NCBI RefSeq assembly: GCF_014697025.1
Contig: NZ_JACJRC010000003.1
Location: forward strand, 310,001 to 374,000
DNA from: Alkalinema sp. FACHB-956
Lineage (GTDB): Bacteria; Cyanobacteriota; Cyanobacteriia; Leptolyngbyales; Leptolyngbyaceae
Reading direction: 5' to 3'
DNA: 64,000 bases
Made by a program: the position numbers and the translations under genes. Shown piece after piece: positions 1-64,000 of the stretch. The notes beneath the pieces were generated by a model. That model made no database searches. It had not been told where the DNA came from and saw nothing but the letters and a program-made list of their open reading frames with translations. How positions within the stretch are numbered: the first letter of the stretch is position 1; each line of letters begins with the position of its first letter.

Positions 1-125
1 GCCACAACAGCAGGAATGCAAGGCTAGACGTTTCAGAGCGAGACATCGGTTTTGAGGGCTTTGATCACGATTTCTGACTCAGACATCCTTCAACCAGCCA
101 CCGACACACTCAGCATCAGGGCGCG

Positions 126-1259
126 CTAAGAATCATTGGGCAAAGCCAGCCCATCTTCTGGCCGCCAGACCGCATACAGACGAGTATTGGGTGACGGAAT
201 TTCAAAACCGTGGGGCAGCTGTACAACTAATGTTTCCCCAGAGGTTAATTGAAGTTGACAATTGACGTGGGTTCCTAGGTAGAGCAAATTCTTCAGATAC
301 CCTTCCACCCAATTGAGTCCGTCTGCGGGGGGCTGGTATTGCAATTGGATCTTTTCAGGCCGCACACTGATGACCACGGCACCGGAGGTCAAGGGCTTAT
401 TGCCTGTATCCACCGGAATCACCTTAAATTGGCGACCTTCCGTGCTGATAATCCACAGCATGGTGGGATGGGCTCCTTCAATTTTGCCCATGATTAAATT
501 GGTATCGCCAATGAATTCAGCGACAAAGCGAGTGTTTGGACGCTCGTAGATTTGGCTGGGGGTTCCCATTTGTTCCACGCGCCCCCGATTCATGACCGCG
601 ATCCGATCGCTCAAACTCAGGGCTTCCTCTTGATCGTGGGTCACCATGACAAACGTGAGGCCCAATTCGCGATGGAGGGTTTTCAGTTCCATCTGCATCG
701 CTTTTCGCAACTTTAGATCCAAGGCCCCCAAGGGTTCATCCAACAACAGGACGGTTGGACGATTGACCAATGCTCGTGCTAAGGCCACCCGCTGCTGCTG
801 CCCCCCTGAAAGTTGGGAGGGAAAGCGTTTGGCCCATTCTTCCATCTTGACTAGATTGAGGGCTTCTCGGACGTGGTTTTGAATTTCCCCTTTCCCCATT
901 TTTTTCAACCGCAGGCCGAAGGCGATATTTTCTTCTACGGTCAAATGGTTAAACAGGGCGTAACTTTGGAAAACAGTATTGACCGGACGACGATAGGGCG
1001 GAACGTCAACCATGGACTGCCCGCGCAACAAAATGTCTCCCGCCGTCGGCAATTCAAACCCCGCGATTAAGCGGAGAGTAGTCGTTTTACCACAACCGGA
1101 GGGTCCCAGAATACTAAAAAATTCTCCTCGTCGAATATTCAGGTCAATTCCCCGCACTGCGGCTTCGCCATTGAAGACCTTAAAAACTTTGCGCAGCTCA
1201 ATGTCGAACCCAAGATTGAGTCCTGTTTCTGAATAGTTGTGAGGTACCGTCTGAGCCAT
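126..1259 (-). CDS. potA: ABC transporter ATP-binding protein, PotA (spermidine/putrescine) type
   Basis: This is the cytoplasmic ATPase of an importer, 377 aa. It carries Walker A GPSGCGKTT, the signature LSGGQQQR, Walker B LLLDEPLGALD and the switch histidine in VMVTHDQEEA. A C-terminal TOBE-like region after about residue 240 is typical of the PotA/CysA/FbpC group. The N-terminal match (FFSILGPSGCGKTTTLRLIAGFE) and overall length fit PotA best, but substrate cannot be read from the ATPase alone. The ATG start has only a weak ribosome-binding site. Permease and binding-protein partners are not in the window; they could lie beyond the left edge, since transcription runs that way, although the first 125 bases hold no recognisable gene. 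Confidence 0.85.
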   Translation of the reverse strand: MAQTVPHNYSETGLNLGFDIELRKVFKVFNGEAAVRGIDLNIRRGEFFSILGPSGCGKTTTLRLIAGFELPTAGDILLRGQSMVDVPPYRRPVNTVFQSYALFNHLTVEENIAFGLRLKKMGKGEIQNHVREALNLVKMEEWAKRFPSQLSGGQQQRVALARALVNRPTVLLLDEPLGALDLKLRKAMQMELKTLHRELGLTFVMVTHDQEEALSLSDRIAVMNRGRVEQMGTPSQIYERPNTRFVAEFIGDTNLIMGKIEGAHPTMLWIISTEGRQFKVIPVDTGNKPLTSGAVVISVRPEKIQLQYQPPADGLNWVEGYLKNLLYLGTHVNCQLQLTSGETLVVQLPHGFEIPSPNTRLYAVWRPEDGLALPNDS

Positions 1260-1428
1260 AGGACGAATTGACCGAGAGGATAGGGTAGAGCAAGGTAGAG
1301 CGAACCACCCCAGCCTTGGGAAATCAGAGCGAAGGGGATCTCAGGAATCTACGAAGCTGTACTCGGCTGAAATTGTATCTACGCCATCTTAAGCCAGTGA
1401 GTTGGGATCCGTGCAATCTGTGAAGCAT

Positions 1429-1454
1429 TGTGAGGACTCCGTGTGAGGACTCCG
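1429..1454. repeat. 13-bp tandem duplication
   Basis: TGTGAGGACTCCG occurs twice head to tail in the 430-bp gap between potA and mrdA. It is one of many short tandem duplications in this window. Confidence 0.9.
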
Positions 1455-1613
1455 TGTCAGCCACGTGGGCTTTGAACGTTGGCTTAGGCGGATGCACCTC
1501 CTTTCCATCTTCGCATTAACTGCTAGATTCCATCGCACTCTATTTAGCTCTGGCAACAAGAATCTGCTACCTGTGATTAAGGATGCCCTATTTCTGGAAA
1601 AAATTCCCATAGT

Positions 1614-1641
1614 TTGGGTTCTGGCCAGAGATTGCTACACT
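1614..1641 (+). promoter_or_regulatory. Candidate promoter for mrdA
   Basis: TTGGGT, 16 bp, then TACACT resembles a sigma-70 -35/-10 pair about 50 bp upstream of the PBP2 start codon. The spacing is acceptable, but both hexamers are imperfect, so this is only a candidate. Nothing else was recognised in the gap 1260-1688. Confidence 0.3.
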
Positions 1642-1688
1642 GAATCATCTAGCTCGTTTGTTGATCCCTGCTGTTTTTCAAGAGTGCT

Positions 1689-3536
1689 ATGGCCCTTTTG
1701 CAACCGTCTCGCTCCAATATTCGTGAGTCTGCTGCGCGACAGGTGGGTCGCCGCAATCAATCCCTAGTTTTGCTGCTGTTTGTGTCTTTACTGCTGCTGG
1801 GAGGGCTGGGGTCGCGGTTGGTTTACCTGCAACTGATGGAAGGGACGCGCAATCGTCAATTGGCAGATAACAATCGGATTCGTTTGATTCCCAGTCCCCC
1901 GGAACGGGGCAAAATTCTCGATCGCAAGGGCAAAATCATTGCTGGGTCCCGACTATCCCACTCGGTCTATGTTTGGCCATTGGCCACCAAGGAAGCCAAA
2001 TGGAACCAAACCATTACGAAACTTGCGAGCATTTTAAATATTCCTGAAGCCGAAATTCGCAAGCGGGTTGATCAAGCGGAGCAAGATTCCCCCTTTCTTG
2101 TGCGGATTGCCCGAGGCATTAGCCCCCAGCAAGTGACTGCCTTGGCCGAAGCCAAGAATGAGCTGGATGGGGTTGAAGTCAATGGGGAAACGACACGGGA
2201 GTACAAGTATGGCGATCTGGCGGCCCATGTGATTGGCTATACGGGCGAACTCAACGATGAGGAGTACGAAAAGCTCAAGAAAAAGGGCTATCGGTTGGGG
2301 GATGTGGTCGGCAAGATGGGGATTGAGGCGACCTATGAAGAGATGTTGCGGGGGGAAGGGGGCGGCCAGCAAGTCGAAGTAGACGGTGCAGGTAATGTGG
2401 TGCGCATCCTGCACAATAAGCCTAGCCATGCAGGGAAGGACTTGACGCTGACCCTGGATTGGGATCTTCAGCAAGCGGCAGAAAAAATTCTGGGCAACTT
2501 TACAGGCTCGATCGTTGTAATGGATCCTCGTAATGGAGCCATTCTGGCCATGGTGAGTCGTCCAGCCTTTGACCCCAATATTTTTTCGAAACGGGTGTCT
2601 GAAGCGACTTGGAAACAACTCCAGGAAGGCAATGCTTTGCTGAACCGGGCCTTGCAGCAATATCCTCCGGCTAGCACGTTCAAAATTGTCACGACAGCAG
2701 CGGCGATCGAAAGTGGGAACTTCACGGGGGATGAGGTGTTGCCGACCTTTCCGTCACTAACGGTTGGAGGGGTGACCTTTGGGGAGTGGAACCACGCTGG
2801 GTTTGGGCCACTGGGGTTCACGGGAGCCATGGCTCACAGTAGTGATACTTTCTTCTATCAGGTGGCTCGGCGCATGGGAGGAGATCCCATTATCGATTGG
2901 TCGCGTCGCTTTGGGTTGGGCAGCAAAACGGGGGTGGACTTGGTGGATGAGGTGGATCCTGGTCTAGTTCCCGATCCTGCCTGGAAGCTGAAATATGAGA
3001 AGACTGAATGGACGATCGGGGATGCCATCAACATGTCGATCGGCCAGGGCTACCTCCTCTCAAGTCCGTTACAAGTGGCGGTGATGTTTGCGGTGGCGGC
3101 CAATGGGGGCTACAAAGTCAAGCCGCATTTGCTGAAGGATAACGAAGAGGCTAAAAACTGGCGAGAAAGCTTGAATATGAGGCCGAAAACGATCGAGATT
3201 CTCCAGCAGGGTCTACGGGAAGTGGTGACCTATGGAACGGGGAGTGATGCCCTGGGAAGCAGTGAAGTTGCGATCGCGGGCAAGAGCGGAACGGCGGAGG
3301 ATTTTGGTAAAGGATCCCACACCTGGTTTGGAGCCTATGCCCCAGCGGATAAGCCGGAAATTGTCGTCGTTGCCTTTGGTGAATATTCCGGTGGTGGAGG
3401 TGGATCACTCATGGGTCCCAAGGCGCGCCAGGTGCTAGAAACCTACTTCACCCTGAAAAAGAATCCCAACGCAAAAGTGGGTGCCAATGCTCAGCCCAGT
3501 CCCACGGCTGAGGCCACACCGGAAGCGACAAGATAG
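1689..3536 (+). CDS. mrdA: Penicillin-binding protein 2 (peptidoglycan D,D-transpeptidase)
   Basis: A class B penicillin-binding protein of 615 aa that cross-links peptidoglycan in the periplasm, normally as part of the elongation complex. One N-terminal membrane segment (about residues 25-45) is followed by the non-catalytic dimerisation domain and a transpeptidase domain. The three catalytic motifs are all present: STFK with nucleophile Ser329, SSD at 384-386 (the PBP2 form of SxN) and KSGT from Lys532. Length and motif spacing are normal. The C-terminus ends in a short Pro/Ala/Thr-rich tail, and the stop codon lies inside an 18-bp tandem duplication, so the tail has probably been reshaped recently. 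It converges on psaFJ across a hairpin. Confidence 0.93.
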   Translation: MALLQPSRSNIRESAARQVGRRNQSLVLLLFVSLLLLGGLGSRLVYLQLMEGTRNRQLADNNRIRLIPSPPERGKILDRKGKIIAGSRLSHSVYVWPLATKEAKWNQTITKLASILNIPEAEIRKRVDQAEQDSPFLVRIARGISPQQVTALAEAKNELDGVEVNGETTREYKYGDLAAHVIGYTGELNDEEYEKLKKKGYRLGDVVGKMGIEATYEEMLRGEGGGQQVEVDGAGNVVRILHNKPSHAGKDLTLTLDWDLQQAAEKILGNFTGSIVVMDPRNGAILAMVSRPAFDPNIFSKRVSEATWKQLQEGNALLNRALQQYPPASTFKIVTTAAAIESGNFTGDEVLPTFPSLTVGGVTFGEWNHAGFGPLGFTGAMAHSSDTFFYQVARRMGGDPIIDWSRRFGLGSKTGVDLVDEVDPGLVPDPAWKLKYEKTEWTIGDAINMSIGQGYLLSSPLQVAVMFAVAANGGYKVKPHLLKDNEEAKNWRESLNMRPKTIEILQQGLREVVTYGTGSDALGSSEVAIAGKSGTAEDFGKGSHTWFGAYAPADKPEIVVVAFGEYSGGGGGSLMGPKARQVLETYFTLKKNPNAKVGANAQPSPTAEATPEATR

Positions 3537-3557
3537 GGAGAAGCGACAAGATAGGGA
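3522..3557. repeat. 18-bp tandem duplication across the mrdA stop codon
   Basis: GAAGCGACAAGATAGGGA is present twice in succession. The first copy contains the mrdA stop codon TAG, the second lies just downstream. Confidence 0.95.
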
Positions 3558-3662
3558 GCTGTTAGGCGGAGGCGCTTTCCCCCGAATCCGATCCGCCCGC
3601 AAAGACAGCATCTGAAAACATGCGATCGGGCCAAGGATGAAACGGCCAAGCATAAACAAGCA

Positions 3663-3687
3663 GAAGGGCGCAGAACCTGCGCCCTTC
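3663..3687 (-). terminator. Hairpin terminator between mrdA and psaJ
   Basis: A perfect 11-bp stem (GAAGGGCGCAG with CTGCGCCCTTC) has a 3-base loop. Read on the minus strand it is followed by a moderately T-rich stretch, so it most likely ends the psaFJ transcript. It may also stop mrdA from the other side. Confidence 0.7.
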
Positions 3688-3734
3688 GCTCTCATGAACA
3701 AGTCATGAATCGAGGTTCGATCTTATATTCGATC

Positions 3735-3851
3735 TTATAGGGGATGAGCCAACAGATCGGGGAAGAAACGATTGAACTCAATCAGAATCCCTGCGGTTAC
3801 TGTCAACAACAGCATGAGCAGGACAGGTGCGGTAGACAAATAACGTGCCAT
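3735..3851 (-). CDS. psaJ: Photosystem I reaction center subunit IX (PsaJ)
   Basis: A 38-aa single-span thylakoid membrane protein of photosystem I that packs against PsaF. It begins MARYLSTAP, continues with one hydrophobic helix, and contains the family motif [14 protein letters not shown]. The start at 3851 is chosen because it gives the standard PsaJ length and is preceded by GGAGG at good spacing; the reading frame stays open upstream, but that extension does not resemble PsaJ. It lies 37 bp downstream of psaF in the usual cyanobacterial psaF-psaJ operon. Confidence 0.95.
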
Positions 3852-3888
3852 GAACAAGCCTCCAAAAAGCAAGATTTTAGTTGAATGA

Positions 3889-4377
3889 CTATCGAGGAGA
3901 AACAGTGATTTCTGACTCGGCTGCAAACATCTTGCCCGTGGAGATTTCGCCGAAGGCAACTAGGGGCCAAGCAAAGCCACCCAGCATAAACTTCAGCGCC
4001 AGAGGCACATCAATGACCACTTCCTTAACTTCGGGGTTTTCGCCTTTCTTGATCGCTTGCAGATAGCTACGACCAGCCCAGCCGATCCAGCCTGCAATGT
4101 AGAGGAAGAGAATACCCGGAATAATGAAGTCACCAGCATGGGAAGGGTTATCCACAATCAAGTGGGGAAGCCCTTCTTCACCGCAGAGTAAACCTGCTTT
4201 GGTGTACTGGTCAAAACGGCGTTGAGCCGTGGGGCTAGCCGATGCTTTCATCCGCTGAGCGAAGGCAGCAGATTCACTGCAAGGAGTGAGATTATCGTAG
4301 ATGGCGTGGGCGGGTGCGGTGGAAACGAAACCGAACCACAGCGCGATAGCCAAAACGAAAGCACACAATCGTCGCAT
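3889..4377 (-). CDS. psaF: Photosystem I reaction center subunit III (PsaF)
   Basis: A 162-aa photosystem I subunit on the lumenal side. The N-terminal signal peptide ends near APAHA, and the mature part starts close to YDNLTPC. The conserved segments [13 protein letters not shown] and the transmembrane stretch [20 protein letters not shown] are clear. A second hydrophobic stretch ([17 protein letters not shown]) follows. It is the first gene of the psaF-psaJ operon and is divergent from tsaD across 170 bp, an arrangement I recall from other cyanobacteria. The lysine-rich docking helix of algal PsaF is not expected in cyanobacteria and is absent. Confidence 0.95.
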
Positions 4378-4547
4378 GGAGTTGTTTCCCTTTAACTTAG
4401 AGATTGCAAAGTTTCTTGAACAAAAAGGATTGAACTTTTTGCGTAGGTATGAGGACTGATTGAGTTGAGTCAGGTATCCCCTACGCTTGCCCCAGAAGGG
4501 TTTAAGCTAAGAGAGAATACCAGTTCCCACCCAAAAGTTACCAGCAA

Positions 4548-5630
4548 ATGGCAACGGTTATAGCAATTGAAACAAGTTGTGACGAAACTGCGGTAGCGAT
4601 CGTTAAGAATCGTCAAGTTTTGGCCAGTGTCGTCGCCTCCCAAATCGAGACCCATCGCCAATATGGGGGGGTGGTGCCGGAGGTGGCTTCGCGCCAGCAC
4701 GTGGAGGGGGTAAACCTGGCGATCGATCAAGCCCTAGAGGCTGCAAAGCTTGACTGGACTGGGATTGACGCTGTGGCAGGCACCTGTGCGCCCGGTTTGA
4801 TTGGGGCGTTATTGGTGGGATTGACTGCGGCTAAAACGCTTGCTCTGGTGCATGACAAACCTTTTTTGGGGGTGCACCATCTGGAAGGCCATATCTATGC
4901 GTCCTACCTCAGTGAACCTAGCTTGCAACCGCCGTTTCTGTGCTTGTTGGTTTCCGGGGGGCACACCAGTCTGATCTACGTGAAAGACTGTGGGCAGTAT
5001 GAAGTCCTGGGGCAGACGCGGGATGATGCAGCGGGGGAAGCCTTCGATAAAGTTGCGCGATTGCTCAAACTGGGCTACCCCGGTGGGCCGATTATCGATC
5101 GCCTTGCAACGGAGGGCAATCCCAAAGCGTTCCCACTCCCAGAAGGGCAGGTGTCCTTACCCCAGGGGGGCTTCCATCCCTACGATTCCAGCTTTAGTGG
5201 CCTCAAGACAGCGGTGTTGCGCCTGACGCAAAAATTAGAAGCCAGTGGGGATCCGTTGCCAATTCCCGATCTCGCGGCCAGTTTCCAGGCCACCGTTGCC
5301 CGCGCCCTAACGAAACGGGCGATCGCCTGTGCCTTGGATTATGGGCTGACGACGATCGCGGTGGGCGGAGGTGTGGCGGCCAATCGCGGCCTGCGGCAAC
5401 AGTTACAGGCAGCCGCCGAACCCCACGGGATCCGCGTACTCTTTCCCCCGATGAAGTTCTGTACTGACAATGCGGCGATGATTGCCTGTGCAGCGGCAGA
5501 ACATTTCGATCGGGGCCATCGATCGGCCCTTACCCTGAATGCCCAATCCCGCCTACCCATCTCGCAAGTCATGGATCTCTATCACGGACAGGACTCGTTC
5601 ACTAGCCATGTTGAGTGCTCTAACGTTTAG
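4548..5630 (+). CDS. tsaD: tRNA N6-adenosine threonylcarbamoyltransferase (TsaD)
   Basis: The 360-aa TsaD/Kae1/Gcp ATPase transfers the threonylcarbamoyl group to A37 of ANN-decoding tRNAs in the cytoplasm. Family hallmarks are [12 protein letters not shown] at the N-terminus, the metal-binding histidines in GVHHLEGH, the nucleotide-binding stretch [21 protein letters not shown] and the late [11 protein letters not shown] and [10 protein letters not shown] motifs. Length is typical. The start ATG gives the standard N-terminus MATVIAIE. The stop codon falls in a locally repetitive stretch. Confidence 0.96.
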
Positions 5631-5660
5631 CGTTCTAACGTTGAGTCTCTTAACGTTTAG
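5610..5660. repeat. Degenerate tandem repeat across the tsaD stop codon
   Basis: Variants of GTTGAGT-CTCTAACGTTTAG recur through the last codons of tsaD and the short gap after it; CTAACGTT or TTAACGTT appears at each step. It is another example of duplication seeded at the 3' end of a gene. Confidence 0.7.
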
Positions 5661-6289
5661 TTCTCCAATGTGAGCTTCCATTCTCCCGTTTGGGGATTCC
5701 ACAGGGGTTCATCGGTTTCTCCCACGATGAACGGCCCCCAATAGCGCTGGGATCCGTCCTGGGCAAAGGCCACTAAGATATCGCCTTTTTTCAATTGAAT
5801 GGCGCGCCCCGGTAAGGCGACGACTAAACCGCGATCGCTGCCTTCTCCCGGTGCAAAATCCCAGTGGGCAGGCGGTTCATAGCGGACTGAGGCGGTGGAT
5901 TTGTCCCCCGTTTTATCGCCACTCATTTTGTCTGCTTTAAATCGAAGGGCAATGCGCACAGGATGCTCTGACTGATTGCTAATGCGGAGATTGCCCCGTT
6001 GCGCTGGGGCGAGGGGGGCCGTGGCGTCTCCTGTTGCAGTTCCTGTCGAGGTTCCTGAAGTGGGGATCGTATCTGCTTTGGCAGGGTTGGACACGGATTG
6101 GATGGCTGAGGGGTCGCGGGGGGCTGAGTCTACAGGAATGACTGGAACCTGACTACCGGTCACAATTTCAGCTTCTCGATTGAGGCGTCCCAACCAAAAA
6201 CTCCCAATACTCACCACTAATGCCGCACTGCCCGCGATCGCGATCGCCTGCAATAGACCCACCTTGCGCCCTTGAATTAGTTGCCCCAT
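5657..6289 (-). CDS. Membrane-anchored protein of unknown function
   Basis: A 210-aa protein that I do not recognise. One hydrophobic segment near residues 12-34 (LLQAIAIAGSAALVVSIGSFWLG) would anchor it with the C-terminus outside the cytoplasm. A Ser/Thr/Pro-rich linker of about 60 residues follows, then a compact domain (about 95-210) with NLRISNQSEHPVRIALRF and KKGDILVAFAQDGSQRYWGPFIVGE, which reads like a beta-rich fold. ATG at 6289 is preferred over the GTG one codon earlier. It converges on tsaD with a gap of only 26 bp. Function is unknown. Confidence 0.75.
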   Translation of the reverse strand: MGQLIQGRKVGLLQAIAIAGSAALVVSIGSFWLGRLNREAEIVTGSQVPVIPVDSAPRDPSAIQSVSNPAKADTIPTSGTSTGTATGDATAPLAPAQRGNLRISNQSEHPVRIALRFKADKMSGDKTGDKSTASVRYEPPAHWDFAPGEGSDRGLVVALPGRAIQLKKGDILVAFAQDGSQRYWGPFIVGETDEPLWNPQTGEWKLTLEN

Positions 6290-6404
6290 CACCTTTCCCC
6301 CGTGTGCTCTCTTTTAGGTATAACAAGTCATTTACGGATTTGTGGCATTAGAATTTCCTGTAAAATCATTCCTCTCTTTAAGTCTTCTCCTTAAGCAAGT
6401 TCCT

Positions 6405-6737
6405 ATGCAAGATACTCGCCTCAATCGCCTATTTGGGAATGCCAGTGGCCAGATGGAGCAATGGTTTCGCAATCCTTGGCGGCGCATCTCCTTGCTGCTG
6501 ATGTGCCTACTGCTAGGCTTCTTTTTAGGAACCGCTGTTTCTACTACCGCTGGTCAGGCAGCAGAGTATGACATCTGGGTCGCAGCCATTTTAGTTCTGC
6601 TGACCGAGTTGACGAGTCGAGCGGTTTACACTCGCAAGGCTCAATGGCGCAGAAGTTTGCTGGCAGACTGTGTCAATGGCCTCAGAATCGGCTTTACCTA
6701 CAGCCTGTTTGTTGAAGCGCTTAAATTGGGCAGTTGA
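6405..6737 (+). CDS. ycf20: Ycf20-family protein (DUF565)
   Basis: A 110-aa membrane protein of the Ycf20/DUF565 family, conserved in cyanobacteria and plastids. In algae and plants it is linked to photoprotection, but its biochemical role is unclear. The diagnostic stretch is FRNPWRRISLLLMCLLLGFFLGTAVSTTAGQ, followed by a second hydrophobic helix and LTELTSRAVY. ATG at 6405 gives the usual MQ-TRLN-LF start; the frame is open 21 codons further upstream, but that part does not match the family. Confidence 0.88.
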   Translation: MQDTRLNRLFGNASGQMEQWFRNPWRRISLLLMCLLLGFFLGTAVSTTAGQAAEYDIWVAAILVLLTELTSRAVYTRKAQWRRSLLADCVNGLRIGFTYSLFVEALKLGS

Positions 6738-6813
6738 TCCCCTAGGGAGCCTGTTTTTGGCAATTTAATGGTCTTCCTCCAGGATGCCCTGAGACGGGGA
6801 TCTAGGTTTCAGA

Positions 6814-8187
6814 TCAGTTTGCCTTCGATCGGTGCTGTAGGGTGGCTTGCCAAATCAGCCCCAGCCCAATTAAACCCAAGCCCACGAACCAAATTTGCCA
6901 CTCCACCCAAAACGCCAAAAAGACGCAGGCTGCTAACCCAAACCCAGCGGTCCAGCGGGGATACTGCCGAACTGAGGCGGGTAAGCGCAATGCCGCTAGA
7001 TTGGTAATAGCGTAGTAGCCCAAGACACTAAAGGCACTGAAGGACCAAGTGGTCTTTACGTTGCCTAGTAGTACTAGCAAGGCGACGATTCCCCCCATGG
7101 CTAGGACTGCAAGCGTGGGAGTGGTGCGATCGGCATTGAGTTGGGCCAGTGTGATCGGCATATCGCCCCGCCGTGCCATAGCCAGCAGCACTCGTGAAAG
7201 CCCCAGTAGGAGATTGAGTAACACTCCTAGCATGGCTGCGATCGCGCCGATCCCTAAAACCATTTCGCTTCCCCAGACCGGAAAGCGACGAGCCGCTAAT
7301 GCCAACGGAGCTGCTTCTGTAATCGCGCCTTGTTGGAGTGCTTCGGCTCCAACGGTTCCTAAGCCAACCACCCCGACTGCAAAATACAACGCAAAACTTA
7401 AGCCTAGGGTCATCAAAATGGCTCTAGGAATGGTTCGTTCTGGATGCTGAACTTCTTCTCCAAGGGTGGTAATTCGAGCATATCCCGAGTAGGCGACAAA
7501 CATTAAAGCACTGGCTTGTAGAATGGCCTGGATCGGTATCTCCTGAATTGTTCTACCTCCTCTATCGTAGAACATAGAGAACCCTGAAGGTAGTCCTTGA
7601 CCGATCGCACTTGTACTGAACGCACTTGTACTGAACGCACCTGTACTGATCGCGCCTGTACCAATTACGACAAACCACAGTAAGGCCAAGACGCTAATCG
7701 TGAGAATGAATGTATTGAGTCGGCTCGATCGCTGGATGCCACTCAGCACCACTCCCGTGATTCCCACCACTGCGGCGAGGGCAACAATGACGAGGGTGAC
7801 TGGGTTACCCCTGCCGAGCCCTAACCCATGGAGCAGATAGCCTGCAAAGCCGAGAGCTGCCGTTGCCGCAGACGCTGATTTGGCTAACAGAAATAACCAG
7901 CCAGCGGTGAAACCCAGTTGGGGATTGAGATAGCGGTATCCATACTCATAGGTGCCCCCATTGACGGGATGGCTAGCGGCCAGTTGGGCGGAATTGAGTC
8001 CGTTACAGGTAGCCACGATCGCGGCGATCGCTAAGGCGGGAAGAAGTCCGATCCCCGCAATCCCAGCGGCAAGGCCAATACTGACGAAAATTCCGGTGCC
8101 GATGATCGATCCCAGCCCCAAGGCAACTGCTTGGCTGAGGGTGATTTGTCGTTTGAGGCGTTGAGTCGTGACCATAACCGATGTCAT
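6814..8187 (-). CDS. Amino acid permease, APC superfamily
   Basis: A polytopic inner-membrane transporter of about 457 aa with some 11-12 hydrophobic segments. The first helix has the APC signature LGLGSIIGTGIFVSIGLAAG, a glycine-rich substrate-binding turn. Length and layout fit amino-acid/polyamine/organocation permeases; the substrate cannot be assigned. A loop near residue 185 contains a small in-frame duplication (STGAFSTSAFSTSA). Start choice is uncertain: ATG at 8187 and ATG at 8175 are both possible, and a TTG lies further upstream. No transporter partner lies beside it, as expected for a single-component carrier. Confidence 0.87.
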   Translation of the reverse strand: MTSVMVTTQRLKRQITLSQAVALGLGSIIGTGIFVSIGLAAGIAGIGLLPALAIAAIVATCNGLNSAQLAASHPVNGGTYEYGYRYLNPQLGFTAGWLFLLAKSASAATAALGFAGYLLHGLGLGRGNPVTLVIVALAAVVGITGVVLSGIQRSSRLNTFILTISVLALLWFVVIGTGAISTGAFSTSAFSTSAIGQGLPSGFSMFYDRGGRTIQEIPIQAILQASALMFVAYSGYARITTLGEEVQHPERTIPRAILMTLGLSFALYFAVGVVGLGTVGAEALQQGAITEAAPLALAARRFPVWGSEMVLGIGAIAAMLGVLLNLLLGLSRVLLAMARRGDMPITLAQLNADRTTPTLAVLAMGGIVALLVLLGNVKTTWSFSAFSVLGYYAITNLAALRLPASVRQYPRWTAGFGLAACVFLAFWVEWQIWFVGLGLIGLGLIWQATLQHRSKAN

Positions 8188-8325
8188 TTCCAACGGGTAA
8201 ATTTTCAACAAGTACCACTCTTAGACAGGTACAAGTCCCAATGAGTTTAAGCCCAGTTCCATTCCAGTGCGAGTTCGATCGCAAACATTGGCGTGAGCGA
8301 TCGTTTACTGGTTGGGGGTATTAGG

Positions 8326-8371
8326 TAGGTGGGTAGCATGTTTAAGGGGTAGGTGGGTAGCATGTTTAAGG
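8326..8371. repeat. Tandem duplication, period 24 bp
   Basis: TAGGTGGGTAGCATGTTTAA(GG) is repeated at 8326 and 8350 in the 400-bp gap between the permease and the L,D-transpeptidase. The same gap has a second repeated element, TAGGAATTCCAAG, near 8502 and 8549. No clear promoter was recognised. Confidence 0.9.
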
Positions 8372-8594
8372 AAGTGGGGGCCAATGATCTCGCACGAAAA
8401 TCTTTCTTTTTGAGGATTTTGCAAACCCTCCGGTGGTGAATCGTTGGGCAGCGGATAGAATGCTACATTCGAAATCACGATCTTGAAAAACTACGCTCGT
8501 AGTTAGGAATTCCAAGACTCAGGCATCGAATACCCGGCATCGAATACTTAGGAATTCCAAGCAATCCCAAACGACACTCTGATTCTTAGCAGTT

Positions 8595-9440
8595 ATGGCG
8601 ATACGTTCCTTTTCCGATCGACGGTGGTTAGGGTTCCTCGGACTTCGTATTCTAGGAACTTGGGGTATCACAACAGCCCTGGTGGGCGTCGGGATCGGGG
8701 TCGGATTGCCTAGAACGGTTGCCCAAACCCCACCCCCCGCTGATTTAACCGAGGGCATGCTGTCGCCCAGTTCTACGGGTGCACCGACTTCGATCGCAGA
8801 TCCGGCCCAACTTCCCACCTCGATCGTGCCGATCAGACCTGCGGTTCCCTTTGGGCATTTACCTGTGGATCGGATCTGGAGTGACTCCACTTCCGTAGAA
8901 CCTAGTGTTTCGACCAGCCTCCCCATGGAACAGACTCAGCCGGGGGGAATGCTGCCGACACCGGATAGCCCTCCCTTGGTTACGCCTTTGGTTACGCCCT
9001 TGGTTACGCCGGTAGTGCCTGTAAACCCTGTGCTTGTAAAACCTATTGAGGAGCCAATTCACTTAATTGTGAGGCGAGGAAAACGGCGGGTGGAAGTTTA
9101 TCGGGGGGACAAGCAAGTGGCAAGTTACCCGATCGCCGTGGGGAAAGCAGGCTGGGAAACGCCAATCGGTAACTTCGCTGTGATTAGTAAAGAAGAAAAT
9201 CCGATTTTCAAGAGTTTCAAAACGGGCAATGTGATTGAACCGGGGCCGGATAATCCACTGGGCGTGCGCTGGATTGGGATTTGGACGGACGGAAAAACCC
9301 AAATCGGCTTCCACGGCACCAACCAGCCCGAATTGATTGGCAAAGCCGTTTCCCATGGTTGCATTCGGATGCACAACAAGGATGTCGTGGCGTTATACCA
9401 ATATGTGACCTTGGGTACCCCCGTTACTGTCAAACCTTAA
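8595..9440 (+). CDS. L,D-transpeptidase, YkuD domain
   Basis: An exported 281-aa enzyme that probably forms 3-3 cross-links in peptidoglycan or attaches proteins to it. The N-terminal hydrophobic stretch (about residues 15-38) is a signal peptide or anchor. A Pro/Ser/Thr-rich linker includes a small tandem repeat, LVTPLVTPLVTP. The YkuD domain occupies about 155-281 and starts at LIVRRGKRRVEVYRGDK. The catalytic motif SHGCIRM has nucleophile Cys256, with the usual upstream histidine in GFHGTNQ. No LysM or other peptidoglycan-binding module is visible. Confidence 0.92.
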   Translation: MAIRSFSDRRWLGFLGLRILGTWGITTALVGVGIGVGLPRTVAQTPPPADLTEGMLSPSSTGAPTSIADPAQLPTSIVPIRPAVPFGHLPVDRIWSDSTSVEPSVSTSLPMEQTQPGGMLPTPDSPPLVTPLVTPLVTPVVPVNPVLVKPIEEPIHLIVRRGKRRVEVYRGDKQVASYPIAVGKAGWETPIGNFAVISKEENPIFKSFKTGNVIEPGPDNPLGVRWIGIWTDGKTQIGFHGTNQPELIGKAVSHGCIRMHNKDVVALYQYVTLGTPVTVKP

Positions 9441-9456
9441 GGAAAGCTGAAGATCG

Positions 9457-9756
9457 TCACAGAAAGCGGGTTGTTAAAAAGCCGGCAAAACTGAGAACGG
9501 AATCGACAACCTGGCGAAAATTAGTCGATCGCGCTAGCTTTTGGTGGATTTGCTGCATTTGAGCCAAATCCTCTGGTTTACACAGCACCCGGCGTTGCAG
9601 GAGGGCCAAGCGTGCTTGGGTGTAGTTGCGCATGGCCCGATCTCGCTGGGGCTGAAGTTCGACTTGTTCATCGAGATCGGCTTCCATATAACGGATATTT
9701 AGTTCGTCCAGGAAAGCTGCGGCAAGGGTGAGAAGCTGCTGGTTGGCATCTGCCAT
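9457..9756 (-). CDS. Small hypothetical protein
   Basis: A 99-aa protein not recognised. It is mostly helical and charged in the middle (DLDEQVELQPQRDRAMRNYTQARLALLQRRVL) with no membrane segment or signal peptide. It lies 75 bp upstream of the lipoprotein gene on the same strand, reading toward the L,D-transpeptidase. Codon use resembles that of its neighbours, so it is probably real, but no function can be suggested. Confidence 0.6.
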   Translation of the reverse strand: MADANQQLLTLAAAFLDELNIRYMEADLDEQVELQPQRDRAMRNYTQARLALLQRRVLCKPEDLAQMQQIHQKLARSTNFRQVVDSVLSFAGFLTTRFL

Positions 9757-9830
9757 GGTACAAAATTCCTCAAAGGCGAGATTAGGTCAATCGCTGGTAG
9801 TCGGCACGCCTGTTCAGGGGGTTGGTTGTT

Positions 9831-10895
9831 TCAGTTTTGGGATTGCGATCGAGTCCGGGTGGCATTATTCACCTGATCGAGGACGGTGCGGGTGACATTG
9901 CTCCAGAGAGGGTCGGTTTGTAGTTCATTGAGAATGCGGGTCGATCGTTGTTTCACCCCATCATAATTCCGCCCCGTCAACGCGCTGGCATTGGTCAGGA
10001 TGCGGGTAATCGCCGTATTGAGTTGATTAAGGTTTACCTCCTCATAGCGATTGGCAATTTCGATTAATTCCTTCCCGATCACCACTGCCTTCATACATTG
10101 GGCTACGGTGGTCTCCAATAAGCGTTGCTCTTCTTGCTTGACGGCTTGCCACTCTCCCATCAGTTCTCCGGCTCGATTTTCCATATCAGATTTTTGTTGG
10201 TTGAGTTGCTGGAGGGATTCTGAGCCACTGTAGGGATCCTGTTCCCGTGCTTTTAATTTGACGATTACCGTCTGATAGTCCTGCCGTAGTTTTTTCAGTT
10301 TGATGATGACGCTAGCGCGATACTGGGTCAGAATGGGGGGATTTTTGTTGAGGGCATCGGCCAAGAGGGCCATTTGTACCGTCAGGGTGCGGGCATATTC
10401 CGCCGATTTTCGGACTTCGTCCTTGCCCACGATCGTCCCCCCCTCCAACTGTTCAAAAATGGCTGCGAATCCCTCGTATTGGCTGCGCAGATCGGTGATG
10501 AAGGTATCCCATTCCGTTACCTGAGGCGGCTGATAGGGATCGATCGCGGCTTCAATCAGCCGACTATTCAACTCACTTTTAGAGTTAAGAATCCGCGTAA
10601 TAAAGCTTTGCCGAATTTCTGCGGTAGACCGGGGTGGGGCTTCTAGCTCCCGTTTGTGCAGGGTGTCGATCGCGTCGATCGCTGCTAGAGATTCGTTCCG
10701 GAATTGGTTGGCCGCACTTTGCAGCGATCGGGCCTTTTCCACACTACAGCCGTTCAGGGCCAGACTCCCCACAACCACAAGCGCCAACCACTGTCGTTGT
10801 ACTTGCTGAAAACTGGCTCGTAAACTGGGCCATAAACCTTGTGGCAAATCTTGTGGCAAATCTTGTGGCAAACCATTTCGTAACAGTTGTCCCAT
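9831..10895 (-). CDS. Putative lipoprotein of unknown function
   Basis: About 354 aa. The hydrophobic segment WLALVVVGSLALNGC near residues 36-50 ends in a lipobox-like LNGC, suggesting a lipid-anchored envelope protein. The rest is long and helix-rich with many Gln, Glu and Arg residues, and probably contains coiled coils. A small in-frame repeat, QDLPQDLPQ, comes from a 12-bp DNA duplication. ATG at 10895 is preferred to a TTG seven codons upstream. The basic, extended N-terminus before the lipobox is longer than normal for a lipoprotein signal. No family is recognised. Confidence 0.7.
   Translation of the reverse strand: MGQLLRNGLPQDLPQDLPQGLWPSLRASFQQVQRQWLALVVVGSLALNGCSVEKARSLQSAANQFRNESLAAIDAIDTLHKRELEAPPRSTAEIRQSFITRILNSKSELNSRLIEAAIDPYQPPQVTEWDTFITDLRSQYEGFAAIFEQLEGGTIVGKDEVRKSAEYARTLTVQMALLADALNKNPPILTQYRASVIIKLKKLRQDYQTVIVKLKAREQDPYSGSESLQQLNQQKSDMENRAGELMGEWQAVKQEEQRLLETTVAQCMKAVVIGKELIEIANRYEEVNLNQLNTAITRILTNASALTGRNYDGVKQRSTRILNELQTDPLWSNVTRTVLDQVNNATRTRSQSQN
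10837..10873. repeat. 12-bp tandem repeat inside the lipoprotein gene
   Basis: CTTGTGGCAAA(T/C) is present three times in a row, in frame, giving the QDLP repeats near the lipoprotein N-terminus. Confidence 0.9.
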
Positions 10896-11069
10896 CCCCT
10901 TTCGCACAGCAGACAACCTTCCCTATGAATTTCCTTCATTATGGGTGTAATTTCTGGGGGACTGTGGAATCTTCATGGATCGTTAAGCCCCTAGCCCAGC
11001 TTCCCATGCATTCCTAATTAGTCACCCATATTTCTTCACCCATATTTCTTCACCCATATTTAGCCACCA

Positions 11070-11486
11070 TTAGTCACCCATAACGTGCACGACTAATTCT
11101 CGGTGGTGAGCCATCTGGCGATGTTCCCAGACATAGATCCCCTGCCAAGTGCCGGTTAGGAGCCGTCCTTGGGCGATCGGAATCTGCTCTGATGTTTTGG
11201 TTAAGACGGTGCGAATGTGGGCGGGCATATCATCGGGGCCTTCGGTGCTGTGGATGTAATGACGACCCTCCGGGACGAGCTTGGCTAGGAAATTTTCTAA
11301 GTCAACTAAGACATCAGGATCCGCATTTTCTTGAATAATTAAACTTGCGGAGGTGTGGCGCAAAAACAGATGGCATAACCCCGTCTGAATCCCGGATTCG
11401 GCAACGATCGCCTGAATCTGAGCGGTGATTTTTTGGAGGGATTTGCCTCGGGTGCGAATCGTGAGAATTTTTTGGTAGTGGGCCAT
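11070..11486 (-). CDS. YjbQ family protein (UPF0047)
   Basis: A 138-aa cytoplasmic protein of the YjbQ/UPF0047 family; some members have been linked to a weak thiamine-phosphate synthase activity. Family motifs are FLRHTSASLIIQENADPDV, EGPDDMPAHI and the late GTWQGIYVWEHR. The histidines and acidic residues that line the presumed active site are all present. The start at 11486 gives the normal N-terminus MAHYQKILTI; the frame extends 24 codons upstream without similarity. It is divergent from the Anbu gene. Confidence 0.88.
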   Translation of the reverse strand: MAHYQKILTIRTRGKSLQKITAQIQAIVAESGIQTGLCHLFLRHTSASLIIQENADPDVLVDLENFLAKLVPEGRHYIHSTEGPDDMPAHIRTVLTKTSEQIPIAQGRLLTGTWQGIYVWEHRQMAHHRELVVHVMGD

Positions 11487-11624
11487 GGCGATCGGGCTGC
11501 AACAGCTCAAGTTACAATCAGCACCTCTTGGGATAAAAATTGCGCTGACGTTATCCATTCTCTGTTAATTTAGAGCGTGTTTCTGTTGAGATCTTTTTTC
11601 AGCCCCTAGCTTTCAGACCCTAAC

Positions 11625-12401
11625 ATGACCTACTGTTTAGGCATTTTGACTTCCGGCGGCCTCGTGATGGCAGCAGACTCGCGCACAAATGCGGGTGTAG
11701 ACTACATTTCCACCCATCAAAAGCTGCATGACTTTTCCCTGCCGGGGGAGCGGGTCATCCTGCTGTGTACATCTGGTAATCTCTCCGTTACTCAGGCGGT
11801 GATTACGTTGCTGCGTCGGGATCTGAAAGCGAGGGAAGATGTCAATCTCCAGACGTTGCCGACACTGTATGAAGTGGCTCGTTATATCGGCAGCAAAATG
11901 CGGCTGATTCAGGAGCAGGATCGGCCTTGGCTGCAAAAGGATGGGATTGATGCGAGTTGTAGTTTCCTCCTGGGCGGGCAAATTCGGGGGGAAGATCCGG
12001 AACTCTATTTGATTTACAGCCAAGGGAACTGTATTCAAGCCTCACGGGAAACGCCCTTTTTGCAGATTGGAGAGGCGAAATATGGTAAACCGATTCTCGA
12101 TCGCGTGCTGACTTCCACAACCCCCCTGGAAGATGCGGCGAAATGTGCGCTGCTGTCGATCGACTCCACCATGAAATCCAATATTTCCGTTGGCCCGCCC
12201 ATCCATTTGGTGATGTACGAAGCCAATACCTACAAAATCCACTACGAACTGCGGTTGGCAGCCAATGCTTCCTACCTCGTGCAAATCCGTAACCAGTGGG
12301 AAGCCTGCCTGAAGGATGCCTTCGATCGGATGCCCAACGTGGATTGGGAGCACTATTTAGACCCCGATCTGCCCGAAGACGTTCTAGCCGAGCAAAGTTA
12401 A
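11625..12401 (+). CDS. Anbu: proteasome-like (ancestral beta-subunit) peptidase
   Basis: A 258-aa Ntn hydrolase of the 20S proteasome/HslV superfamily, in the Anbu branch (COG3484). The expected catalytic threonine is residue 2 of MTYCLGI, exposed after removal of the start methionine. The superfamily core VMAADSRTNAG and the region VILLCTSGNLSVTQAV are clear. Anbu proteins assemble into open helical or ring-like particles; the natural substrate is unknown. It converges on a transglutaminase, an alpha-E protein and a circularly permuted ATP-grasp, the set that accompanies Anbu in many bacteria. That context suggests work on a peptide made by the ATP-grasp partner. Confidence 0.9.
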   Translation: MTYCLGILTSGGLVMAADSRTNAGVDYISTHQKLHDFSLPGERVILLCTSGNLSVTQAVITLLRRDLKAREDVNLQTLPTLYEVARYIGSKMRLIQEQDRPWLQKDGIDASCSFLLGGQIRGEDPELYLIYSQGNCIQASRETPFLQIGEAKYGKPILDRVLTSTTPLEDAAKCALLSIDSTMKSNISVGPPIHLVMYEANTYKIHYELRLAANASYLVQIRNQWEACLKDAFDRMPNVDWEHYLDPDLPEDVLAEQS

Positions 12402-12463
12402 ATTAGCCGAGCCAAGTTAGACTAGCCAAGCCAAGTTAAAGCCTGCTATTGCCTTAAAGCTGG

Positions 12464-13333
12464 CTATTGGTCAGAAACGTGAATCTTCAACTGGTAGGAT
12501 AGCTCAGACTGCGCGCCCCCGAAGCAGTGTACCCGTCCTGCTACAGGCGCGGTATGGCCAGGAATGGCACTGGCCACTAACGCAATATGCCGATCGCCCA
12601 CGACGAGGCCATGGGTTGGATCGTAGCCACGCCAGCCAGCACCGGGTAGATAGACTTCCACCCAGGCATGGAGATGGCGATCGTTGGAATCCGGATCCCC
12701 TTCCTGGTAGCCACTAACAAAGCGGGTTGCCAAGCCCACCGATCGGCAAACTTCCATAAACAGCACCGCAAAATCTCGGCAGGAACCCTTCTTGTCCCGC
12801 CAAGTCACGCCTGCCGCAAAGGGATGCCCCGTTTCGCGAATGGTGTACTGACATTCGGTATAAATTCGCTGATTCAGTTGATGCAGGAACTCGGTGATAT
12901 TGCCATTGGCTGCCTGATCCACTTCCTGTGCGAGTTCCACCGCCACGGGATCGAGACTGGCTTGTCCCTCAGCGCGGCCTAGGTACGGTTGCAATTGGCT
13001 CCAAAGGGATTTGGGATAGTCAAACGGCAGTTCGATCGCCCAGGGCTCTAGCAAGTAAACAAAGGGATTGGCCTGATGGGTTTCAACGTGGGACTGGGTA
13101 GCGATCGTCAATTGTTCGACCGATTGACTGGGATCGAACCAGACTTTCAGCAGCGCGTTTCCGTCCAAATCGCTCAAGGCAGAGACGGCCTGGGGTTCCG
13201 GTGTGACGGTTACGCTAAAGTCGTGCAGCGTTTGCCATCCGTCCGATCGGGGTCGTAATCGCAGCAGATGGGGCTGTAAGGTAACCGGCTTACTGTACTG
13301 GTAAACCGTAGTGTGGAAAATTCTGTAGTGCAC
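12464..13333 (-). CDS. Transglutaminase-like cysteine protease family protein
   Basis: 289 aa with an N-terminal beta-rich region of the type found in bacterial transglutaminase-like proteins (MHYRIFHTTVYQYSKPV) and a transglutaminase core. The catalytic triad is visible: Cys in KKGSCRDFAVLF, His in RHLHAWVEVYLPG and Asp in GYDPTHG. Such proteins are thought to act as peptidases or amidases, not cross-linkers. The start codon is GTG. It is the last gene of the apparent ATP-grasp / alpha-E / transglutaminase operon, 48 bp after alpha-E, and faces Anbu tail to tail. Confidence 0.9.
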   Translation of the reverse strand: MHYRIFHTTVYQYSKPVTLQPHLLRLRPRSDGWQTLHDFSVTVTPEPQAVSALSDLDGNALLKVWFDPSQSVEQLTIATQSHVETHQANPFVYLLEPWAIELPFDYPKSLWSQLQPYLGRAEGQASLDPVAVELAQEVDQAANGNITEFLHQLNQRIYTECQYTIRETGHPFAAGVTWRDKKGSCRDFAVLFMEVCRSVGLATRFVSGYQEGDPDSNDRHLHAWVEVYLPGAGWRGYDPTHGLVVGDRHIALVASAIPGHTAPVAGRVHCFGGAQSELSYQLKIHVSDQ

Positions 13334-13381
13334 GGCGTTTGGGAGAGAACGTTGTGTTAGAGCGATCGCTTACGTGCTGAT

Positions 13382-14332
13382 TTACATGGGTTGTAACGCA
13401 AAAAACGTTTCGTAAATGCTAGTGTCCACCGCATTGGTGCGCGATTGAATGCTATCTAGAAATTCATGTAAGCCACTATCAATCACTTCGTCAATCACCA
13501 GGTAATCCAGGTCTGCCCGCAGTTTGCCGAGGGTCCGCTCCACGGGACTGTTCCAGGTGCCGCGTGGGGTTCCGGTAATCTCCTGAAGCGATCGCTCGGC
13601 CTGTTGCACACAATAGCGAATCGATCGAGGAAAGTCGCGATCGAGTAGCAGAAACTCTGCCACGGAGGTCGGGGTGATCCGGTGGGCACCGCGCTTGCGA
13701 TACATTTCATAGGCACTGGCTGATTTGAGCAAGGCCATCCACTGCAACTCATCCAAGGCCGAACCCACATCCCGCACCGATGGCAGCAGAATGAAATATT
13801 TCACATCCAAAATCCGCGAAGTTTTGTCTGCCCGTTCCAGGAATCGGCCAATTTGCCCAAAATGCCAGCCTTCGTTATGGGTCATGGTGGCATCGGCAAT
13901 CCCGATAAATAAATGACTGGCTGACTTCACTTCCTCAAAAAAGGCAAACCAGTCTCCCATCGATCCCGCCTTGGCGGTGTCCTGCACTAAGTGATAGAAG
14001 GCGTTGATCTGCTGCCACATTTCCGAAGAAATAATTTCGCGCACCGATCGGGCATTTTCCCGCGCGAGTTGCAAGCAAGACAAAATCGAGTTGGAATATT
14101 CGCGATCAAACGTCAAAAACTGGATCACGTTTTCTTCCGTCGCTTCGCCATAGCGTTCCCGAAATAACTTGGCATCTCCTGTTGTTGCAATGACGGGATC
14201 CCACTGCTGGGTCATCCCTGCGGGTGAATCGAGCAATAGGTTGAGATTCACTTCAACAAACCGTGCAATATTTTCTGCCCGTTCAATGTAGCGATTGAGC
14301 CAGTAAATCGAATTTGCAACGCGACTTAACAT
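13382..14332 (-). CDS. Alpha-E domain protein (DUF403)
   Basis: A 316-aa all-helical protein of the alpha-E family, starting MLSRVANSIYWLNRYIERAEN, which is highly characteristic. Further conserved stretches are the AENARSVREIISSEMW region and FLERADKTSRILDVKYF. The function is unproven; comparative studies place it with circularly permuted ATP-grasp amidoligases and transglutaminases in a predicted peptide-synthesis or modification system. It sits between those two genes here and is probably cotranscribed with the transglutaminase. Confidence 0.92.
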   Translation of the reverse strand: MLSRVANSIYWLNRYIERAENIARFVEVNLNLLLDSPAGMTQQWDPVIATTGDAKLFRERYGEATEENVIQFLTFDREYSNSILSCLQLARENARSVREIISSEMWQQINAFYHLVQDTAKAGSMGDWFAFFEEVKSASHLFIGIADATMTHNEGWHFGQIGRFLERADKTSRILDVKYFILLPSVRDVGSALDELQWMALLKSASAYEMYRKRGAHRITPTSVAEFLLLDRDFPRSIRYCVQQAERSLQEITGTPRGTWNSPVERTLGKLRADLDYLVIDEVIDSGLHEFLDSIQSRTNAVDTSIYETFFALQPM

Positions 14333-14462
14333 AGGACTGAACTAGCGAATGAAATGAATGGAACGATCGAGCCAATCAACGGTTATCAAACCCACTCAAG
14401 GCTGATTTCACCCAGAAAAATGCAGCGAGTGAGTAATTGCAATTGCGAGATCCCAGCCTGGG

Positions 14463-14516
14463 CCACCCCCTAAACCTGAGATACCCCCTAAACCTGAGCC
14501 ACCCCCTAAACCTGAG
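14463..14516. repeat. 18-bp tandem repeat, three copies
   Basis: CC(A)CCCCCTAAACCTGAG-type units occur three times without gaps; the middle unit begins AT instead of CC. It lies in the 382-bp gap between the ATP-grasp and alpha-E genes. Confidence 0.95.
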
Positions 14517-14550
14517 CCAAACAAGCCTACCAAAAGGACACAAGAGCAGT

Positions 14551-14594
14551 TTGCAAGAGCGCCTCTAAGATTTTGCAAGAGCGCCTCTAAGATA
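14551..14594. repeat. 22-bp tandem duplication
   Basis: TTGCAAGAGCGCCTCTAAGA is repeated at 14551 and 14573 in the same gap as the 18-bp repeat. No terminator or promoter could be identified with confidence in this gap. Confidence 0.9.
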
Positions 14595-14714
14595 GTGTAG
14601 GGGGTGGGTTCCCGATCGGGCGGAAAAATTGCTTTAATTAAATAAAATTAATAAAGCAGATTGACTCCCGTTTCCCTCGTTCGATCGGCGTTGTGTTGGA
14701 CTGGTTTTGAGGCT

Positions 14715-16148
14715 CTAATCGCAGACGACCCAAGTATCCTTGCTGCCGCCCCCCTGGGAGGAATTGACGACTAGAGAGCCTTTCTTCAGGGCAACGCGGG
14801 TGAGGCCGCCCGGATTCACGTAAATCTCTTTGCCGTAGAGAATGTAGGGCCGCAGATCCACATGACACCCCTCAAATTGGTCTCCCATCAACGTGGGCAC
14901 CCTAGATAGGTTCAGGGTGGGTTGGGCAATGTAATTGCGGGGATTGGCTTTAATTTTTTCAGCAAAGGCTTCCCGTTCTGCGGGGGTGGCATGGGGGCCG
15001 ACTAGCATTCCATATCCACCGGATTCGTTAGCTGCTTTCACCACCAGTTTGTCTAAGTTCGCCAGCACATGGTCTTGCTGTTTGGGTTCCCAGCACAGGT
15101 AGGTCGGGACGTTGGACAAAATGGGGTCTTCATTGAGGTAGTAGCGGATCATGTCCGGTACGAATGCATAGATGACCTTGTCATCTGCCACACCCGTCCC
15201 CAAGGCATTGGCCAACCCTAGGCGACCATGGCGATAGACCTCCATCAGCCCCGGCACTCCCAGCATCGACTCTGGTCGGAATGCTTGGGGATCGATAAAA
15301 TCATCATCCAAACGCCGATACAGCACATCCACACGCTTCAATCCCTTGGTGGTGCGCATTTGCAGGTAGCCATCCGCCACGACGAGATCCCGGCCTTCAA
15401 CCAGTTCCACCCCCATTTGCTGGGCTAGGAAGGAATGCTCAAAGTAGGCTGAGTTATAACTTCCAGGCGTGAGCAGTGCGACAGTGGGATCAGGTAAATG
15501 CTCTGGAACCAAGTTAAACAAGGTTTCCAGCAGTTGGCCAGGATATTCCTCAACAGGACAGATTTTCATCTTTTCAAACACCTGGGGAAAGGTGCTCTTC
15601 ATCACCCGGCGATTTTCCAAGACATAGGACACCCCAGAAGGGCAGCGCAGATTATCTTCCAAAACGAACCACTGCCCATCCCGATCGCGAACGAGATCCG
15701 TCCCTGTAATGTGACACCAAATGCCAGCAGGTGGTTTAACGCCCATACAAACAGGATGAAAGCCACTGGCAGATTCAATTAACTCCCGAGGAATGATGCC
15801 ATCGTAAATAATTTTTTGATCGCTGTAAACATCTTGCAAAAAGCAGTTGAGAGCATAAATCCGTTGTTTTAATCCCCGTTCTAGAAAATTCCATTCCTCC
15901 ATGGCAATGATGCGAGGAATCATATCAAAGGGAAAAATGCGTTCGGTACCCTGGTTATCGCTGTAGACGTTAAAAGTAACGCCCATTTTAAACAACGTGA
16001 TTTGGGCGGCGGTTTGGCGTCTTTGGAGTTCTGCCATGGGGAGGGAGTCAATCCGCTGAATCAGCGGAAGGGCTTCCGATCGGGGTTGCCCCTTGGCAAC
16101 GAATAATTCATCATAAAAATCGCCTGGATCGTAATCTTCAAATTTCAC
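14715..16148 (-). CDS. Circularly permuted ATP-grasp type 2 protein
   Basis: About 477 aa. The predicted amidoligase or peptide ligase belongs to the circularly permuted ATP-grasp family (DUF404/DUF407). Typical segments are [14 protein letters not shown] at the start, [11 protein letters not shown], the [20 protein letters not shown] block and the C-terminal [17 protein letters not shown] and [10 protein letters not shown]. The GTG at 16148 is chosen because it gives the family's usual N-terminus (VKFEDYDPG); a TTG at 16229 would add 27 unrelated residues. It is the first gene of the set ending with alpha-E and transglutaminase, although a 382-bp gap separates it from alpha-E. Confidence 0.9.
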
Positions 16149-16570
16149 AGCGGTAGACCAAAAGCGTGATGGTGAAAGGTGTGAATGGGGGAAGACCAAT
16201 TGGTTAAGCCAATCGGTACAGTGAATCAACTCATGGGGCTAATTAAACTCATGGGGCTAATTAATTGCCGCAGTAAACTTAATTGGCGTAGCAAACTGCA
16301 AGACAGTTAGGGGAATGTGTGAAACTCAGTGAGATGGGTCTGCCAACTATTTATTGATATAGTGTCAGCAAGCACTGACATTCTGTAACGGGTTTGACGA
16401 ACTTGATTTATGCCTTAAACCAGAAATAATCGCTAGTCATAAAGCTCAACAAATGCAAAGCCCAACATAAAGTTAATTCAATAGAAAATTCATCCAATGG
16501 ACTCTTAGGTCGATCGCGACGTTTCTGCCGAACGGCACTCCTGACTGAGATTCTCACTTCCAATACTGAT

Positions 16571-16648
16571 TTAGAGATTGAACTTAGAGATTTAACTTAG
16601 AGATTAAACTGAGAGACCGAACTGAGAAATTAAACTGAGAGATTGATA
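16571..16648. repeat. 13-bp tandem repeat, six copies
   Basis: Six consecutive 13-base units of the form T(T/G)AGAGATT-AAC occupy a third of the gap between the ATP-grasp gene and the SGNH hydrolase (16149-16831). The copies differ by one to three bases. Nearby (16231-16266) an 18-bp unit, TCATGGGGCTAATTAA, is also duplicated. No gene is evident in this gap. Confidence 0.9.
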
Positions 16649-16831
16649 CTGACTGAGATCCTGAAAGACTTAAACATCAGTTCTATATATTCCCCATCTG
16701 GCCCATTCTCGCTCACCTGATGGCAAGGTCAGCGTCATTTTCCAAAGCTTGCTGCGATTCTGGGGAAGATTTTTCCTGAAAGGCGAGAAATCTTGGGATA
16801 AGAGAAGGGTATTTGTCACACCCTGGTTTCG

Positions 16832-18001
16832 ATGAGTGATTTGTGTTTATTGGCAATCAGCCTAAGCCAAGCACCCGGCCAGCGCACCGATCGCCCGATC
16901 GTGCCGCCCTCCAGCCACTTGCAGGCGTCTCGCCCCGCTTCCCGGTCAACTTCCCCGAAAAAAGTGGTTGCTCAGCCTAGGGTACAGCAAGAGTTGGCCC
17001 CACAGCCCGAGTTTTCACGATCGCCGGATGTTCCGATGAAATCCCCTGCGGCTCTGCCCTCCAAGGCGACACCCAACCAACCAGCCGGGGCCAAACTGAA
17101 AACGCTGCCCCTAAAAACGGCGTCACGGCAACCGGCAGGCTCAAAAACAACATCGCCCAAAATTGCGATCGCGACGACGACGCAGGCACGGCTTTCGCCC
17201 CGATCGGGGATCCAACTGTATCACCAACGCTTGACCTCCCTCCGCCATGGCCGACTTTATACCCGGTTACCCGTGGATAGCTTTTATGACGTGTGGCGAT
17301 CGGCCCAGGGTCAACCAACCTATCAACAATGGCGTAGGTTGCTGGCACTGGAAGCACGGGCGGTGTCTCGACGGCAGACCCCTCGGCAGCAGACCCCTCG
17401 GCAGCAGACCCCTCGGCAGCAGAATACTCGGCGAGTCATGGTGATGGTAGGGGATTCCCTCAGCCAGTGGTACCCCAGCGATTATTTGCCTAGCCAGGAT
17501 ATTTGGCTGAACCAGGGCATTTCCGGTGATACGACGCGGGGAATTTTGCAACGGCTAGATGATTTTTCCACGGCGCGACCCGATCGAATTTACGTCATGG
17601 CGGGGGTAAATGACGTAAAACGGGGAGCCAGCGATCGGGAAATTCTGCAAAATCTGTCGAAGATCATCACCCGGTTACAACGTCACCATCCCCAAGCGGA
17701 GATCATCGTGCAGTCCATTTTGCCGACCCGCTCCCCAATGATCCCCAACGATCGCATCGAAGTCCTGAATCAACACTTAGCCCAACTCACCGCGCAACAG
17801 GGAGTTGCCTTTTTGGATCTCTACAGTCAATTTGTCGATCGGGATGGTTACCTTCAGCAACGGTTGAGTACCGATGGCATTCACCTCAACTTGCAAGGCT
17901 ACCAGGTTTGGCAAACTGCCTTAAGCCAAGCCGAACCCGCGATCGTGTCCCTCAGCAGCCCTATCAGTAACCCCGCTCGTAAACCGCCAGCCAAGGGATG
18001 A
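16832..18001 (+). CDS. SGNH/GDSL hydrolase family protein
   Basis: 389 aa. The N-terminal 200 residues are low in complexity, rich in Pro, Ser, Gln and Arg, and contain the in-frame repeat RQQTPRQQTPRQQ. The C-terminal SGNH domain (about 200-375) carries block I MVGDSLSQWY with the nucleophile serine, block II glycine in NQGISGDTTRG, block III MAGVNDVKRG with Asn, and block V STDGIHLNLQGY with the Asp-His pair. An esterase or lipase acting on envelope glycans or lipids is likely; the substrate is unknown. No clear signal peptide follows the chosen ATG, so the start is uncertain. Confidence 0.85.
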   Translation: MSDLCLLAISLSQAPGQRTDRPIVPPSSHLQASRPASRSTSPKKVVAQPRVQQELAPQPEFSRSPDVPMKSPAALPSKATPNQPAGAKLKTLPLKTASRQPAGSKTTSPKIAIATTTQARLSPRSGIQLYHQRLTSLRHGRLYTRLPVDSFYDVWRSAQGQPTYQQWRRLLALEARAVSRRQTPRQQTPRQQTPRQQNTRRVMVMVGDSLSQWYPSDYLPSQDIWLNQGISGDTTRGILQRLDDFSTARPDRIYVMAGVNDVKRGASDREILQNLSKIITRLQRHHPQAEIIVQSILPTRSPMIPNDRIEVLNQHLAQLTAQQGVAFLDLYSQFVDRDGYLQQRLSTDGIHLNLQGYQVWQTALSQAEPAIVSLSSPISNPARKPPAKG

Positions 18002-18180
18002 GCCTCGTGGTTTGAGCGTGCTGCCGAGCCAATAGAACGAAACTAAAACCATCAGCCGCAAAGTTACAATGTAATTTTGTATTACACTATCAATATCTCG
18101 TATTACAATAGAAACAGCCTGCGATCGCAATGACCCATTGCCAGCAGGTTGCTTTTGTATTTGGGGACATCTTCTACCTG

Positions 18181-18238
18181 TACAAGTTGCTTGGTACAAG
18201 TTGCTTGGTACAAGTTTTACTTAGTACAAGTTACTTAG
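18181..18238. repeat. 14-bp tandem repeat, about four copies
   Basis: TACAAGTTGCTTGG and close variants recur four times upstream of leuA. The 305-bp leuA leader otherwise shows no T-box or obvious leader peptide. Confidence 0.9.
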
Positions 18239-18306
18239 TACGGGTTGCTGTACGAGACCCCCCCAGCCTTGAAGTTCACCATGAAATCTAAACGAGTAGT
18301 CGAGCC

Positions 18307-19938
18307 ATGAAATTTTCTCCGAATGTTGACCGCATCATTATTTTCGATACCACTTTGCGGGATGGCGAACAGTCTCCCGGCGCTACGATGAACGTGGACG
18401 AAAAACTAGCGATCGCGCGTCAACTGGCTCGACTTGGCGTGGACGTGATTGAAGCGGGATTTGCCTTTGCCAGTCCGGGGGACTTTGAAGCGGTTAACAA
18501 AATTGCCCAAGCGATCGGGACCGAAGATGGCCCCGTGATTTGTAGCCTCGCCCGCGCCACCCAAGGGGATATTAAGGCCGCTGCGGAAGCGATCGCCCCG
18601 GCTTGTCACCGTCGGATTCACACCTTCATTGCCACCTCCGATATTCACCTGCAATACAAATTGCGCAAAACCCGCCAGGAAGTCTTGGAAATTGCGCCGG
18701 AAATGGTGGCCTATGCCAAGTCCTTTGTGGATGATGTGGAATTTTCTCCAGAAGATGCGGGTCGATCGGATCCTGAGTTTCTCTATCCTGTGCTGGAAGC
18801 GGTGATCGATGCCGGTGCCACGACGATTAATATTCCCGACACCGTGGGTTATACCACTCCGGCGGAATTTGGGGCGTTGATTAAAGGGATTAAGGAAAAC
18901 GTCCGCAACATCGATCGGGCGATCATTTCCGTCCACGGTCACAACGACCTCGGCTTAGCCGTCGCGAATTTCCTGGAAGCAGTGAAAAACGGGGCGCGTC
19001 AGTTGGAATGCACGATTAACGGCATCGGCGAACGGGCGGGTAATGCCGCCTTGGAAGAACTGGTCATGGCGTTGCATGTGCGGCGGCAGTATTTCAACCC
19101 CTTCCTGGGGCGTCCGGTGGATTCCGAAGCCTCCCTAACCAATATCAATACCCGCGAAATCTACAAGACCTCCCGTTTGGTCTCCAATACCACCGGGATG
19201 TTTGTGCAGCCGAATAAGGCGATCGTAGGGGCTAATGCCTTTGCCCACGAATCCGGCATCCACCAAGACGGCGTCCTGAAAAACAAGCTGACCTATGAAA
19301 TCATGGATGCTCAGTTAATCGGTTTGACGGATAACCAAATCGTTCTGGGCAAACACTCTGGCCGCAACGCCTTCCGGACTCGCTTGAGCGAACTGGGGTA
19401 CGAATTGGCGGATCAAGAGTTGAATAAAGCCTTTGTCCGCTTCAAGGAACTGGCGGATAAGAAGAAAGAAATTACCGATTGGGATCTGGAGTCGATCGTC
19501 AATGACGAAACCCAACAGCCCCCGGAAATGTTCCGTCTGGAAATGGTGCAGGTGTCCTGTGGTAGCAATGCCCAACCCACCGCAACGGTGAAAGTCCGTA
19601 ACCCCGATGGGACGGAACTGATGGATGCAGCGACGGGGACTGGCCCGGTGGACGCGGTGTATAAGGCGATCAATCGGGTCGTGAATGTGCCGAATCAGTT
19701 GATTGAGTTCTCAGTGCAATCGGTGACGGCAGGCATTGACGCGATCGGGGAAGTGACCATTCGCCTGAAGTACGAAGATCGCATCTTCTCCGGTCGATCG
19801 GCCAATACGGATATCATTGTGGCGTCGGCTCAGGCGTATATGAATGCTCTGAATCGGCTGTACAGTGTCTTGCAAACAGGAGACATGCACAAAACCAATG
19901 CCCAACGGGAAGCGGGTCTAGAAGCGGCTAGCGTTTAG
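18307..19938 (+). CDS. leuA: 2-isopropylmalate synthase
   Basis: A 543-aa cytoplasmic enzyme that condenses acetyl-CoA with 2-oxoisovalerate, the first committed step of leucine synthesis. The HMGL-like catalytic domain begins [18 protein letters not shown] and includes the metal ligands in [15 protein letters not shown] and the conserved [14 protein letters not shown]. The C-terminal LeuA allosteric domain (about residues 400-525) is present, so feedback inhibition by leucine is expected. Length is typical of the long bacterial form. It stands alone; the other leucine genes are not in the window. Confidence 0.96.
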
Positions 19939-20000
19939 TTCCGTGAGTCGGGCTGTGGTGAGAAACGCCTTGATTCTGCCATGCTCTCATTGATCGATCG

Positions 20001-20022
20001 CCCCTTAGATGATCTCTAGGGG
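20001..20022 (+). terminator. Candidate terminator after leuA
   Basis: An 8-bp stem with one bulged base (CCCCTTAGA with TCTAGGGG-type arm) is followed by a T-rich stretch. It is located 62 bp after the leuA stop. The stem is imperfect. Confidence 0.45.
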
Positions 20023-20092
20023 GTATTCTTTTGTTGGGAAGTAGTCCCATCCCGGCATAATAAAGCAAGGTTTTGCCACCCTTGTCCCGTAA

Positions 20093-20136
20093 TCCCTATT
20101 TCGCAATCCCCATTTCGCAATCCCCATTTCGCAACC
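20093..20136. repeat. 15-bp tandem repeat, three copies
   Basis: CATTTCGCAATCCCC-type units occur three times immediately before the methyltransferase start codon, so they occupy its 5' leader. Confidence 0.85.
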
Positions 20137-20139
20137 ACC

Positions 20140-20940
20140 ATGCAAGACGATCTTCTCCAGCGCGAACAGCAATTCCACGACCAATGGGCTAGCACGATCG
20201 ATGTGGATGGCATCCGGGTCGCGGACTACTTTGAAGCCTGTACTGCTCCGGAAAATCGCTTTATTCTGAAGCATTTGGGCGACGTGCGCGGGAAGTTACT
20301 TCTGGATCTGGGCTGTGGGGCAGGGGAAAACAGCGTTTATTTTGCCAACCTGGGCGCACGCTGTGTCGCGTCAGATTATTCCCCCGGTATGGTGGAAGTG
20401 GCGCTGAAGCTAGCTGAGAAGAATGGGGTGCAGGTGGAGGGTCGGGTGATTAATGCCATGGCGATCGACTACCCCGACAATACGTTTGACATTGTCTACG
20501 CCGCGAACCTGTTGCACCACATTCCCGATCCCCTACAAACCATTCGGGAAGTCCACCGTGTTCTGAAACCGGGGGGCAAGATGTGTTTTTGGGATCCCCT
20601 GAGACACAATCCGGTGATTAATGTCTATCGCAAAATCGCTACGGAAGTGCGAACGGAAGATGAAATGCCATTGCATATCAATATCGTGCGCGAGGTACGT
20701 CAACTCTTTTCGACCACAAAGTTTGATACCTTTTGGATCGCGACGCTGTGGATCTTTTTGCAGTTTTACCTGATTGAAAAAGTCAATCCCAACCAAGAGC
20801 GCTATTGGAAGAAGATTATCATCGAGCAGGATCGCCTCAAGCCCACCTATAGCTTCTTGGAGCGTCTAGATAGGTTTATTAAGAAGCTACCTTTGATGAA
20901 ACGGATGGCTTGGAATATTGCTGTTGTGGCTACTAAATAA
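20140..20940 (+). CDS. Class I SAM-dependent methyltransferase
   Basis: 266 aa with a Rossmann-type methyltransferase domain. Motif I is LLLDLGCGAGENSVYFA, followed by the acidic loop VASDYSPGMVEVA; motif IV is IVYAANLLHHIPDP and post-motif REVHRVLKPGGKMCFWDP. The C-terminal third is basic and carries a hydrophobic, aromatic stretch (FWIATLWIFLQFYLIE), so it may associate with membranes or act on a lipid or quinone-like substrate. This is inference; the acceptor is unknown. No operon partner is obvious. Confidence 0.85.
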   Translation: MQDDLLQREQQFHDQWASTIDVDGIRVADYFEACTAPENRFILKHLGDVRGKLLLDLGCGAGENSVYFANLGARCVASDYSPGMVEVALKLAEKNGVQVEGRVINAMAIDYPDNTFDIVYAANLLHHIPDPLQTIREVHRVLKPGGKMCFWDPLRHNPVINVYRKIATEVRTEDEMPLHINIVREVRQLFSTTKFDTFWIATLWIFLQFYLIEKVNPNQERYWKKIIIEQDRLKPTYSFLERLDRFIKKLPLMKRMAWNIAVVATK

Positions 20941-20972
20941 TGGCTGCTCAATCACTCATGAGTAGTTACTAA

Positions 20973-21022
20973 TTTAATAGCTACTAGTTGGCTCCACTTT
21001 AATAGCTACTAGTTAGCTCCAC
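20973..21022. repeat. 25-bp tandem duplication
   Basis: TTTAATAGCTACTAGTTGGC-TCCAC occurs twice with one base difference, in the gap between the methyltransferase and the permease. Confidence 0.9.
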
Positions 21023-21051
21023 AATGTTCTGTTTTTGCTCTGTTATGACCT

Positions 21052-22787
<1,736 letters not shown>

Positions 22788-23200
22788 TCAGCATCTACAA
22801 CGTAACAGATTTATCAGGTGAACCAATCGAGTCAAAGCGTCCATCCATCATCCTGGACAGATAATGGACAAACTATAACACCGATCTTGTAATCCGTAGA
22901 ATTACAACAAGTCTCAACTTATACTAGCAACTGTTTGGGGATCCCATCGCTGATTTTGATGGGGACTTTATACCGCTGCTATCAGGGTATCCACTTAGCA
23001 TACCCATTCATGTCCGGTTCATAACATTTTCTAGATTGATTGCTTAAAAACCGGGATCTGAACTGGGTAAAGTGAGTGCTCGATCGGTCTGGATGAAAGC
23101 GTAGTGCCCCCTGATTGGAAAGTACATCGCCCCTGATGGTTCTTGGCGGCCACTGGTTTGCCGCCTACGATTCGCCTACGAGTCACCTACTAATGTAGGT

Positions 23201-23284
23201 AACCCATTGTAGCCAACCCGTTATAACCAACCCGTTATAGCTAACCTGTAACAGCCAACCTGTAACAGCTAATCCGTTAATAAA
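23201..23284. repeat. 14-bp tandem repeat, six copies, between hetR and patX
   Basis: Six contiguous 14-base units of the type AACC(C/T)GTTATAGCC fill 23201-23284. They sit in the 906-bp region between the hetR start and the patX-like stop, about 420 bp upstream of hetR. Copies differ by one to four bases. The rest of this region (22785-23690) holds no gene I can support. It could contain the hetR promoter, a small RNA or protein-binding repeats. Confidence 0.9.
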
Positions 23285-23690
23285 CTACTTGATCAAACAA
23301 CTATATCCATTGCCTCCGGTCAAGCAACCTGAGATCAAAAAGCCAAGAAATTCAGGGCTGTTAATCATAAAACTTGTGCGAAATCGTCAAACTCGTTGCA
23401 TGACAGGATTGAGGGCAACGATCGCGATCGATAATAAGGAAAACTCTAATTCGCTGACGGATGTAATTGACCGACGGATGCAATTTGTTCAGTTGTTCTC
23501 AATGCAAAAACTTGTTGCAGCCTGAGCCTGAAAACCTGGGTGCCGAGAGATGTCTAGAACGCTTTTCTAGAACGCTATTCGGTTGCGGTTATTGTTGAGA
23601 AGTCACCTAGGTCAACGGGCAATCCTAATAAATAGGCGACAAAGTGGCGACAAAGTAATGAGGCAACTTTGTGATTAGGCGACAAGGTGA

Positions 23691-24056
23691 CTAGGCGACT
23701 TCCACTCGACCGCTTCCACGATGGGCGATTTCTACCCGACCACTGCCGCGATAACCGGGAGCTTCAATGCGTCCACTGCCACGATGGGCAATTTCTACCC
23801 GACCACTGCCCCGATAACTGGGAGGGTCAACACGACCACTACCCCGATGGGCGACTTCTACCCGACCGCTCCCACGATAACCGGGAGCTTCGATGCGTCC
23901 ACTGCCACGATAGGCGACGTTTTCTACCCGACCGCTTCCACGATAGGCAAGAATGTTGTTAGAATCTGAGATCTCTACAGCAGTCATTGTCCCGGTCAGC
24001 ACAGTTGCAGTGATTAGAAGGACACCGGTTAGTCCGAGCAAGAATTGAGAGCGCAT
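23691..24056 (-). CDS. patX: PatX-like HetR-inhibitor protein with eight RGSGR motifs
   Basis: A 121-aa protein. Residues 1-27 form a hydrophobic signal-like segment after a short basic start (MRSQFLLGLTGVLLITATVL). From residue 38 to the end there is nothing but RGSGR repeats, at 39-43, 50-54, 61-65, 71-75, 82-86, 92-96, 103-107 and 113-117. Each is preceded by Tyr or His and followed by VE, IE or VD. RGSGR is the pentapeptide with which PatS binds HetR. The known PatX family combines a hydrophobic N-terminus with an RG[ST]GR motif and lies near hetR; this gene fits in layout and position. The eightfold array is the odd feature. The ribosome-binding site is weak. Possible roles are a multi-peptide precursor or a multivalent ligand. 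Confidence 0.88.
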   Translation of the reverse strand: MRSQFLLGLTGVLLITATVLTGTMTAVEISDSNNILAYRGSGRVENVAYRGSGRIEAPGYRGSGRVEVAHRGSGRVDPPSYRGSGRVEIAHRGSGRIEAPGYRGSGRVEIAHRGSGRVEVA

Positions 24057-24078
24057 AAGCTTGGTCTATCTTGGTATG

Positions 24079-24107
24079 TATCTAATCACTCATACAAAGT
24101 CTCCGTA
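24079..24107 (-). promoter_or_regulatory. DIF1-like promoter of the patX-like gene
   Basis: On the minus strand TACGGA (24107-24102) is followed after exactly 17 bp by TAGATA (24084-24079). The first hexamer matches five of six bases of the DIF1 element TCCGGA, which in Anabaena occupies the -35 position of HetR-dependent promoters and which is reported close upstream of patX genes. The start codon lies 22 bp after the -10, implying a leader of about 15 bases. No NtcA-type site was found upstream. Confidence 0.5.
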
Positions 24108-24209
24108 GACAGATCAGGAAAAGATTGTAGAAATGATGAATAATTTCTGCTTCGATCGTCCTTGAGATTTAGTTTATATTTTTATTTTTGCAGAGAAGTG
24201 TCTCTAAAG

Positions 24210-26003
24210 TTACATTGCTGGTTCGATCTCTCGTACCCGAATCCATTGCCCAGCAAGGTTTTTGTTGCCCCAGACTTGCAGGGATTGGCCTGAGACCCAT
24301 TGAGTCAAGAGAATGTTAACTTCCGGGAGCAGTGTGACGAGTTGATAATCGTGATCTCCGACTTGTAGATGGTAGGTGTGGGCTCCGCTCTGCGTGAAAA
24401 TACCGACCCAGGACTCACATTTGCCACGATCGAGGGGTAAGGGCTTGGCCGGGGCATAGCCGTTATTGGGATAGGCGTCAGGATGATCGAGATAATAGGT
24501 TTGCCAGGTCAGCCAATCGGGATGCTGTAGCGGGACATTAAAGAGGGGGATGACAGCGGCAGGGGCTTGGGTGTCGGTTAGTAGAGCGTTTTGTAACGTC
24601 CGGATGGGTAGGTGTCTCGGTGCACAATCCAGTTCTACGCACAATGCGGCGGCCATGCCTGCGGCTTGTCCAATGCCGAGTACTAAAGGTTGCAGGCGAG
24701 TGGCTCCGTTAGCCATGTGGGTCACGGAAATATTTTTTTCGCAGGCGAGAAAACCGTCGATCGATCGGGGAACTAAGGCCCCGTAGGGAATGGTGAAGGG
24801 GGTACCTGTCCAGCGTCCACCCCATTGGATGGATTTGGGCTGGAGGGGGATATCACCGCTGGGATAGTGATGGTCATTGGCGTAGTTGCCGAACGCGATG
24901 GCGGTACAGAGACTATCTACATTGGCGCAGCCTTCGGCACAGACTTGCATTGGTAAAGCGGCAACTTGGCCGCGGGCGATCGGTAAGATATCCTGCTCGC
25001 ATACCGTTACGATCCCTTGGAGCCGCCGACTTTCCCGAAAATAGGGGTGGAGGGCAAAGGCAGAATTTGTGATTGGCAGGGTTGAGAACGATCGCCCTTG
25101 GGGGAACATGCCTTCTGCTAACCCATAGCGTTGACCTAAGGTTTGCTGAATAAAGTAGGCAAAGGCCCAACTATGCTCGTAGGCTGCTTGGAAAAAGGCT
25201 TGGCGATCGCTCGCACTGCCTAGAAGCCGCTCCAACCCTTCCCCGTAGTCATTGCCGTGAATCGGCCAATTCATCATGAAGCGATTTCCCGGCAGGCGAC
25301 CGTAGTTCAAAAACTTTTCGCCGCCGTACTGGTCCCACGCTTGGTCAAAGGGGGCTGGATTGTAGTTGGGCGGGATGGGAATCACTGGAGCGACTTGGTT
25401 TTCTCCATAGTCCTGCATCACCACGACCCAGGTGGGGGCTTGTACTGGATAGCGCTGCATCCAATCGGCCATTTCTGCGGGGGCACTGGGTTCCTGGAAT
25501 TCCGCTTGCAGTTCCCAGCCCCAGCGATGGGGAATGGTGCCCAAGGAGAGTAAGTCGCCTAATTCCGTACCGTCGATCGTGATTTGTGCGGTGATTTGAT
25601 AGTCCTGAAATTGCACGCCAGTAATGCGATCGTCGGTTCGCAGTACCGCGATCGGAGTTTGTCCGGTAATCCAAGTTAAGTTGGGCAGTGCCTTAACCCA
25701 ATCGGCAAAAATGGCTGCCCCGATGCGGGGCTCGTAGGTGAAAAAACTAACCCAGGCATGATCCAAGCCTTCCGGTTGCCGTGTGTGCAATTCCCGCAGA
25801 AATTGTCCCCAAATTCCGGTTTGCCAAGCCTGTAACTCGTTGCCATCGGGGGCAGTGACGCCTGCACTGGTCAGCATTCCCCCCAACCACTCAAATTCGC
25901 TGACCAGGATCACCTGGGCTCCCCGACGGGCGGCTTGAATGGCGGCAGCGGTTCCCCCCGTTCCTCCACCGACCACGAGAATTTGAGTCTGCAATGTTTT
26001 CAT
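24210..26003 (-). CDS. FAD-dependent oxidoreductase (FAD_oxidored family)
   Basis: About 597 aa. The N-terminal dinucleotide-binding motif is ILVVGGGTGGTAAAIQAARRG, followed by VSEFEWLGGMLTSAGVTAPDG, which is typical of the FAD_oxidored (PF12831-type) flavoproteins. A late GIGQAAGMAAALCVELD segment closes the FAD domain. About 100 further residues at the C-terminus form an added beta-rich region. ATG at 26003 is chosen because the motif starts eight residues later; the open frame upstream is only a translated 15-bp tandem repeat. The substrate is unknown. The GIY-YIG gene lies upstream on the same strand. Confidence 0.85.
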   Translation of the reverse strand: MKTLQTQILVVGGGTGGTAAAIQAARRGAQVILVSEFEWLGGMLTSAGVTAPDGNELQAWQTGIWGQFLRELHTRQPEGLDHAWVSFFTYEPRIGAAIFADWVKALPNLTWITGQTPIAVLRTDDRITGVQFQDYQITAQITIDGTELGDLLSLGTIPHRWGWELQAEFQEPSAPAEMADWMQRYPVQAPTWVVVMQDYGENQVAPVIPIPPNYNPAPFDQAWDQYGGEKFLNYGRLPGNRFMMNWPIHGNDYGEGLERLLGSASDRQAFFQAAYEHSWAFAYFIQQTLGQRYGLAEGMFPQGRSFSTLPITNSAFALHPYFRESRRLQGIVTVCEQDILPIARGQVAALPMQVCAEGCANVDSLCTAIAFGNYANDHHYPSGDIPLQPKSIQWGGRWTGTPFTIPYGALVPRSIDGFLACEKNISVTHMANGATRLQPLVLGIGQAAGMAAALCVELDCAPRHLPIRTLQNALLTDTQAPAAVIPLFNVPLQHPDWLTWQTYYLDHPDAYPNNGYAPAKPLPLDRGKCESWVGIFTQSGAHTYHLQVGDHDYQLVTLLPEVNILLTQWVSGQSLQVWGNKNLAGQWIRVREIEPAM

Positions 26004-26040
26004 AGGTAATGCTATGTGCGATTTATGAATGCTCGACAGA

Positions 26041-26115
26041 TTAACTATGCTCGACTTAACTATGCTCGACTTAACTATGCTCGACTTAACTATGCTCGAC
26101 TTAGCTATGCTCGAC
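26041..26115. repeat. 15-bp tandem repeat, five copies, seeded on a stop codon
   Basis: TTAACTATGCTCGAC is repeated five times; the last unit (26101-26115, TTAGCTATGCTCGAC) contains the final codons and stop of the GIY-YIG gene. A partial sixth copy lies at 26029-26040. Because 15 is divisible by three, it creates a spurious in-frame extension (KSSIV repeats) upstream of the flavoprotein gene. Confidence 0.97.
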
Positions 26116-26778
26116 AAAGGGCGTTCCCCAAAAAGTCCAGTTTTCTTTGTTGAAGGGCGATCGCCATTTGTAGATTAACGTAGACTCCATCTTCTGGCGC
26201 GATCGGGTGTCCTGGGGGGCATCCTGCCAAAAGGCGATGCCTAATTGGGTGGGTAAATTATTGTTGTAATGGGATTGCTGATAGTGAAGTAAATAGCGTT
26301 TGCAATCATGTTCACCTTTCCAACGCTGGTTAGATTTCACGGTTTCACCAACGTACAACAGAATTGGCAACGTGTAGTCAAAGACAAAATATAATGCTGA
26401 AACCCCTGCATCCTCTGCTTTCCAACGCCAGAATTGGGTATTTTGTTGGGGCAGTTTGAAGGGATTCAGGCCATCGGGATCGATCGTTGGAACGGATTCT
26501 ACGGATTCTGTGGGTAAGCCGAAATCAAAGAGACTGCCTTGGGCGATCGCGGGTGCAATTTCGACGGATTGTTGATGATCCAGAATGCGCTGTTTCCAAG
26601 CCGTTAATGTGGCTGTATCCATTTCGAGGGACTGCGATCGCTGGGTTCCGTAGGTGCCTGCCAATTCCTTCGCGGAGAACAGGGAGGGTTGCTCGATCTG
26701 CGGTGTGGGAGGCTGGGAAAAAGCGGGATGCGGTGAAGCTGTATTGTTTGCATTTTGCGAAGTGCGGTACTTAGGCAT
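26101..26778 (-). CDS. GIY-YIG domain protein
   Basis: 225 aa. The C-terminal half resembles a GIY-YIG nuclease core: YFVFDYTLPILLYVGETVKSNQRWKGEHD gives the two short strands and following helix, and a later glutamate occurs in RQKMESTLIYKWRSPFNKENW. The motif is degenerate (VFD and YVG for GIY and YIG), which is seen in cyanobacterial members. The N-terminal 110 residues are poorly conserved and probably disordered. Nuclease activity is inferred, not certain. The stop codon lies in a 15-bp repeat unit. Confidence 0.7.
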   Translation of the reverse strand: MPKYRTSQNANNTASPHPAFSQPPTPQIEQPSLFSAKELAGTYGTQRSQSLEMDTATLTAWKQRILDHQQSVEIAPAIAQGSLFDFGLPTESVESVPTIDPDGLNPFKLPQQNTQFWRWKAEDAGVSALYFVFDYTLPILLYVGETVKSNQRWKGEHDCKRYLLHYQQSHYNNNLPTQLGIAFWQDAPQDTRSRQKMESTLIYKWRSPFNKENWTFWGTPFVEHS

Positions 26779-26865
26779 CGATCGCGTTCCTCCCTGTCAG
26801 CGCAATGAATCGCAGTCAGGATAGCATAGAGAGAACCCCTTGCCCATGACTTTGCTATCCCTGAA

Positions 26866-27081
26866 ATGACTGATTTACTGCCTGATTTATTTGTAGGTAT
26901 TCTGAATCATCCCGGTTGGATTGTTGCGATCGCCGGAATTTTGCATCTTATGATCGGAACCGTTGCTGCTGCGATCGCGGTACAGCGGGGCAAGTCTTGG
27001 AAACAGTGGCTCGTGATTGGTTGGATTGGCGGAACACCCGCGTTGATCGCAGCCTTGCGCTTGCCCAAGTTGGCCGATTAA
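26866..27081 (+). CDS. Small membrane protein
   Basis: 71 aa with two hydrophobic stretches (WIVAIAGILHLMIGTVAAAIAV and WLVIGWIGGTPALIAAL) separated by a basic turn (QRGKSWKQ). No family is recognised. Start ATG follows a weak ribosome-binding region. It converges on the ATP synthase operon, separated by that operon's terminator. Confidence 0.6.
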   Translation: MTDLLPDLFVGILNHPGWIVAIAGILHLMIGTVAAAIAVQRGKSWKQWLVIGWIGGTPALIAALRLPKLAD

Positions 27082-27108
27082 GCTGATCAACCAGCTGAAA
27101 AAAAGTTG

Positions 27109-27139
27109 AAAAAAGGACTCAACAGTTTTGTTGAGTCCT
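27109..27139 (-). terminator. Rho-independent terminator of the atp operon
   Basis: A perfect 11-bp stem (AGGACTCAACA / TGTTGAGTCCT) with a four-base loop is followed on the minus strand by a run of six T and soon a second T run. It lies 65 bp after the gamma-subunit stop codon. Because A and T runs flank both sides it may also stop the small gene on the plus strand. Confidence 0.92.
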
Positions 27140-27203
27140 CACTAGATAATTAAATGTTCGATCGCAGAGCGGAGTTGAATAAAATCAACACCGTTTACGA
27201 CAG

Positions 27204-28151
27204 TTAGTTCAGAGCGCTGGCTCCAGCGACCACTTCCAACAATTCTTGGGTAATGGCGGCTTGACGGGCTTTGTTGTAGGACAGCGTTAAGGTGCCAATC
27301 AGGCTCTTCGCGTTGTCGCTAGCGTTATTCATGGCCGTCATCCGAGCTGCCAACTCACTAGCAGCCGCTTCTTGCAGCGCGCGCAGCAGTTGGTTGTTCA
27401 AATACAACGGCAACAAAGCATCCAGAATTTGCACCGGATCTTGCTCGAAGATCATATCCTGAGGCAAGCTTTGCAAAGGTGTTGTCACCTTTTGTCGCTC
27501 CACTTGGAAATCTCCACCGCGCACGGTGAGACGGAAAATTTCGTCATCCTGCACTTCTAACCCTTGGGCATCCAAAGGTAGCAGGGTTTGCACCACGGGA
27601 CGGGAGCTGATCAACGACACAAACTTGGTGTAAATCAACTCAACCCGATCGACATTTTCCGACAGGAACGACGACAGGATGGCATCCGCAATCTCAGCGG
27701 CTTCCTTAGCCGTAGGGATTTGCTCCAAGCCAGTGTAGTTCGCATCGATCGTGTAATCGCGGCGTTGGAAGTATTGCGTGGCTTTCCGACCCACCACAAA
27801 CATGCGGACAGAAATTCCCTGCTCTTGCAGCTCCTTGGCCCGCTGCTCGGCCCGTTTGATTACGTTGGCGTTGTAACCCCCGCAAAGACCGCGATCGCCG
27901 GAAATGACCAGCAGACCGACGGACTTGATCTGGCGCTTTTTCAACAACGGCAAATTCGCTTCTTCAAACTTCAAGCGGCTTTGCAGACCGTGCAATACCT
28001 GTGCCAAGCGATCGGCAAAGGGACGGGTAGCAGTCACTTGCTCTTGGGCGCGACGAACCTTGGCCGCTGCCACCAAGCGCATAGCTTCCGTAATTTTTTT
28101 GGTGTTTTTAACCGACTGAATCCGGTCACGAATGGCTTTTAGGTTTGGCAT
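27204..28151 (-). CDS. atpG: ATP synthase gamma chain
   Basis: The central-stalk rotor of F1, 315 aa. It begins [36 protein letters not shown] and ends with the conserved helix [35 protein letters not shown], both inside the F1 barrel. It is longer than the typical 290 residues of other bacteria because of the cyanobacterial/plastid insertion around residues 195-240. The redox-active cysteine pair of chloroplast gamma is absent, as expected in cyanobacteria. It is the last gene of the operon, 75 bp after atpA. In cyanobacterial literature it is often called atpC. Confidence 0.96.
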
Positions 28152-28226
28152 CTTTTTGTTCCTCTAATCGGGTGAACGATCGCTCACCCGACATAAACCT
28201 CACTGATTTGACTTAAGTAACTTAAC

Positions 28227-29759
<1,533 letters not shown>

Positions 29760-29820
29760 TTACGGATGAGGGAAGACTTACAAGAAAAGCATTGCGGTGA
29801 TCAATGCAGCTTTGGTTCAA

Positions 29821-30378
29821 CTAATTCGCACCGGCTAAGCGGTAGGAAATTCGGCGCAGTTGTCCCCGTAGGCTTGCATCAATGACTTGGGAACCGACTT
29901 TGATGATGACGCCACCAATGAGGCTGCTATCAACGCTGGTTTCCATATCGACCTGGCGAGCACCGGTCATCGCGATGACCCGATCGCGAATCGCTTGCTT
30001 TTGGCCGTCATTCAGTTCCACCGCCGAGGTGACTTCTGCTAATACGGCTTGGTTCAACTTACGAACCAATGCCTGAAATTCCTTGCAGATGCCCGCTAAA
30101 AAGACAATGCGACGCCGATCGATCAGCACTTGCAGGAAGTTCTGCGTAAAGGGGTTGATCTTGCCGCCAAATAGGCTAGCAATGACACCCTTCTTGGCAT
30201 CATCTTTGATAAAGGGGTTTTCAAAGAATTGAGCCAATTCGTCCGAAGTTCCGATGGTTTCTAAAATCAGGTTGATATCGTTGCTGAAGTCACCAACCAA
30301 ATTATTCGATTGACCCAGGGATAGCAGAGCTTGGGCGTAGGGTTCGTACACATCAGAAGTCAGCAGACCACCTTTCAT
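29821..30378 (-). CDS. atpH: ATP synthase delta chain
   Basis: A 185-aa peripheral-stalk subunit that ties b/b' to the top of F1. The family signature near the end is VDSSLIGGVIIKVGSQVIDASLRGQL, and the N-terminal helical domain has YAQALLSLGQSNN. Its ATG follows the TAA of the b-subunit gene without any gap; the ribosome-binding site GGAGG lies inside the end of that gene, so the two are probably translationally coupled. Also called atpD in cyanobacteria. Confidence 0.95.
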   Translation of the reverse strand: MKGGLLTSDVYEPYAQALLSLGQSNNLVGDFSNDINLILETIGTSDELAQFFENPFIKDDAKKGVIASLFGGKINPFTQNFLQVLIDRRRIVFLAGICKEFQALVRKLNQAVLAEVTSAVELNDGQKQAIRDRVIAMTGARQVDMETSVDSSLIGGVIIKVGSQVIDASLRGQLRRISYRLAGAN

Positions 30379-30936
30379 TTACTGACCTCCTAGGAGTGCA
30401 ATACTGCGATCGACCAACCGTTGTTGGGCATCGTCGTTTAACCGACCGGGCAACTGAGATTCTGCCTGCTGCATCGCCAACTCAGCAATGCGAACCCGCA
30501 ATTCGTTCAGAATGCGAGCTTGCTCAGCACTGAGGTTGGATGCGGCTTCTTGCTTCATACGAGCCACTTCTTCGGCTGCGTTGGCCAAAATGGCTTCCCG
30601 CGCCCGTTGGGCATCGCCTTCTGCCTTGGCCACAATTGCCACCGCTTCTGCTTGGGCATTCTTGAGCTTTTCCTGTTCCGCAGCCAGTAACTTCGCAGTT
30701 TCCGCACGACGCCGTTCTGCTTCGGAAAGGGCTTGTTCGATCGCCGATGAGCGTTCGCCCAGGGTTTTGCTTAAGAAACCACGACCAAAGTAAACCAATA
30801 TACCGATCACAATGGCGAGGTTGACTAAATTGGCTTCAATAATATCGAAATTGAAACCAAAGCCTCCCTCAGCCGCTTCCGCCATTTCTGAGGCTATCAA
30901 AGAAGCCCCACTGGCGAGTTGTAAAAAAATATCCAT
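30379..30936 (-). CDS. atpF: ATP synthase subunit b
   Basis: 185 aa: a short N-terminal region, one membrane helix ([20 protein letters not shown]) and a long charged coiled coil rich in Ala, Glu, Arg and Gln. It pairs with b' to form the peripheral stalk. Length and composition are standard for cyanobacterial b. The stop codon abuts the delta start codon. Confidence 0.95.
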
Positions 30937-31045
30937 GACACCAACTCACAACTGCGCCGAAAACATTATGGTAGGGACTAGATAAAACGTTCTAAAAGCC
31001 AGAATCAAGAGCGTTTTCTGAATTTCAGAATCGGTGAATCTGTCA

Positions 31046-31468
31046 CTACACTCCAACTAAAAGCTTGTTTAGAATCTCTTGGCTCAGGGCATCGACTTGC
31101 TGTTCCAGCGCTGCCATGGCAGTTGCTTTCTCAGCATCTAGCGCCTTCGTGGCTTGTTCTCGTTGGGCGATCGCTTCAGCCTGGGCAGCCGCAATTTGAT
31201 CATCCGCAATCTTTTGTGCTTCAGCTTGAGCCTTCGCAATGATTGCCTGATACTGACGACGGCTATCTGCCAACTCCTTCTCGTATTGTTGAGTAATGGC
31301 GTTGACCTTCTCTAACCCTTCCTTTGCGCCTGTTTGACTGCTGCGGATCAGCTCCGCACGGTCTTCAACTACCTTGGTTAAGGGTTTGAAGAAGATGGCG
31401 TTCAGGATCACCATCAGGAGAATAAATTGAACTGCCATCAGCGGCAGTGTCGCATCAAAATCAAACAT
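31046..31468 (-). CDS. atpF2: ATP synthase subunit b'
   Basis: 140 aa with the b' N-terminus MFDFDATLPLMAVQFILLMVILNAIFFKPLTKVV, one membrane helix and a coiled coil. Having distinct b and b' genes is a feature of photosynthetic bacteria and plastids. It lies between atpE and atpF, as expected. It is named atpG in much of the cyanobacterial literature, which can be confused with gamma. Confidence 0.95.
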   Translation of the reverse strand: MFDFDATLPLMAVQFILLMVILNAIFFKPLTKVVEDRAELIRSSQTGAKEGLEKVNAITQQYEKELADSRRQYQAIIAKAQAEAQKIADDQIAAAQAEAIAQREQATKALDAEKATAMAALEQQVDALSQEILNKLLVGV

Positions 31469-31574
31469 GATTGATTGGCTCGTGGGCTAGGACTGCAAGA
31501 CATGGGCAATGGGTCACGGGCTTAATCAGGAAAACTCCCTCGACCATGACCCACCCCACAACCAAACTCAAACC

Positions 31575-31874
<300 letters not shown>

Positions 31875-31973
31875 TCACGCGCCGCGATACAGCGTATCAC
31901 GTTAAGGGGATCGACATATCAATCCGGGGTTCAACGCTTGATTAAATCAAATTCAATCAAGGATAAACAGGTT

Positions 31974-32729
31974 TTAAGCATGCTCTTCATGCTCATCGCC
32001 ATGCCCTTCCAGTGCTTCATGAATGTAAGCACCGGCCAGGGTTGCAAATACCAACGCTTGGATGGCACTGGTAAATAATCCCAGTAGCATCACCGGCAGT
32101 GGTACAAACAACGGCACCAGAAGCACCAGCACACCCACAACGAGTTCATCCGCCAAGATGTTTCCAAATAGACGGAAGCTCAGGGAGAGGGGTTTGGTAA
32201 AGTCTTCTAAGATTGCGATGGGGAGCAGGACGGGGGTTGGTTGCACGTACTTCCCAAAGTAGCCCAAGCCTTTTTTCTTGAAGCCAGCATAGAAGTAGGC
32301 GATCGAAACCAGTAATGCCAAAGCAACTGTGGTGTTGATGTCGTTCGTGGGGGCAGCCAGTTCACCTTCCGGCAACTTAATCAGCTTCCAGGGCACGAGC
32401 GCACCCGACCAGTTGGCGACAAAAATGAACAGGAAGAGGGTTCCAATGAATGGCACCCAAGGCCGATATTCTTTTTCGCCCAACTGGTTGCGAGCTAAAT
32501 CACGCACAAACTCCAGTGCATACTCCATCAGGTTTTGAGCCCCTTTGGGCACCTTTTGGATATTCCGAGTCGCCAGCAACGAGGCAATGATCAACAATGC
32601 CGCGACGAACCAAGTCGTCAAGAAAACCTGCCCGTGAACCTCGAGATTGCCGATATGCCAATAAAAATGCTGACCCACCTCCAAGCTGGCGAGGGGCGCA
32701 ATATTGAGCGTGTCTAAGAAATTAAGCAT
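31974..32729 (-). CDS. atpB: ATP synthase subunit a
   Basis: A 251-aa membrane stator that forms the proton half-channels against the c ring. The essential arginine lies in [21 protein letters not shown], and the C-terminal helix [20 protein letters not shown] is intact. Five hydrophobic segments are visible. Length is typical of cyanobacteria and plastids. It follows atpI by 66 bp. Confidence 0.97.
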
Positions 32730-32795
32730 CTCAGTTCAAGCGGCTTTTCCCAAAGGTTGTGGGATGGATGATCCCAAATCGTGACCAATCATTCA

Positions 32796-33239
32796 TTACG
32801 AGTTCGCAGAACGATCGGGAACGAGGAGAATTCGTAGGGTGTAAATAATCAGAGTTGCTTTATAGGTGAGGAATCCTAAAAAGATGGGCAGGATACTGAG
32901 TTGCTTCAGTTGTGTAGCGAGAATCATCACGCCCACGAAAACCGCAATTTGCGATTTTCCTACCGCACTTGCTCCTTGACCCAGCTTCTCGACATTTTTA
33001 CCCAGCAACCTCAGATAAATGACACCCGTGAATGCGCCCATCAAATAATTCAGAGCTACATTCAAGTCATAAAAAAACCACACCGCTGGAAAGATGAGTC
33101 CCATCAGAACAATCGTTGTGACGATCAATTCACGCTGTAGAGCGTAGTACTCGTCCATAGATTGCGAAGAAGAACCTTCTTCAACCTCTACGGGGGGCTG
33201 TTCGATCGCATCAACACTGGCTTGAGGGATATCCTCCAT
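32796..33239 (-). CDS. atpI: ATP synthase subunit I (Atp1)
   Basis: 147 aa, first gene of the operon. Four hydrophobic segments follow a polar N-terminus of about 35 residues; YLMGAFTGVIYLRLLGKNVEKLG is characteristic. In bacteria AtpI-type proteins help assemble the c ring. Sequence conservation is low in the family, and the assignment rests also on position in front of atpB. Confidence 0.9.
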   Translation of the reverse strand: MEDIPQASVDAIEQPPVEVEEGSSSQSMDEYYALQRELIVTTIVLMGLIFPAVWFFYDLNVALNYLMGAFTGVIYLRLLGKNVEKLGQGASAVGKSQIAVFVGVMILATQLKQLSILPIFLGFLTYKATLIIYTLRILLVPDRSANS

Positions 33240-33460
33240 AGCAAAAATGGTTAAACTGAAGTTTTCGACAATCTGCCAGGAAATTCAGCTCGAATGCAGT
33301 ATTCAAAGCGCTTCCGTGGCAAAACTAAACCACTGGAGATCATATCACGAGGGGGTAACAATACTTAAAAATCGGAAAGCGAGGATTTGATTGAGGGGCT
33401 GGAACGGGCCAAAAAAGGGGCTTCAAAGGGCCTGTCAGGCTGGGGTGGTGGGATGCTTGC

Positions 33461-35173
33461 CTAGCCTTGCAATCCTGCGATCGCGACTTGCAGAAAACGC
33501 AACCAACTGGGTGCGACCATGAGCTTGAGGTAGGCTTGGGCAGTTTGTTTGAGATTGCGGTGATCGACAAACCAGGTGGGCAAGGTGAGGGGGCGGAACG
33601 GGAGGGAGAGGACTGATTTTTGGGGATGGTCGAATAGGTAAGTATTGTGGACAAAGCCTTGACCGGATTGGATGTGGTGCAGGGGGTTGCCAGGAAATGC
33701 ACCCCAAGCCAACCCTGCAAACATAAAGGCTGCCCCCGCCCAGGCATTGACGCCAATGACGCCGTAGCGCAGGTGGGCGATCGCTGCGTCCAATTCTGCT
33801 CGGTATTGCCGCTGGGTGGGTGGGGCGATCAAGAGGATGCAGCCTAAGTTGCCTGCGACGGTGTGGTTAACAAAGTCTACGGCGGCTGGGAGGAATTCAT
33901 CGGCGGTTTGGGCCGCGATCGTGACTTCGGCCAAGACCCCACAAAAGGCTTCCTGGGTCAGGGCGTATTCTCCCGCTTGGGCGGGGACATTAGGCAAGAG
34001 GGTCCAGGGCAGGTGATCGGTAGGGGTTTCCGGTACGGCTGGATCCTTTAATGGGAGATGATCGGGGTATTGGGTACAAAAAGCTTGGTGGCGTTCCTGG
34101 GCACCGGGGTAGTAGGCTTTGCGGGTGGGAGTTTGGGCGAGGGTTTGATGGAGGAGGGTTAAAAACTCTTCCCGTTGGGGCCAATCTTGTGCAAGGACAA
34201 GGACTTTGCCTGCGACACAATCGAAGCTGCCGTTATGGGCGACCATGCTGGCAATATGTCTGGCTTGAAATTGCAGATCCGATCGCGACCATTGACCGGG
34301 GACGACCAAAATGGGAGTGACGCCGCCGAGTTCTGAGGCAATCGGTTTGTTGAGTTGCGGGGTGCCTGTGTTTTTTTGCTGCTGGGGATTCTTGCCCCAA
34401 ACAATATTGTCGTGGGTGGCTTCGGCTCCGGTGATGTGAATGGTGTCGATCTCGGGGTGTTGGCAGAGGTAGGCTCCGGTGTCTGCACCGCCGTAGACAA
34501 TCGCGAGGAAGCCGTCTTGAATCAGGGGGGCAAAGGTCTGTTCCAGGAATGGCCCGATGTAGGCATTGACTGGATTCATTTTGAGTAGGACAGTTTGGTC
34601 TTCGGTGAAGAGTTGGTGAATGGTATCGAGGGGGGCGATGCAGGAGAGATTACCTGCGCCCAGGACTAGGCACAGTTGGCCAAGGCTAGGTTTGTGGCGA
34701 TAGATTTTGCCTTGGGTGGTGGGACGATCGGGGTCTAGCCAAACTTCGCCACGCTGCCCCAGAAAGAGCAAACAATCCATCAGGTTTTCGGGGAAGACTT
34801 GGGCGATCGCTTGGCTTTGGAATTGCCGCAGGGGTGCGGTGCGGGGTTTGCCAGCTTGCCAGGTTTGTAGGGTGGTGATGAGCGATCGTAGTCCCATGGC
34901 GGTGGCGACGGGGCCAGCAATCCATTCTTCTCCAGCAATGGCGGCGTCAGGGTCGAGTCCTTTGGCTTGGCAGGAGGCGTTGGCCCAGGCGGGGGCGATG
35001 CGATCGAGGTTGACTAGGCATTGTTCTAAATATTGAATGCGTTGTGCGATCGAGACTTGTAACCAGTTGTGTTTGTGCTGGGTGAGGTGGGCCAGGGTGC
35101 GATCGAGGTCGGCGGAGGTAGGGGCTTGAGGCAGGGGGGTGGGAGACGGGGCTTCCATCGGTAAAACAGTCAT
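33461..35173 (-). CDS. Aldehyde dehydrogenase family protein
   Basis: 570 aa, longer than the usual 480-500. The catalytic pieces are recognisable: the glutamate motif ASELGGVTPILV and the nucleophile cysteine in NGSFDCVAGKVLVLA. The N-terminal NAD-binding part (LCLVLGAGNLSCIAPLDTIHQLF) is diverged from classical aldehyde dehydrogenases. The frame ends with an unusual hydrophobic C-terminal tail. The substrate is unknown. It lies downstream of the P450 on the same strand, but 480 bp away, so cotranscription is uncertain. Confidence 0.82.
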   Translation of the reverse strand: MTVLPMEAPSPTPLPQAPTSADLDRTLAHLTQHKHNWLQVSIAQRIQYLEQCLVNLDRIAPAWANASCQAKGLDPDAAIAGEEWIAGPVATAMGLRSLITTLQTWQAGKPRTAPLRQFQSQAIAQVFPENLMDCLLFLGQRGEVWLDPDRPTTQGKIYRHKPSLGQLCLVLGAGNLSCIAPLDTIHQLFTEDQTVLLKMNPVNAYIGPFLEQTFAPLIQDGFLAIVYGGADTGAYLCQHPEIDTIHITGAEATHDNIVWGKNPQQQKNTGTPQLNKPIASELGGVTPILVVPGQWSRSDLQFQARHIASMVAHNGSFDCVAGKVLVLAQDWPQREEFLTLLHQTLAQTPTRKAYYPGAQERHQAFCTQYPDHLPLKDPAVPETPTDHLPWTLLPNVPAQAGEYALTQEAFCGVLAEVTIAAQTADEFLPAAVDFVNHTVAGNLGCILLIAPPTQRQYRAELDAAIAHLRYGVIGVNAWAGAAFMFAGLAWGAFPGNPLHHIQSGQGFVHNTYLFDHPQKSVLSLPFRPLTLPTWFVDHRNLKQTAQAYLKLMVAPSWLRFLQVAIAGLQG

Positions 35174-35589
35174 GGCGCTTAAGGGGGTATCCCAACTTTA
35201 CGTGAACGTTCAGGATTACGCCAAATTGGTCGTCTTGGTTTTATGGGAGCTGCGTAAGGCGTAAAAATCTGCAATTGACGAAAAGTTTACATTTATTGAT
35301 CCGATACGGTTGACTTTGAATGGGGTTTGTTCGCAGCAGAATTTTTCACTTTGGATCCATAAGTAAGTTATATTTCCAGTCCTTTTCCCACAGTAAACGG
35401 GAGTTGGATCGAGATTGGGATGATATTCACTAACAATGAGAATCTCAATTGCGGGAAAGGTTTTAGAAATCGAGCCAGCAATTGGTTAAACATGAGCGGC
35501 AACACTTACGGATTTACCTAACCGGACATCAAGATTTCGCTTAGGAGCCGAAATGGTAGCTCCACTTCAGCCAACATCTACTAGAGCTT

Positions 35590-35607
35590 GGTCTACTAGA
35601 GCTTGAG
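35590..35607. repeat. Short duplication in the P450-ALDH gap
   Basis: TCTACTAGAGCTTG occurs twice (starting about 35576 and 35592). The remaining gap between 35174 and 35653 is AT-rich and contains no gene I can support. Confidence 0.7.
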
Positions 35608-35653
35608 GAAAAATCGTAGCATTATATTTCTCCAATTTTGACCTGCCGATCGA

Positions 35654-36961
35654 CTAGCTTTTGTGCATCGATCGCCGTTGGAAGGTGACTCGACAGCCGT
35701 CTTTCGGGCGACAGACGGGAATAATCATGGGGTCTAGGTTTTGGTGAGGTAACAGTTGCCACTCGTAATCCCGTAGCAAATGGGCCAGGACTAACTTCAT
35801 TTCCATTTTTGCAAAGGCTAGCCCTAAACAAATGCGTGACCCACCACCAAACCCCACCAGGCCAAAAGGTTTCGGTTTATCCTCTAGCCAACGATCGGGG
35901 TTGAACCGCTCCGGTTCAGGATATAACTCCGGAAGTTGGTGGGTGTAGGCGATCGAATACTGCACCAGCCAACCCGCAGGCACATGGTAACCGTTAAAGT
36001 CAAACCCTTGAACCACTCCCCGAAAGCCGCCACCGACCGGGGGATGACACCGTTCAATTTCCAGCAAAAAGCGATCGAGGGCAGGCATTTGCTGCAAGGC
36101 TTCCAGGGTTAACGGAGCCTTTCCCAACGCCTCTTGTTCTGTACGCAGGGTTTGCAGAATTTCTGGATGGCGACCCAATTCCAAAACAGACCAAGTCAGC
36201 ATTGCCGTTGTTGTTTCATGCCCAGCAAACAGCATGAGAATGGCGTGGTTACAAATTTCTTCTTGGCTGAGACGATCGCCGGTTTCGTCGGTTGCTTGTA
36301 GGAGTAGACTGAGGGCGTCATTGGTGGGATTTTTGCGCCGTTGGTTCACGACCTGATTGACATAGGTGAGGATTTTTCGCCGTGCCGCTAAGCCTCGGTT
36401 GAGTTTGGTGCCTGGGAGGTTGATGAAGGAGAAAAAGCCATCGGAAAGCTGGGTAAATAAGGTACTTAGGCGTTGATTATCCGATCCAGTTTCTACGCCC
36501 AGGAAGATGTTACTGGCGACTTCAAAGGTGAATCGTTTAAATTCCGGGAACCATTGGAGTTGCTGTTGTTGTTCCCATCGGTACAGGTATTGCTGCACGA
36601 TCGCTTCCATCGTTTCCAAATACCGGGCTAGGGCTGCACCGTAGAAGGCCGGCATAAGTAATTTGCGGTTACGTCGATGTTCTGCCCCATCCTGGAGAAA
36701 CAGCGATCGACCCAGTAATAGGCGAAAAGGCTGGGGCCAACCATCCCCCCAGGTCAGATGATCCATACCAGAGGAAAGGATAAATTCCAAGGCTGTCGGC
36801 CCCACCATGAAGGCAGCGGGCTTGCCAGCAAATCGTGTACTAAAAATGGGGCCATATTCAGCATAGCGATCGGCAATGTAGTTGGGATTCCTAGCAAATT
36901 CTAGGGTTTCGCCAATGATGGGTAATCCTTTTCTGCCGGGGGGAAGGGGGAAGGGCGTCAT
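35654..36961 (-). CDS. Cytochrome P450, CYP120/CYP26-like
   Basis: 435 aa from ATG at 36961 (MTPFPLPPGRKGLPIIGETLEF, the normal proline-rich start). The I-helix motif is LFAGHETTTAML, the ExxR motif is EIER, and the heme loop is GFGGGSRICLGLAFAKMEMKL with the cysteine ligand. The sequence style is that of the CYP120 group, cyanobacterial relatives of CYP26 that act on retinoids; the actual substrate is not known. A longer reading frame upstream is rejected because it contains the terminator of the previous gene. Confidence 0.9.
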   Translation of the reverse strand: MTPFPLPPGRKGLPIIGETLEFARNPNYIADRYAEYGPIFSTRFAGKPAAFMVGPTALEFILSSGMDHLTWGDGWPQPFRLLLGRSLFLQDGAEHRRNRKLLMPAFYGAALARYLETMEAIVQQYLYRWEQQQQLQWFPEFKRFTFEVASNIFLGVETGSDNQRLSTLFTQLSDGFFSFINLPGTKLNRGLAARRKILTYVNQVVNQRRKNPTNDALSLLLQATDETGDRLSQEEICNHAILMLFAGHETTTAMLTWSVLELGRHPEILQTLRTEQEALGKAPLTLEALQQMPALDRFLLEIERCHPPVGGGFRGVVQGFDFNGYHVPAGWLVQYSIAYTHQLPELYPEPERFNPDRWLEDKPKPFGLVGFGGGSRICLGLAFAKMEMKLVLAHLLRDYEWQLLPHQNLDPMIIPVCRPKDGCRVTFQRRSMHKS

Positions 36962-37072
36962 CTTTGAATCTACAGGGTGGAATCTGGGCGATCGGGGCAA
37001 TGAGTTTAAGTTTACGAACAAAAAAGCTTTCCGCACAGCCATCCGCATCGATCGCTCAGAAATTTTGCCCAG

Positions 37073-37100
37073 AAAAAACCTCTCCCAGTTGGGAGAGGTT
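37073..37100 (-). terminator. Rho-independent terminator upstream of the P450 gene
   Basis: A perfect 11-bp stem with two-base loop (AACCTCTCCCA / TGGGAGAGGTT) is followed on the minus strand by six T. It ends the transcript of the 37284-38081 gene. It also marks the upstream limit of the P450 gene. Confidence 0.9.
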
Positions 37101-37283
37101 TCACCATGAGAAGACCAACCATGACACAAGGAAGAGAACCGGAAGGGTCAGTCATAGTCGAACAAGACCTTGTCGCGCAAAACCTTGTCGCCCCAGACTA
37201 TCCCCTACAAACTGACACCCAAAACACGAACCAAGACCCCTTCAACTCACCTCAAATTGGACTGAGATGAATCATCGATGGCC

Positions 37284-38081
37284 CTAATAGCGATTAAACG
37301 CCAGGGGAGAATTTAACCGCAGATCCAAATCGCTGTCGGAATTAATCACGACCACTTCGGTTTTCTTGGGTTTACCCAGCAACAATCCACCCAGGGCACC
37401 CCCTGCCGTTCCAATGAGAATCTTGCCCAGCGTGATTTTCCGGTTGCCCGTTACGCCAGAAATAATCGTTGCGGCCCCAGTCCCGATCGCGGCTCCTGTC
37501 AAAATCGAAGCGGTTTGATTGCCTTTTTCGATCGTTTCTTTACGAGTCACGATATTCGAAGTCGCATCGAGGGGCATCCGCAGTCCATCTTTGCTGCCAT
37601 CCTTTAGGACAAGCGTCTTGGCAATGAATCGCGAGCCTTTTTCGTTATCGCTGGTCGTGGCAGGGCGCAGTTCCCCTTCCACCTTGCTGCCCGCCGGAAT
37701 CAGCAGGGTGCCATTACTGGCGCGAATATTGCTGGGAACCGTCAAATCAATTTTTTGAGTTTCATCCGGAGTCACTACAATTTTTTCTGCCTTGTCGTAG
37801 GTCACCGGAATCACCGTCCCCACCGGAATTCGCAATGTCCGCGAAAACAGCACGGGCTGATTGTAGGTTTGGGCAACCCGAACTGGGGTGGATTGGGCTT
37901 GGACACCCAAGGTAGCGATCGGAGCCAAGTTGACGATCGGAGTCCCCAAGGCAATGATCAAGGCCGTTCCGGCCTGCCAACGCTTGAAGCTAGAGGGTGC
38001 GCTAGGGGACTGACTGGTCTGTTCGGAAGCCTGATCTAAAACCTGATCTGAAGCCTGACCTAATGTGTGTGAGCTAACCAT
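37284..38081 (-). CDS. Conserved-looking exported/membrane protein of unknown function
   Basis: 265 aa. A polar N-terminus is followed by a hydrophobic stretch (about 35-60) ending near GVQAQ, likely a signal peptide or anchor. The central part reads as a small beta domain (RTLRIPVGTVIPVTYDKAEKIVV and LLIPAGSKVEGELRPA). The C-terminal part carries a glycine-zipper-like region (GAAIGTGAATIISGVTG and GTAGGALGGLLLGKP) that could insert in membranes. No family name is offered. It is divergent from the SbcC-type gene across 324 bp. Confidence 0.7.
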   Translation of the reverse strand: MVSSHTLGQASDQVLDQASEQTSQSPSAPSSFKRWQAGTALIIALGTPIVNLAPIATLGVQAQSTPVRVAQTYNQPVLFSRTLRIPVGTVIPVTYDKAEKIVVTPDETQKIDLTVPSNIRASNGTLLIPAGSKVEGELRPATTSDNEKGSRFIAKTLVLKDGSKDGLRMPLDATSNIVTRKETIEKGNQTASILTGAAIGTGAATIISGVTGNRKITLGKILIGTAGGALGGLLLGKPKKTEVVVINSDSDLDLRLNSPLAFNRY

Positions 38082-38405
38082 AATCTAGAGTATCCGTGGA
38101 GGAGTGGTTCTTAAGCAGTTTGACGCAGGCGTTCCCAGAAGGTTCCTGACTTCTGCCAGCGAGGATTCCCCCTTACCTTCTCGCACTGAACTTGATCGCC
38201 CGATCGGAAACAAGACCCCAACGATCGCCAGAGAAGCCTCAAACGATCGAGCCACGATCGGGAAATTTGCCTCAACCCCTTACGGATCGTGCCTTTGGCG
38301 ATCTACACTGTAAATTGCGTTCGTATGTATTGACGTGCATCTGTATTGGTGAATGTTTGTATTAGTGGACGCGGGATAGAGATCGATATTCCTTAGGCGA
38401 GTAGC

Positions 38406-41400
38406 ATGATTCCCTTGCAACTCAAATTGAATAACTTTTTGAGTTATCGGGAAGCCACCTTGGACTTTCGTGGGCTGCACACGGCCTGCATTTCCGGTGC
38501 CAACGGTGCGGGCAAATCCTCGTTATTGGAAGCGATTTCCTGGGCCATTTGGGGCGAAAGTCGTGCCGCAGTGGAAGACGATATCATTCATTTTGGCGAA
38601 AGTGAAACCCGCGTTGAATTCCTGTTTTGCATCCATAACCACCTCTATCGCGTAATTCGTAGCCGCCATCGGGGTCAGGGCATGATTTTGGAGTTTCAAA
38701 TTGCCTTGGATCCGTTAACCCATGAATTTCCCCAACGGTTTCGGCCCCTGACGGAAAAGGGCTTGCGGGCGACACAACAATTTATTTTGGAACACGTAAA
38801 GCTAGACTACGACACATTTATTAATTCAGCTTACCTGCGCCAAGGGCGAGCCGATGAATTCATGCTGAAGCGCCCCAGCGATCGTAAACAAATTCTGGCT
38901 GACCTGCTGAAACTGCAACAGTACGACGAACTGGCTGAAAAGGCCAAGGAGCAAGCTCGGCAATTCAAAGCGGAAGTGGATGCCCTAGAACGCCAGCAAA
39001 CGTCGATCGACCAGCAACTCAGCCAATTGCAAAATCTGGAAACTCAGCAGGCTGAACTGGAACAGCACCTCTCCACGCTACAAGAGCAACAAATTCGCGA
39101 TCGAAAAACCTTGCAAACCTTACAAACCCAGCAGCACCAGCGGGAAATTTGGCAACAGCAACTGCAATGGCATCGACAGCAATACCAGCAACATCAGCAG
39201 GATTGCCAACGGCTACAAAAGGAATATCAACAGGCAGAAGAGAGTTATCAAGCGATCGTTGCACTCTTGCAAGCGGAGGAAGCGATCTATGCCGCCTATT
39301 TGCACAGCCAAGAACTCCAAGCCCAGGAAGAATTCCTAGCCAATCGCTTCCAGCTTTACCAAGACTTGCAAACACGCAAACAACAATATCTCAATCAACA
39401 TCAGCAACGGCTTAATGAACTGCAACAACAGCAGCAGCAATTGTGGGCCCAAACGGAGACCTTGCGCGACCAGATGGAAGAGAACCAGCACATTCTCAGT
39501 CACATCCCCGACGTAGAAGCGGGGTTGGCCAATCTGCAAAGCGCTCGTCAACAGTTGGAACAATTCGATAGTATTCAACTGCAAGTCGCACCCCTCTTAC
39601 AACGCAAACAGCAACTCCAACGATCGATTGACCAAGCCACTGCCCGCGTTACGGCTCGCTTAGAAGAACTCCGCACCACTGCAAAACAGATGGAGCAACA
39701 ACAATCGCAACAACCACAGTTACAGCAGGCGGTGGTGGAAGTCTGCGATCGGATTGATGAATTGGATAAACTGCGGAAATATCAAGAACGGGTACGGGAA
39801 AAGGGGTTGGAGCGGCGCAACTTCATGGAACGATTACAGGCTCACCAACGGGATTACGAAGCGCAACTGGCGGAGGTTGATCAAATCCTTCGCTTGCTCA
39901 AACATCGCAGCGAAGATGCCCACCTCACCACAGAGTTACAAGCCGCGCTGCTCCGACACCATGATGAAGCGATGGACATGATCGTTGAGTTGGCCGACGA
40001 CAATCCCGCATCCCTAACGCGCGATCGGGCTCCGGTGACCGTCCAAGAAGCCACGGGGAATTACACATCCGACAATTACGCATCCGGCAATTACACATCC
40101 AGTAATCACGCATCCAGTAATCACGCATCCAGCAATTACACATCCGGCAATTCTGACCTAGACTCGACGGTGACGAATCCTACGGCGAATCTGGCAGACT
40201 TTCCCCCCTGTCCCCTGTGCGATCGGCCTTTGGATGAACACCACTGGGAATTGGTAGTGCAAAAACATTTGGCTAAACAACAGGAGATTCTGGAGCAAAT
40301 TTGGGTGATTCGGGAACAACTGGCAGTATCTGAACGGGAAATCCAAGTGCTGCGTCAGGAATATCGCGATATCGAAAAACGATTGGAGCAGTACGGTTCG
40401 GTGTTAGAACGGCGGGGGCAGTTGCAGGAGCAGCTTCAGGTCAATGAATCCAGTCGCCAGAGCCTCGATCAACTACTGCACGAAGTGCAGCACCTGGAGC
40501 ACCAACTGTTGAGTGGGGAATTTGCCCCCGATCTGCAAGAGGAATTGCGGCTATTGGATCACACCCTGGACAACCTGAACTACGACGATCGCAACCATGC
40601 CATTGCCCGAGGACTGGTCGATCGCTGGCGCTGGGCCGAAATTAAGCAGGCCGAAATTAAGCAAGCTCAACGGCGACAAACCCAGATTGAGCACCGGCTG
40701 CCGGAATTGCAAGCCCAGCAGGATGACTGTACGGCTCAAATCGCCCAACTGGAAACCACCCTGGCAGCGGGGCTGGCTCAGTACGACCAACACCTTGCCG
40801 ACCTCGGCTACAGCCTAGAGCAGCACAACGCCCTCAGAGCCGCCCTCAAACAGGTGCAAGCCAGCCAATTGCGCTACCAAGAACTCCAGCAGGCCCAACA
40901 GCAATATCCCCACCTGCGGCAACGCCTAGAAGACCTCGCAGAGTCTTTACAAACCAAGCTAGTCAGTCTGGAAAGTGTGGGCCAGCAGTGCCAATATCTC
41001 GAAAAATGCTTAGCCGCTGCCCCGGAACCCACCGCCCAGATTCAGCAGCTAGAGCAAAAGTTGCAACGGGAGCGGCAAACCTTGGATGCAACCCTTTCAC
41101 GACTGGGGCAATTACAACAACAACAGCAACAGCGATCGTATCTGCTACAAGACCAAGTAACGCTACAACGATCGCTACAAACGACCCGCCAGCAATATCG
41201 TATTTATCAGGAACTAGTACAGGCCTTTGGCAAAAATGGCATTCAAGCCCTGATGATTGAAAATGTTTTACCGCAGTTGGAAACCCTGGCCAATCAAATT
41301 TTGACGCGGTTGACGAATAATCAATTACATGTGCAATTTGTCACCCAAAAACGCAATGCGAAAGGCAAACTCCCCAATGCAAAACTCGCGGAAACCCTAG

Positions 41401-41732
41401 ATATTGTCATTGCCGATGCCAAAGGAACCCGGCCCTACGAAACCTATTCCGGAGGGGAAGCTTTTCGGATTAACTTTGCCATTCGGTTGGCGTTGGCTCG
41501 GTTGTTATCACAGCGATCGGGGACTGCGCTGCAAATGCTCATTGTGGACGAAGGCTTTGGCACCCAGGATCAGGAAGGCTGCGATCGACTGATTGCGGCG
41601 ATTAACGCGATCGCGCCAGATTTTGCCTGCATCCTCACGGTGACCCATATGCCCTATTTCCGAGATGCCTTCCAATCCCGCATCGAGGTTCACAAAACTG
41701 AAACGGGCTCTCAACTCGCGTTCTTTATGTAA
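38406..41732 (+). CDS. sbcC: SbcC-type nuclease-complex ATPase (Rad50-like)
   Basis: 1108 aa. The N-terminal ABC half contains Walker A GANGAGKSS (residues 31-39) and the Q-loop region NSAYLRQGRADEF. Two very long Gln-rich coiled coils flank a zinc hook, CPLC at residues 602-605. The C-terminal half has YSGGEAFRINFAIRLALARLL and Walker B LIVDEGFGTQDQEG. With SbcD it would open and trim DNA ends and hairpins, but sbcD is not in this window. Between the first coil and the hook, residues about 553-583 are a Tyr/Thr/Ser/Asn repeat (NYTSxNYAS, SSNHASSNHAS) from an 18-bp DNA repeat, not part of the normal family. Confidence 0.92.
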   Translation: MIPLQLKLNNFLSYREATLDFRGLHTACISGANGAGKSSLLEAISWAIWGESRAAVEDDIIHFGESETRVEFLFCIHNHLYRVIRSRHRGQGMILEFQIALDPLTHEFPQRFRPLTEKGLRATQQFILEHVKLDYDTFINSAYLRQGRADEFMLKRPSDRKQILADLLKLQQYDELAEKAKEQARQFKAEVDALERQQTSIDQQLSQLQNLETQQAELEQHLSTLQEQQIRDRKTLQTLQTQQHQREIWQQQLQWHRQQYQQHQQDCQRLQKEYQQAEESYQAIVALLQAEEAIYAAYLHSQELQAQEEFLANRFQLYQDLQTRKQQYLNQHQQRLNELQQQQQQLWAQTETLRDQMEENQHILSHIPDVEAGLANLQSARQQLEQFDSIQLQVAPLLQRKQQLQRSIDQATARVTARLEELRTTAKQMEQQQSQQPQLQQAVVEVCDRIDELDKLRKYQERVREKGLERRNFMERLQAHQRDYEAQLAEVDQILRLLKHRSEDAHLTTELQAALLRHHDEAMDMIVELADDNPASLTRDRAPVTVQEATGNYTSDNYASGNYTSSNHASSNHASSNYTSGNSDLDSTVTNPTANLADFPPCPLCDRPLDEHHWELVVQKHLAKQQEILEQIWVIREQLAVSEREIQVLRQEYRDIEKRLEQYGSVLERRGQLQEQLQVNESSRQSLDQLLHEVQHLEHQLLSGEFAPDLQEELRLLDHTLDNLNYDDRNHAIARGLVDRWRWAEIKQAEIKQAQRRQTQIEHRLPELQAQQDDCTAQIAQLETTLAAGLAQYDQHLADLGYSLEQHNALRAALKQVQASQLRYQELQQAQQQYPHLRQRLEDLAESLQTKLVSLESVGQQCQYLEKCLAAAPEPTAQIQQLEQKLQRERQTLDATLSRLGQLQQQQQQRSYLLQDQVTLQRSLQTTRQQYRIYQELVQAFGKNGIQALMIENVLPQLETLANQILTRLTNNQLHVQFVTQKRNAKGKLPNAKLAETLDIVIADAKGTRPYETYSGGEAFRINFAIRLALARLLSQRSGTALQMLIVDEGFGTQDQEGCDRLIAAINAIAPDFACILTVTHMPYFRDAFQSRIEVHKTETGSQLAFFM
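40058..40152. repeat. In-frame tandem repeat in the SbcC hook region
   Basis: Units of about 15-18 bp of the form AATTACACATCC-GGC / AATCACGCATCCAGT recur seven times and encode the low-complexity Asn/Ser/Thr/Tyr segment before the zinc hook. Confidence 0.9.
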
Positions 41733-41836
41733 GCGAGAGGCTATCTGAAGGGCGAGGTTTACTACAAGCTAGCCAATTGCAGGGGAAGCATCCGATTGGC
41801 TGCCAACACCCAGAAGAATCTTTTTAGAAAGAAAAC

Positions 41837-41869
41837 CCTACGGAATCACTTAAAAAACGATTCCGTAGG
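41837..41869 (-). terminator. Terminator between sbcC and glnB
   Basis: An 11-bp perfect stem (CCTACGGAATC / GATTCCGTAGG) has an 11-base A-rich loop. The minus-strand 3' side continues into a T-rich stretch, so it most likely ends glnB; it may serve both convergent genes. Confidence 0.75.
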
Positions 41870-41954
41870 ATTTCAACCATTCAAAATCAGTGACTTCCGA
41901 TTGTTTTCCATTCCGCAGGAACGCCCGAAGGAATACCCGAAGGAATGAAGCAAT

Positions 41955-42317
<363 letters not shown>

Positions 42318-42377
42318 TTATGTGATTGCTATGTAGATAGCAAAACCTATTGCTATCACTGCTAAACCATAAACTTT

Positions 42378-42391
42378 GTAGCGGATGTTAC
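42378..42391 (-). promoter_or_regulatory. NtcA-binding site upstream of glnB
   Basis: GTA-N8-TAC (minus strand GTAACATCCGCTAC) is a full match to the NtcA consensus and lies 85 bp before the glnB start. A -10-like TAGCAA follows about 22 bp downstream, the distance seen in NtcA-activated promoters, though it does not match TAN3T exactly. NtcA control of glnB is known in other cyanobacteria. Confidence 0.75.
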
Positions 42392-42713
42392 CCCACTGTA
42401 GCTTGATGGTATCAGATTCGTTGGGATCTCGAACTTTCCTGAGAAGTTATGTAATCATCCCAACCCACCTTGAGCTTACAGTAATTTATCGCCTTAGCCC
42501 GTTATGATGCTCTCCAACGCCTAACAGATCCCCTACAGGAAGGATTTCCCCAAACACCCACTTCCAGCACGCTGGGAAGCGTATTGGGAGCCCCTTGAGA
42601 GCCCCTGGGAAGACCCTCGGGGAATCATCTCCTTGGGAGAAGCCTTTGGAAGCCCCCTTGAAAGCACCCCCTTGGGCCACCTCGGCAATGCTATTTGGAT
42701 GCTACTTGTGATG

Positions 42714-43361
42714 CTACTTGGAAGAGAGCAGGGGACGTACCAGCATAAACCCAGCCCCAAAAGCGGTCAGGACAATCAACGGAATCACGATCGCTAACTT
42801 CCAGCCACTTAAGGCCAGCGGCCCCCCAGCAGCGTCTGAAGAGTCCCCCACGCCCCAGCGGGGGGTCGCCTCTTGCTCCATCACCCAAGCCTTTGCCGGC
42901 AGCTTACGCGGGGTTGCTGATTTAATCGGTTTGGCCGATCGAGCGCCGGATCCCTGGGAAACTTTGCTCGGCTTGGCTGCCATTGTTGCAACAGGTGTTT
43001 GACTTGCGGCAGGTGTTTGACTGCTCCAAGGATCAGTGAGGGTTGAGCCAGCGATGGTAGAAGCCATAAATTGGGTCTGGCTAGCTGATTCGATCGCATT
43101 TTCTATGGGATCATCCGCCAAGCTGGGCAAATGGCTGACGGCTTGTTGGGTATACATCGCCAACTTGACTAACCGTTCAATTTCCTGCCGCAATTGCTGA
43201 TTTTGTTGCAGTAACTGGCGGTTTTGATGTTTGAGAGACTCCATTGCAGCTTTAGTGGATTGCAGTTCAGAGGAGACTTCTCGGTATAGGGAAATGGGCA
43301 CCGAAGGAGAGTAGGCAGTCTCCGCAGAAACGATCTGTCCAGCAGCTCTAGAATGACGCAT
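42714..43361 (-). CDS. Coiled-coil membrane protein of unknown function
   Basis: About 215 aa. A coiled coil rich in Gln and Leu (about residues 28-70, LKHQNRQLLQQNQQLRQEIERLVKL) is followed by a long Ser/Ala/Pro linker and one C-terminal membrane helix (LAIVIPLIVLTAFGAGFMLVRPLL), so it is probably tail-anchored. No family is recognised. ATG at 43361 is preferred to a TTG at 43433. The gap of 420 bp to glnB holds G/C-rich direct repeats of GCCCCCTTGGGA-type near 42590-42690 and a 12-bp duplication (GATGCTACTTG) next to the stop. Confidence 0.65.
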   Translation of the reverse strand: MRHSRAAGQIVSAETAYSPSVPISLYREVSSELQSTKAAMESLKHQNRQLLQQNQQLRQEIERLVKLAMYTQQAVSHLPSLADDPIENAIESASQTQFMASTIAGSTLTDPWSSQTPAASQTPVATMAAKPSKVSQGSGARSAKPIKSATPRKLPAKAWVMEQEATPRWGVGDSSDAAGGPLALSGWKLAIVIPLIVLTAFGAGFMLVRPLLSSK

Positions 43362-43673
43362 GGGAAATGGATACCTGATTCTTGAATGGGAATAACTGAA
43401 GAGAGACCGAATGGCACGTAGGGCCACTAGCAACCTGATGAACGATCGCTGAAGGCCGTGCTTGGGTTGCGAGGTTCCAGTGGTCAGTTGTTATGACTGG
43501 GCAACGGAACTGCTACACCACCACGGATAACCGCCGCATCCGGGCTTCAGTCAGTGCGATCGGATGCCACAGGATAGCCTGAATTTTGGCAGCCGACGCA
43601 CTCCTCCTCCAAGATTTTCTAGAAATCTATGGGAAAAACCGTTCCCCATAGGCTTCGTCTGATCCCGGCTTGC

Positions 43674-44498
43674 CTAACCACGCAGCCCCGTAAACTGGGC
43701 AACCACAGCCATCACCTGCGATCGGGTCAGCTTCGGGAAGCCATGGGTCATGGCATCCAGGGTGGCATGGGCGAGGGCAAGGGGCAACTCACAGAAGTCT
43801 CGGGCAGGCCCTTTGGGGAGGCTTTCGGTGTAGCGATCGGCCAGTTCCAAGTTACGCCGAGCATAGTGATCGAGATCTTTGACTGTCCAACCATCGGGAA
43901 AGAAACTGACCCCCCGATCCAAATCTTCGCGATGGTTCCGCAAAATATTGACCGCTTGCAATCCTCGCCCAAAGCCGATCGCTTGTGTTCGATCGGTCTG
44001 GGTGCCGTCATGCCACGCCCACAGATCTGATAGCAACAAACCTACGGATCCTGCCACGCTAAAGGTATAGCGATCGAGATCGTATTCCGTTTGGACTTCC
44101 CAATTGCGCTCTGCCCAGTAGGCCATGCGATCGGCCATGGCAGCGGTGGCTTCCCACACACGGGGCGCAATCTCACTCGGTGCATAGTTCGCCCATTCAC
44201 CCAACCGATGGGATACCTCAGGAAACTGATCGGCATACACCCCAAAGGCCCGATCGAAATCTGCGTTGGTAAATCCTGTCACCCCCGATTGCAACACTTG
44301 ACTAATTTCGCGAAGGACAAGGGCTTTGGTTGTATTATCCACATCGGGATGGTCCTCAATTTCATCGATCGCGCGCATACAGAGATAGCCCGAGGCGACC
44401 GCCTCCAGCAGCCCTGATGGTAGACGACTGATAGGGATGAAGAACGTCCGACTCGTCTCTTTCAAGACCTCAAGGGCGGTTTGACCGTGGTGGCTCAT
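43674..44498 (-). CDS. Squalene/phytoene synthase family protein
   Basis: 274 aa of the trans-isoprenyl diphosphate head-to-head synthase fold. The first Asp-rich motif is DEIED at 45-49 (for DxxxD), the second is NILRNHREDLDRGVSFFPDG. Both metal-binding clusters are present, so the protein is likely active. It is shorter than the usual cyanobacterial CrtB (about 310 aa) and its first motif differs from the CrtB form, so it may make another C30 or C40 product. It stands upstream of nothing obvious on its strand; the PTOX gene lies 336 bp upstream. Confidence 0.85.
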   Translation of the reverse strand: MSHHGQTALEVLKETSRTFFIPISRLPSGLLEAVASGYLCMRAIDEIEDHPDVDNTTKALVLREISQVLQSGVTGFTNADFDRAFGVYADQFPEVSHRLGEWANYAPSEIAPRVWEATAAMADRMAYWAERNWEVQTEYDLDRYTFSVAGSVGLLLSDLWAWHDGTQTDRTQAIGFGRGLQAVNILRNHREDLDRGVSFFPDGWTVKDLDHYARRNLELADRYTESLPKGPARDFCELPLALAHATLDAMTHGFPKLTRSQVMAVVAQFTGLRG

Positions 44499-44671
44499 GC
44501 TGGTGGTTACTCCTCACTTCAGACCCGGCGTACTGTGAAACCCACGCCTATTGGGTATTTCTTCCTAAAATAAAACCCTAAATCTAGTTACTGACAAGAG
44601 CTATCCAGGAAATTAATGGTTTGGCGCTGAATATCTGTAGCTTCGATTCTAGCCAGCATTCGACAAGAAAA

Positions 44672-44694
44672 GCAGTGGGTTGCCTTCCCACTGC
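44672..44694 (-). terminator. Terminator of the PTOX gene
   Basis: An 8-bp stem GCAGTGGG / CCCACTGC with a 7-base loop is followed on the minus strand by TTTTCTTG. It is 140 bp downstream of the PTOX stop. Confidence 0.75.
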
Positions 44695-44736
44695 CTTGTT
44701 TCGCATCGGTTTACTATCAGTTCACGACCCGAGAAC

Positions 44737-44782
44737 GGTCAGGTCATGGTTAGAAAATATGGTCAGGTTATGGTTAGAAAAT
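44737..44782. repeat. Tandem duplication, period 24 bp
   Basis: GGTCAGGT(C/T)ATGGTTAGAAAAT is present at 44737 and 44761 between the PTOX stop and its terminator. Confidence 0.95.
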
Positions 44783-44834
44783 TCTGGAATCATTCGGGTC
44801 AGTCGTTCAGGCTGGATTCCAGCTTATCCAGCCT

Positions 44835-45497
44835 TTAGTTGGCGGGTAAGGCGGTTGAAGTGTGAGGACTCTTGAAGGTGGTTTGGGCATCGGAGCGTTG
44901 GCAGGCCACCATGGTTTTGACATGTTCCGATTCGTCATCTCTAATGTTGACAAACACATCGTAGAGGTTGTCCACCTTGGGACGACGTTCGGCGGGTTTG
45001 TACCCAGTTTGGAACTCGTCGAACATGTACAGATCCCCATCGCGGTAATAGCTGATGGCGATTTGGGGAGCAGGGGCTGCCTTGAGTTCGGCCTCGCAAT
45101 CCTTCAGGTAGTGGTCGTAGGTGCGATAGGCATGTTGTTCCACCAATTCCATGAAGTGGTAAGCCGATCGCGGTGACAGGACATAAATCACCACAATAAT
45201 CCAGTAGTACAAAAGCGCCACATGGCGAGCCAAGAAGCGATCGATCCAGACATCCGCACCGCCCAACTCTTCCATAATCAGCAGGTGGTGCAGTTCATTC
45301 CACGACTCTGCAAAATGGACTTTCAACCAGTCAGCTTTGCGCCACCAGCCAATGGTTTCATACAGGTGCAGGACAGAGAGATAGGAAAAATAGGGCACCC
45401 GCGCCACCGTTTCCAGCACATAGAACCGCTGGATCGGTCGATTGCGGTAGACCGTATTCATCACAAAAACCAAAATACTCACGAGAAAGCGAATCAT
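44835..45497 (-). CDS. Plastoquinol terminal oxidase (PTOX/alternative oxidase family)
   Basis: 220 aa. This di-iron quinol oxidase reduces oxygen to water at thylakoid or cytoplasmic membranes and can act as an electron safety valve and in carotenoid desaturation. Iron-binding motifs are seen in order: LETVAR, the ExxH of AESWNELHHL, EQHAYRTY and the ExxH in DDESEHV. A hydrophobic hairpin (HVALLYYWIIVVIYVLSP) provides interfacial membrane binding. Length and motif order are those of cyanobacterial PTOX. GGAG precedes the ATG. Confidence 0.93.
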   Translation of the reverse strand: MIRFLVSILVFVMNTVYRNRPIQRFYVLETVARVPYFSYLSVLHLYETIGWWRKADWLKVHFAESWNELHHLLIMEELGGADVWIDRFLARHVALLYYWIIVVIYVLSPRSAYHFMELVEQHAYRTYDHYLKDCEAELKAAPAPQIAISYYRDGDLYMFDEFQTGYKPAERRPKVDNLYDVFVNIRDDESEHVKTMVACQRSDAQTTFKSPHTSTALPAN

Positions 45498-45714
45498 GGA
45501 GTAGCTCCGGGAGAGTTAATCAATGGTGGATGAGTGATATTCGCATCCTAGCGATCCCCTCCGGCGCTGCAAGGTACTAACCGATCAGCCCACTTAGTGA
45601 CTTGTAGTAAAAAATTGAGGCGCGATCGGGGATTGGGGGGACTCTAAAGGAATGTTGAAAATTTTCTGGAAAAAGGCCATTGCGCCCATAACCACCCCCC
45701 AGAATGGAGAGGCA

Positions 45715-46200
45715 ATGCCACGGCCTGTTCACCCACCCCACGATCGCATGGAAAATTTTTGCCCACAGCCAGAACAGCATTGTCCGATCCAGTACACGTT
45801 GACTGTGCTGGAAGGTAAATGGGCCTTACCCATTTTGCGGGAGTTATTTTCAGGGCCAAAGCGTACCCATACTCTGGTAGACGCCTTACCCGGAATTAGT
45901 ACCAAAACCTTGATGCAACGGCTGCGATCGTTGGAAAAGCAGGGCCTTGTCCATCGGCAAGTCTATGCAGAAGTCCCACCCCATGTGGAATATTGGCTAA
46001 CGGATAAGGGCCGAGAAATTCAACCCGTTTTGGTGGCGTTATATCAAGTGGGACAGCGCTGGCTCGCACAGGACAACTGTTTTTGTGGCCTGACCCACTT
46101 GCAATCCTGCCCTTCCCCGAATCCCGCTATCCCAAATCCTGCTATCCCAAATCCTGTGGCCCCCCATCAACCTACACCAGAGCAATCCTTCGCCGTATAG
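45715..46200 (+). CDS. HxlR-family transcriptional regulator
   Basis: 161 aa with a winged helix-turn-helix domain of the HxlR (DUF24) type: CPIQYTLTVLEGKWALPILREL, followed by RTHTLVDALPGISTKTLMQRLRSLEKQGLVHR and the wing VPPHVEYWLTDKGRE. The start ATG at 45715 has GGAGAGG five bases upstream. A Cys residue near the N-terminal edge of the domain (QHCPIQ) is in the place used for redox or aldehyde sensing in several HxlR proteins. The C-terminus has in-frame PNPAI repeats. It is divergent from PTOX by 217 bp and might regulate it; that is inference. Confidence 0.9.
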   Translation: MPRPVHPPHDRMENFCPQPEQHCPIQYTLTVLEGKWALPILRELFSGPKRTHTLVDALPGISTKTLMQRLRSLEKQGLVHRQVYAEVPPHVEYWLTDKGREIQPVLVALYQVGQRWLAQDNCFCGLTHLQSCPSPNPAIPNPAIPNPVAPHQPTPEQSFAV

Positions 46201-46246
46201 AAAGCCGCATAGAAAGCCGTATAGTAGAAAACTGCGAGCTGGGGCT

Positions 46247-46321
46247 ATGTGATTCAAAGCGATGTGATTCAAAGCGATGTGATTCAAAGCGATGCGATTC
46301 AAAGCGATGCGATTCCAACCT
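46247..46321. repeat. 15-bp tandem repeat, five copies
   Basis: ATGTGATTCAAAGCG is repeated with variation five times between the HxlR and EVE genes. Just upstream, at 46191-46226, a 12-bp unit (GCCGTATAGAAA) is repeated across the HxlR stop codon. Confidence 0.95.
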
Positions 46322-46384
46322 AGCTGCGCTGTACGCTTCCAATGCTGTGCAATTCAAATAACGTGTGACTGTGGCTTATTGGTT

Positions 46385-46852
46385 ATGGCCTATTGGTTAA
46401 TGAAGTCGGAACCGGATGTCTATGGGATCGATGACTTACAAACGGAAAACATTGGGCTTTGGGACGGGGTACGCAATTATCAAGCCCGTAACTTCCTGAA
46501 ATCCATGCAGGTGGGCGACTTTGCCTTTTTTTACCATTCCAACACCAAGCCACCGGGTATTGCGGGATTGATGAAAATTGTGGAAACCCAAGTAGTTGAT
46601 CCGACCCAATTTGATTCCACCAATCCCTACTATGATCCCAAAGCCACGCCGGAAGCTCCCCGTTGGCATACGGTCAAATGTCAGTATGTGGAAACGCTGC
46701 CGCAACTGATTACCCTAGACCAGTTGAAGATGACCTTCTCTCCGGAGGAATTACTCGTCGTGCGCCCAGGCAATCGCCTTTCGGTTATGCCAGTTGAAAC
46801 TCCGATCGCGCAGCGAATCTTACAACTCGGGGCGTTTCGGGCTACCCCCTAG
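46385..46852 (+). CDS. EVE domain protein
   Basis: 155 aa consisting of one EVE (PUA-like) domain, thought to bind modified nucleobases in DNA or RNA. Hallmarks are YWLMKSEPDVYGIDDL, the WDGVRNYQARNFLKSMQVGDFAFFYHS block and the final LLVVRPGNRLSVMPV. The start at 46385 gives the usual MAYWLMKSEP. Its last 11 bases overlap the end of the sensor-kinase gene on the other strand. Confidence 0.92.
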   Translation: MAYWLMKSEPDVYGIDDLQTENIGLWDGVRNYQARNFLKSMQVGDFAFFYHSNTKPPGIAGLMKIVETQVVDPTQFDSTNPYYDPKATPEAPRWHTVKCQYVETLPQLITLDQLKMTFSPEELLVVRPGNRLSVMPVETPIAQRILQLGAFRATP

Positions 46853-49232
46853 CAGGTTTTGCCGGAGAGTATTGGGTCATGACCGCGGAGGGTTCCGCCG
46901 TTGTGGGTGGATCTGATACCTCCGGAGTCCCGAGCTCGGGATGGGCGGCGTGAGTCACACTGCTGAGGACAGGAGCGGCAGAGTAGCTGGGCTGGATGGG
47001 CAGTTCAATGCAGAATTCCGTGCCCAGACCAGGCTCCGATCGACAGGAGAGATGGCCCTGATGACGATCGACAATGACTTGGTAGCTAATGGCTAACCCT
47101 AAGCCGGTGCCTTTACCAACGGGTTTGGTCGTGAAAAAGGGATCAAAAATACGAGTTCGAATCTCCGGGGGAATGCCAGGACCATTATCGCGAATCCGGA
47201 TCACCACCGCATTAGGCGAGTACCGTGGACAATACTCCGTCTCAATCCAAATCGTCGGTTGTTCTACGCCATGCTCCGTTAGGGCATCGATCGCGTTACT
47301 GAGCAAATTCATCAGCACTTGGTTCAACTGACCGGGATAGCATTCAATTTCTGGCAGATCACCATAGGTTTTGTGCACAGTTACCCCCGGAAATCGGCCT
47401 GTCGGCTTGAGGCGATGATTCAAAATCAACAACGTACTCTCCAGCCCATCATGGACGTTGGCCAGTTTGCGCTCGGCCTCATCCAAGCGGGAAAAGTTAC
47501 GCAAGTTGACCACGATCTCTCGGATCCGATCGGTACCAATTTGCATGGAATTGAGCAGCTTGGGCAAATCCGTTTGCACAAATTCCAGATCAATACTGTC
47601 GGCATGCTGGGTCACGGCCTTGTCCGGCTGAGGACAATGGCATTGGTAAAGTGCTAGATGATCTAGCAAGTTTTTGATGTAGGTCTCGGCATGGCTGAGA
47701 TTGCCATAGATGAAGCTAACCGGATTATTAATCTCATGGGCAATGCCTGCCACCATTTGACCCAAACTTGACATTTTTTCGCTCTGGATCAGTTGGGATT
47801 GGGTGGACTGCAACTCTTGCAATGCACTGGAAAGTTCCATCGTGCGGATCTGGACTTGCACTTCTAGCTGCTCGTTCTGGACTTCCAGTTGTTGAAATAA
47901 AGCTTGCAGTTGAGCCGCCATGCTAGTGAACGATCGCGCTAAGCGACCCAACTCATCCGTACGATCGCAATTGAGTTGCACCTCAAACTCACCCCTAGCA
48001 ACTTTTTCCGTGGCTTGCAAGAGCTGGTTTAAGGGCTGATGGACTTGTTGGCGCAGGATGCGGTAAAGGATGAACAGTTCCGACAACAGCGTCAATGAGC
48101 CAATTGCCAAATAGAGCAAACTCTCCTGCAAGGCCGCTTGAATTAAAAGGGGCATGGGATAAACCGTCACAAAGTACCAATCGGGACCCTGCAGTTTAGT
48201 AATCGCCCAAAAGGCTTCTCCATCAGGATCTTCAAAGACGGCTGCCTCCTGATTCAGTTGCTTCGCCTGGGCCAGAATGCGCTGAAGATGACGATCGCCC
48301 GTGTTTTGAATAGTTAACTGTCCTTTTTTCTCCAGGATTGCGGTGGTGTAGCGGGGATGGACAATCATGGTGCCATCCTGCCGAAAGATCATGTTGTAGG
48401 TTCCTGGGATCGTATTTTGCTGCGTCTGTGCCAGGAGGTCATTCAGGACAATGTCATTCCCGATCGAGGCCACATGCTGCCCTCGATCATTATCCACGGG
48501 GGTGACTAAAGACACCATCCACTGTTTGGGAACGGCATCGTAATACACCTTCGTCCAAAACGGTTTTCGGGTAGGGTTGTGGGTGCGATCGGCACCGTAG
48601 CCATACTCTTCTTGGAGAATATCCACATCCGATGCCGCTTCCAATCCCCAAGGGCTACTGGGACGATAGTCCACAGACAAATTTTCGGTACCGTTAATCC
48701 AAGTATTGGTGAAGCGACTGGTAAAGGCACGACCATAGAGACTGGCTAACCGATGAAACAACAACACCTTATGTTGCAGGATCGGCGTGATCGGAACGTT
48801 TCTGCCCAGAAAAACGGTGGCGGCTCGCTCTTTATCAAAGAATGCTAATGACTTTCCCTGGGGAAAATTACGCCAAGTGCCATCCTTCCAGGCATACATT
48901 AATTGATTGAATTCTGCCTGAGGGTTGGGCGTCGCATCTACTTTCAGATCCTGTAGGAGGTGTTGTTTAAGAATTTGCTGGTTATCCTGAGCCAGCCGAA
49001 AAATTTCGCTGTTCTGTCGTCCTTGATCCAGAATGCGCTGATAGAGTTGCTGGTTGACATTGTCTTCTAATGTTCTGAAAGAATGCCAATAGACCGTCCC
49101 GATCGCCGCTGAAGAAATCCCAACAATCACTCCCCCAATTTTGAGTAAAGTTTTGCGTGTTAAAGAAGTTGTCTCTGATTGCGATTGCCAAAAGGAACGA
49201 TTAAACCAAGTGGGAAGGGAGGGTCGTATCAT
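46842..49232 (-). CDS. Membrane-bound sensor histidine kinase with Cache-type sensor and HAMP domain
   Basis: 796 aa. Two membrane helices (about 27-48 and 368-390) enclose a large periplasmic sensor of the Cache type. A HAMP domain ([21 protein letters not shown]), a coiled coil and a HisKA region with the phospho-acceptor in [17 protein letters not shown] follow. The HATPase domain has N box [23 protein letters not shown] and GTGLGLAIS. This subclass (HEINNP form) often signals to a separate receiver; no response regulator is adjacent. A Ser/Pro-rich tail of about 50 residues ends the protein. The ligand is unknown. Confidence 0.92.
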
Positions 49233-49751
49233 AACGCTTACAAATTGCCGAGCATAACTGGAGAAATAGCAATTGGGGAGGCACTAACTGAGGCACTAAC
49301 TCAAGAGGCACTAACCTAATGGGTAAGAGAAGGCCCCACGGGACAAGCCTAGGAAAACGAGCACAAGACCGGGCGATCGGCGTTAAACCATCCGTGACGT
49401 TCTCCGCAAATTTCCCGAAAATAGCTGATAACACTTAACCTTTTCCAATATGCCTCAGTATTTTCCTGAAAACTATGGAAAAACTCAGCATTTTCTTGTA
49501 AAGAATTCAGTAAATTAGCAAATTGTCACTCAATCTGCTACCTCAGATCAGCGGATTGGCTGCTGATTATCCGATGGGGAGGCACACATTTCCATTTGGA
49601 TCCACTCTTGTCAAGGAAGGCTTACCTCAATTTGCCAAATTTGTCTAAATCGGTAAACGCTACGCTAGAATTGTTAACGCTTCGTTACGGAAGCATTTGA
49701 TTTTACTACCGAAGAAGCAAGTCTTACCCTTTTACCTTAAAGTGAACAATC

Positions 49752-51548
49752 ATGTCTCTTCCGATTCGGAACGTTGCGATTATTGCCCACGTTGACCATG
49801 GTAAAACGACCCTCGTGGATGCGTTGCTGAAGCAAGCGGGAACCTTCCGAGAGAACGAGGATATTCCGGACTGCGTGATGGACTCCAACGATCTGGAACG
49901 GGAGCGAGGCATTACGATCCTGTCTAAAAATACGGCTGTCCGTTACAAGGAAACCTTAATTAATATTGTGGACACTCCAGGTCACGCGGACTTTGGGGGT
50001 GAAGTGGAACGGGTACTGGGCATGGTGGACGGCTGTCTGCTGATCGTGGACGCCAATGAAGGCCCGATGCCGCAGACCCGCTTTGTATTGAAAAAGGCGC
50101 TGGAACAGGGTCTACGTCCGATCGTGTTTGTGAACAAAATCGATCGAGCCCGCCAGGATCCCAACATTGCCGTTGATAAGGTGTTGGATCTGTTTATCGA
50201 ATTGGGCGCGGATGACGACCAGTGTGACTTCCCTTACCTATTCGGATCCGGCTTAGGTGGCTTTGCTAAGGAAAAACCCGAAGAAGAGTCCGACAGCATG
50301 GAGCCGCTGTTTAATGCGATTCTGCGCCACGTTCCGCCGCCCGTGGGAGATCCTAGCAAGCCATTGCAGTTACAAGTTACGACGCTGGACTACTCCGATT
50401 ACTTAGGTCGGATTGTGATTGGGCGGGTGCACAATGGAACGATCAAAGCCGGTCAGCAGGCCGCCTTGGTTAAGGATGATGGCAAGATCGTCAAGGCCAA
50501 AATTTCCAAGCTGCTGGGCTTTGATGGCTTGAAACGGGTGGAAATTGAGGAATCTGCTGCGGGTAACTTGGTGGCAGTGGCAGGTTTTGCTGATGCCAAC
50601 ATTGGGGAAACGATTACGGATCCAGACGATCCCCAAGCATTACCTTTGATTAAGGTCGATGAACCGACCTTGCAAATGACCTTTATGGTGAACGATTCAC
50701 CGTTCGCTGGCAAGGAAGGTAAGTTTGTCACCTCTCGCCAAGTGCGCGATCGCTTGATGCGGGAGTTAGAGACCAACGTGGCACTGCGGGTAGAGGAAAC
50801 GGATTCCCCCGATCGCTTCTCCGTGGCAGGCCGGGGTGAATTGCACCTAGGCATCCTGATCGAAACGATGCGGCGGGAAGGCTACGAGTTCCAAGTGTCG
50901 CAGCCGCAGGTGATCTTCCGCGAAATCAACGGCCAACCCTGTGAGCCCTTTGAAACCTTGGTGCTGGATGTGCCCGATGATGCAGTTGGGTCTTGCATTG
51001 AGAAGCTGGGAACCCGCAAAGCTGAAATGCAAAACATGGAAGCAGGCGGCAACGGACGGACGCAATTGGAATTTGTGGTTCCGGCGCGGGGCTTGATCGG
51101 TTTCCGGGGTGAGTTCATCCGGCTAACCCGTGGGGAAGGGATCATGAACCACAGCTTCTTTGAGTACCGTGGAATGGTGGGCGAAATTCAGGCTCGCTAC
51201 AACGGGGTGATTATCTCCTTTGAAGAGGGAAGTGCAACCTTCTATGCCTTGCAGAATGCGGAAGACCGTGGCGTATTCTTCATCAAGCCGGGTACCAAGG
51301 TGTACAAGGGTATGATTATCGGAGAACACAACCGTCCCCAGGATCTGGATCTCAACGTCTGCAAGGCAAAGGCACTGACGAACCACCGGGCTGCGGGTGG
51401 GGATGAGTTAGTGCAGTTGAAAGCGCCGGAAGAAATGAGTCTGGAGCGGGCACTAGAGTACATCGGGCCAGATGAGCTGCTAGAGATTACGCCAGAGTCC
51501 ATTCGTCTGCGCAAGTTGGAGAAGAAAAAGCTGGCGGGTAGAAAGTAA
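49752..51548 (+). CDS. typA: Ribosome-associated GTPase TypA/BipA
   Basis: 598 aa. The translational GTPase assists 50S subunit assembly, mostly under stress. G1 is AHVDHGKTT, the switch region has [15 protein letters not shown]3 is [21 protein letters not shown] and G4 is NKIDR. EF-G-like domains II, III and V follow, and the BipA-specific C-terminal domain has [11 protein letters not shown]-type sequence ([23 protein letters not shown]). Length is standard. The upstream 519 bp contain small repeats (AGGCACTAACT, three times near 49280) and no gene. Confidence 0.96.
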
Positions 51549-51605
51549 TTGGATACGTTCCAGTTCATTCTTGATTCATTCAAAACTGAACTGATTTGAC
51601 TCAGG

Positions 51606-51631
51606 AGGCGCGATCGCGCCTCCTTTTTTGT
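51606..51631 (+). terminator. Rho-independent terminator of typA
   Basis: GGAGGCGCGATCGCGCCTCC is a perfect palindromic hairpin built around a GCGATCGC octamer and is followed directly by six T. It lies about 57 bp after the typA stop. Confidence 0.95.
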
Positions 51632-51837
51632 TGGCATTCACCCAGCCATCGCCAGCAACAGATCGCCAGCAACGATATGATTTGCTCCCTAAAAAGGGCC
51701 TTGCAACCCTTGCTAATTCAAAAATCTGTGCTACGTTGAGTTTAGAGGAATTGTATTCCTCATGCCTTAGACCGAAGCCCTAGTTGCTTTTGTCTTTGAG
51801 ATTATTTGTTGTTTAGCAAATAGCGGAGGTGTTGCCC

Positions 51838-51909
51838 ATGCAAGATAGTAGTAAACGTTTGGGTCGTCAGTTTGGTGTAGTCCGGCTGTGTTCCGGGGCT
51901 GTTCTCTAA
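51838..51909 (+). CDS. Candidate 23-codon small ORF
   Basis: ATG at 51838 opens a 23-codon frame (MQDSSKRLGRQFGVVRLCSGA...) ending at TAA 51907-51909. A strong ribosome-binding site, GGAGGTG, lies 7-13 bases upstream. A weak hairpin with a following ATTTTTAG (about 51909-51955) could end a short transcript, and a 7-bp hairpin (GAGGAAT/ATTCCTC, 51745-51761) precedes it. It may be a leader peptide, a small basic protein or chance within an untranslated RNA. It lies 556 bp upstream of the porin gene. Confidence 0.4.
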   Translation: MQDSSKRLGRQFGVVRLCSGAVL

Positions 51910-52465
51910 GCTAGGCCAGCATGGGTTTTATGCCTTTGGCTTATTTTTAGTCACTGATTGAATTGAGTCATCGAAAGTCGTAAACACCCAATGAGTCTTT
52001 TGATCGCTTGGCCGATTTGGGGTTCTCCCGGCAGTCAAGGTATCCACTGAAGACCCGCTAGACCGCTCCTCCTAATATCTAACTCCTAAATTATCTGGGT
52101 TAGGTTAGGGGGAGCGGATAGTTTTTGGAAACTTTTTTGGGAAGAATATTGGTTAGACTAGGCTTTGTGTCACTTTGTAAAGCGTCCTCTGCCTTTTGGT
52201 AGAGGCCAGGAAGGTCTGTCTCCAGAAAACTGGATGAAGTTGTTATCCTAGAGGAGTCAACAGTTTTCCAAATTGGCTTCATTTTTGACGCGGTAACTTG
52301 GGCGTGCCTGAGTTAACAAATCGGGTGGGCTCCTGGTAAACTGTGATCTTAGACACAACGTTTTGTTAGAACAGACCCTACTTTGGGTTAGTCTGGCGAA
52401 ATAATGCCGATCTTAAAATGTCCCTGTGTGGAGTAACCTTTACACAGGTTGTGAGGAGAAAAAAC

Positions 52466-54106
52466 ATGCTAAATATCCGATTGAACTCTTTGTTGGTTAG
52501 CCCTGCGGTTTTGGCGGCAGCTCTGCTGCTCGGAACCTCCGCTGCTCAGGCAGAAACCAAAGCACCTTCTGTGGATGCGCTGAGCCAAGTTAGCCAATAC
52601 AGCCAAGAAGGCAAGTCTGCTAACTCCATTGGTCAAGTGACCTCTGTCTCCCAACTGTCTGATGTGAAGCCCACTGACTGGGCTTTCCAAGCACTGCAAT
52701 CTCTGGTTGAGCGCTACGGCTGTATTGCTGGGTATCCCGATCGGACCTACCGTGGGAACCGAGCCATGACCCGCTACGAGTTCGCAGCTGGTCTGAACGC
52801 TTGTATGGATCGCGTCAACGAACTGATCGCAGCTGCCACGGCTGACTTGGTGAAGAAAGAAGACCTGGCCACCCTGCAAAAACTGCAAGAAGAATTTGCC
52901 GCTGAATTGGCAACCCTGCGCGGTCGTGTAGATGCGTTGGAAGCTAAGACTGCAACCCTGGAGAAACAACAGTTCTCCACCACGACCAAGCTGGCGGGTG
53001 AAGTGATCTTCGCAGTGACCGACGAGTTTTCTGCAACCCCCGCTGGTGGCGGTAACAACACTGTCTTCCAAGATCGGGTTCGTTTGTCTTTGAACACCAG
53101 CTTTACCGGCAAGGACTTGCTGGTAACCCGTTTGGCTGCGGGTAACGCTGAGAACTTCACCCTTCCCGGTGGCGGTTCTGAAGGTCTGCAAACCTTCAAC
53201 TTTGGTAACACTGGCGCAAACAAGGTCAATGTTGACTGGGTTGCTTACTATACCAGCCCGATCGAAAACCTGAAAGTGTACATCCCCGCTGTCGGTGGTC
53301 TGCACTACGACTACGCACCCACTGCTAACCCCGTCCTGGATTCTGGCGATAGCGGTAGCACCACGTTGTCTGTCTTTGGTCAACGTAACCCCATCTACGC
53401 GATCGGGGGTGGTGCTGGTATCGGTGGAACCTACGACCTGGGCGGTGGTCTGAAGGTAACCGGTGGCTACTTGGCAGACAGCGCTAACAACCCTGCCAAC
53501 AAAAATGGCTTGTTCAATGGTGACAACAGCATCTTGGCTCAAGTCAGCTACGCTCCTACCGATGCTAACTTCCAAGTGGCAGCAACCTACGTGAATGCAT
53601 ACCGTAGCGGTGGTGGCATCTTCGATGCAGGCGGTAATAGCACCGCTGGAGCTGTGGGTTCCTTGCCAGCCAACAGCCCTAGCGTTGTAGCAACCTCCAA
53701 AGCTGCTAAGGTCAATGCTTTTGGTATTTCTGCAGCCTATAAGTTCAGCCCCAACCTGGTTTTCAATGCCTTTGGGATGTATGCCCAAGCTAACTTCATT
53801 GATGATGGCTTTGGAAGCCAAGACATCTGGAGCTATGGCGCAGGTTTAGCGTTGCCCGACTTCGGTGCCAAGGGTAACCTGCTGGGCTTCGTAGTGGGCG
53901 CTGCTCCCTACGCTCCTGGTCGTCAAACCGGTGTTGCAACTCGTGCTGGTCGGTCTATTCCTCTGCATGTTGAAGGCTTCTACAAGTACCAAATCAATGA
54001 CAACATCTCTATCACTCCTGGTTTGATCTGGGTGATCAATCCTGGTCAAGTGGATAGCAATGATGATGCGTTGATTGGGACTGTCCGGACGACCTTCACG
54101 TTCTAA
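52466..54106 (+). CDS. SLH-domain outer-membrane porin (iron-uptake porin / OprB-like)
   Basis: 546 aa. The signal peptide ends near AAQAE. An SLH domain (about residues 60-115; DVKPTDWAFQALQSLVERYGCIAGYPDRTYRGNRAMTRYEFAAGLN) would bind the peptidoglycan-linked polysaccharide. A short coiled coil (VKKEDLATLQKLQEEFAAELATLRGRVDALEAK) leads into a C-terminal beta-barrel rich in Gly, Asn and aromatic residues ending in phenylalanine (VRTTFTF). This is the standard layout of abundant cyanobacterial porins. ATG at 52466 has GAGGAG eight bases upstream. Codon use is highly biased, consistent with high expression. Confidence 0.93.
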   Translation: MLNIRLNSLLVSPAVLAAALLLGTSAAQAETKAPSVDALSQVSQYSQEGKSANSIGQVTSVSQLSDVKPTDWAFQALQSLVERYGCIAGYPDRTYRGNRAMTRYEFAAGLNACMDRVNELIAAATADLVKKEDLATLQKLQEEFAAELATLRGRVDALEAKTATLEKQQFSTTTKLAGEVIFAVTDEFSATPAGGGNNTVFQDRVRLSLNTSFTGKDLLVTRLAAGNAENFTLPGGGSEGLQTFNFGNTGANKVNVDWVAYYTSPIENLKVYIPAVGGLHYDYAPTANPVLDSGDSGSTTLSVFGQRNPIYAIGGGAGIGGTYDLGGGLKVTGGYLADSANNPANKNGLFNGDNSILAQVSYAPTDANFQVAATYVNAYRSGGGIFDAGGNSTAGAVGSLPANSPSVVATSKAAKVNAFGISAAYKFSPNLVFNAFGMYAQANFIDDGFGSQDIWSYGAGLALPDFGAKGNLLGFVVGAAPYAPGRQTGVATRAGRSIPLHVEGFYKYQINDNISITPGLIWVINPGQVDSNDDALIGTVRTTFTF

Positions 54107-54181
54107 GGATGTCTGAGCGGAATCCGCAATTGCAGAGTCCTCAATTTACAATCTTCAACTTACTCAGTTGAGTTCGTAATT

Positions 54182-54216
54182 AACAAAGCCTACCTAGTCA
54201 TTAGGTAGGCTTTGTT
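54182..54216 (+). terminator. Rho-independent terminator of the porin gene
   Basis: A perfect 14-15 bp stem (AACAAAGCCTACCTA / TAGGTAGGCTTTGTT) is followed by a T-rich stretch. A second copy of TGTAGGCTTTGTT follows immediately. Confidence 0.93.
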
Positions 54217-54340
54217 TGTAGGCTTTGTTTTATGTTGATTGCTTCTGTGTTGGTTGATTCTGTCATTTTTGGGGGTTGCAAGGGTTTACAGGTTGGAGCC
54301 AAAGGCCCCCCAAACAAACGCCCCCCCAAACACCCTAAAC

Positions 54341-54371
54341 AATCGAAGCCTCCTAATAGGAGGCTTCGATT
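54341..54371 (-). terminator. Hairpin terminator downstream of the small gene 54445-54639
   Basis: A perfect 13-bp stem, AATCGAAGCCTCC / GGAGGCTTCGATT, has a 5-base loop. On the minus strand GTTTAG follows. It is 73 bp after the small gene's stop codon and faces the porin terminator; the two separate convergent transcripts. Confidence 0.75.
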
Positions 54372-54444
54372 GGCTGACATTGACACTTTTCAAGCTACTT
54401 TCAGTTCACATTCATCCAAGCTCATACGCCCTAACCCATTGAGG

Positions 54445-54639
54445 TTAGCTAGCGCCAACGCGAGGACCATCGTCCAACCCTAGGACATTCACATGGGCTT
54501 TGCCCTTATTTTCAAACCGTACTTCTTCATTGGGTAAACCCATTTCAGCGGCTGCACGGCTGAGGACGCAACGTTCCCGATTTTGTTGCAGGTTTTGGTG
54601 ACGGATCATCAAGGCCCGAGTTCTTTGTTCGATCGACAT
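54445..54639 (-). CDS. Small hypothetical protein, 64 aa
   Basis: A polar 64-aa protein, N-terminal half helical and basic (TRALMIRHQNLQQNRERCVLSRAAAEMGL), C-terminal half with a possible small beta unit (EEVRFENKGKAHVNVLGL). AGGAGAC lies upstream of the ATG and a good terminator lies downstream, so it looks like an independent gene. It resembles no family that I can name. Confidence 0.65.
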   Translation of the reverse strand: MSIEQRTRALMIRHQNLQQNRERCVLSRAAAEMGLPNEEVRFENKGKAHVNVLGLDDGPRVGAS

Positions 54640-54902
54640 ATTCAGGTCTCCTCTGTAGCGGTGAGTAAATGGGTGAGGCTTAAGTAAGGGGATGGTTCGG
54701 GCTGTCTTATGGATTGCAGGCAGTCTCAGACTCCGGATTATGGGGTTGAACCATCACCCTGCTAGTTCTCCTTCTTGATTGAAGTATACCCTATCAATTC
54801 TGTATCTAAAGCTACAGAATGCTATCTTTTCAAAAAACTTAATATTTTGGGATGCGTAGGGTTTCAGGGTAGGGTTTTGGGTGTGTGGGTGAGACATCAG
54901 AG

Positions 54903-55751
54903 ATGAAAATTGCGGAAGTTAGAGTACAAGTTGGATCCTATCAATGGTTTTACCGTGAGGCCAAGCCGAAGGGATCGGAGGTTTTGGGAATTGTCATTTT
55001 GCTCCATGGGTTAGTGTCCCAGAGCTATGGATGGCGGGAGGTACTGCCAGTTTTAGCGGAGCAGGGATATCGGGTCATCGCCCCCGATTGGCTGGGTTGT
55101 GGCTATTCCGACATGCCCGATCGCCTGGACTTTGCCTATACCCCAGAATTATTAATTGAAGCGCTGGGTGGCTTTCTAGATGCGTTAGAAATTGGTACTT
55201 GCACGATCGTGGCGCAAGGATTTCTAGCCACTGCCGGGATCCAATATGCCCTGCACAACCCCGATCGGGTCGATCGGCTGGCTGTGTTTAATGCACCCAT
55301 TTTTCAAACCGTCAAACTGCCCTGGAAACTGAAACAGTTAGGGATTCCTTTGATCGGAGAAGCGCTCGTCCAAGATTTCACCTTGCCGGACAAAATTCTC
55401 GAAGGTGCAGGGGGCTACCGCGTAGAGGACAAGGACATGGACATCTATCGCCGACCTTGGATTAAAACCTCCGATGCGGGACGGGCACTCCATGCAATGG
55501 TGCAAAATCTACAACTCGCCAAGGTCAGCGCAGAACTGGAGCAGGGCCTGAAAACCTGGCGCAAACCCCTCTTGATTGGCTGGGGAATGCGCGATCCCTG
55601 GTTGCCCGTAGAGGCCGCTAAAGCCTTAGCCGCAGTGGTTCCCGATGGCGAATTTGTAGAACTGTATGAAGTGGGACATTATGTCCAAGAAGACTGGCCC
55701 GAAAAGGTAAATGATGCCTTGCTGCGCTTGCTGAAACGGCAAGCAATCTAA
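54903..55751 (+). CDS. Alpha/beta hydrolase
   Basis: About 282 aa with the alpha/beta-hydrolase fold. The oxyanion-hole region is VILLHGLVSQSYGWREVLP, followed by VIAPDWLGCGYSDMP. At the nucleophile elbow the sequence is CTIVAQGFLATAGI, giving Gln where Ser is expected (usually GxSxG), so classical esterase activity is doubtful. The final histidine lies in YEVGHYVQEDWPE and an acid in MRDPWLP. Haloalkane dehalogenase-like proteins share this layout but use Asp. ATG at 54903 is preferred to GTG at 54885. The substrate is unknown. Confidence 0.8.
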   Translation: MKIAEVRVQVGSYQWFYREAKPKGSEVLGIVILLHGLVSQSYGWREVLPVLAEQGYRVIAPDWLGCGYSDMPDRLDFAYTPELLIEALGGFLDALEIGTCTIVAQGFLATAGIQYALHNPDRVDRLAVFNAPIFQTVKLPWKLKQLGIPLIGEALVQDFTLPDKILEGAGGYRVEDKDMDIYRRPWIKTSDAGRALHAMVQNLQLAKVSAELEQGLKTWRKPLLIGWGMRDPWLPVEAAKALAAVVPDGEFVELYEVGHYVQEDWPEKVNDALLRLLKRQAI

Positions 55752-55913
55752 CCGTTTTCGTGTCATTAGGTTAACGATGTTGTAATATTCGTTGCCGTTG
55801 CTTCATTCGTTATCCCGCAGTTTGATACACTGCACTACGGAGCCGATCGCGGCTGCGATTTTGAGGAGCTTGGCTCGGCTTGTTGTGTTGCATAAAAATA
55901 TTTAACTCGGACT

Positions 55914-56372
55914 ATGTCAAAGTTTCGGTCGATTCTCGCGGTAGCCCTTGCCTTCGTGATGGTGATGTTTGTAGCATTTACCCACCCTGCGGATGCCAAA
56001 CCCAAGAAGGCCCAGGCTCAAACCTATGCGGCAGAGCAAATTGCGAAAATTCAAGCCTACGCAAGTGATATTCAGGCAATGCGCGATCGCTTCCCTGAAC
56101 TTCAGAGCTTAATTGAACAAGAAGATTACATTTTTGCGCGCAACTTTATCCATGGCCCCTTGGGGGAACTGCGATTCAAGATGCTGACGGTCGCGCGGGA
56201 TCTCTTCCCTGATGCCCGCAAGACCGCAGAAGAGGCATCCAAGGATGTCTTTAAGGCACTGAATGCCCTCGATCGAGCCGGGATTGATAAGGATTACCGG
56301 GCAGCGGCTCGGGCCTATACCAATTTGAACAAGGCCTTGGATTCTTTCTTCTCAGTAGTACCTCAAGGTTAG
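55914..56372 (+). CDS. psbQ: Photosystem II protein PsbQ (CyanoQ)
   Basis: 152 aa. A signal peptide of about 27 residues (LAVALAFVMVMFVAFTHPADA) is followed by a four-helix-bundle protein with LQSLIEQEDYIFARNFIHGPLGELR, the most conserved PsbQ segment. CyanoQ stabilises the oxygen-evolving complex on the lumenal side of photosystem II. Characterised CyanoQ proteins are lipoproteins; no cysteine is visible at the cleavage region, so this one is probably soluble in the lumen. It has its own terminator. Confidence 0.9.
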   Translation: MSKFRSILAVALAFVMVMFVAFTHPADAKPKKAQAQTYAAEQIAKIQAYASDIQAMRDRFPELQSLIEQEDYIFARNFIHGPLGELRFKMLTVARDLFPDARKTAEEASKDVFKALNALDRAGIDKDYRAAARAYTNLNKALDSFFSVVPQG

Positions 56373-56469
56373 TCTATCCATCCCATCTTTGATTCGCCTG
56401 GAGGCTTCCCCCAGGATGGATGCCTTAAAGATTGAGATTGGTCACGTTGTGATCAGAATGGGTTTATCT

Positions 56470-56499
56470 GGAGATGTGTCTGTAGACATGTCTCCTTTT
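56470..56499 (+). terminator. Rho-independent terminator of psbQ
   Basis: A 12-bp stem with two G-T wobbles (GGAGATGTGTCT / AGACATGTCTCC) is followed by TTTT. It lies about 100 bp after psbQ. Confidence 0.8.
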
Positions 56500-56544
56500 G
56501 CTGTTTAAGTATTGTGATTCTAGAAAAGAGAACTCAGGCATCCT

Positions 56545-57729
56545 ATGCAGGTGGTCGTAATTGGTGCAGGCATTGTGGGTTCCACGATCGCCTATGAACT
56601 AGCAACCCAGCTAGATAGGCAAGGGCTGGGTACATCAGCCGATCGATCCATTAAGGTATTGGATCAGCAGTGCCACACCATCCAACCCAAACAAAACTGC
56701 TGTCCTACGGCAACGGCTGCGGCTTTGGGCGTTTTGATGGCAGCCATTAGCAAAAAAGAAAAAGGTCGTAACTTGCGAATGCGATTGGCTGGAGTGGACT
56801 GGTACGATCGCGTCATTCCTGACCTGGAAACCTGCACAGGTCTAACAATTCCCTATAATCGCCAGGGCATTTTAATGCTGCAATTTGCAGGCGATCGCTT
56901 GGATCCTTGGGAACGCTTAATCCAACTTCGGCCTCAACAAAATCGACGGCTAGAACTATGGTCGATCGAACAGTTACAGCAACACTGTCCTCAGTTGAAC
57001 TTACAGGATGTGATTGCAGGCGTTTATTCCCCCGACGATCGGCAAGTGGATCCTGTAGCCCTCACCCAAGCCCTGGTACAAGGGGCGACCCAGCAAGGCG
57101 TGGAGTTTCACTGGGGCGTAACCGTTACAGGACTCTGTGAACAACAAAGTCAAACAGCCCTACAAACTTCGATCGGGGAAATTCCCTACGATTGCCTCAT
57201 TATTGCCGCTGGGTTGGGATCGAGCCCGTTGACCCAAATCCTGCTCCAGTCCATCTCACCGGCCCTTGATATTCGACCGGTCCTAGGCCAAGCGATTCAA
57301 ATCCAATTGCCCCAGCCCCTAGGTCATGCCAGTTTTCAACCCGTTGTGACGGGCCACGATATTCACGTTGTGCCATTGGGTGGGGCGGAATACTGGGTGG
57401 GGGCCTCGGTGGAACTGCCGCCGGAGGACTGGGGCGATCGCCGGGATTGCAGCCCCCTCCACCCCCAACCGGAGATGTTAGAAACCGTGTGGCAAGGAGC
57501 CCTGCAACTCATTCCAGAATTGGCGCAGGCAGAACGACGATCGCAATGGATTGGTCTACGTCCGCGCCCCTTTGGTCGCCCTGCACCGGTCATTGAATGG
57601 CTCTCAGGCAACCAGAATATCTTGCTGGCCACTGGGCATTATCGCAATGGAATTTTGCTCGCGCCAGGAACGGCGATCGCGGCGAGAGAGATGATTCAAG
57701 AACGGTTGGCTGAAGGGGCCATTCGCTGA
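56545..57729 (+). CDS. FAD-dependent oxidoreductase, DAO family
   Basis: 394 aa. The Rossmann motif VVIGAGIVGSTIAYELATQL starts the protein; the D-amino-acid oxidase fold is supported by AATAAALGVLMAAISKK, VYSPDDRQVDPVALTQAL, and the late GLRPRPFGRPAPVIEWL and TGHYRNGILLAPGTA. The latter is typical of glycine oxidase/ThiO-like enzymes, so an amino acid or imine-forming oxidation is likely, possibly in thiamine synthesis. No thi gene is adjacent, so this remains inference. Confidence 0.88.
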   Translation: MQVVVIGAGIVGSTIAYELATQLDRQGLGTSADRSIKVLDQQCHTIQPKQNCCPTATAAALGVLMAAISKKEKGRNLRMRLAGVDWYDRVIPDLETCTGLTIPYNRQGILMLQFAGDRLDPWERLIQLRPQQNRRLELWSIEQLQQHCPQLNLQDVIAGVYSPDDRQVDPVALTQALVQGATQQGVEFHWGVTVTGLCEQQSQTALQTSIGEIPYDCLIIAAGLGSSPLTQILLQSISPALDIRPVLGQAIQIQLPQPLGHASFQPVVTGHDIHVVPLGGAEYWVGASVELPPEDWGDRRDCSPLHPQPEMLETVWQGALQLIPELAQAERRSQWIGLRPRPFGRPAPVIEWLSGNQNILLATGHYRNGILLAPGTAIAAREMIQERLAEGAIR

Positions 57730-57945
57730 AGGTGAGATAGCAGGAACCAGCGCATGGATAAAATTTACGCAAATAAAAATCTAAGGGATGGGTAAATAGG
57801 TAGATGGGATCGCAACCCATCGTGAACCGCCCTCCTTAATTATCTGTAACGTTTTGCGGAGTCATCCCTGCAATATTGGCGTTACACAGTGCGGTAAGGT
57901 TGAAAGAGTAGTTCAAAACTTGCTTTATTCAATTCGACGTAAGAT

Positions 57946-58890
57946 ATGTCCCGCACCATCCGTATCGCATCCCGCAAAAGCCAATTGGCACTGGTTCAAA
58001 CTCACTGGGTTCGGGACGAGCTGCAAAAAGCGTTCCCCGACATCACCTTTGAAATCTTAACGATGAGCACCCAAGGTGACAAAATCCTCGATGCTCCTCT
58101 AGCAAAGATTGGGGATAAGGGGTTGTTCACCAAAGAGCTAGAAGTCCAAATGCTCGAGGGGCAAGCTGATTTTGCAGTCCATTCCCTCAAAGATCTGCCC
58201 ACCAATCTTCCAGAAGGGTTGATGTTAGGTTGCGTGACGGAGCGTGAAGATCCAGCGGATGCGCTGGTTGTACACGAAAAATTTAAGGGAAGTAAGCTGG
58301 AAACGTTACCAGAAGGGGCAGTGATTGGCACCTCGTCCCTGCGGCGGTTGGCTCAATTGCGTCATCATTTCCCGCATTTAAGCTTCAAAGATGTGCGGGG
58401 GAACCTCAATACCCGTCTCGCCAAGTTAGACGAAGGGGAATACGATGGTTTGATTTTGGCCTATGCGGGATTACATCGTTTAGGCTTTGGCGATCGCATC
58501 CACCAAGTCATCCCCGCTGAGATTTCCCTCCATGCCGTAGGCCAAGGTGCCCTGGGGATTGAATGCCGTGAAGGCGACGAAGAGACACTCAAGGTGATTA
58601 AAGCCCTGGAACACTTGCCCACTGCGCAACGGTGCTATGCTGAACGGTCTTTCCTGCGGGAGTTGGAAGGGGGTTGTCAGGTTCCGATCGGCGTGAATAC
58701 TGTGATTGCAGATGGCCAGTTAACGCTGACAGGATTGGTAGCCAGCTTGGATGGTCAGAAGTTGGTCAAAAATGTGGTTTCAGGCACACCTGAAGAAGCG
58801 GAAGAACTCGGTATTAAACTCGCCAATCTAGTGAAAGCAGACGGCGCGCTAGAAATTCTGCAAGACATTTTTGTAACGGTGAACCGATAA
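57946..58890 (+). CDS. hemC: Hydroxymethylbilane synthase (porphobilinogen deaminase)
   Basis: A 314-aa enzyme that joins four porphobilinogen units into hydroxymethylbilane for heme, chlorophyll and bilins. The start is [20 protein letters not shown]; substrate-binding arginines occur in [11 protein letters not shown] and [13 protein letters not shown]. The dipyrromethane cofactor cysteine is in [11 protein letters not shown]. Length is typical. It is followed by a clear terminator. It stands alone, as is common for hemC in cyanobacteria. Confidence 0.97.
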
Positions 58891-59069
58891 TTGACACCTC
58901 CATTGACACCTGGCCAAAGTAACGAGGTATCCAGTGTAGCGATGAATCCAGGATAGCGATCGCCTACCGATCTAGCTACTTATCCACTGCTATGGATGAA
59001 TGATGGGTTGGGGTTGATATTCATGGATTGATAACTTGATCTGCGACTTCGGTTCACTGCACTTTTTAG

Positions 59070-59097
59070 AAAAAGCCTCCTGTCCTGGGGGCTTTTT
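59070..59097 (+). terminator. Rho-independent terminator after hemC
   Basis: The stem AAAAAGCCTCC / GGGGGCTTTTT (one T-G wobble) has a 6-base loop and its 3' arm contains the T run. It lies 180 bp after the hemC stop. Confidence 0.88.
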
Positions 59098-59341
59098 ATT
59101 GTTTGTTGGTATATTCCATCAAAGATTCACCTATTCTGTTGAATCATCGAGTTTTCCAGCTAATTTCTCAGTAATACAACCTAAATGCTCTACTTCGTAC
59201 CTATTATTGCGCGAAGACATTTCAATTATCCCATCGTATAATTTTTAGGGTTCCTGACTATGGGTCTCTTCAGTCCTCCTGAATTTTGTCAACTGCATTA
59301 GACAACCCTTCAGCTTATTGAGCGCGAACATAGGCGCAAGC

Positions 59342-59420
59342 ACAGGTATGAATACCAAATACAGGTATGAATACTAAATACAGATAGTGAATACACCAAA
59401 TACAGGTGTGAATATTGGCG
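59342..59420. repeat. 19-bp tandem repeat, about four copies
   Basis: ACAGGTATGAATACCAAAT occurs four times with changes and one 3-bp insertion, just upstream of the first tail-collar gene. No gene is evident in the rest of the gap 58891-59482. Confidence 0.85.
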
Positions 59421-59482
59421 TACATACATCAGACTATTGAGATCGCATTGAGTCTCAATAGTCGATCGATGAGGTCGTTGCT

Positions 59483-60004
59483 ATGGATGAACCATTAATT
59501 GGGGAAATTCGATTATTTGGTGGAAACTTTGCCCCCCAGGGATGGGCATTTTGCCATGGGCAATTGCTAGAAATCACACAACATAGACCCCTCTTTGCTG
59601 TGATTGGTGCAACCTATGGGGGGGATGGACAAACCACCTTTGCCTTACCTGATTTACGATCGCGGGTTGTCGTGCATCAAGGTCAGGGAACGGGACTAAC
59701 CCGACGGATACAGGGTGAAGTTGGTGGTGCAGAAAAGTTAAGCGAAAGTCAAATGGGCGATCGTCATGCCCCATATGGTCAAGTGTTAAACCACGGTGAT
59801 ACCGAAAAGAACAAAAGAGAGCACAAAAGAGAAAACAAAACGGCTGTAATACATTCACCCAATGCAACAGAAACGGCTGAGGTCATAGCAACGGCTAGGG
59901 GCACACAAGCCAATACGAGAGCAGAACAGGTGCCGCCCTACCTGGGACTGAACTATATCATTGCCCTAGAGGGCATTATCCCTGCACGTAGGGTCGATCG
60001 TTGA
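59483..60004 (+). CDS. Phage tail-collar domain protein (first of two)
   Basis: 173 aa. The N-terminal half is a tail-collar (PF07484-type) domain: EIRLFGGNFAPQGWAFCHGQLLEI, ATYGGDGQTTFALPDLRSRVVVHQGQG. Such short proteins form trimers and are widespread outside phage as surface or secreted proteins (MdpB-like). The middle is a charged, low-complexity insert (NKREHKRENK). The C-terminus ends in VPPYLGLNYIIALEG, the usual closing strand. No signal peptide is present. It pairs with the next gene. Confidence 0.88.
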   Translation: MDEPLIGEIRLFGGNFAPQGWAFCHGQLLEITQHRPLFAVIGATYGGDGQTTFALPDLRSRVVVHQGQGTGLTRRIQGEVGGAEKLSESQMGDRHAPYGQVLNHGDTEKNKREHKRENKTAVIHSPNATETAEVIATARGTQANTRAEQVPPYLGLNYIIALEGIIPARRVDR

Positions 60005-60170
60005 TTGGAACTCGTCGTGAACTAGTTGATTGAGACTGATCGTTAGCTATTAATCGTTAGCTATTAGTCGTTAGCTATTAGTTATTCACTAGTAGGCATT
60101 AACTAGTTGGGCATTGAGGTGATGGGTCATGCGTAATGGGTTGGGTGATGCGTAGATGAGGTAAGGAACC

Positions 60171-60686
60171 ATGTCTGAGCCGCTGATGGGAGAAATTCGC
60201 TTATTTGCTGGAAACTTTGAGCCACGGGGTTGGGCATTTTGCCATGGGCAAGTCCTTCCGATCGCGCAGTATGCGGCCCTATTTAGTGTGATTGGGACAA
60301 CCTATGGGGGCAACGGGCGAACAACTTTTGCACTACCGGATCTACGAGGACGAGTTGCCTTGGGGGCAGGGCAAGGCCCCGGATTAAGCCTGCGTCGTCA
60401 GGGGGAAATGGGCGGGACAGAACCCATTCGTCAATCACAATCACCGATGCCTAAGGCCCCTGCGCCAATCCAGGATCGGGGAGCCCCCACTGAGCTATCT
60501 CTTCAATTGCCAGGGAACGATCGCCCAGCCATCCCTCCCAATACGGCTGCAACCGTTAACACAGATCACTCTCCTCTCACGCGTCAGAGTGAAGGGCATT
60601 CAAGGGAGAGAGCTGGCGCAATGCCGCCCTATCTGGTTTTGAATTACATCATTGCGCTGGAAGGTCGTTACCCTAGTCGATCGTAG
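60171..60686 (+). CDS. Phage tail-collar domain protein (second of two)
   Basis: 171 aa, clearly paralogous to the preceding protein: EIRLFAGNFEPRGWAFCHGQVLPI, TTYGGNGRTTFALPDLRGRVALGAGQGPG, and the same closing motif MPPYLVLNYIIALEG. The intervening linker differs completely, being rich in Pro, Ala and Ser. The 166-bp spacer contains GTTAGCTATTA-type repeats (60041-60085). A tandem gene duplication is likely. Confidence 0.88.
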   Translation: MSEPLMGEIRLFAGNFEPRGWAFCHGQVLPIAQYAALFSVIGTTYGGNGRTTFALPDLRGRVALGAGQGPGLSLRRQGEMGGTEPIRQSQSPMPKAPAPIQDRGAPTELSLQLPGNDRPAIPPNTAATVNTDHSPLTRQSEGHSRERAGAMPPYLVLNYIIALEGRYPSRS

Positions 60687-60809
60687 GTGGTCGATCGTAG
60701 GTGGTTGATCGCAGACACCGTCGATCGTAGACATTGGCAAAGTTCAAGCGATGGGGAATAGCCGTCACGCTTTCAGTCACGTTTTCAGTAACGCTTTCAA
60801 GGAGGCTAA

Positions 60810-61784
60810 ATGAAAAGTCGAAATTTTCGAGCAAAGTTATCCCCACAAAAATTATCACCACAAAAGTTATCCTCAAAAAAGTCATCACCACACAAGTCAT
60901 CGCCACAAACACCAGCCCTTTCCAGCCCATCGTCCCAGCTTGCAGAGGTTTCATCCCCCCTATTCGATCGCCCATTACTAGATCAAACCCTGTTGGAACG
61001 ATCGCTATTGGGGCGACGTAATTTTTTAGGATTAGGATTGCTTTTTTCGTCCAGCGCGCTGATTCCACAATTCTTGCAAGCGCTCAATCACACTCTCAAT
61101 CCCAAAAAAGCTGAGGCCGTCTCCTTCGCGTCGCCTGTCGAGCCAGCCAAGCCAGCTCTCTCCACAACAAGTCAGTTGTTAGACCAGCCAGGATGGTCGA
61201 TCGGGTTTTATCCCAAGGCTCATTCCAAGGCGCGATCGTTGATCTCCGCCAAGGATTTGCAGCATGGTGATCCCAAATTTCTATCCTTGGGTGCGCAAGT
61301 GACCATTGATCGTCTCTACTTGCCCTCCAAGTATCCTTTGCAGTCTCTGAACGTTTCCATTGACTATCAACCGACAGAACTGGTACAGACGATTAAAGTC
61401 TGTGCATGGAGCTATTGCGCCAATGGGTTGAACCGTAGTCCCGCAACCAGCTTGTTTGTGCCCGTGAAGGCTGGGAAGGGTTTAACCCTGACAATGGATT
61501 GGCTCGTTGCAGGCTCGTTGGAAACCGGTTCGATCGTCCATCAATTGGCTGTGGGTTCAGGACAAGCGTTGCCAAAATTGCAACGGGGTTACTATGTCAT
61601 AGCTGGGCGTCGTCAATCCACAGGAGATTTCCCGCAATGGAATACTTACCATTCCATTCCGCACTCTGAAATCAGTGATTCGAGTGTTTTAAAACACATT
61701 GATCTCAGGGCGAAGGATGCATCTCCGATCGATTTTCCTTATTTACTTCTTTCTGTAGATTATGGGAACAGTCCAACCGTTTAA
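60810..61784 (+). CDS. Putative Tat-exported protein of unknown function
   Basis: 324 aa. AAGGAGG precedes the ATG by five bases. The first 65 residues are low in complexity (SPQKLSPQKLSSKKSSPHKSSP), followed by GRRNFLGLGLLFSSSALIPQFLQAL, a twin-arginine-like signal, unusually far from the N-terminus. The remaining part (about 120-324) is beta-rich, with PGWSIGFYPKAHS and YYVIAGRRQSTGDFPQWNTY; no family is recognised. It follows the two tail-collar genes on the same strand with 123 bp between, and may be exported and work with them. Confidence 0.7.
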   Translation: MKSRNFRAKLSPQKLSPQKLSSKKSSPHKSSPQTPALSSPSSQLAEVSSPLFDRPLLDQTLLERSLLGRRNFLGLGLLFSSSALIPQFLQALNHTLNPKKAEAVSFASPVEPAKPALSTTSQLLDQPGWSIGFYPKAHSKARSLISAKDLQHGDPKFLSLGAQVTIDRLYLPSKYPLQSLNVSIDYQPTELVQTIKVCAWSYCANGLNRSPATSLFVPVKAGKGLTLTMDWLVAGSLETGSIVHQLAVGSGQALPKLQRGYYVIAGRRQSTGDFPQWNTYHSIPHSEISDSSVLKHIDLRAKDASPIDFPYLLLSVDYGNSPTV

Positions 61785-62026
61785 AGTTTCTTCCCGTTCA
61801 TGTTTCTTCCCATGGTCACGATTCACGCTATCTGTCAAGATTCGTGAGATCTCTTGAGCGCTTCTTCGAATATTCATTTGAATATTCACTGGCAGATCCA
61901 ATCTCCACCGGAAGCTCCACTGTTTCTCACACCTGTACCACAACCCAGGTGACTTCTTGTGCTACAAACTACGTGACTTCTTGTCGATTGCAGTACAAAT
62001 GAATCACAGTACAAATTAATCGCATC

Positions 62027-63148
62027 TTAACTAAAGCAATCTTTCAGTGCGTAAATCACTTGATCCTGTTGCTCGTGGGTGAGTTCTGGGAACATCGGCA
62101 GAGACAGGACTTCGTTAGCGGCCTTTTCCGCAACTGGCAACTGGCCTTCCTGGTAACCCAACGATCGATAAATGGGTTGTAAATGCAGCGGTAATGGATA
62201 GTACACATTGCAATTGACGCCCTTGGATTGCAGAGCTTGTCGCAATTGATCGCGCTGCCTCCCATCCGATGCTTTGACCCGAATGGTGTACTGGTTCCAC
62301 ACATGGACTCCCTGGGAAATATCCTGGGGCAATTCAATCTCAGCGATCGAACTGAGCAATTCACCATAGCGATCGGCGATGGCTTTGCGTTGTTGGTTCC
62401 ACTGCTGCAAGTAGGGCAACTTGATGCTGAGAATGGCCGCTTGAATCGCATCCAGCCGACTGTTGACCCCTAGGTCTTCGTGGTAGTACGTCCCCGTACG
62501 CCCGTGATCCCGAAGCACCCGTAATGTCTTCGCGATCTCCGGATCATTGGTGGTGATAGCACCGCCATCGCCACAGGCTCCCAAATTTTTGGTGGGATAG
62601 AAACTAAAACAACCGATGTGTCCAATACTCCCGACCGCTTGGCCCTGCCACGCTGCACTGGTTGCCTGGGCACAGTCTTCAATGACCGCTAAATTGTGCT
62701 GTTGGGCGATCGCCATCACGGCAGTCATATCCACTGGGTTGCCAAACAAATGGACTGGAATCATCGCCTTTGTCTTGGGCGTAATGGCAGCCGCAATTTT
62801 TGTGACATCCAAGTTAAAACTGACGGGATCGATGTCGATGAAAACGGGTTTTGCACCCACGTTACTGATCGTCTCTGCGGTGGCAATAAAGGTAAAAGGC
62901 GACGTAATCACTTCATCGCCAGGGCCGATTTTTAAAGCCCGCAGGGCAAGGTAGAGCGCATCGGTTCCCGAATTACAAGCCACACAATCCTGGGTGCCCA
63001 CAGCAGCGGCCAATTGGCGTTCAAAGTCCTCAACCACGGGTCCACCAATGTAGCGTCCCGAGGCTAAAACCCTCAGAACAGCTTGGTTTAGGTCTTCGCC
63101 AATCAGTTCAAACTGCTGCGACAGGTCAAACGGGGGAATCGTCTTCAC
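62027..63148 (-). CDS. DegT/DnrJ/EryC1/StrS-family aminotransferase
   Basis: A 373-aa PLP enzyme of the sugar aminotransferase family. N-terminal FDLSQQFELIGEDLNQAVLRVLASGRYIGGPVVEDFERQLA; cofactor region CNSGTDALYLALRAL and VIEDCAQATSAAWQGQAVGSIGHIGCFSFYPTKNLGACGDGGAI with the Schiff-base lysine in PTKNLG. C-terminal YYPLPLHLQPIYRSLGYQEGQLPVAEKAANEVLSLPMFPEL is standard. It likely aminates a nucleotide-linked keto-sugar for surface polysaccharide. The start codon is GTG. No sugar-modifying partner is adjacent. Confidence 0.93.
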   Translation of the reverse strand: MKTIPPFDLSQQFELIGEDLNQAVLRVLASGRYIGGPVVEDFERQLAAAVGTQDCVACNSGTDALYLALRALKIGPGDEVITSPFTFIATAETISNVGAKPVFIDIDPVSFNLDVTKIAAAITPKTKAMIPVHLFGNPVDMTAVMAIAQQHNLAVIEDCAQATSAAWQGQAVGSIGHIGCFSFYPTKNLGACGDGGAITTNDPEIAKTLRVLRDHGRTGTYYHEDLGVNSRLDAIQAAILSIKLPYLQQWNQQRKAIADRYGELLSSIAEIELPQDISQGVHVWNQYTIRVKASDGRQRDQLRQALQSKGVNCNVYYPLPLHLQPIYRSLGYQEGQLPVAEKAANEVLSLPMFPELTHEQQDQVIYALKDCFS

Positions 63149-63224
63149 TCAGGTACACCGCACATAAAACTTTTCAGCATTGTTTCAATAAACCTGGCCC
63201 ATGGCAAGTGTCCGAGTCAAGTCG

Positions 63225-63255
63225 TTGGGTCAAGTCATCGGGTCAAGTCGTCGGT
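63225..63255. repeat. Short tandem repeat downstream of the last gene
   Basis: GGGTCAAGTC(A/G)TC-type units occur about three times in the gap between the aminotransferase and the membrane protein. Confidence 0.75.
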
Positions 63256-63287
63256 GTAGAGGGCGACTAGCCAGGAAAAACAGGCTG

Positions 63288-63914
63288 TTAGCGATCGGGT
63301 GCAGAGGGCAGTAAAGCCATGGGACGGGCCTGGTGAGGCAATGAATCGCGATCGCGGGGTTGGGCAGGTAACAAGCGTGGCGAGGACGTTACCCGTACCC
63401 GCAGAGGACGGCGCGAGGATTGCCGAACCGGCGATCGGGGGCCGGAAGATAACCAGGGTTGAGTGGACTGGTTGGGGATCCGATGAAGAGGTCGATCGCC
63501 CCGAGGATTCTTGGCAAAGGTCAGGAGCAGCCACAGGATGCCGACCAAGAATGCGCCCGTACCCATGGCAAACGCGAAAAGAGAGAGGTGGATCAATCCC
63601 ACCCAATCCACCAGCGATCGCAGGACAAGGCTGAGGGTACTGACAATAAAGAGCAAGCAGGCAAGGTTGAGCAAGAGGATGACTCGATGGTTGTGGCGAG
63701 CCTGTTGCTGCAAATATCGGAGCTTGCGGTGAATCGCGGGTCGGTTATCAGCAAATTGCAGGGCTTGGAACCGTTCTGCACTCGTAATCCGCAGTGCTTT
63801 CTCCAGTCCCTGTTGTCGCAAAATCGCCCCCCCTAAAAGACATCCGCTGGCCAGCACCATCAGAACGGAGTTGAGGATGAGTTGTAGGAGTTGGGTGGTT
63901 TGTTCGACGGTCAT
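63288..63914 (-). CDS. Membrane protein of unknown function (DUF2721-like)
   Basis: 208 aa. Three hydrophobic segments: LILNSVLMVLASGCLLGGAIL (about 12-32), VILLLNLACLLFIVSTLSLVL (about 77-98) and LIHLSLFAFAMGTGAFLVGILWLLLTFA (about 107-134). A charged loop with RKLRYLQQQARHNHR sits between the first two. This resembles the DUF2721 layout, but the match is from memory. The last 70 residues are basic and disordered (RSSRRPLRVRVTSSPRLLPAQPRDRD). Function is unknown. Confidence 0.7.
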   Translation of the reverse strand: MTVEQTTQLLQLILNSVLMVLASGCLLGGAILRQQGLEKALRITSAERFQALQFADNRPAIHRKLRYLQQQARHNHRVILLLNLACLLFIVSTLSLVLRSLVDWVGLIHLSLFAFAMGTGAFLVGILWLLLTFAKNPRGDRPLHRIPNQSTQPWLSSGPRSPVRQSSRRPLRVRVTSSPRLLPAQPRDRDSLPHQARPMALLPSAPDR

Positions 63915-63952
63915 CCGATCGTCCCTCCTGGCTTCCTAGAAGTGGCTGGGTT

Positions 63953-63994
63953 ATGAGGCAAATTTTGTGAGGCAAGTTTTGTGAGGCAAGTTTT
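63953..63994. repeat. 15-bp tandem repeat, three copies
   Basis: GTGAGGCAAGTTTT-type units occur three times upstream of the last gene, at the right edge of the window. Confidence 0.9.
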
Positions 63995-64000
63995 AGGTGA

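Follow-up and report, generated by a model that had tools for sequence, protein, structure and literature searches.

The described systems closest to the locus reported here are PatX and PatS. PatS is a 17-aa peptide, and to our knowledge PatX is the sole RG(S/T)GR inhibitor that predates heterocysts. PatX (the asl2332 family) has a distribution coextensive with hetR, and its gene usually lies near hetR (Xu et al. 2025, PMC12756182). Nostoc PatX needs export from the cytosol and is then cut by PatP, and the free hexapeptide HRGTGR binds HetR with a Kd of 88 nM (PMC12756182). The hood of HetR binds XRGSGR and captures its free N-terminus. A longer N-terminal extension hinders binding, and the best ligand is a hexapeptide with a free N-terminus (PMC4649674). 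In Anabaena HetR, the side chain of Glu254 helps to capture the peptide N-terminus, and the E254A exchange lowers the affinity for PatS6 from 12 to 91 nM (PMC4649674). The DIF1 motif of Anabaena, TCCGGA, has been reported upstream of patX (PMC7761841).

The window, which is the whole stretch of 64,000 nucleotides of DNA from the filamentous cyanobacterium Alkalinema sp. FACHB-956 that was analysed, carries a patX gene 906 bp upstream of hetR, both on the minus strand. In window coordinates the locus contains:

21885..22784, minus strand: hetR, 299 aa, master regulator and presumed target (NCBIfam HetR equivalog, 556 bits)
22023..22025, minus strand: HetR codon 254, Ala (Glu254 in Anabaena)
22785..23690, no strand: patX-hetR intergenic region, 906 bp
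23691..24056, minus strand: patX, 121-aa PatX orthologue with eight RGSGR, ATG at 24056
23706..23720, minus strand: RGSGR motif 8, residues 113-117, preceded by His
23736..23750, minus strand: RGSGR motif 7, residues 103-107, preceded by Tyr
23769..23783, minus strand: RGSGR motif 6, residues 92-96, preceded by His
23799..23813, minus strand: RGSGR motif 5, residues 82-86, preceded by Tyr
23832..23846, minus strand: RGSGR motif 4, residues 71-75, preceded by His
23862..23876, minus strand: RGSGR motif 3, residues 61-65, preceded by Tyr
23895..23909, minus strand: RGSGR motif 2, residues 50-54, preceded by Tyr
23928..23942, minus strand: RGSGR motif 1, residues 39-43, preceded by Tyr
23716..23945, minus strand: tandem repeat of 63 bp (21 aa, two units), 3.6 copies, 82% match
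23988..24056, minus strand: hydrophobic N-terminus, residues 1-23, probable Sec signal peptide (sequence, orthologue conservation, AF2 helix)
24114..24119, minus strand: TCCTGA promoter element, DIF1-like, at -63 from the patX ATG (upstream alignment)

The original prediction of a 121-aa frame at these coordinates, on the strand of hetR and with RGSGR at residues 39, 50, 61, 71, 82, 92, 103 and 113, agrees exactly with our results. The product begins MRSQFLLGLTGVLLITATVLTGTMTAVEISDSNNILAYRGSGRVENVA. Its residues 2-22 are hydrophobic, as in the orthologues, and the AF2 model places a helix there with low confidence. The predicted hydrophobic N-terminus is therefore present; the added claim that only RGSGR units follow it is not correct, as residues about 24-38 form a linker without repeat between N-terminus and array. 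The motifs are regularly spaced by 10-11 residues, and the repeat unit is A-[YH]-RGSGR-[VI]-E. Such an array is not due to chance, since eight exact pentapeptides occur within 80 residues on a 63-bp DNA repeat, and orthologues in nearly every close relative carry the motif at the equivalent place. The genome of the window organism yielded no second PatX at E 0.001, and no match to a plasmid copy of patX was found.

In the patX-hetR region we found neither an RNA family match nor an intrinsic terminator; a 14-bp tandem repeat of 5.6 copies (AACCCGTTATAGCC) is located at 23201-23279. Near-perfect 15-bp repeats (TATGCTCGACTTAAC) at 26025-26117 lie ahead of the ATG of an ORF resembling FAD-dependent oxidoreductases, where a TTG start would give SSIVKSSIVK. 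The genome (G000) also contains nifH above the curated cut-off on contig 11, 92082-92894, so the organism probably fixes nitrogen.

Nearly all genomes of the window's family contain a small RGSGR ORF with hydrophobic N-terminus upstream of hetR and in the same orientation; within this family, no patX-like ORF was found near hetR in genus g19. Across the window's family, its class and the named genomes, a patX-like ORF precedes hetR at 125 distinct loci, the two being separated by about 116-1000 bp. TCCTGA is found at -56 to -68 from the ATG in 125 of 127 patX genes (shuffle mean 1.7), an excess that is somewhat inflated by the partial use of TCCTGA in choosing start codons and is too large for an artefact. 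A conserved GTA...TAGAA block follows 3' of TCCTGA in the aligned upstream DNA. The exact TCCGGA is absent before the window patX, and its element is equated with DIF1 on grounds of position and resemblance. Elhai and Khudyakov (2018) reportedly placed a DIF1-type element at most about 69 nt from the patX start codon. We assign the gene as patX because synteny with hetR, motif, hydrophobic N-terminus and the common promoter element coincide. At sequence level, each feature that we tested places the ORF in the PatX family, which bears out its earlier description as PatX-like.

HetR is present in 41 of the 42 genomes of the window's family, and 34 loci of this family carry a patX with one motif. 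The multi-motif exceptions are the window with eight motifs and three relatives with five (G004), three (G005) and two (G007). PatX of G006 contains one intact motif and one decayed copy, RGSDR, and G031 has a one-motif patX beside hetR. Of the 49 promoter-anchored loci in the distant family f13, 46 encode 2-9 motifs, mostly 3 or 4; the spacing is irregular and some members combine RGSGR and RGTGR. The maximum of nine is found there in G189 and G351, and the genus g103 has 4-9 motifs in units that are mostly D-RGSGR-I. Leptolyngbya BL0902 (G265) encodes a PatX with three RGSGR, 116 bp from hetR (L281). In the HetR tree, the window falls in a clade of seven (support 99) that lies, at 98-99 support, within a group of single-motif relatives. 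From this placement, we conclude that its expansion is separate from that in f13, and the tree indicates that an ancestor with one motif gave rise to the window array through duplication of that motif, in line with the predicted conversion of PatX into a multi-copy protein. The uniqueness of a many-copy PatX that the original prediction implied is not retained, given 2-9 copies in f13, five in G004 and three in BL0902; the proposed count of motifs across PatX homologues places eight as neither unique nor the maximum. Multi-motif PatX is common in family f13 and arose separately in the window clade. No description of it was found in the literature searched, the founding PatX paper lying outside that search.

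Two further kinds of array were seen. On contig 4 of G031 (L232, 4494-4799), away from hetR, a second PatX-like gene encodes three RGSGR and three RASGR and has TCCGGA at -83. Family f11 contains PatX-like genes (L287, L288, L289) with TCCTGA at -65 that encode arrays of RASGR and RGSER variants.

The codons of the window array show how its copies have been maintained. Motif codons have a pS of 0.66 and a pN of 0.00, with at least 10 synonymous and no non-synonymous changes (P about 2e-5 under neutral drift), while in the flanking codons residues do change (pN 0.30). Synonymous divergence that leaves the motif protein unchanged while the flanks vary shows that every motif copy matters, and the array is under selection with each copy retained. 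Neutral repeat slippage, with one motif doing the work and the extra copies as passengers, would fit an array that sits on a tandem 63-bp DNA repeat and a copy number that changes fast among near relatives (one plus a degenerate one, 2, 3, 5 and 8). It is an unlikely explanation, as slippage does not account for copies that remain identical in protein at such synonymous divergence next to changing flanks. The same synonymous-only pattern is found in the arrays of G004 (five copies), G005 (three) and G189 (nine), independent arrays among them, and the decayed RGSDR of G006 demonstrates that loss is possible, so that intact copies are not automatic.

We propose that the window PatX is an exported multi-peptide precursor, to which we assign a probability of roughly 0.6, with export, dose effect and HetR inhibition as presumed steps, and with cutting and binding inferred from published work on Nostoc PatX/PatP and HetR-PatS6. 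An ancestral unit A-[YH]-RGSGR-[VI]-E was tandemly duplicated to eight, with selection keeping each copy. Export would proceed through the hydrophobic N-terminus, and a periplasmic PatP-like peptidase would then split the protein into as many as eight XRGSGR hexapeptides (YRGSGR, HRGSGR). On reaching adjacent cells, these would detach HetR from DNA, and each translated chain would supply a larger peptide dose. With Tyr or His before each motif, the window units fit the XRGSGR form. Among 157 motifs of multi-copy PatX, the unit junction has mostly a small residue or Asp (A/S/D) at -2, mostly an aromatic or acidic residue at -1, and Ile, Val or Leu at +1 in nearly all. This common junction is consistent with a cutting signature and is no proof of one. 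The genome of the window organism has no match to PF00144, which we took as a guessed stand-in family for PatP (Alr1666), and this result is uninformative on PatP. The multi-copy precursor put forward originally is partly supported, being consistent with Nostoc PatX and PatP (PMC12756182) and with the HetR peptide structure (PMC4649674); the part that is not supported is the uniqueness implied for its copy number. A single motif serves most relatives well, which counts against the proposal. According to PMC11298460, the transcriptomes of patX and hetR deletions in BL0902 lack the opposite effects that a simple HetR inhibitor should produce, which leaves room for HetR-independent roles of PatX.

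The presumed target is full-length, aligns without offset to the solved HetR structures and is close in sequence to HetR of Alkalinema MAGs of the same family. It keeps five of six published peptide-contact residues (R223, E253, D256, D270 and D278). Residue 254 is Ala or Thr throughout the window clade, one-motif members included, so the loss of Glu254 appears to be earlier than the expansion. It is Ser in g103 of f13 (4-9 motifs), and one HetR copy of f11 likewise lacks Glu at this position; most other HetRs have Glu254. The residue was thus lost in three separate lineages with arrays of at least five units, the window clade (f1 g1/g4), f13 g103 and f11, where the f11 array reaches this number only if RASGR and RGSER variants are included. 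Exceptions are G363 with five motifs and Glu, G168 with one motif and Thr, and two cases of Gln with three motifs, and the phylogenetic test of residue 254 against copy number has four supported independent contrasts, too few for significance. That PatX copy number and the peptide pocket of HetR co-evolved is a hypothesis formed after seeing the data, and we regard it as rather doubtful. If true, extra peptide per precursor may compensate weaker binding, or alternatively HetR may have moved towards recognition of the motif within a longer chain.

Other changes at the pocket were also observed. HetR copies with Ala254 occur in the f11 array genomes or their near relatives (L302, L303, L305, L307, L308). 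In genus g53 of f13 (L264-L269), HetR carries D256N and D278N, both at peptide-contact residues, and PatX has 1-2 motifs.

The regular 10-11 residue spacing of the window PatX would suit an intact chain that serves as a multivalent ligand for several HetR dimers, by avidity or sequestration, instead of as a source of free peptide. Ala or Thr254 in the window clade and Ser254 in g103 could moreover reduce the need for a free peptide N-terminus. This too is improbable. In a two-hybrid test, HetR did not interact with uncut Nostoc PatX devoid of its signal (PMC12756182), an N-terminal extension hinders docking, and Arg223, which lies near the free C-terminus of the peptide (PMC4649674), is invariant. 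An exported chain and cytoplasmic HetR are in different compartments, and the spacing is irregular in f13.

A folded repeat protein of surface or adhesin type, a beta-solenoid resembling GIN/DUF2807, is far less probable as an alternative to a signal precursor. The window PatX matches Pfam DUF2807 with 28.3 bits (cut-off 24.2), and its AF2 model has repeating strands at low confidence (mean pLDDT 61). However, the match covers 59 of 181 profile positions, and both hetR synteny and the patX promoter element speak against such a protein. A DUF2807/GIN-domain adhesin was rejected on finding a DUF2807 match in none of seven homologues (0/7), single- and multi-motif alike. The chance that the frame is non-coding, with DNA-level repeats or with the opposite strand as the coding one, is negligible: antisense ORFs of 91 and 82 aa do overlap the array (23687-23969, plus strand), but purifying selection acts in the minus frame, TCCTGA precedes the minus-strand ATG, and orthologues match that frame in motif, N-terminus and position.

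In the exported-precursor reading, one protein may deliver many inhibitor peptides. Natural alleles with 1, 2, 3, 5, 8 and 9 units at one locus amount to a bacterial dose series, which could be used to ask whether precursor copy number sets inhibitor strength, with HetR as a simple structural read-out. The published patX deletion in BL0902 concerns a three-motif PatX, a state on which we found no remark in the sections of PMC11298460 consulted.

Compared with the multi-motif PatX of f13, including BL0902 and g103, the window protein has locus, promoter element, motif and unit junction in common, whereas the f13 proteins represent a separate expansion with irregular spacers. With Nostoc PatX it shares small size, hydrophobic N-terminus, RG(S/T)GR, proximity to hetR and the promoter element, but the Nostoc protein has 56 aa and is described with one HRGTGR hexapeptide in place of eight tandem RGSGR. 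PatS has the RGSGR pentapeptide that inhibits HetR in common; in contrast, it carries a single C-terminal motif, lacks a signal-like N-terminus and is restricted to heterocyst formers. Identity with PatS was ruled out by the length of 121 aa and a C-terminal end that is not RGSGR, and identity with HetN by the lack of a ketoacyl-reductase domain in the window protein. Precursors of the yeast prepro-alpha-factor type have no homology to the window PatX, dibasic processing sites are not shared, and enzyme and target are different; yet in both, tandem copies of a single active peptide come after a signal sequence.
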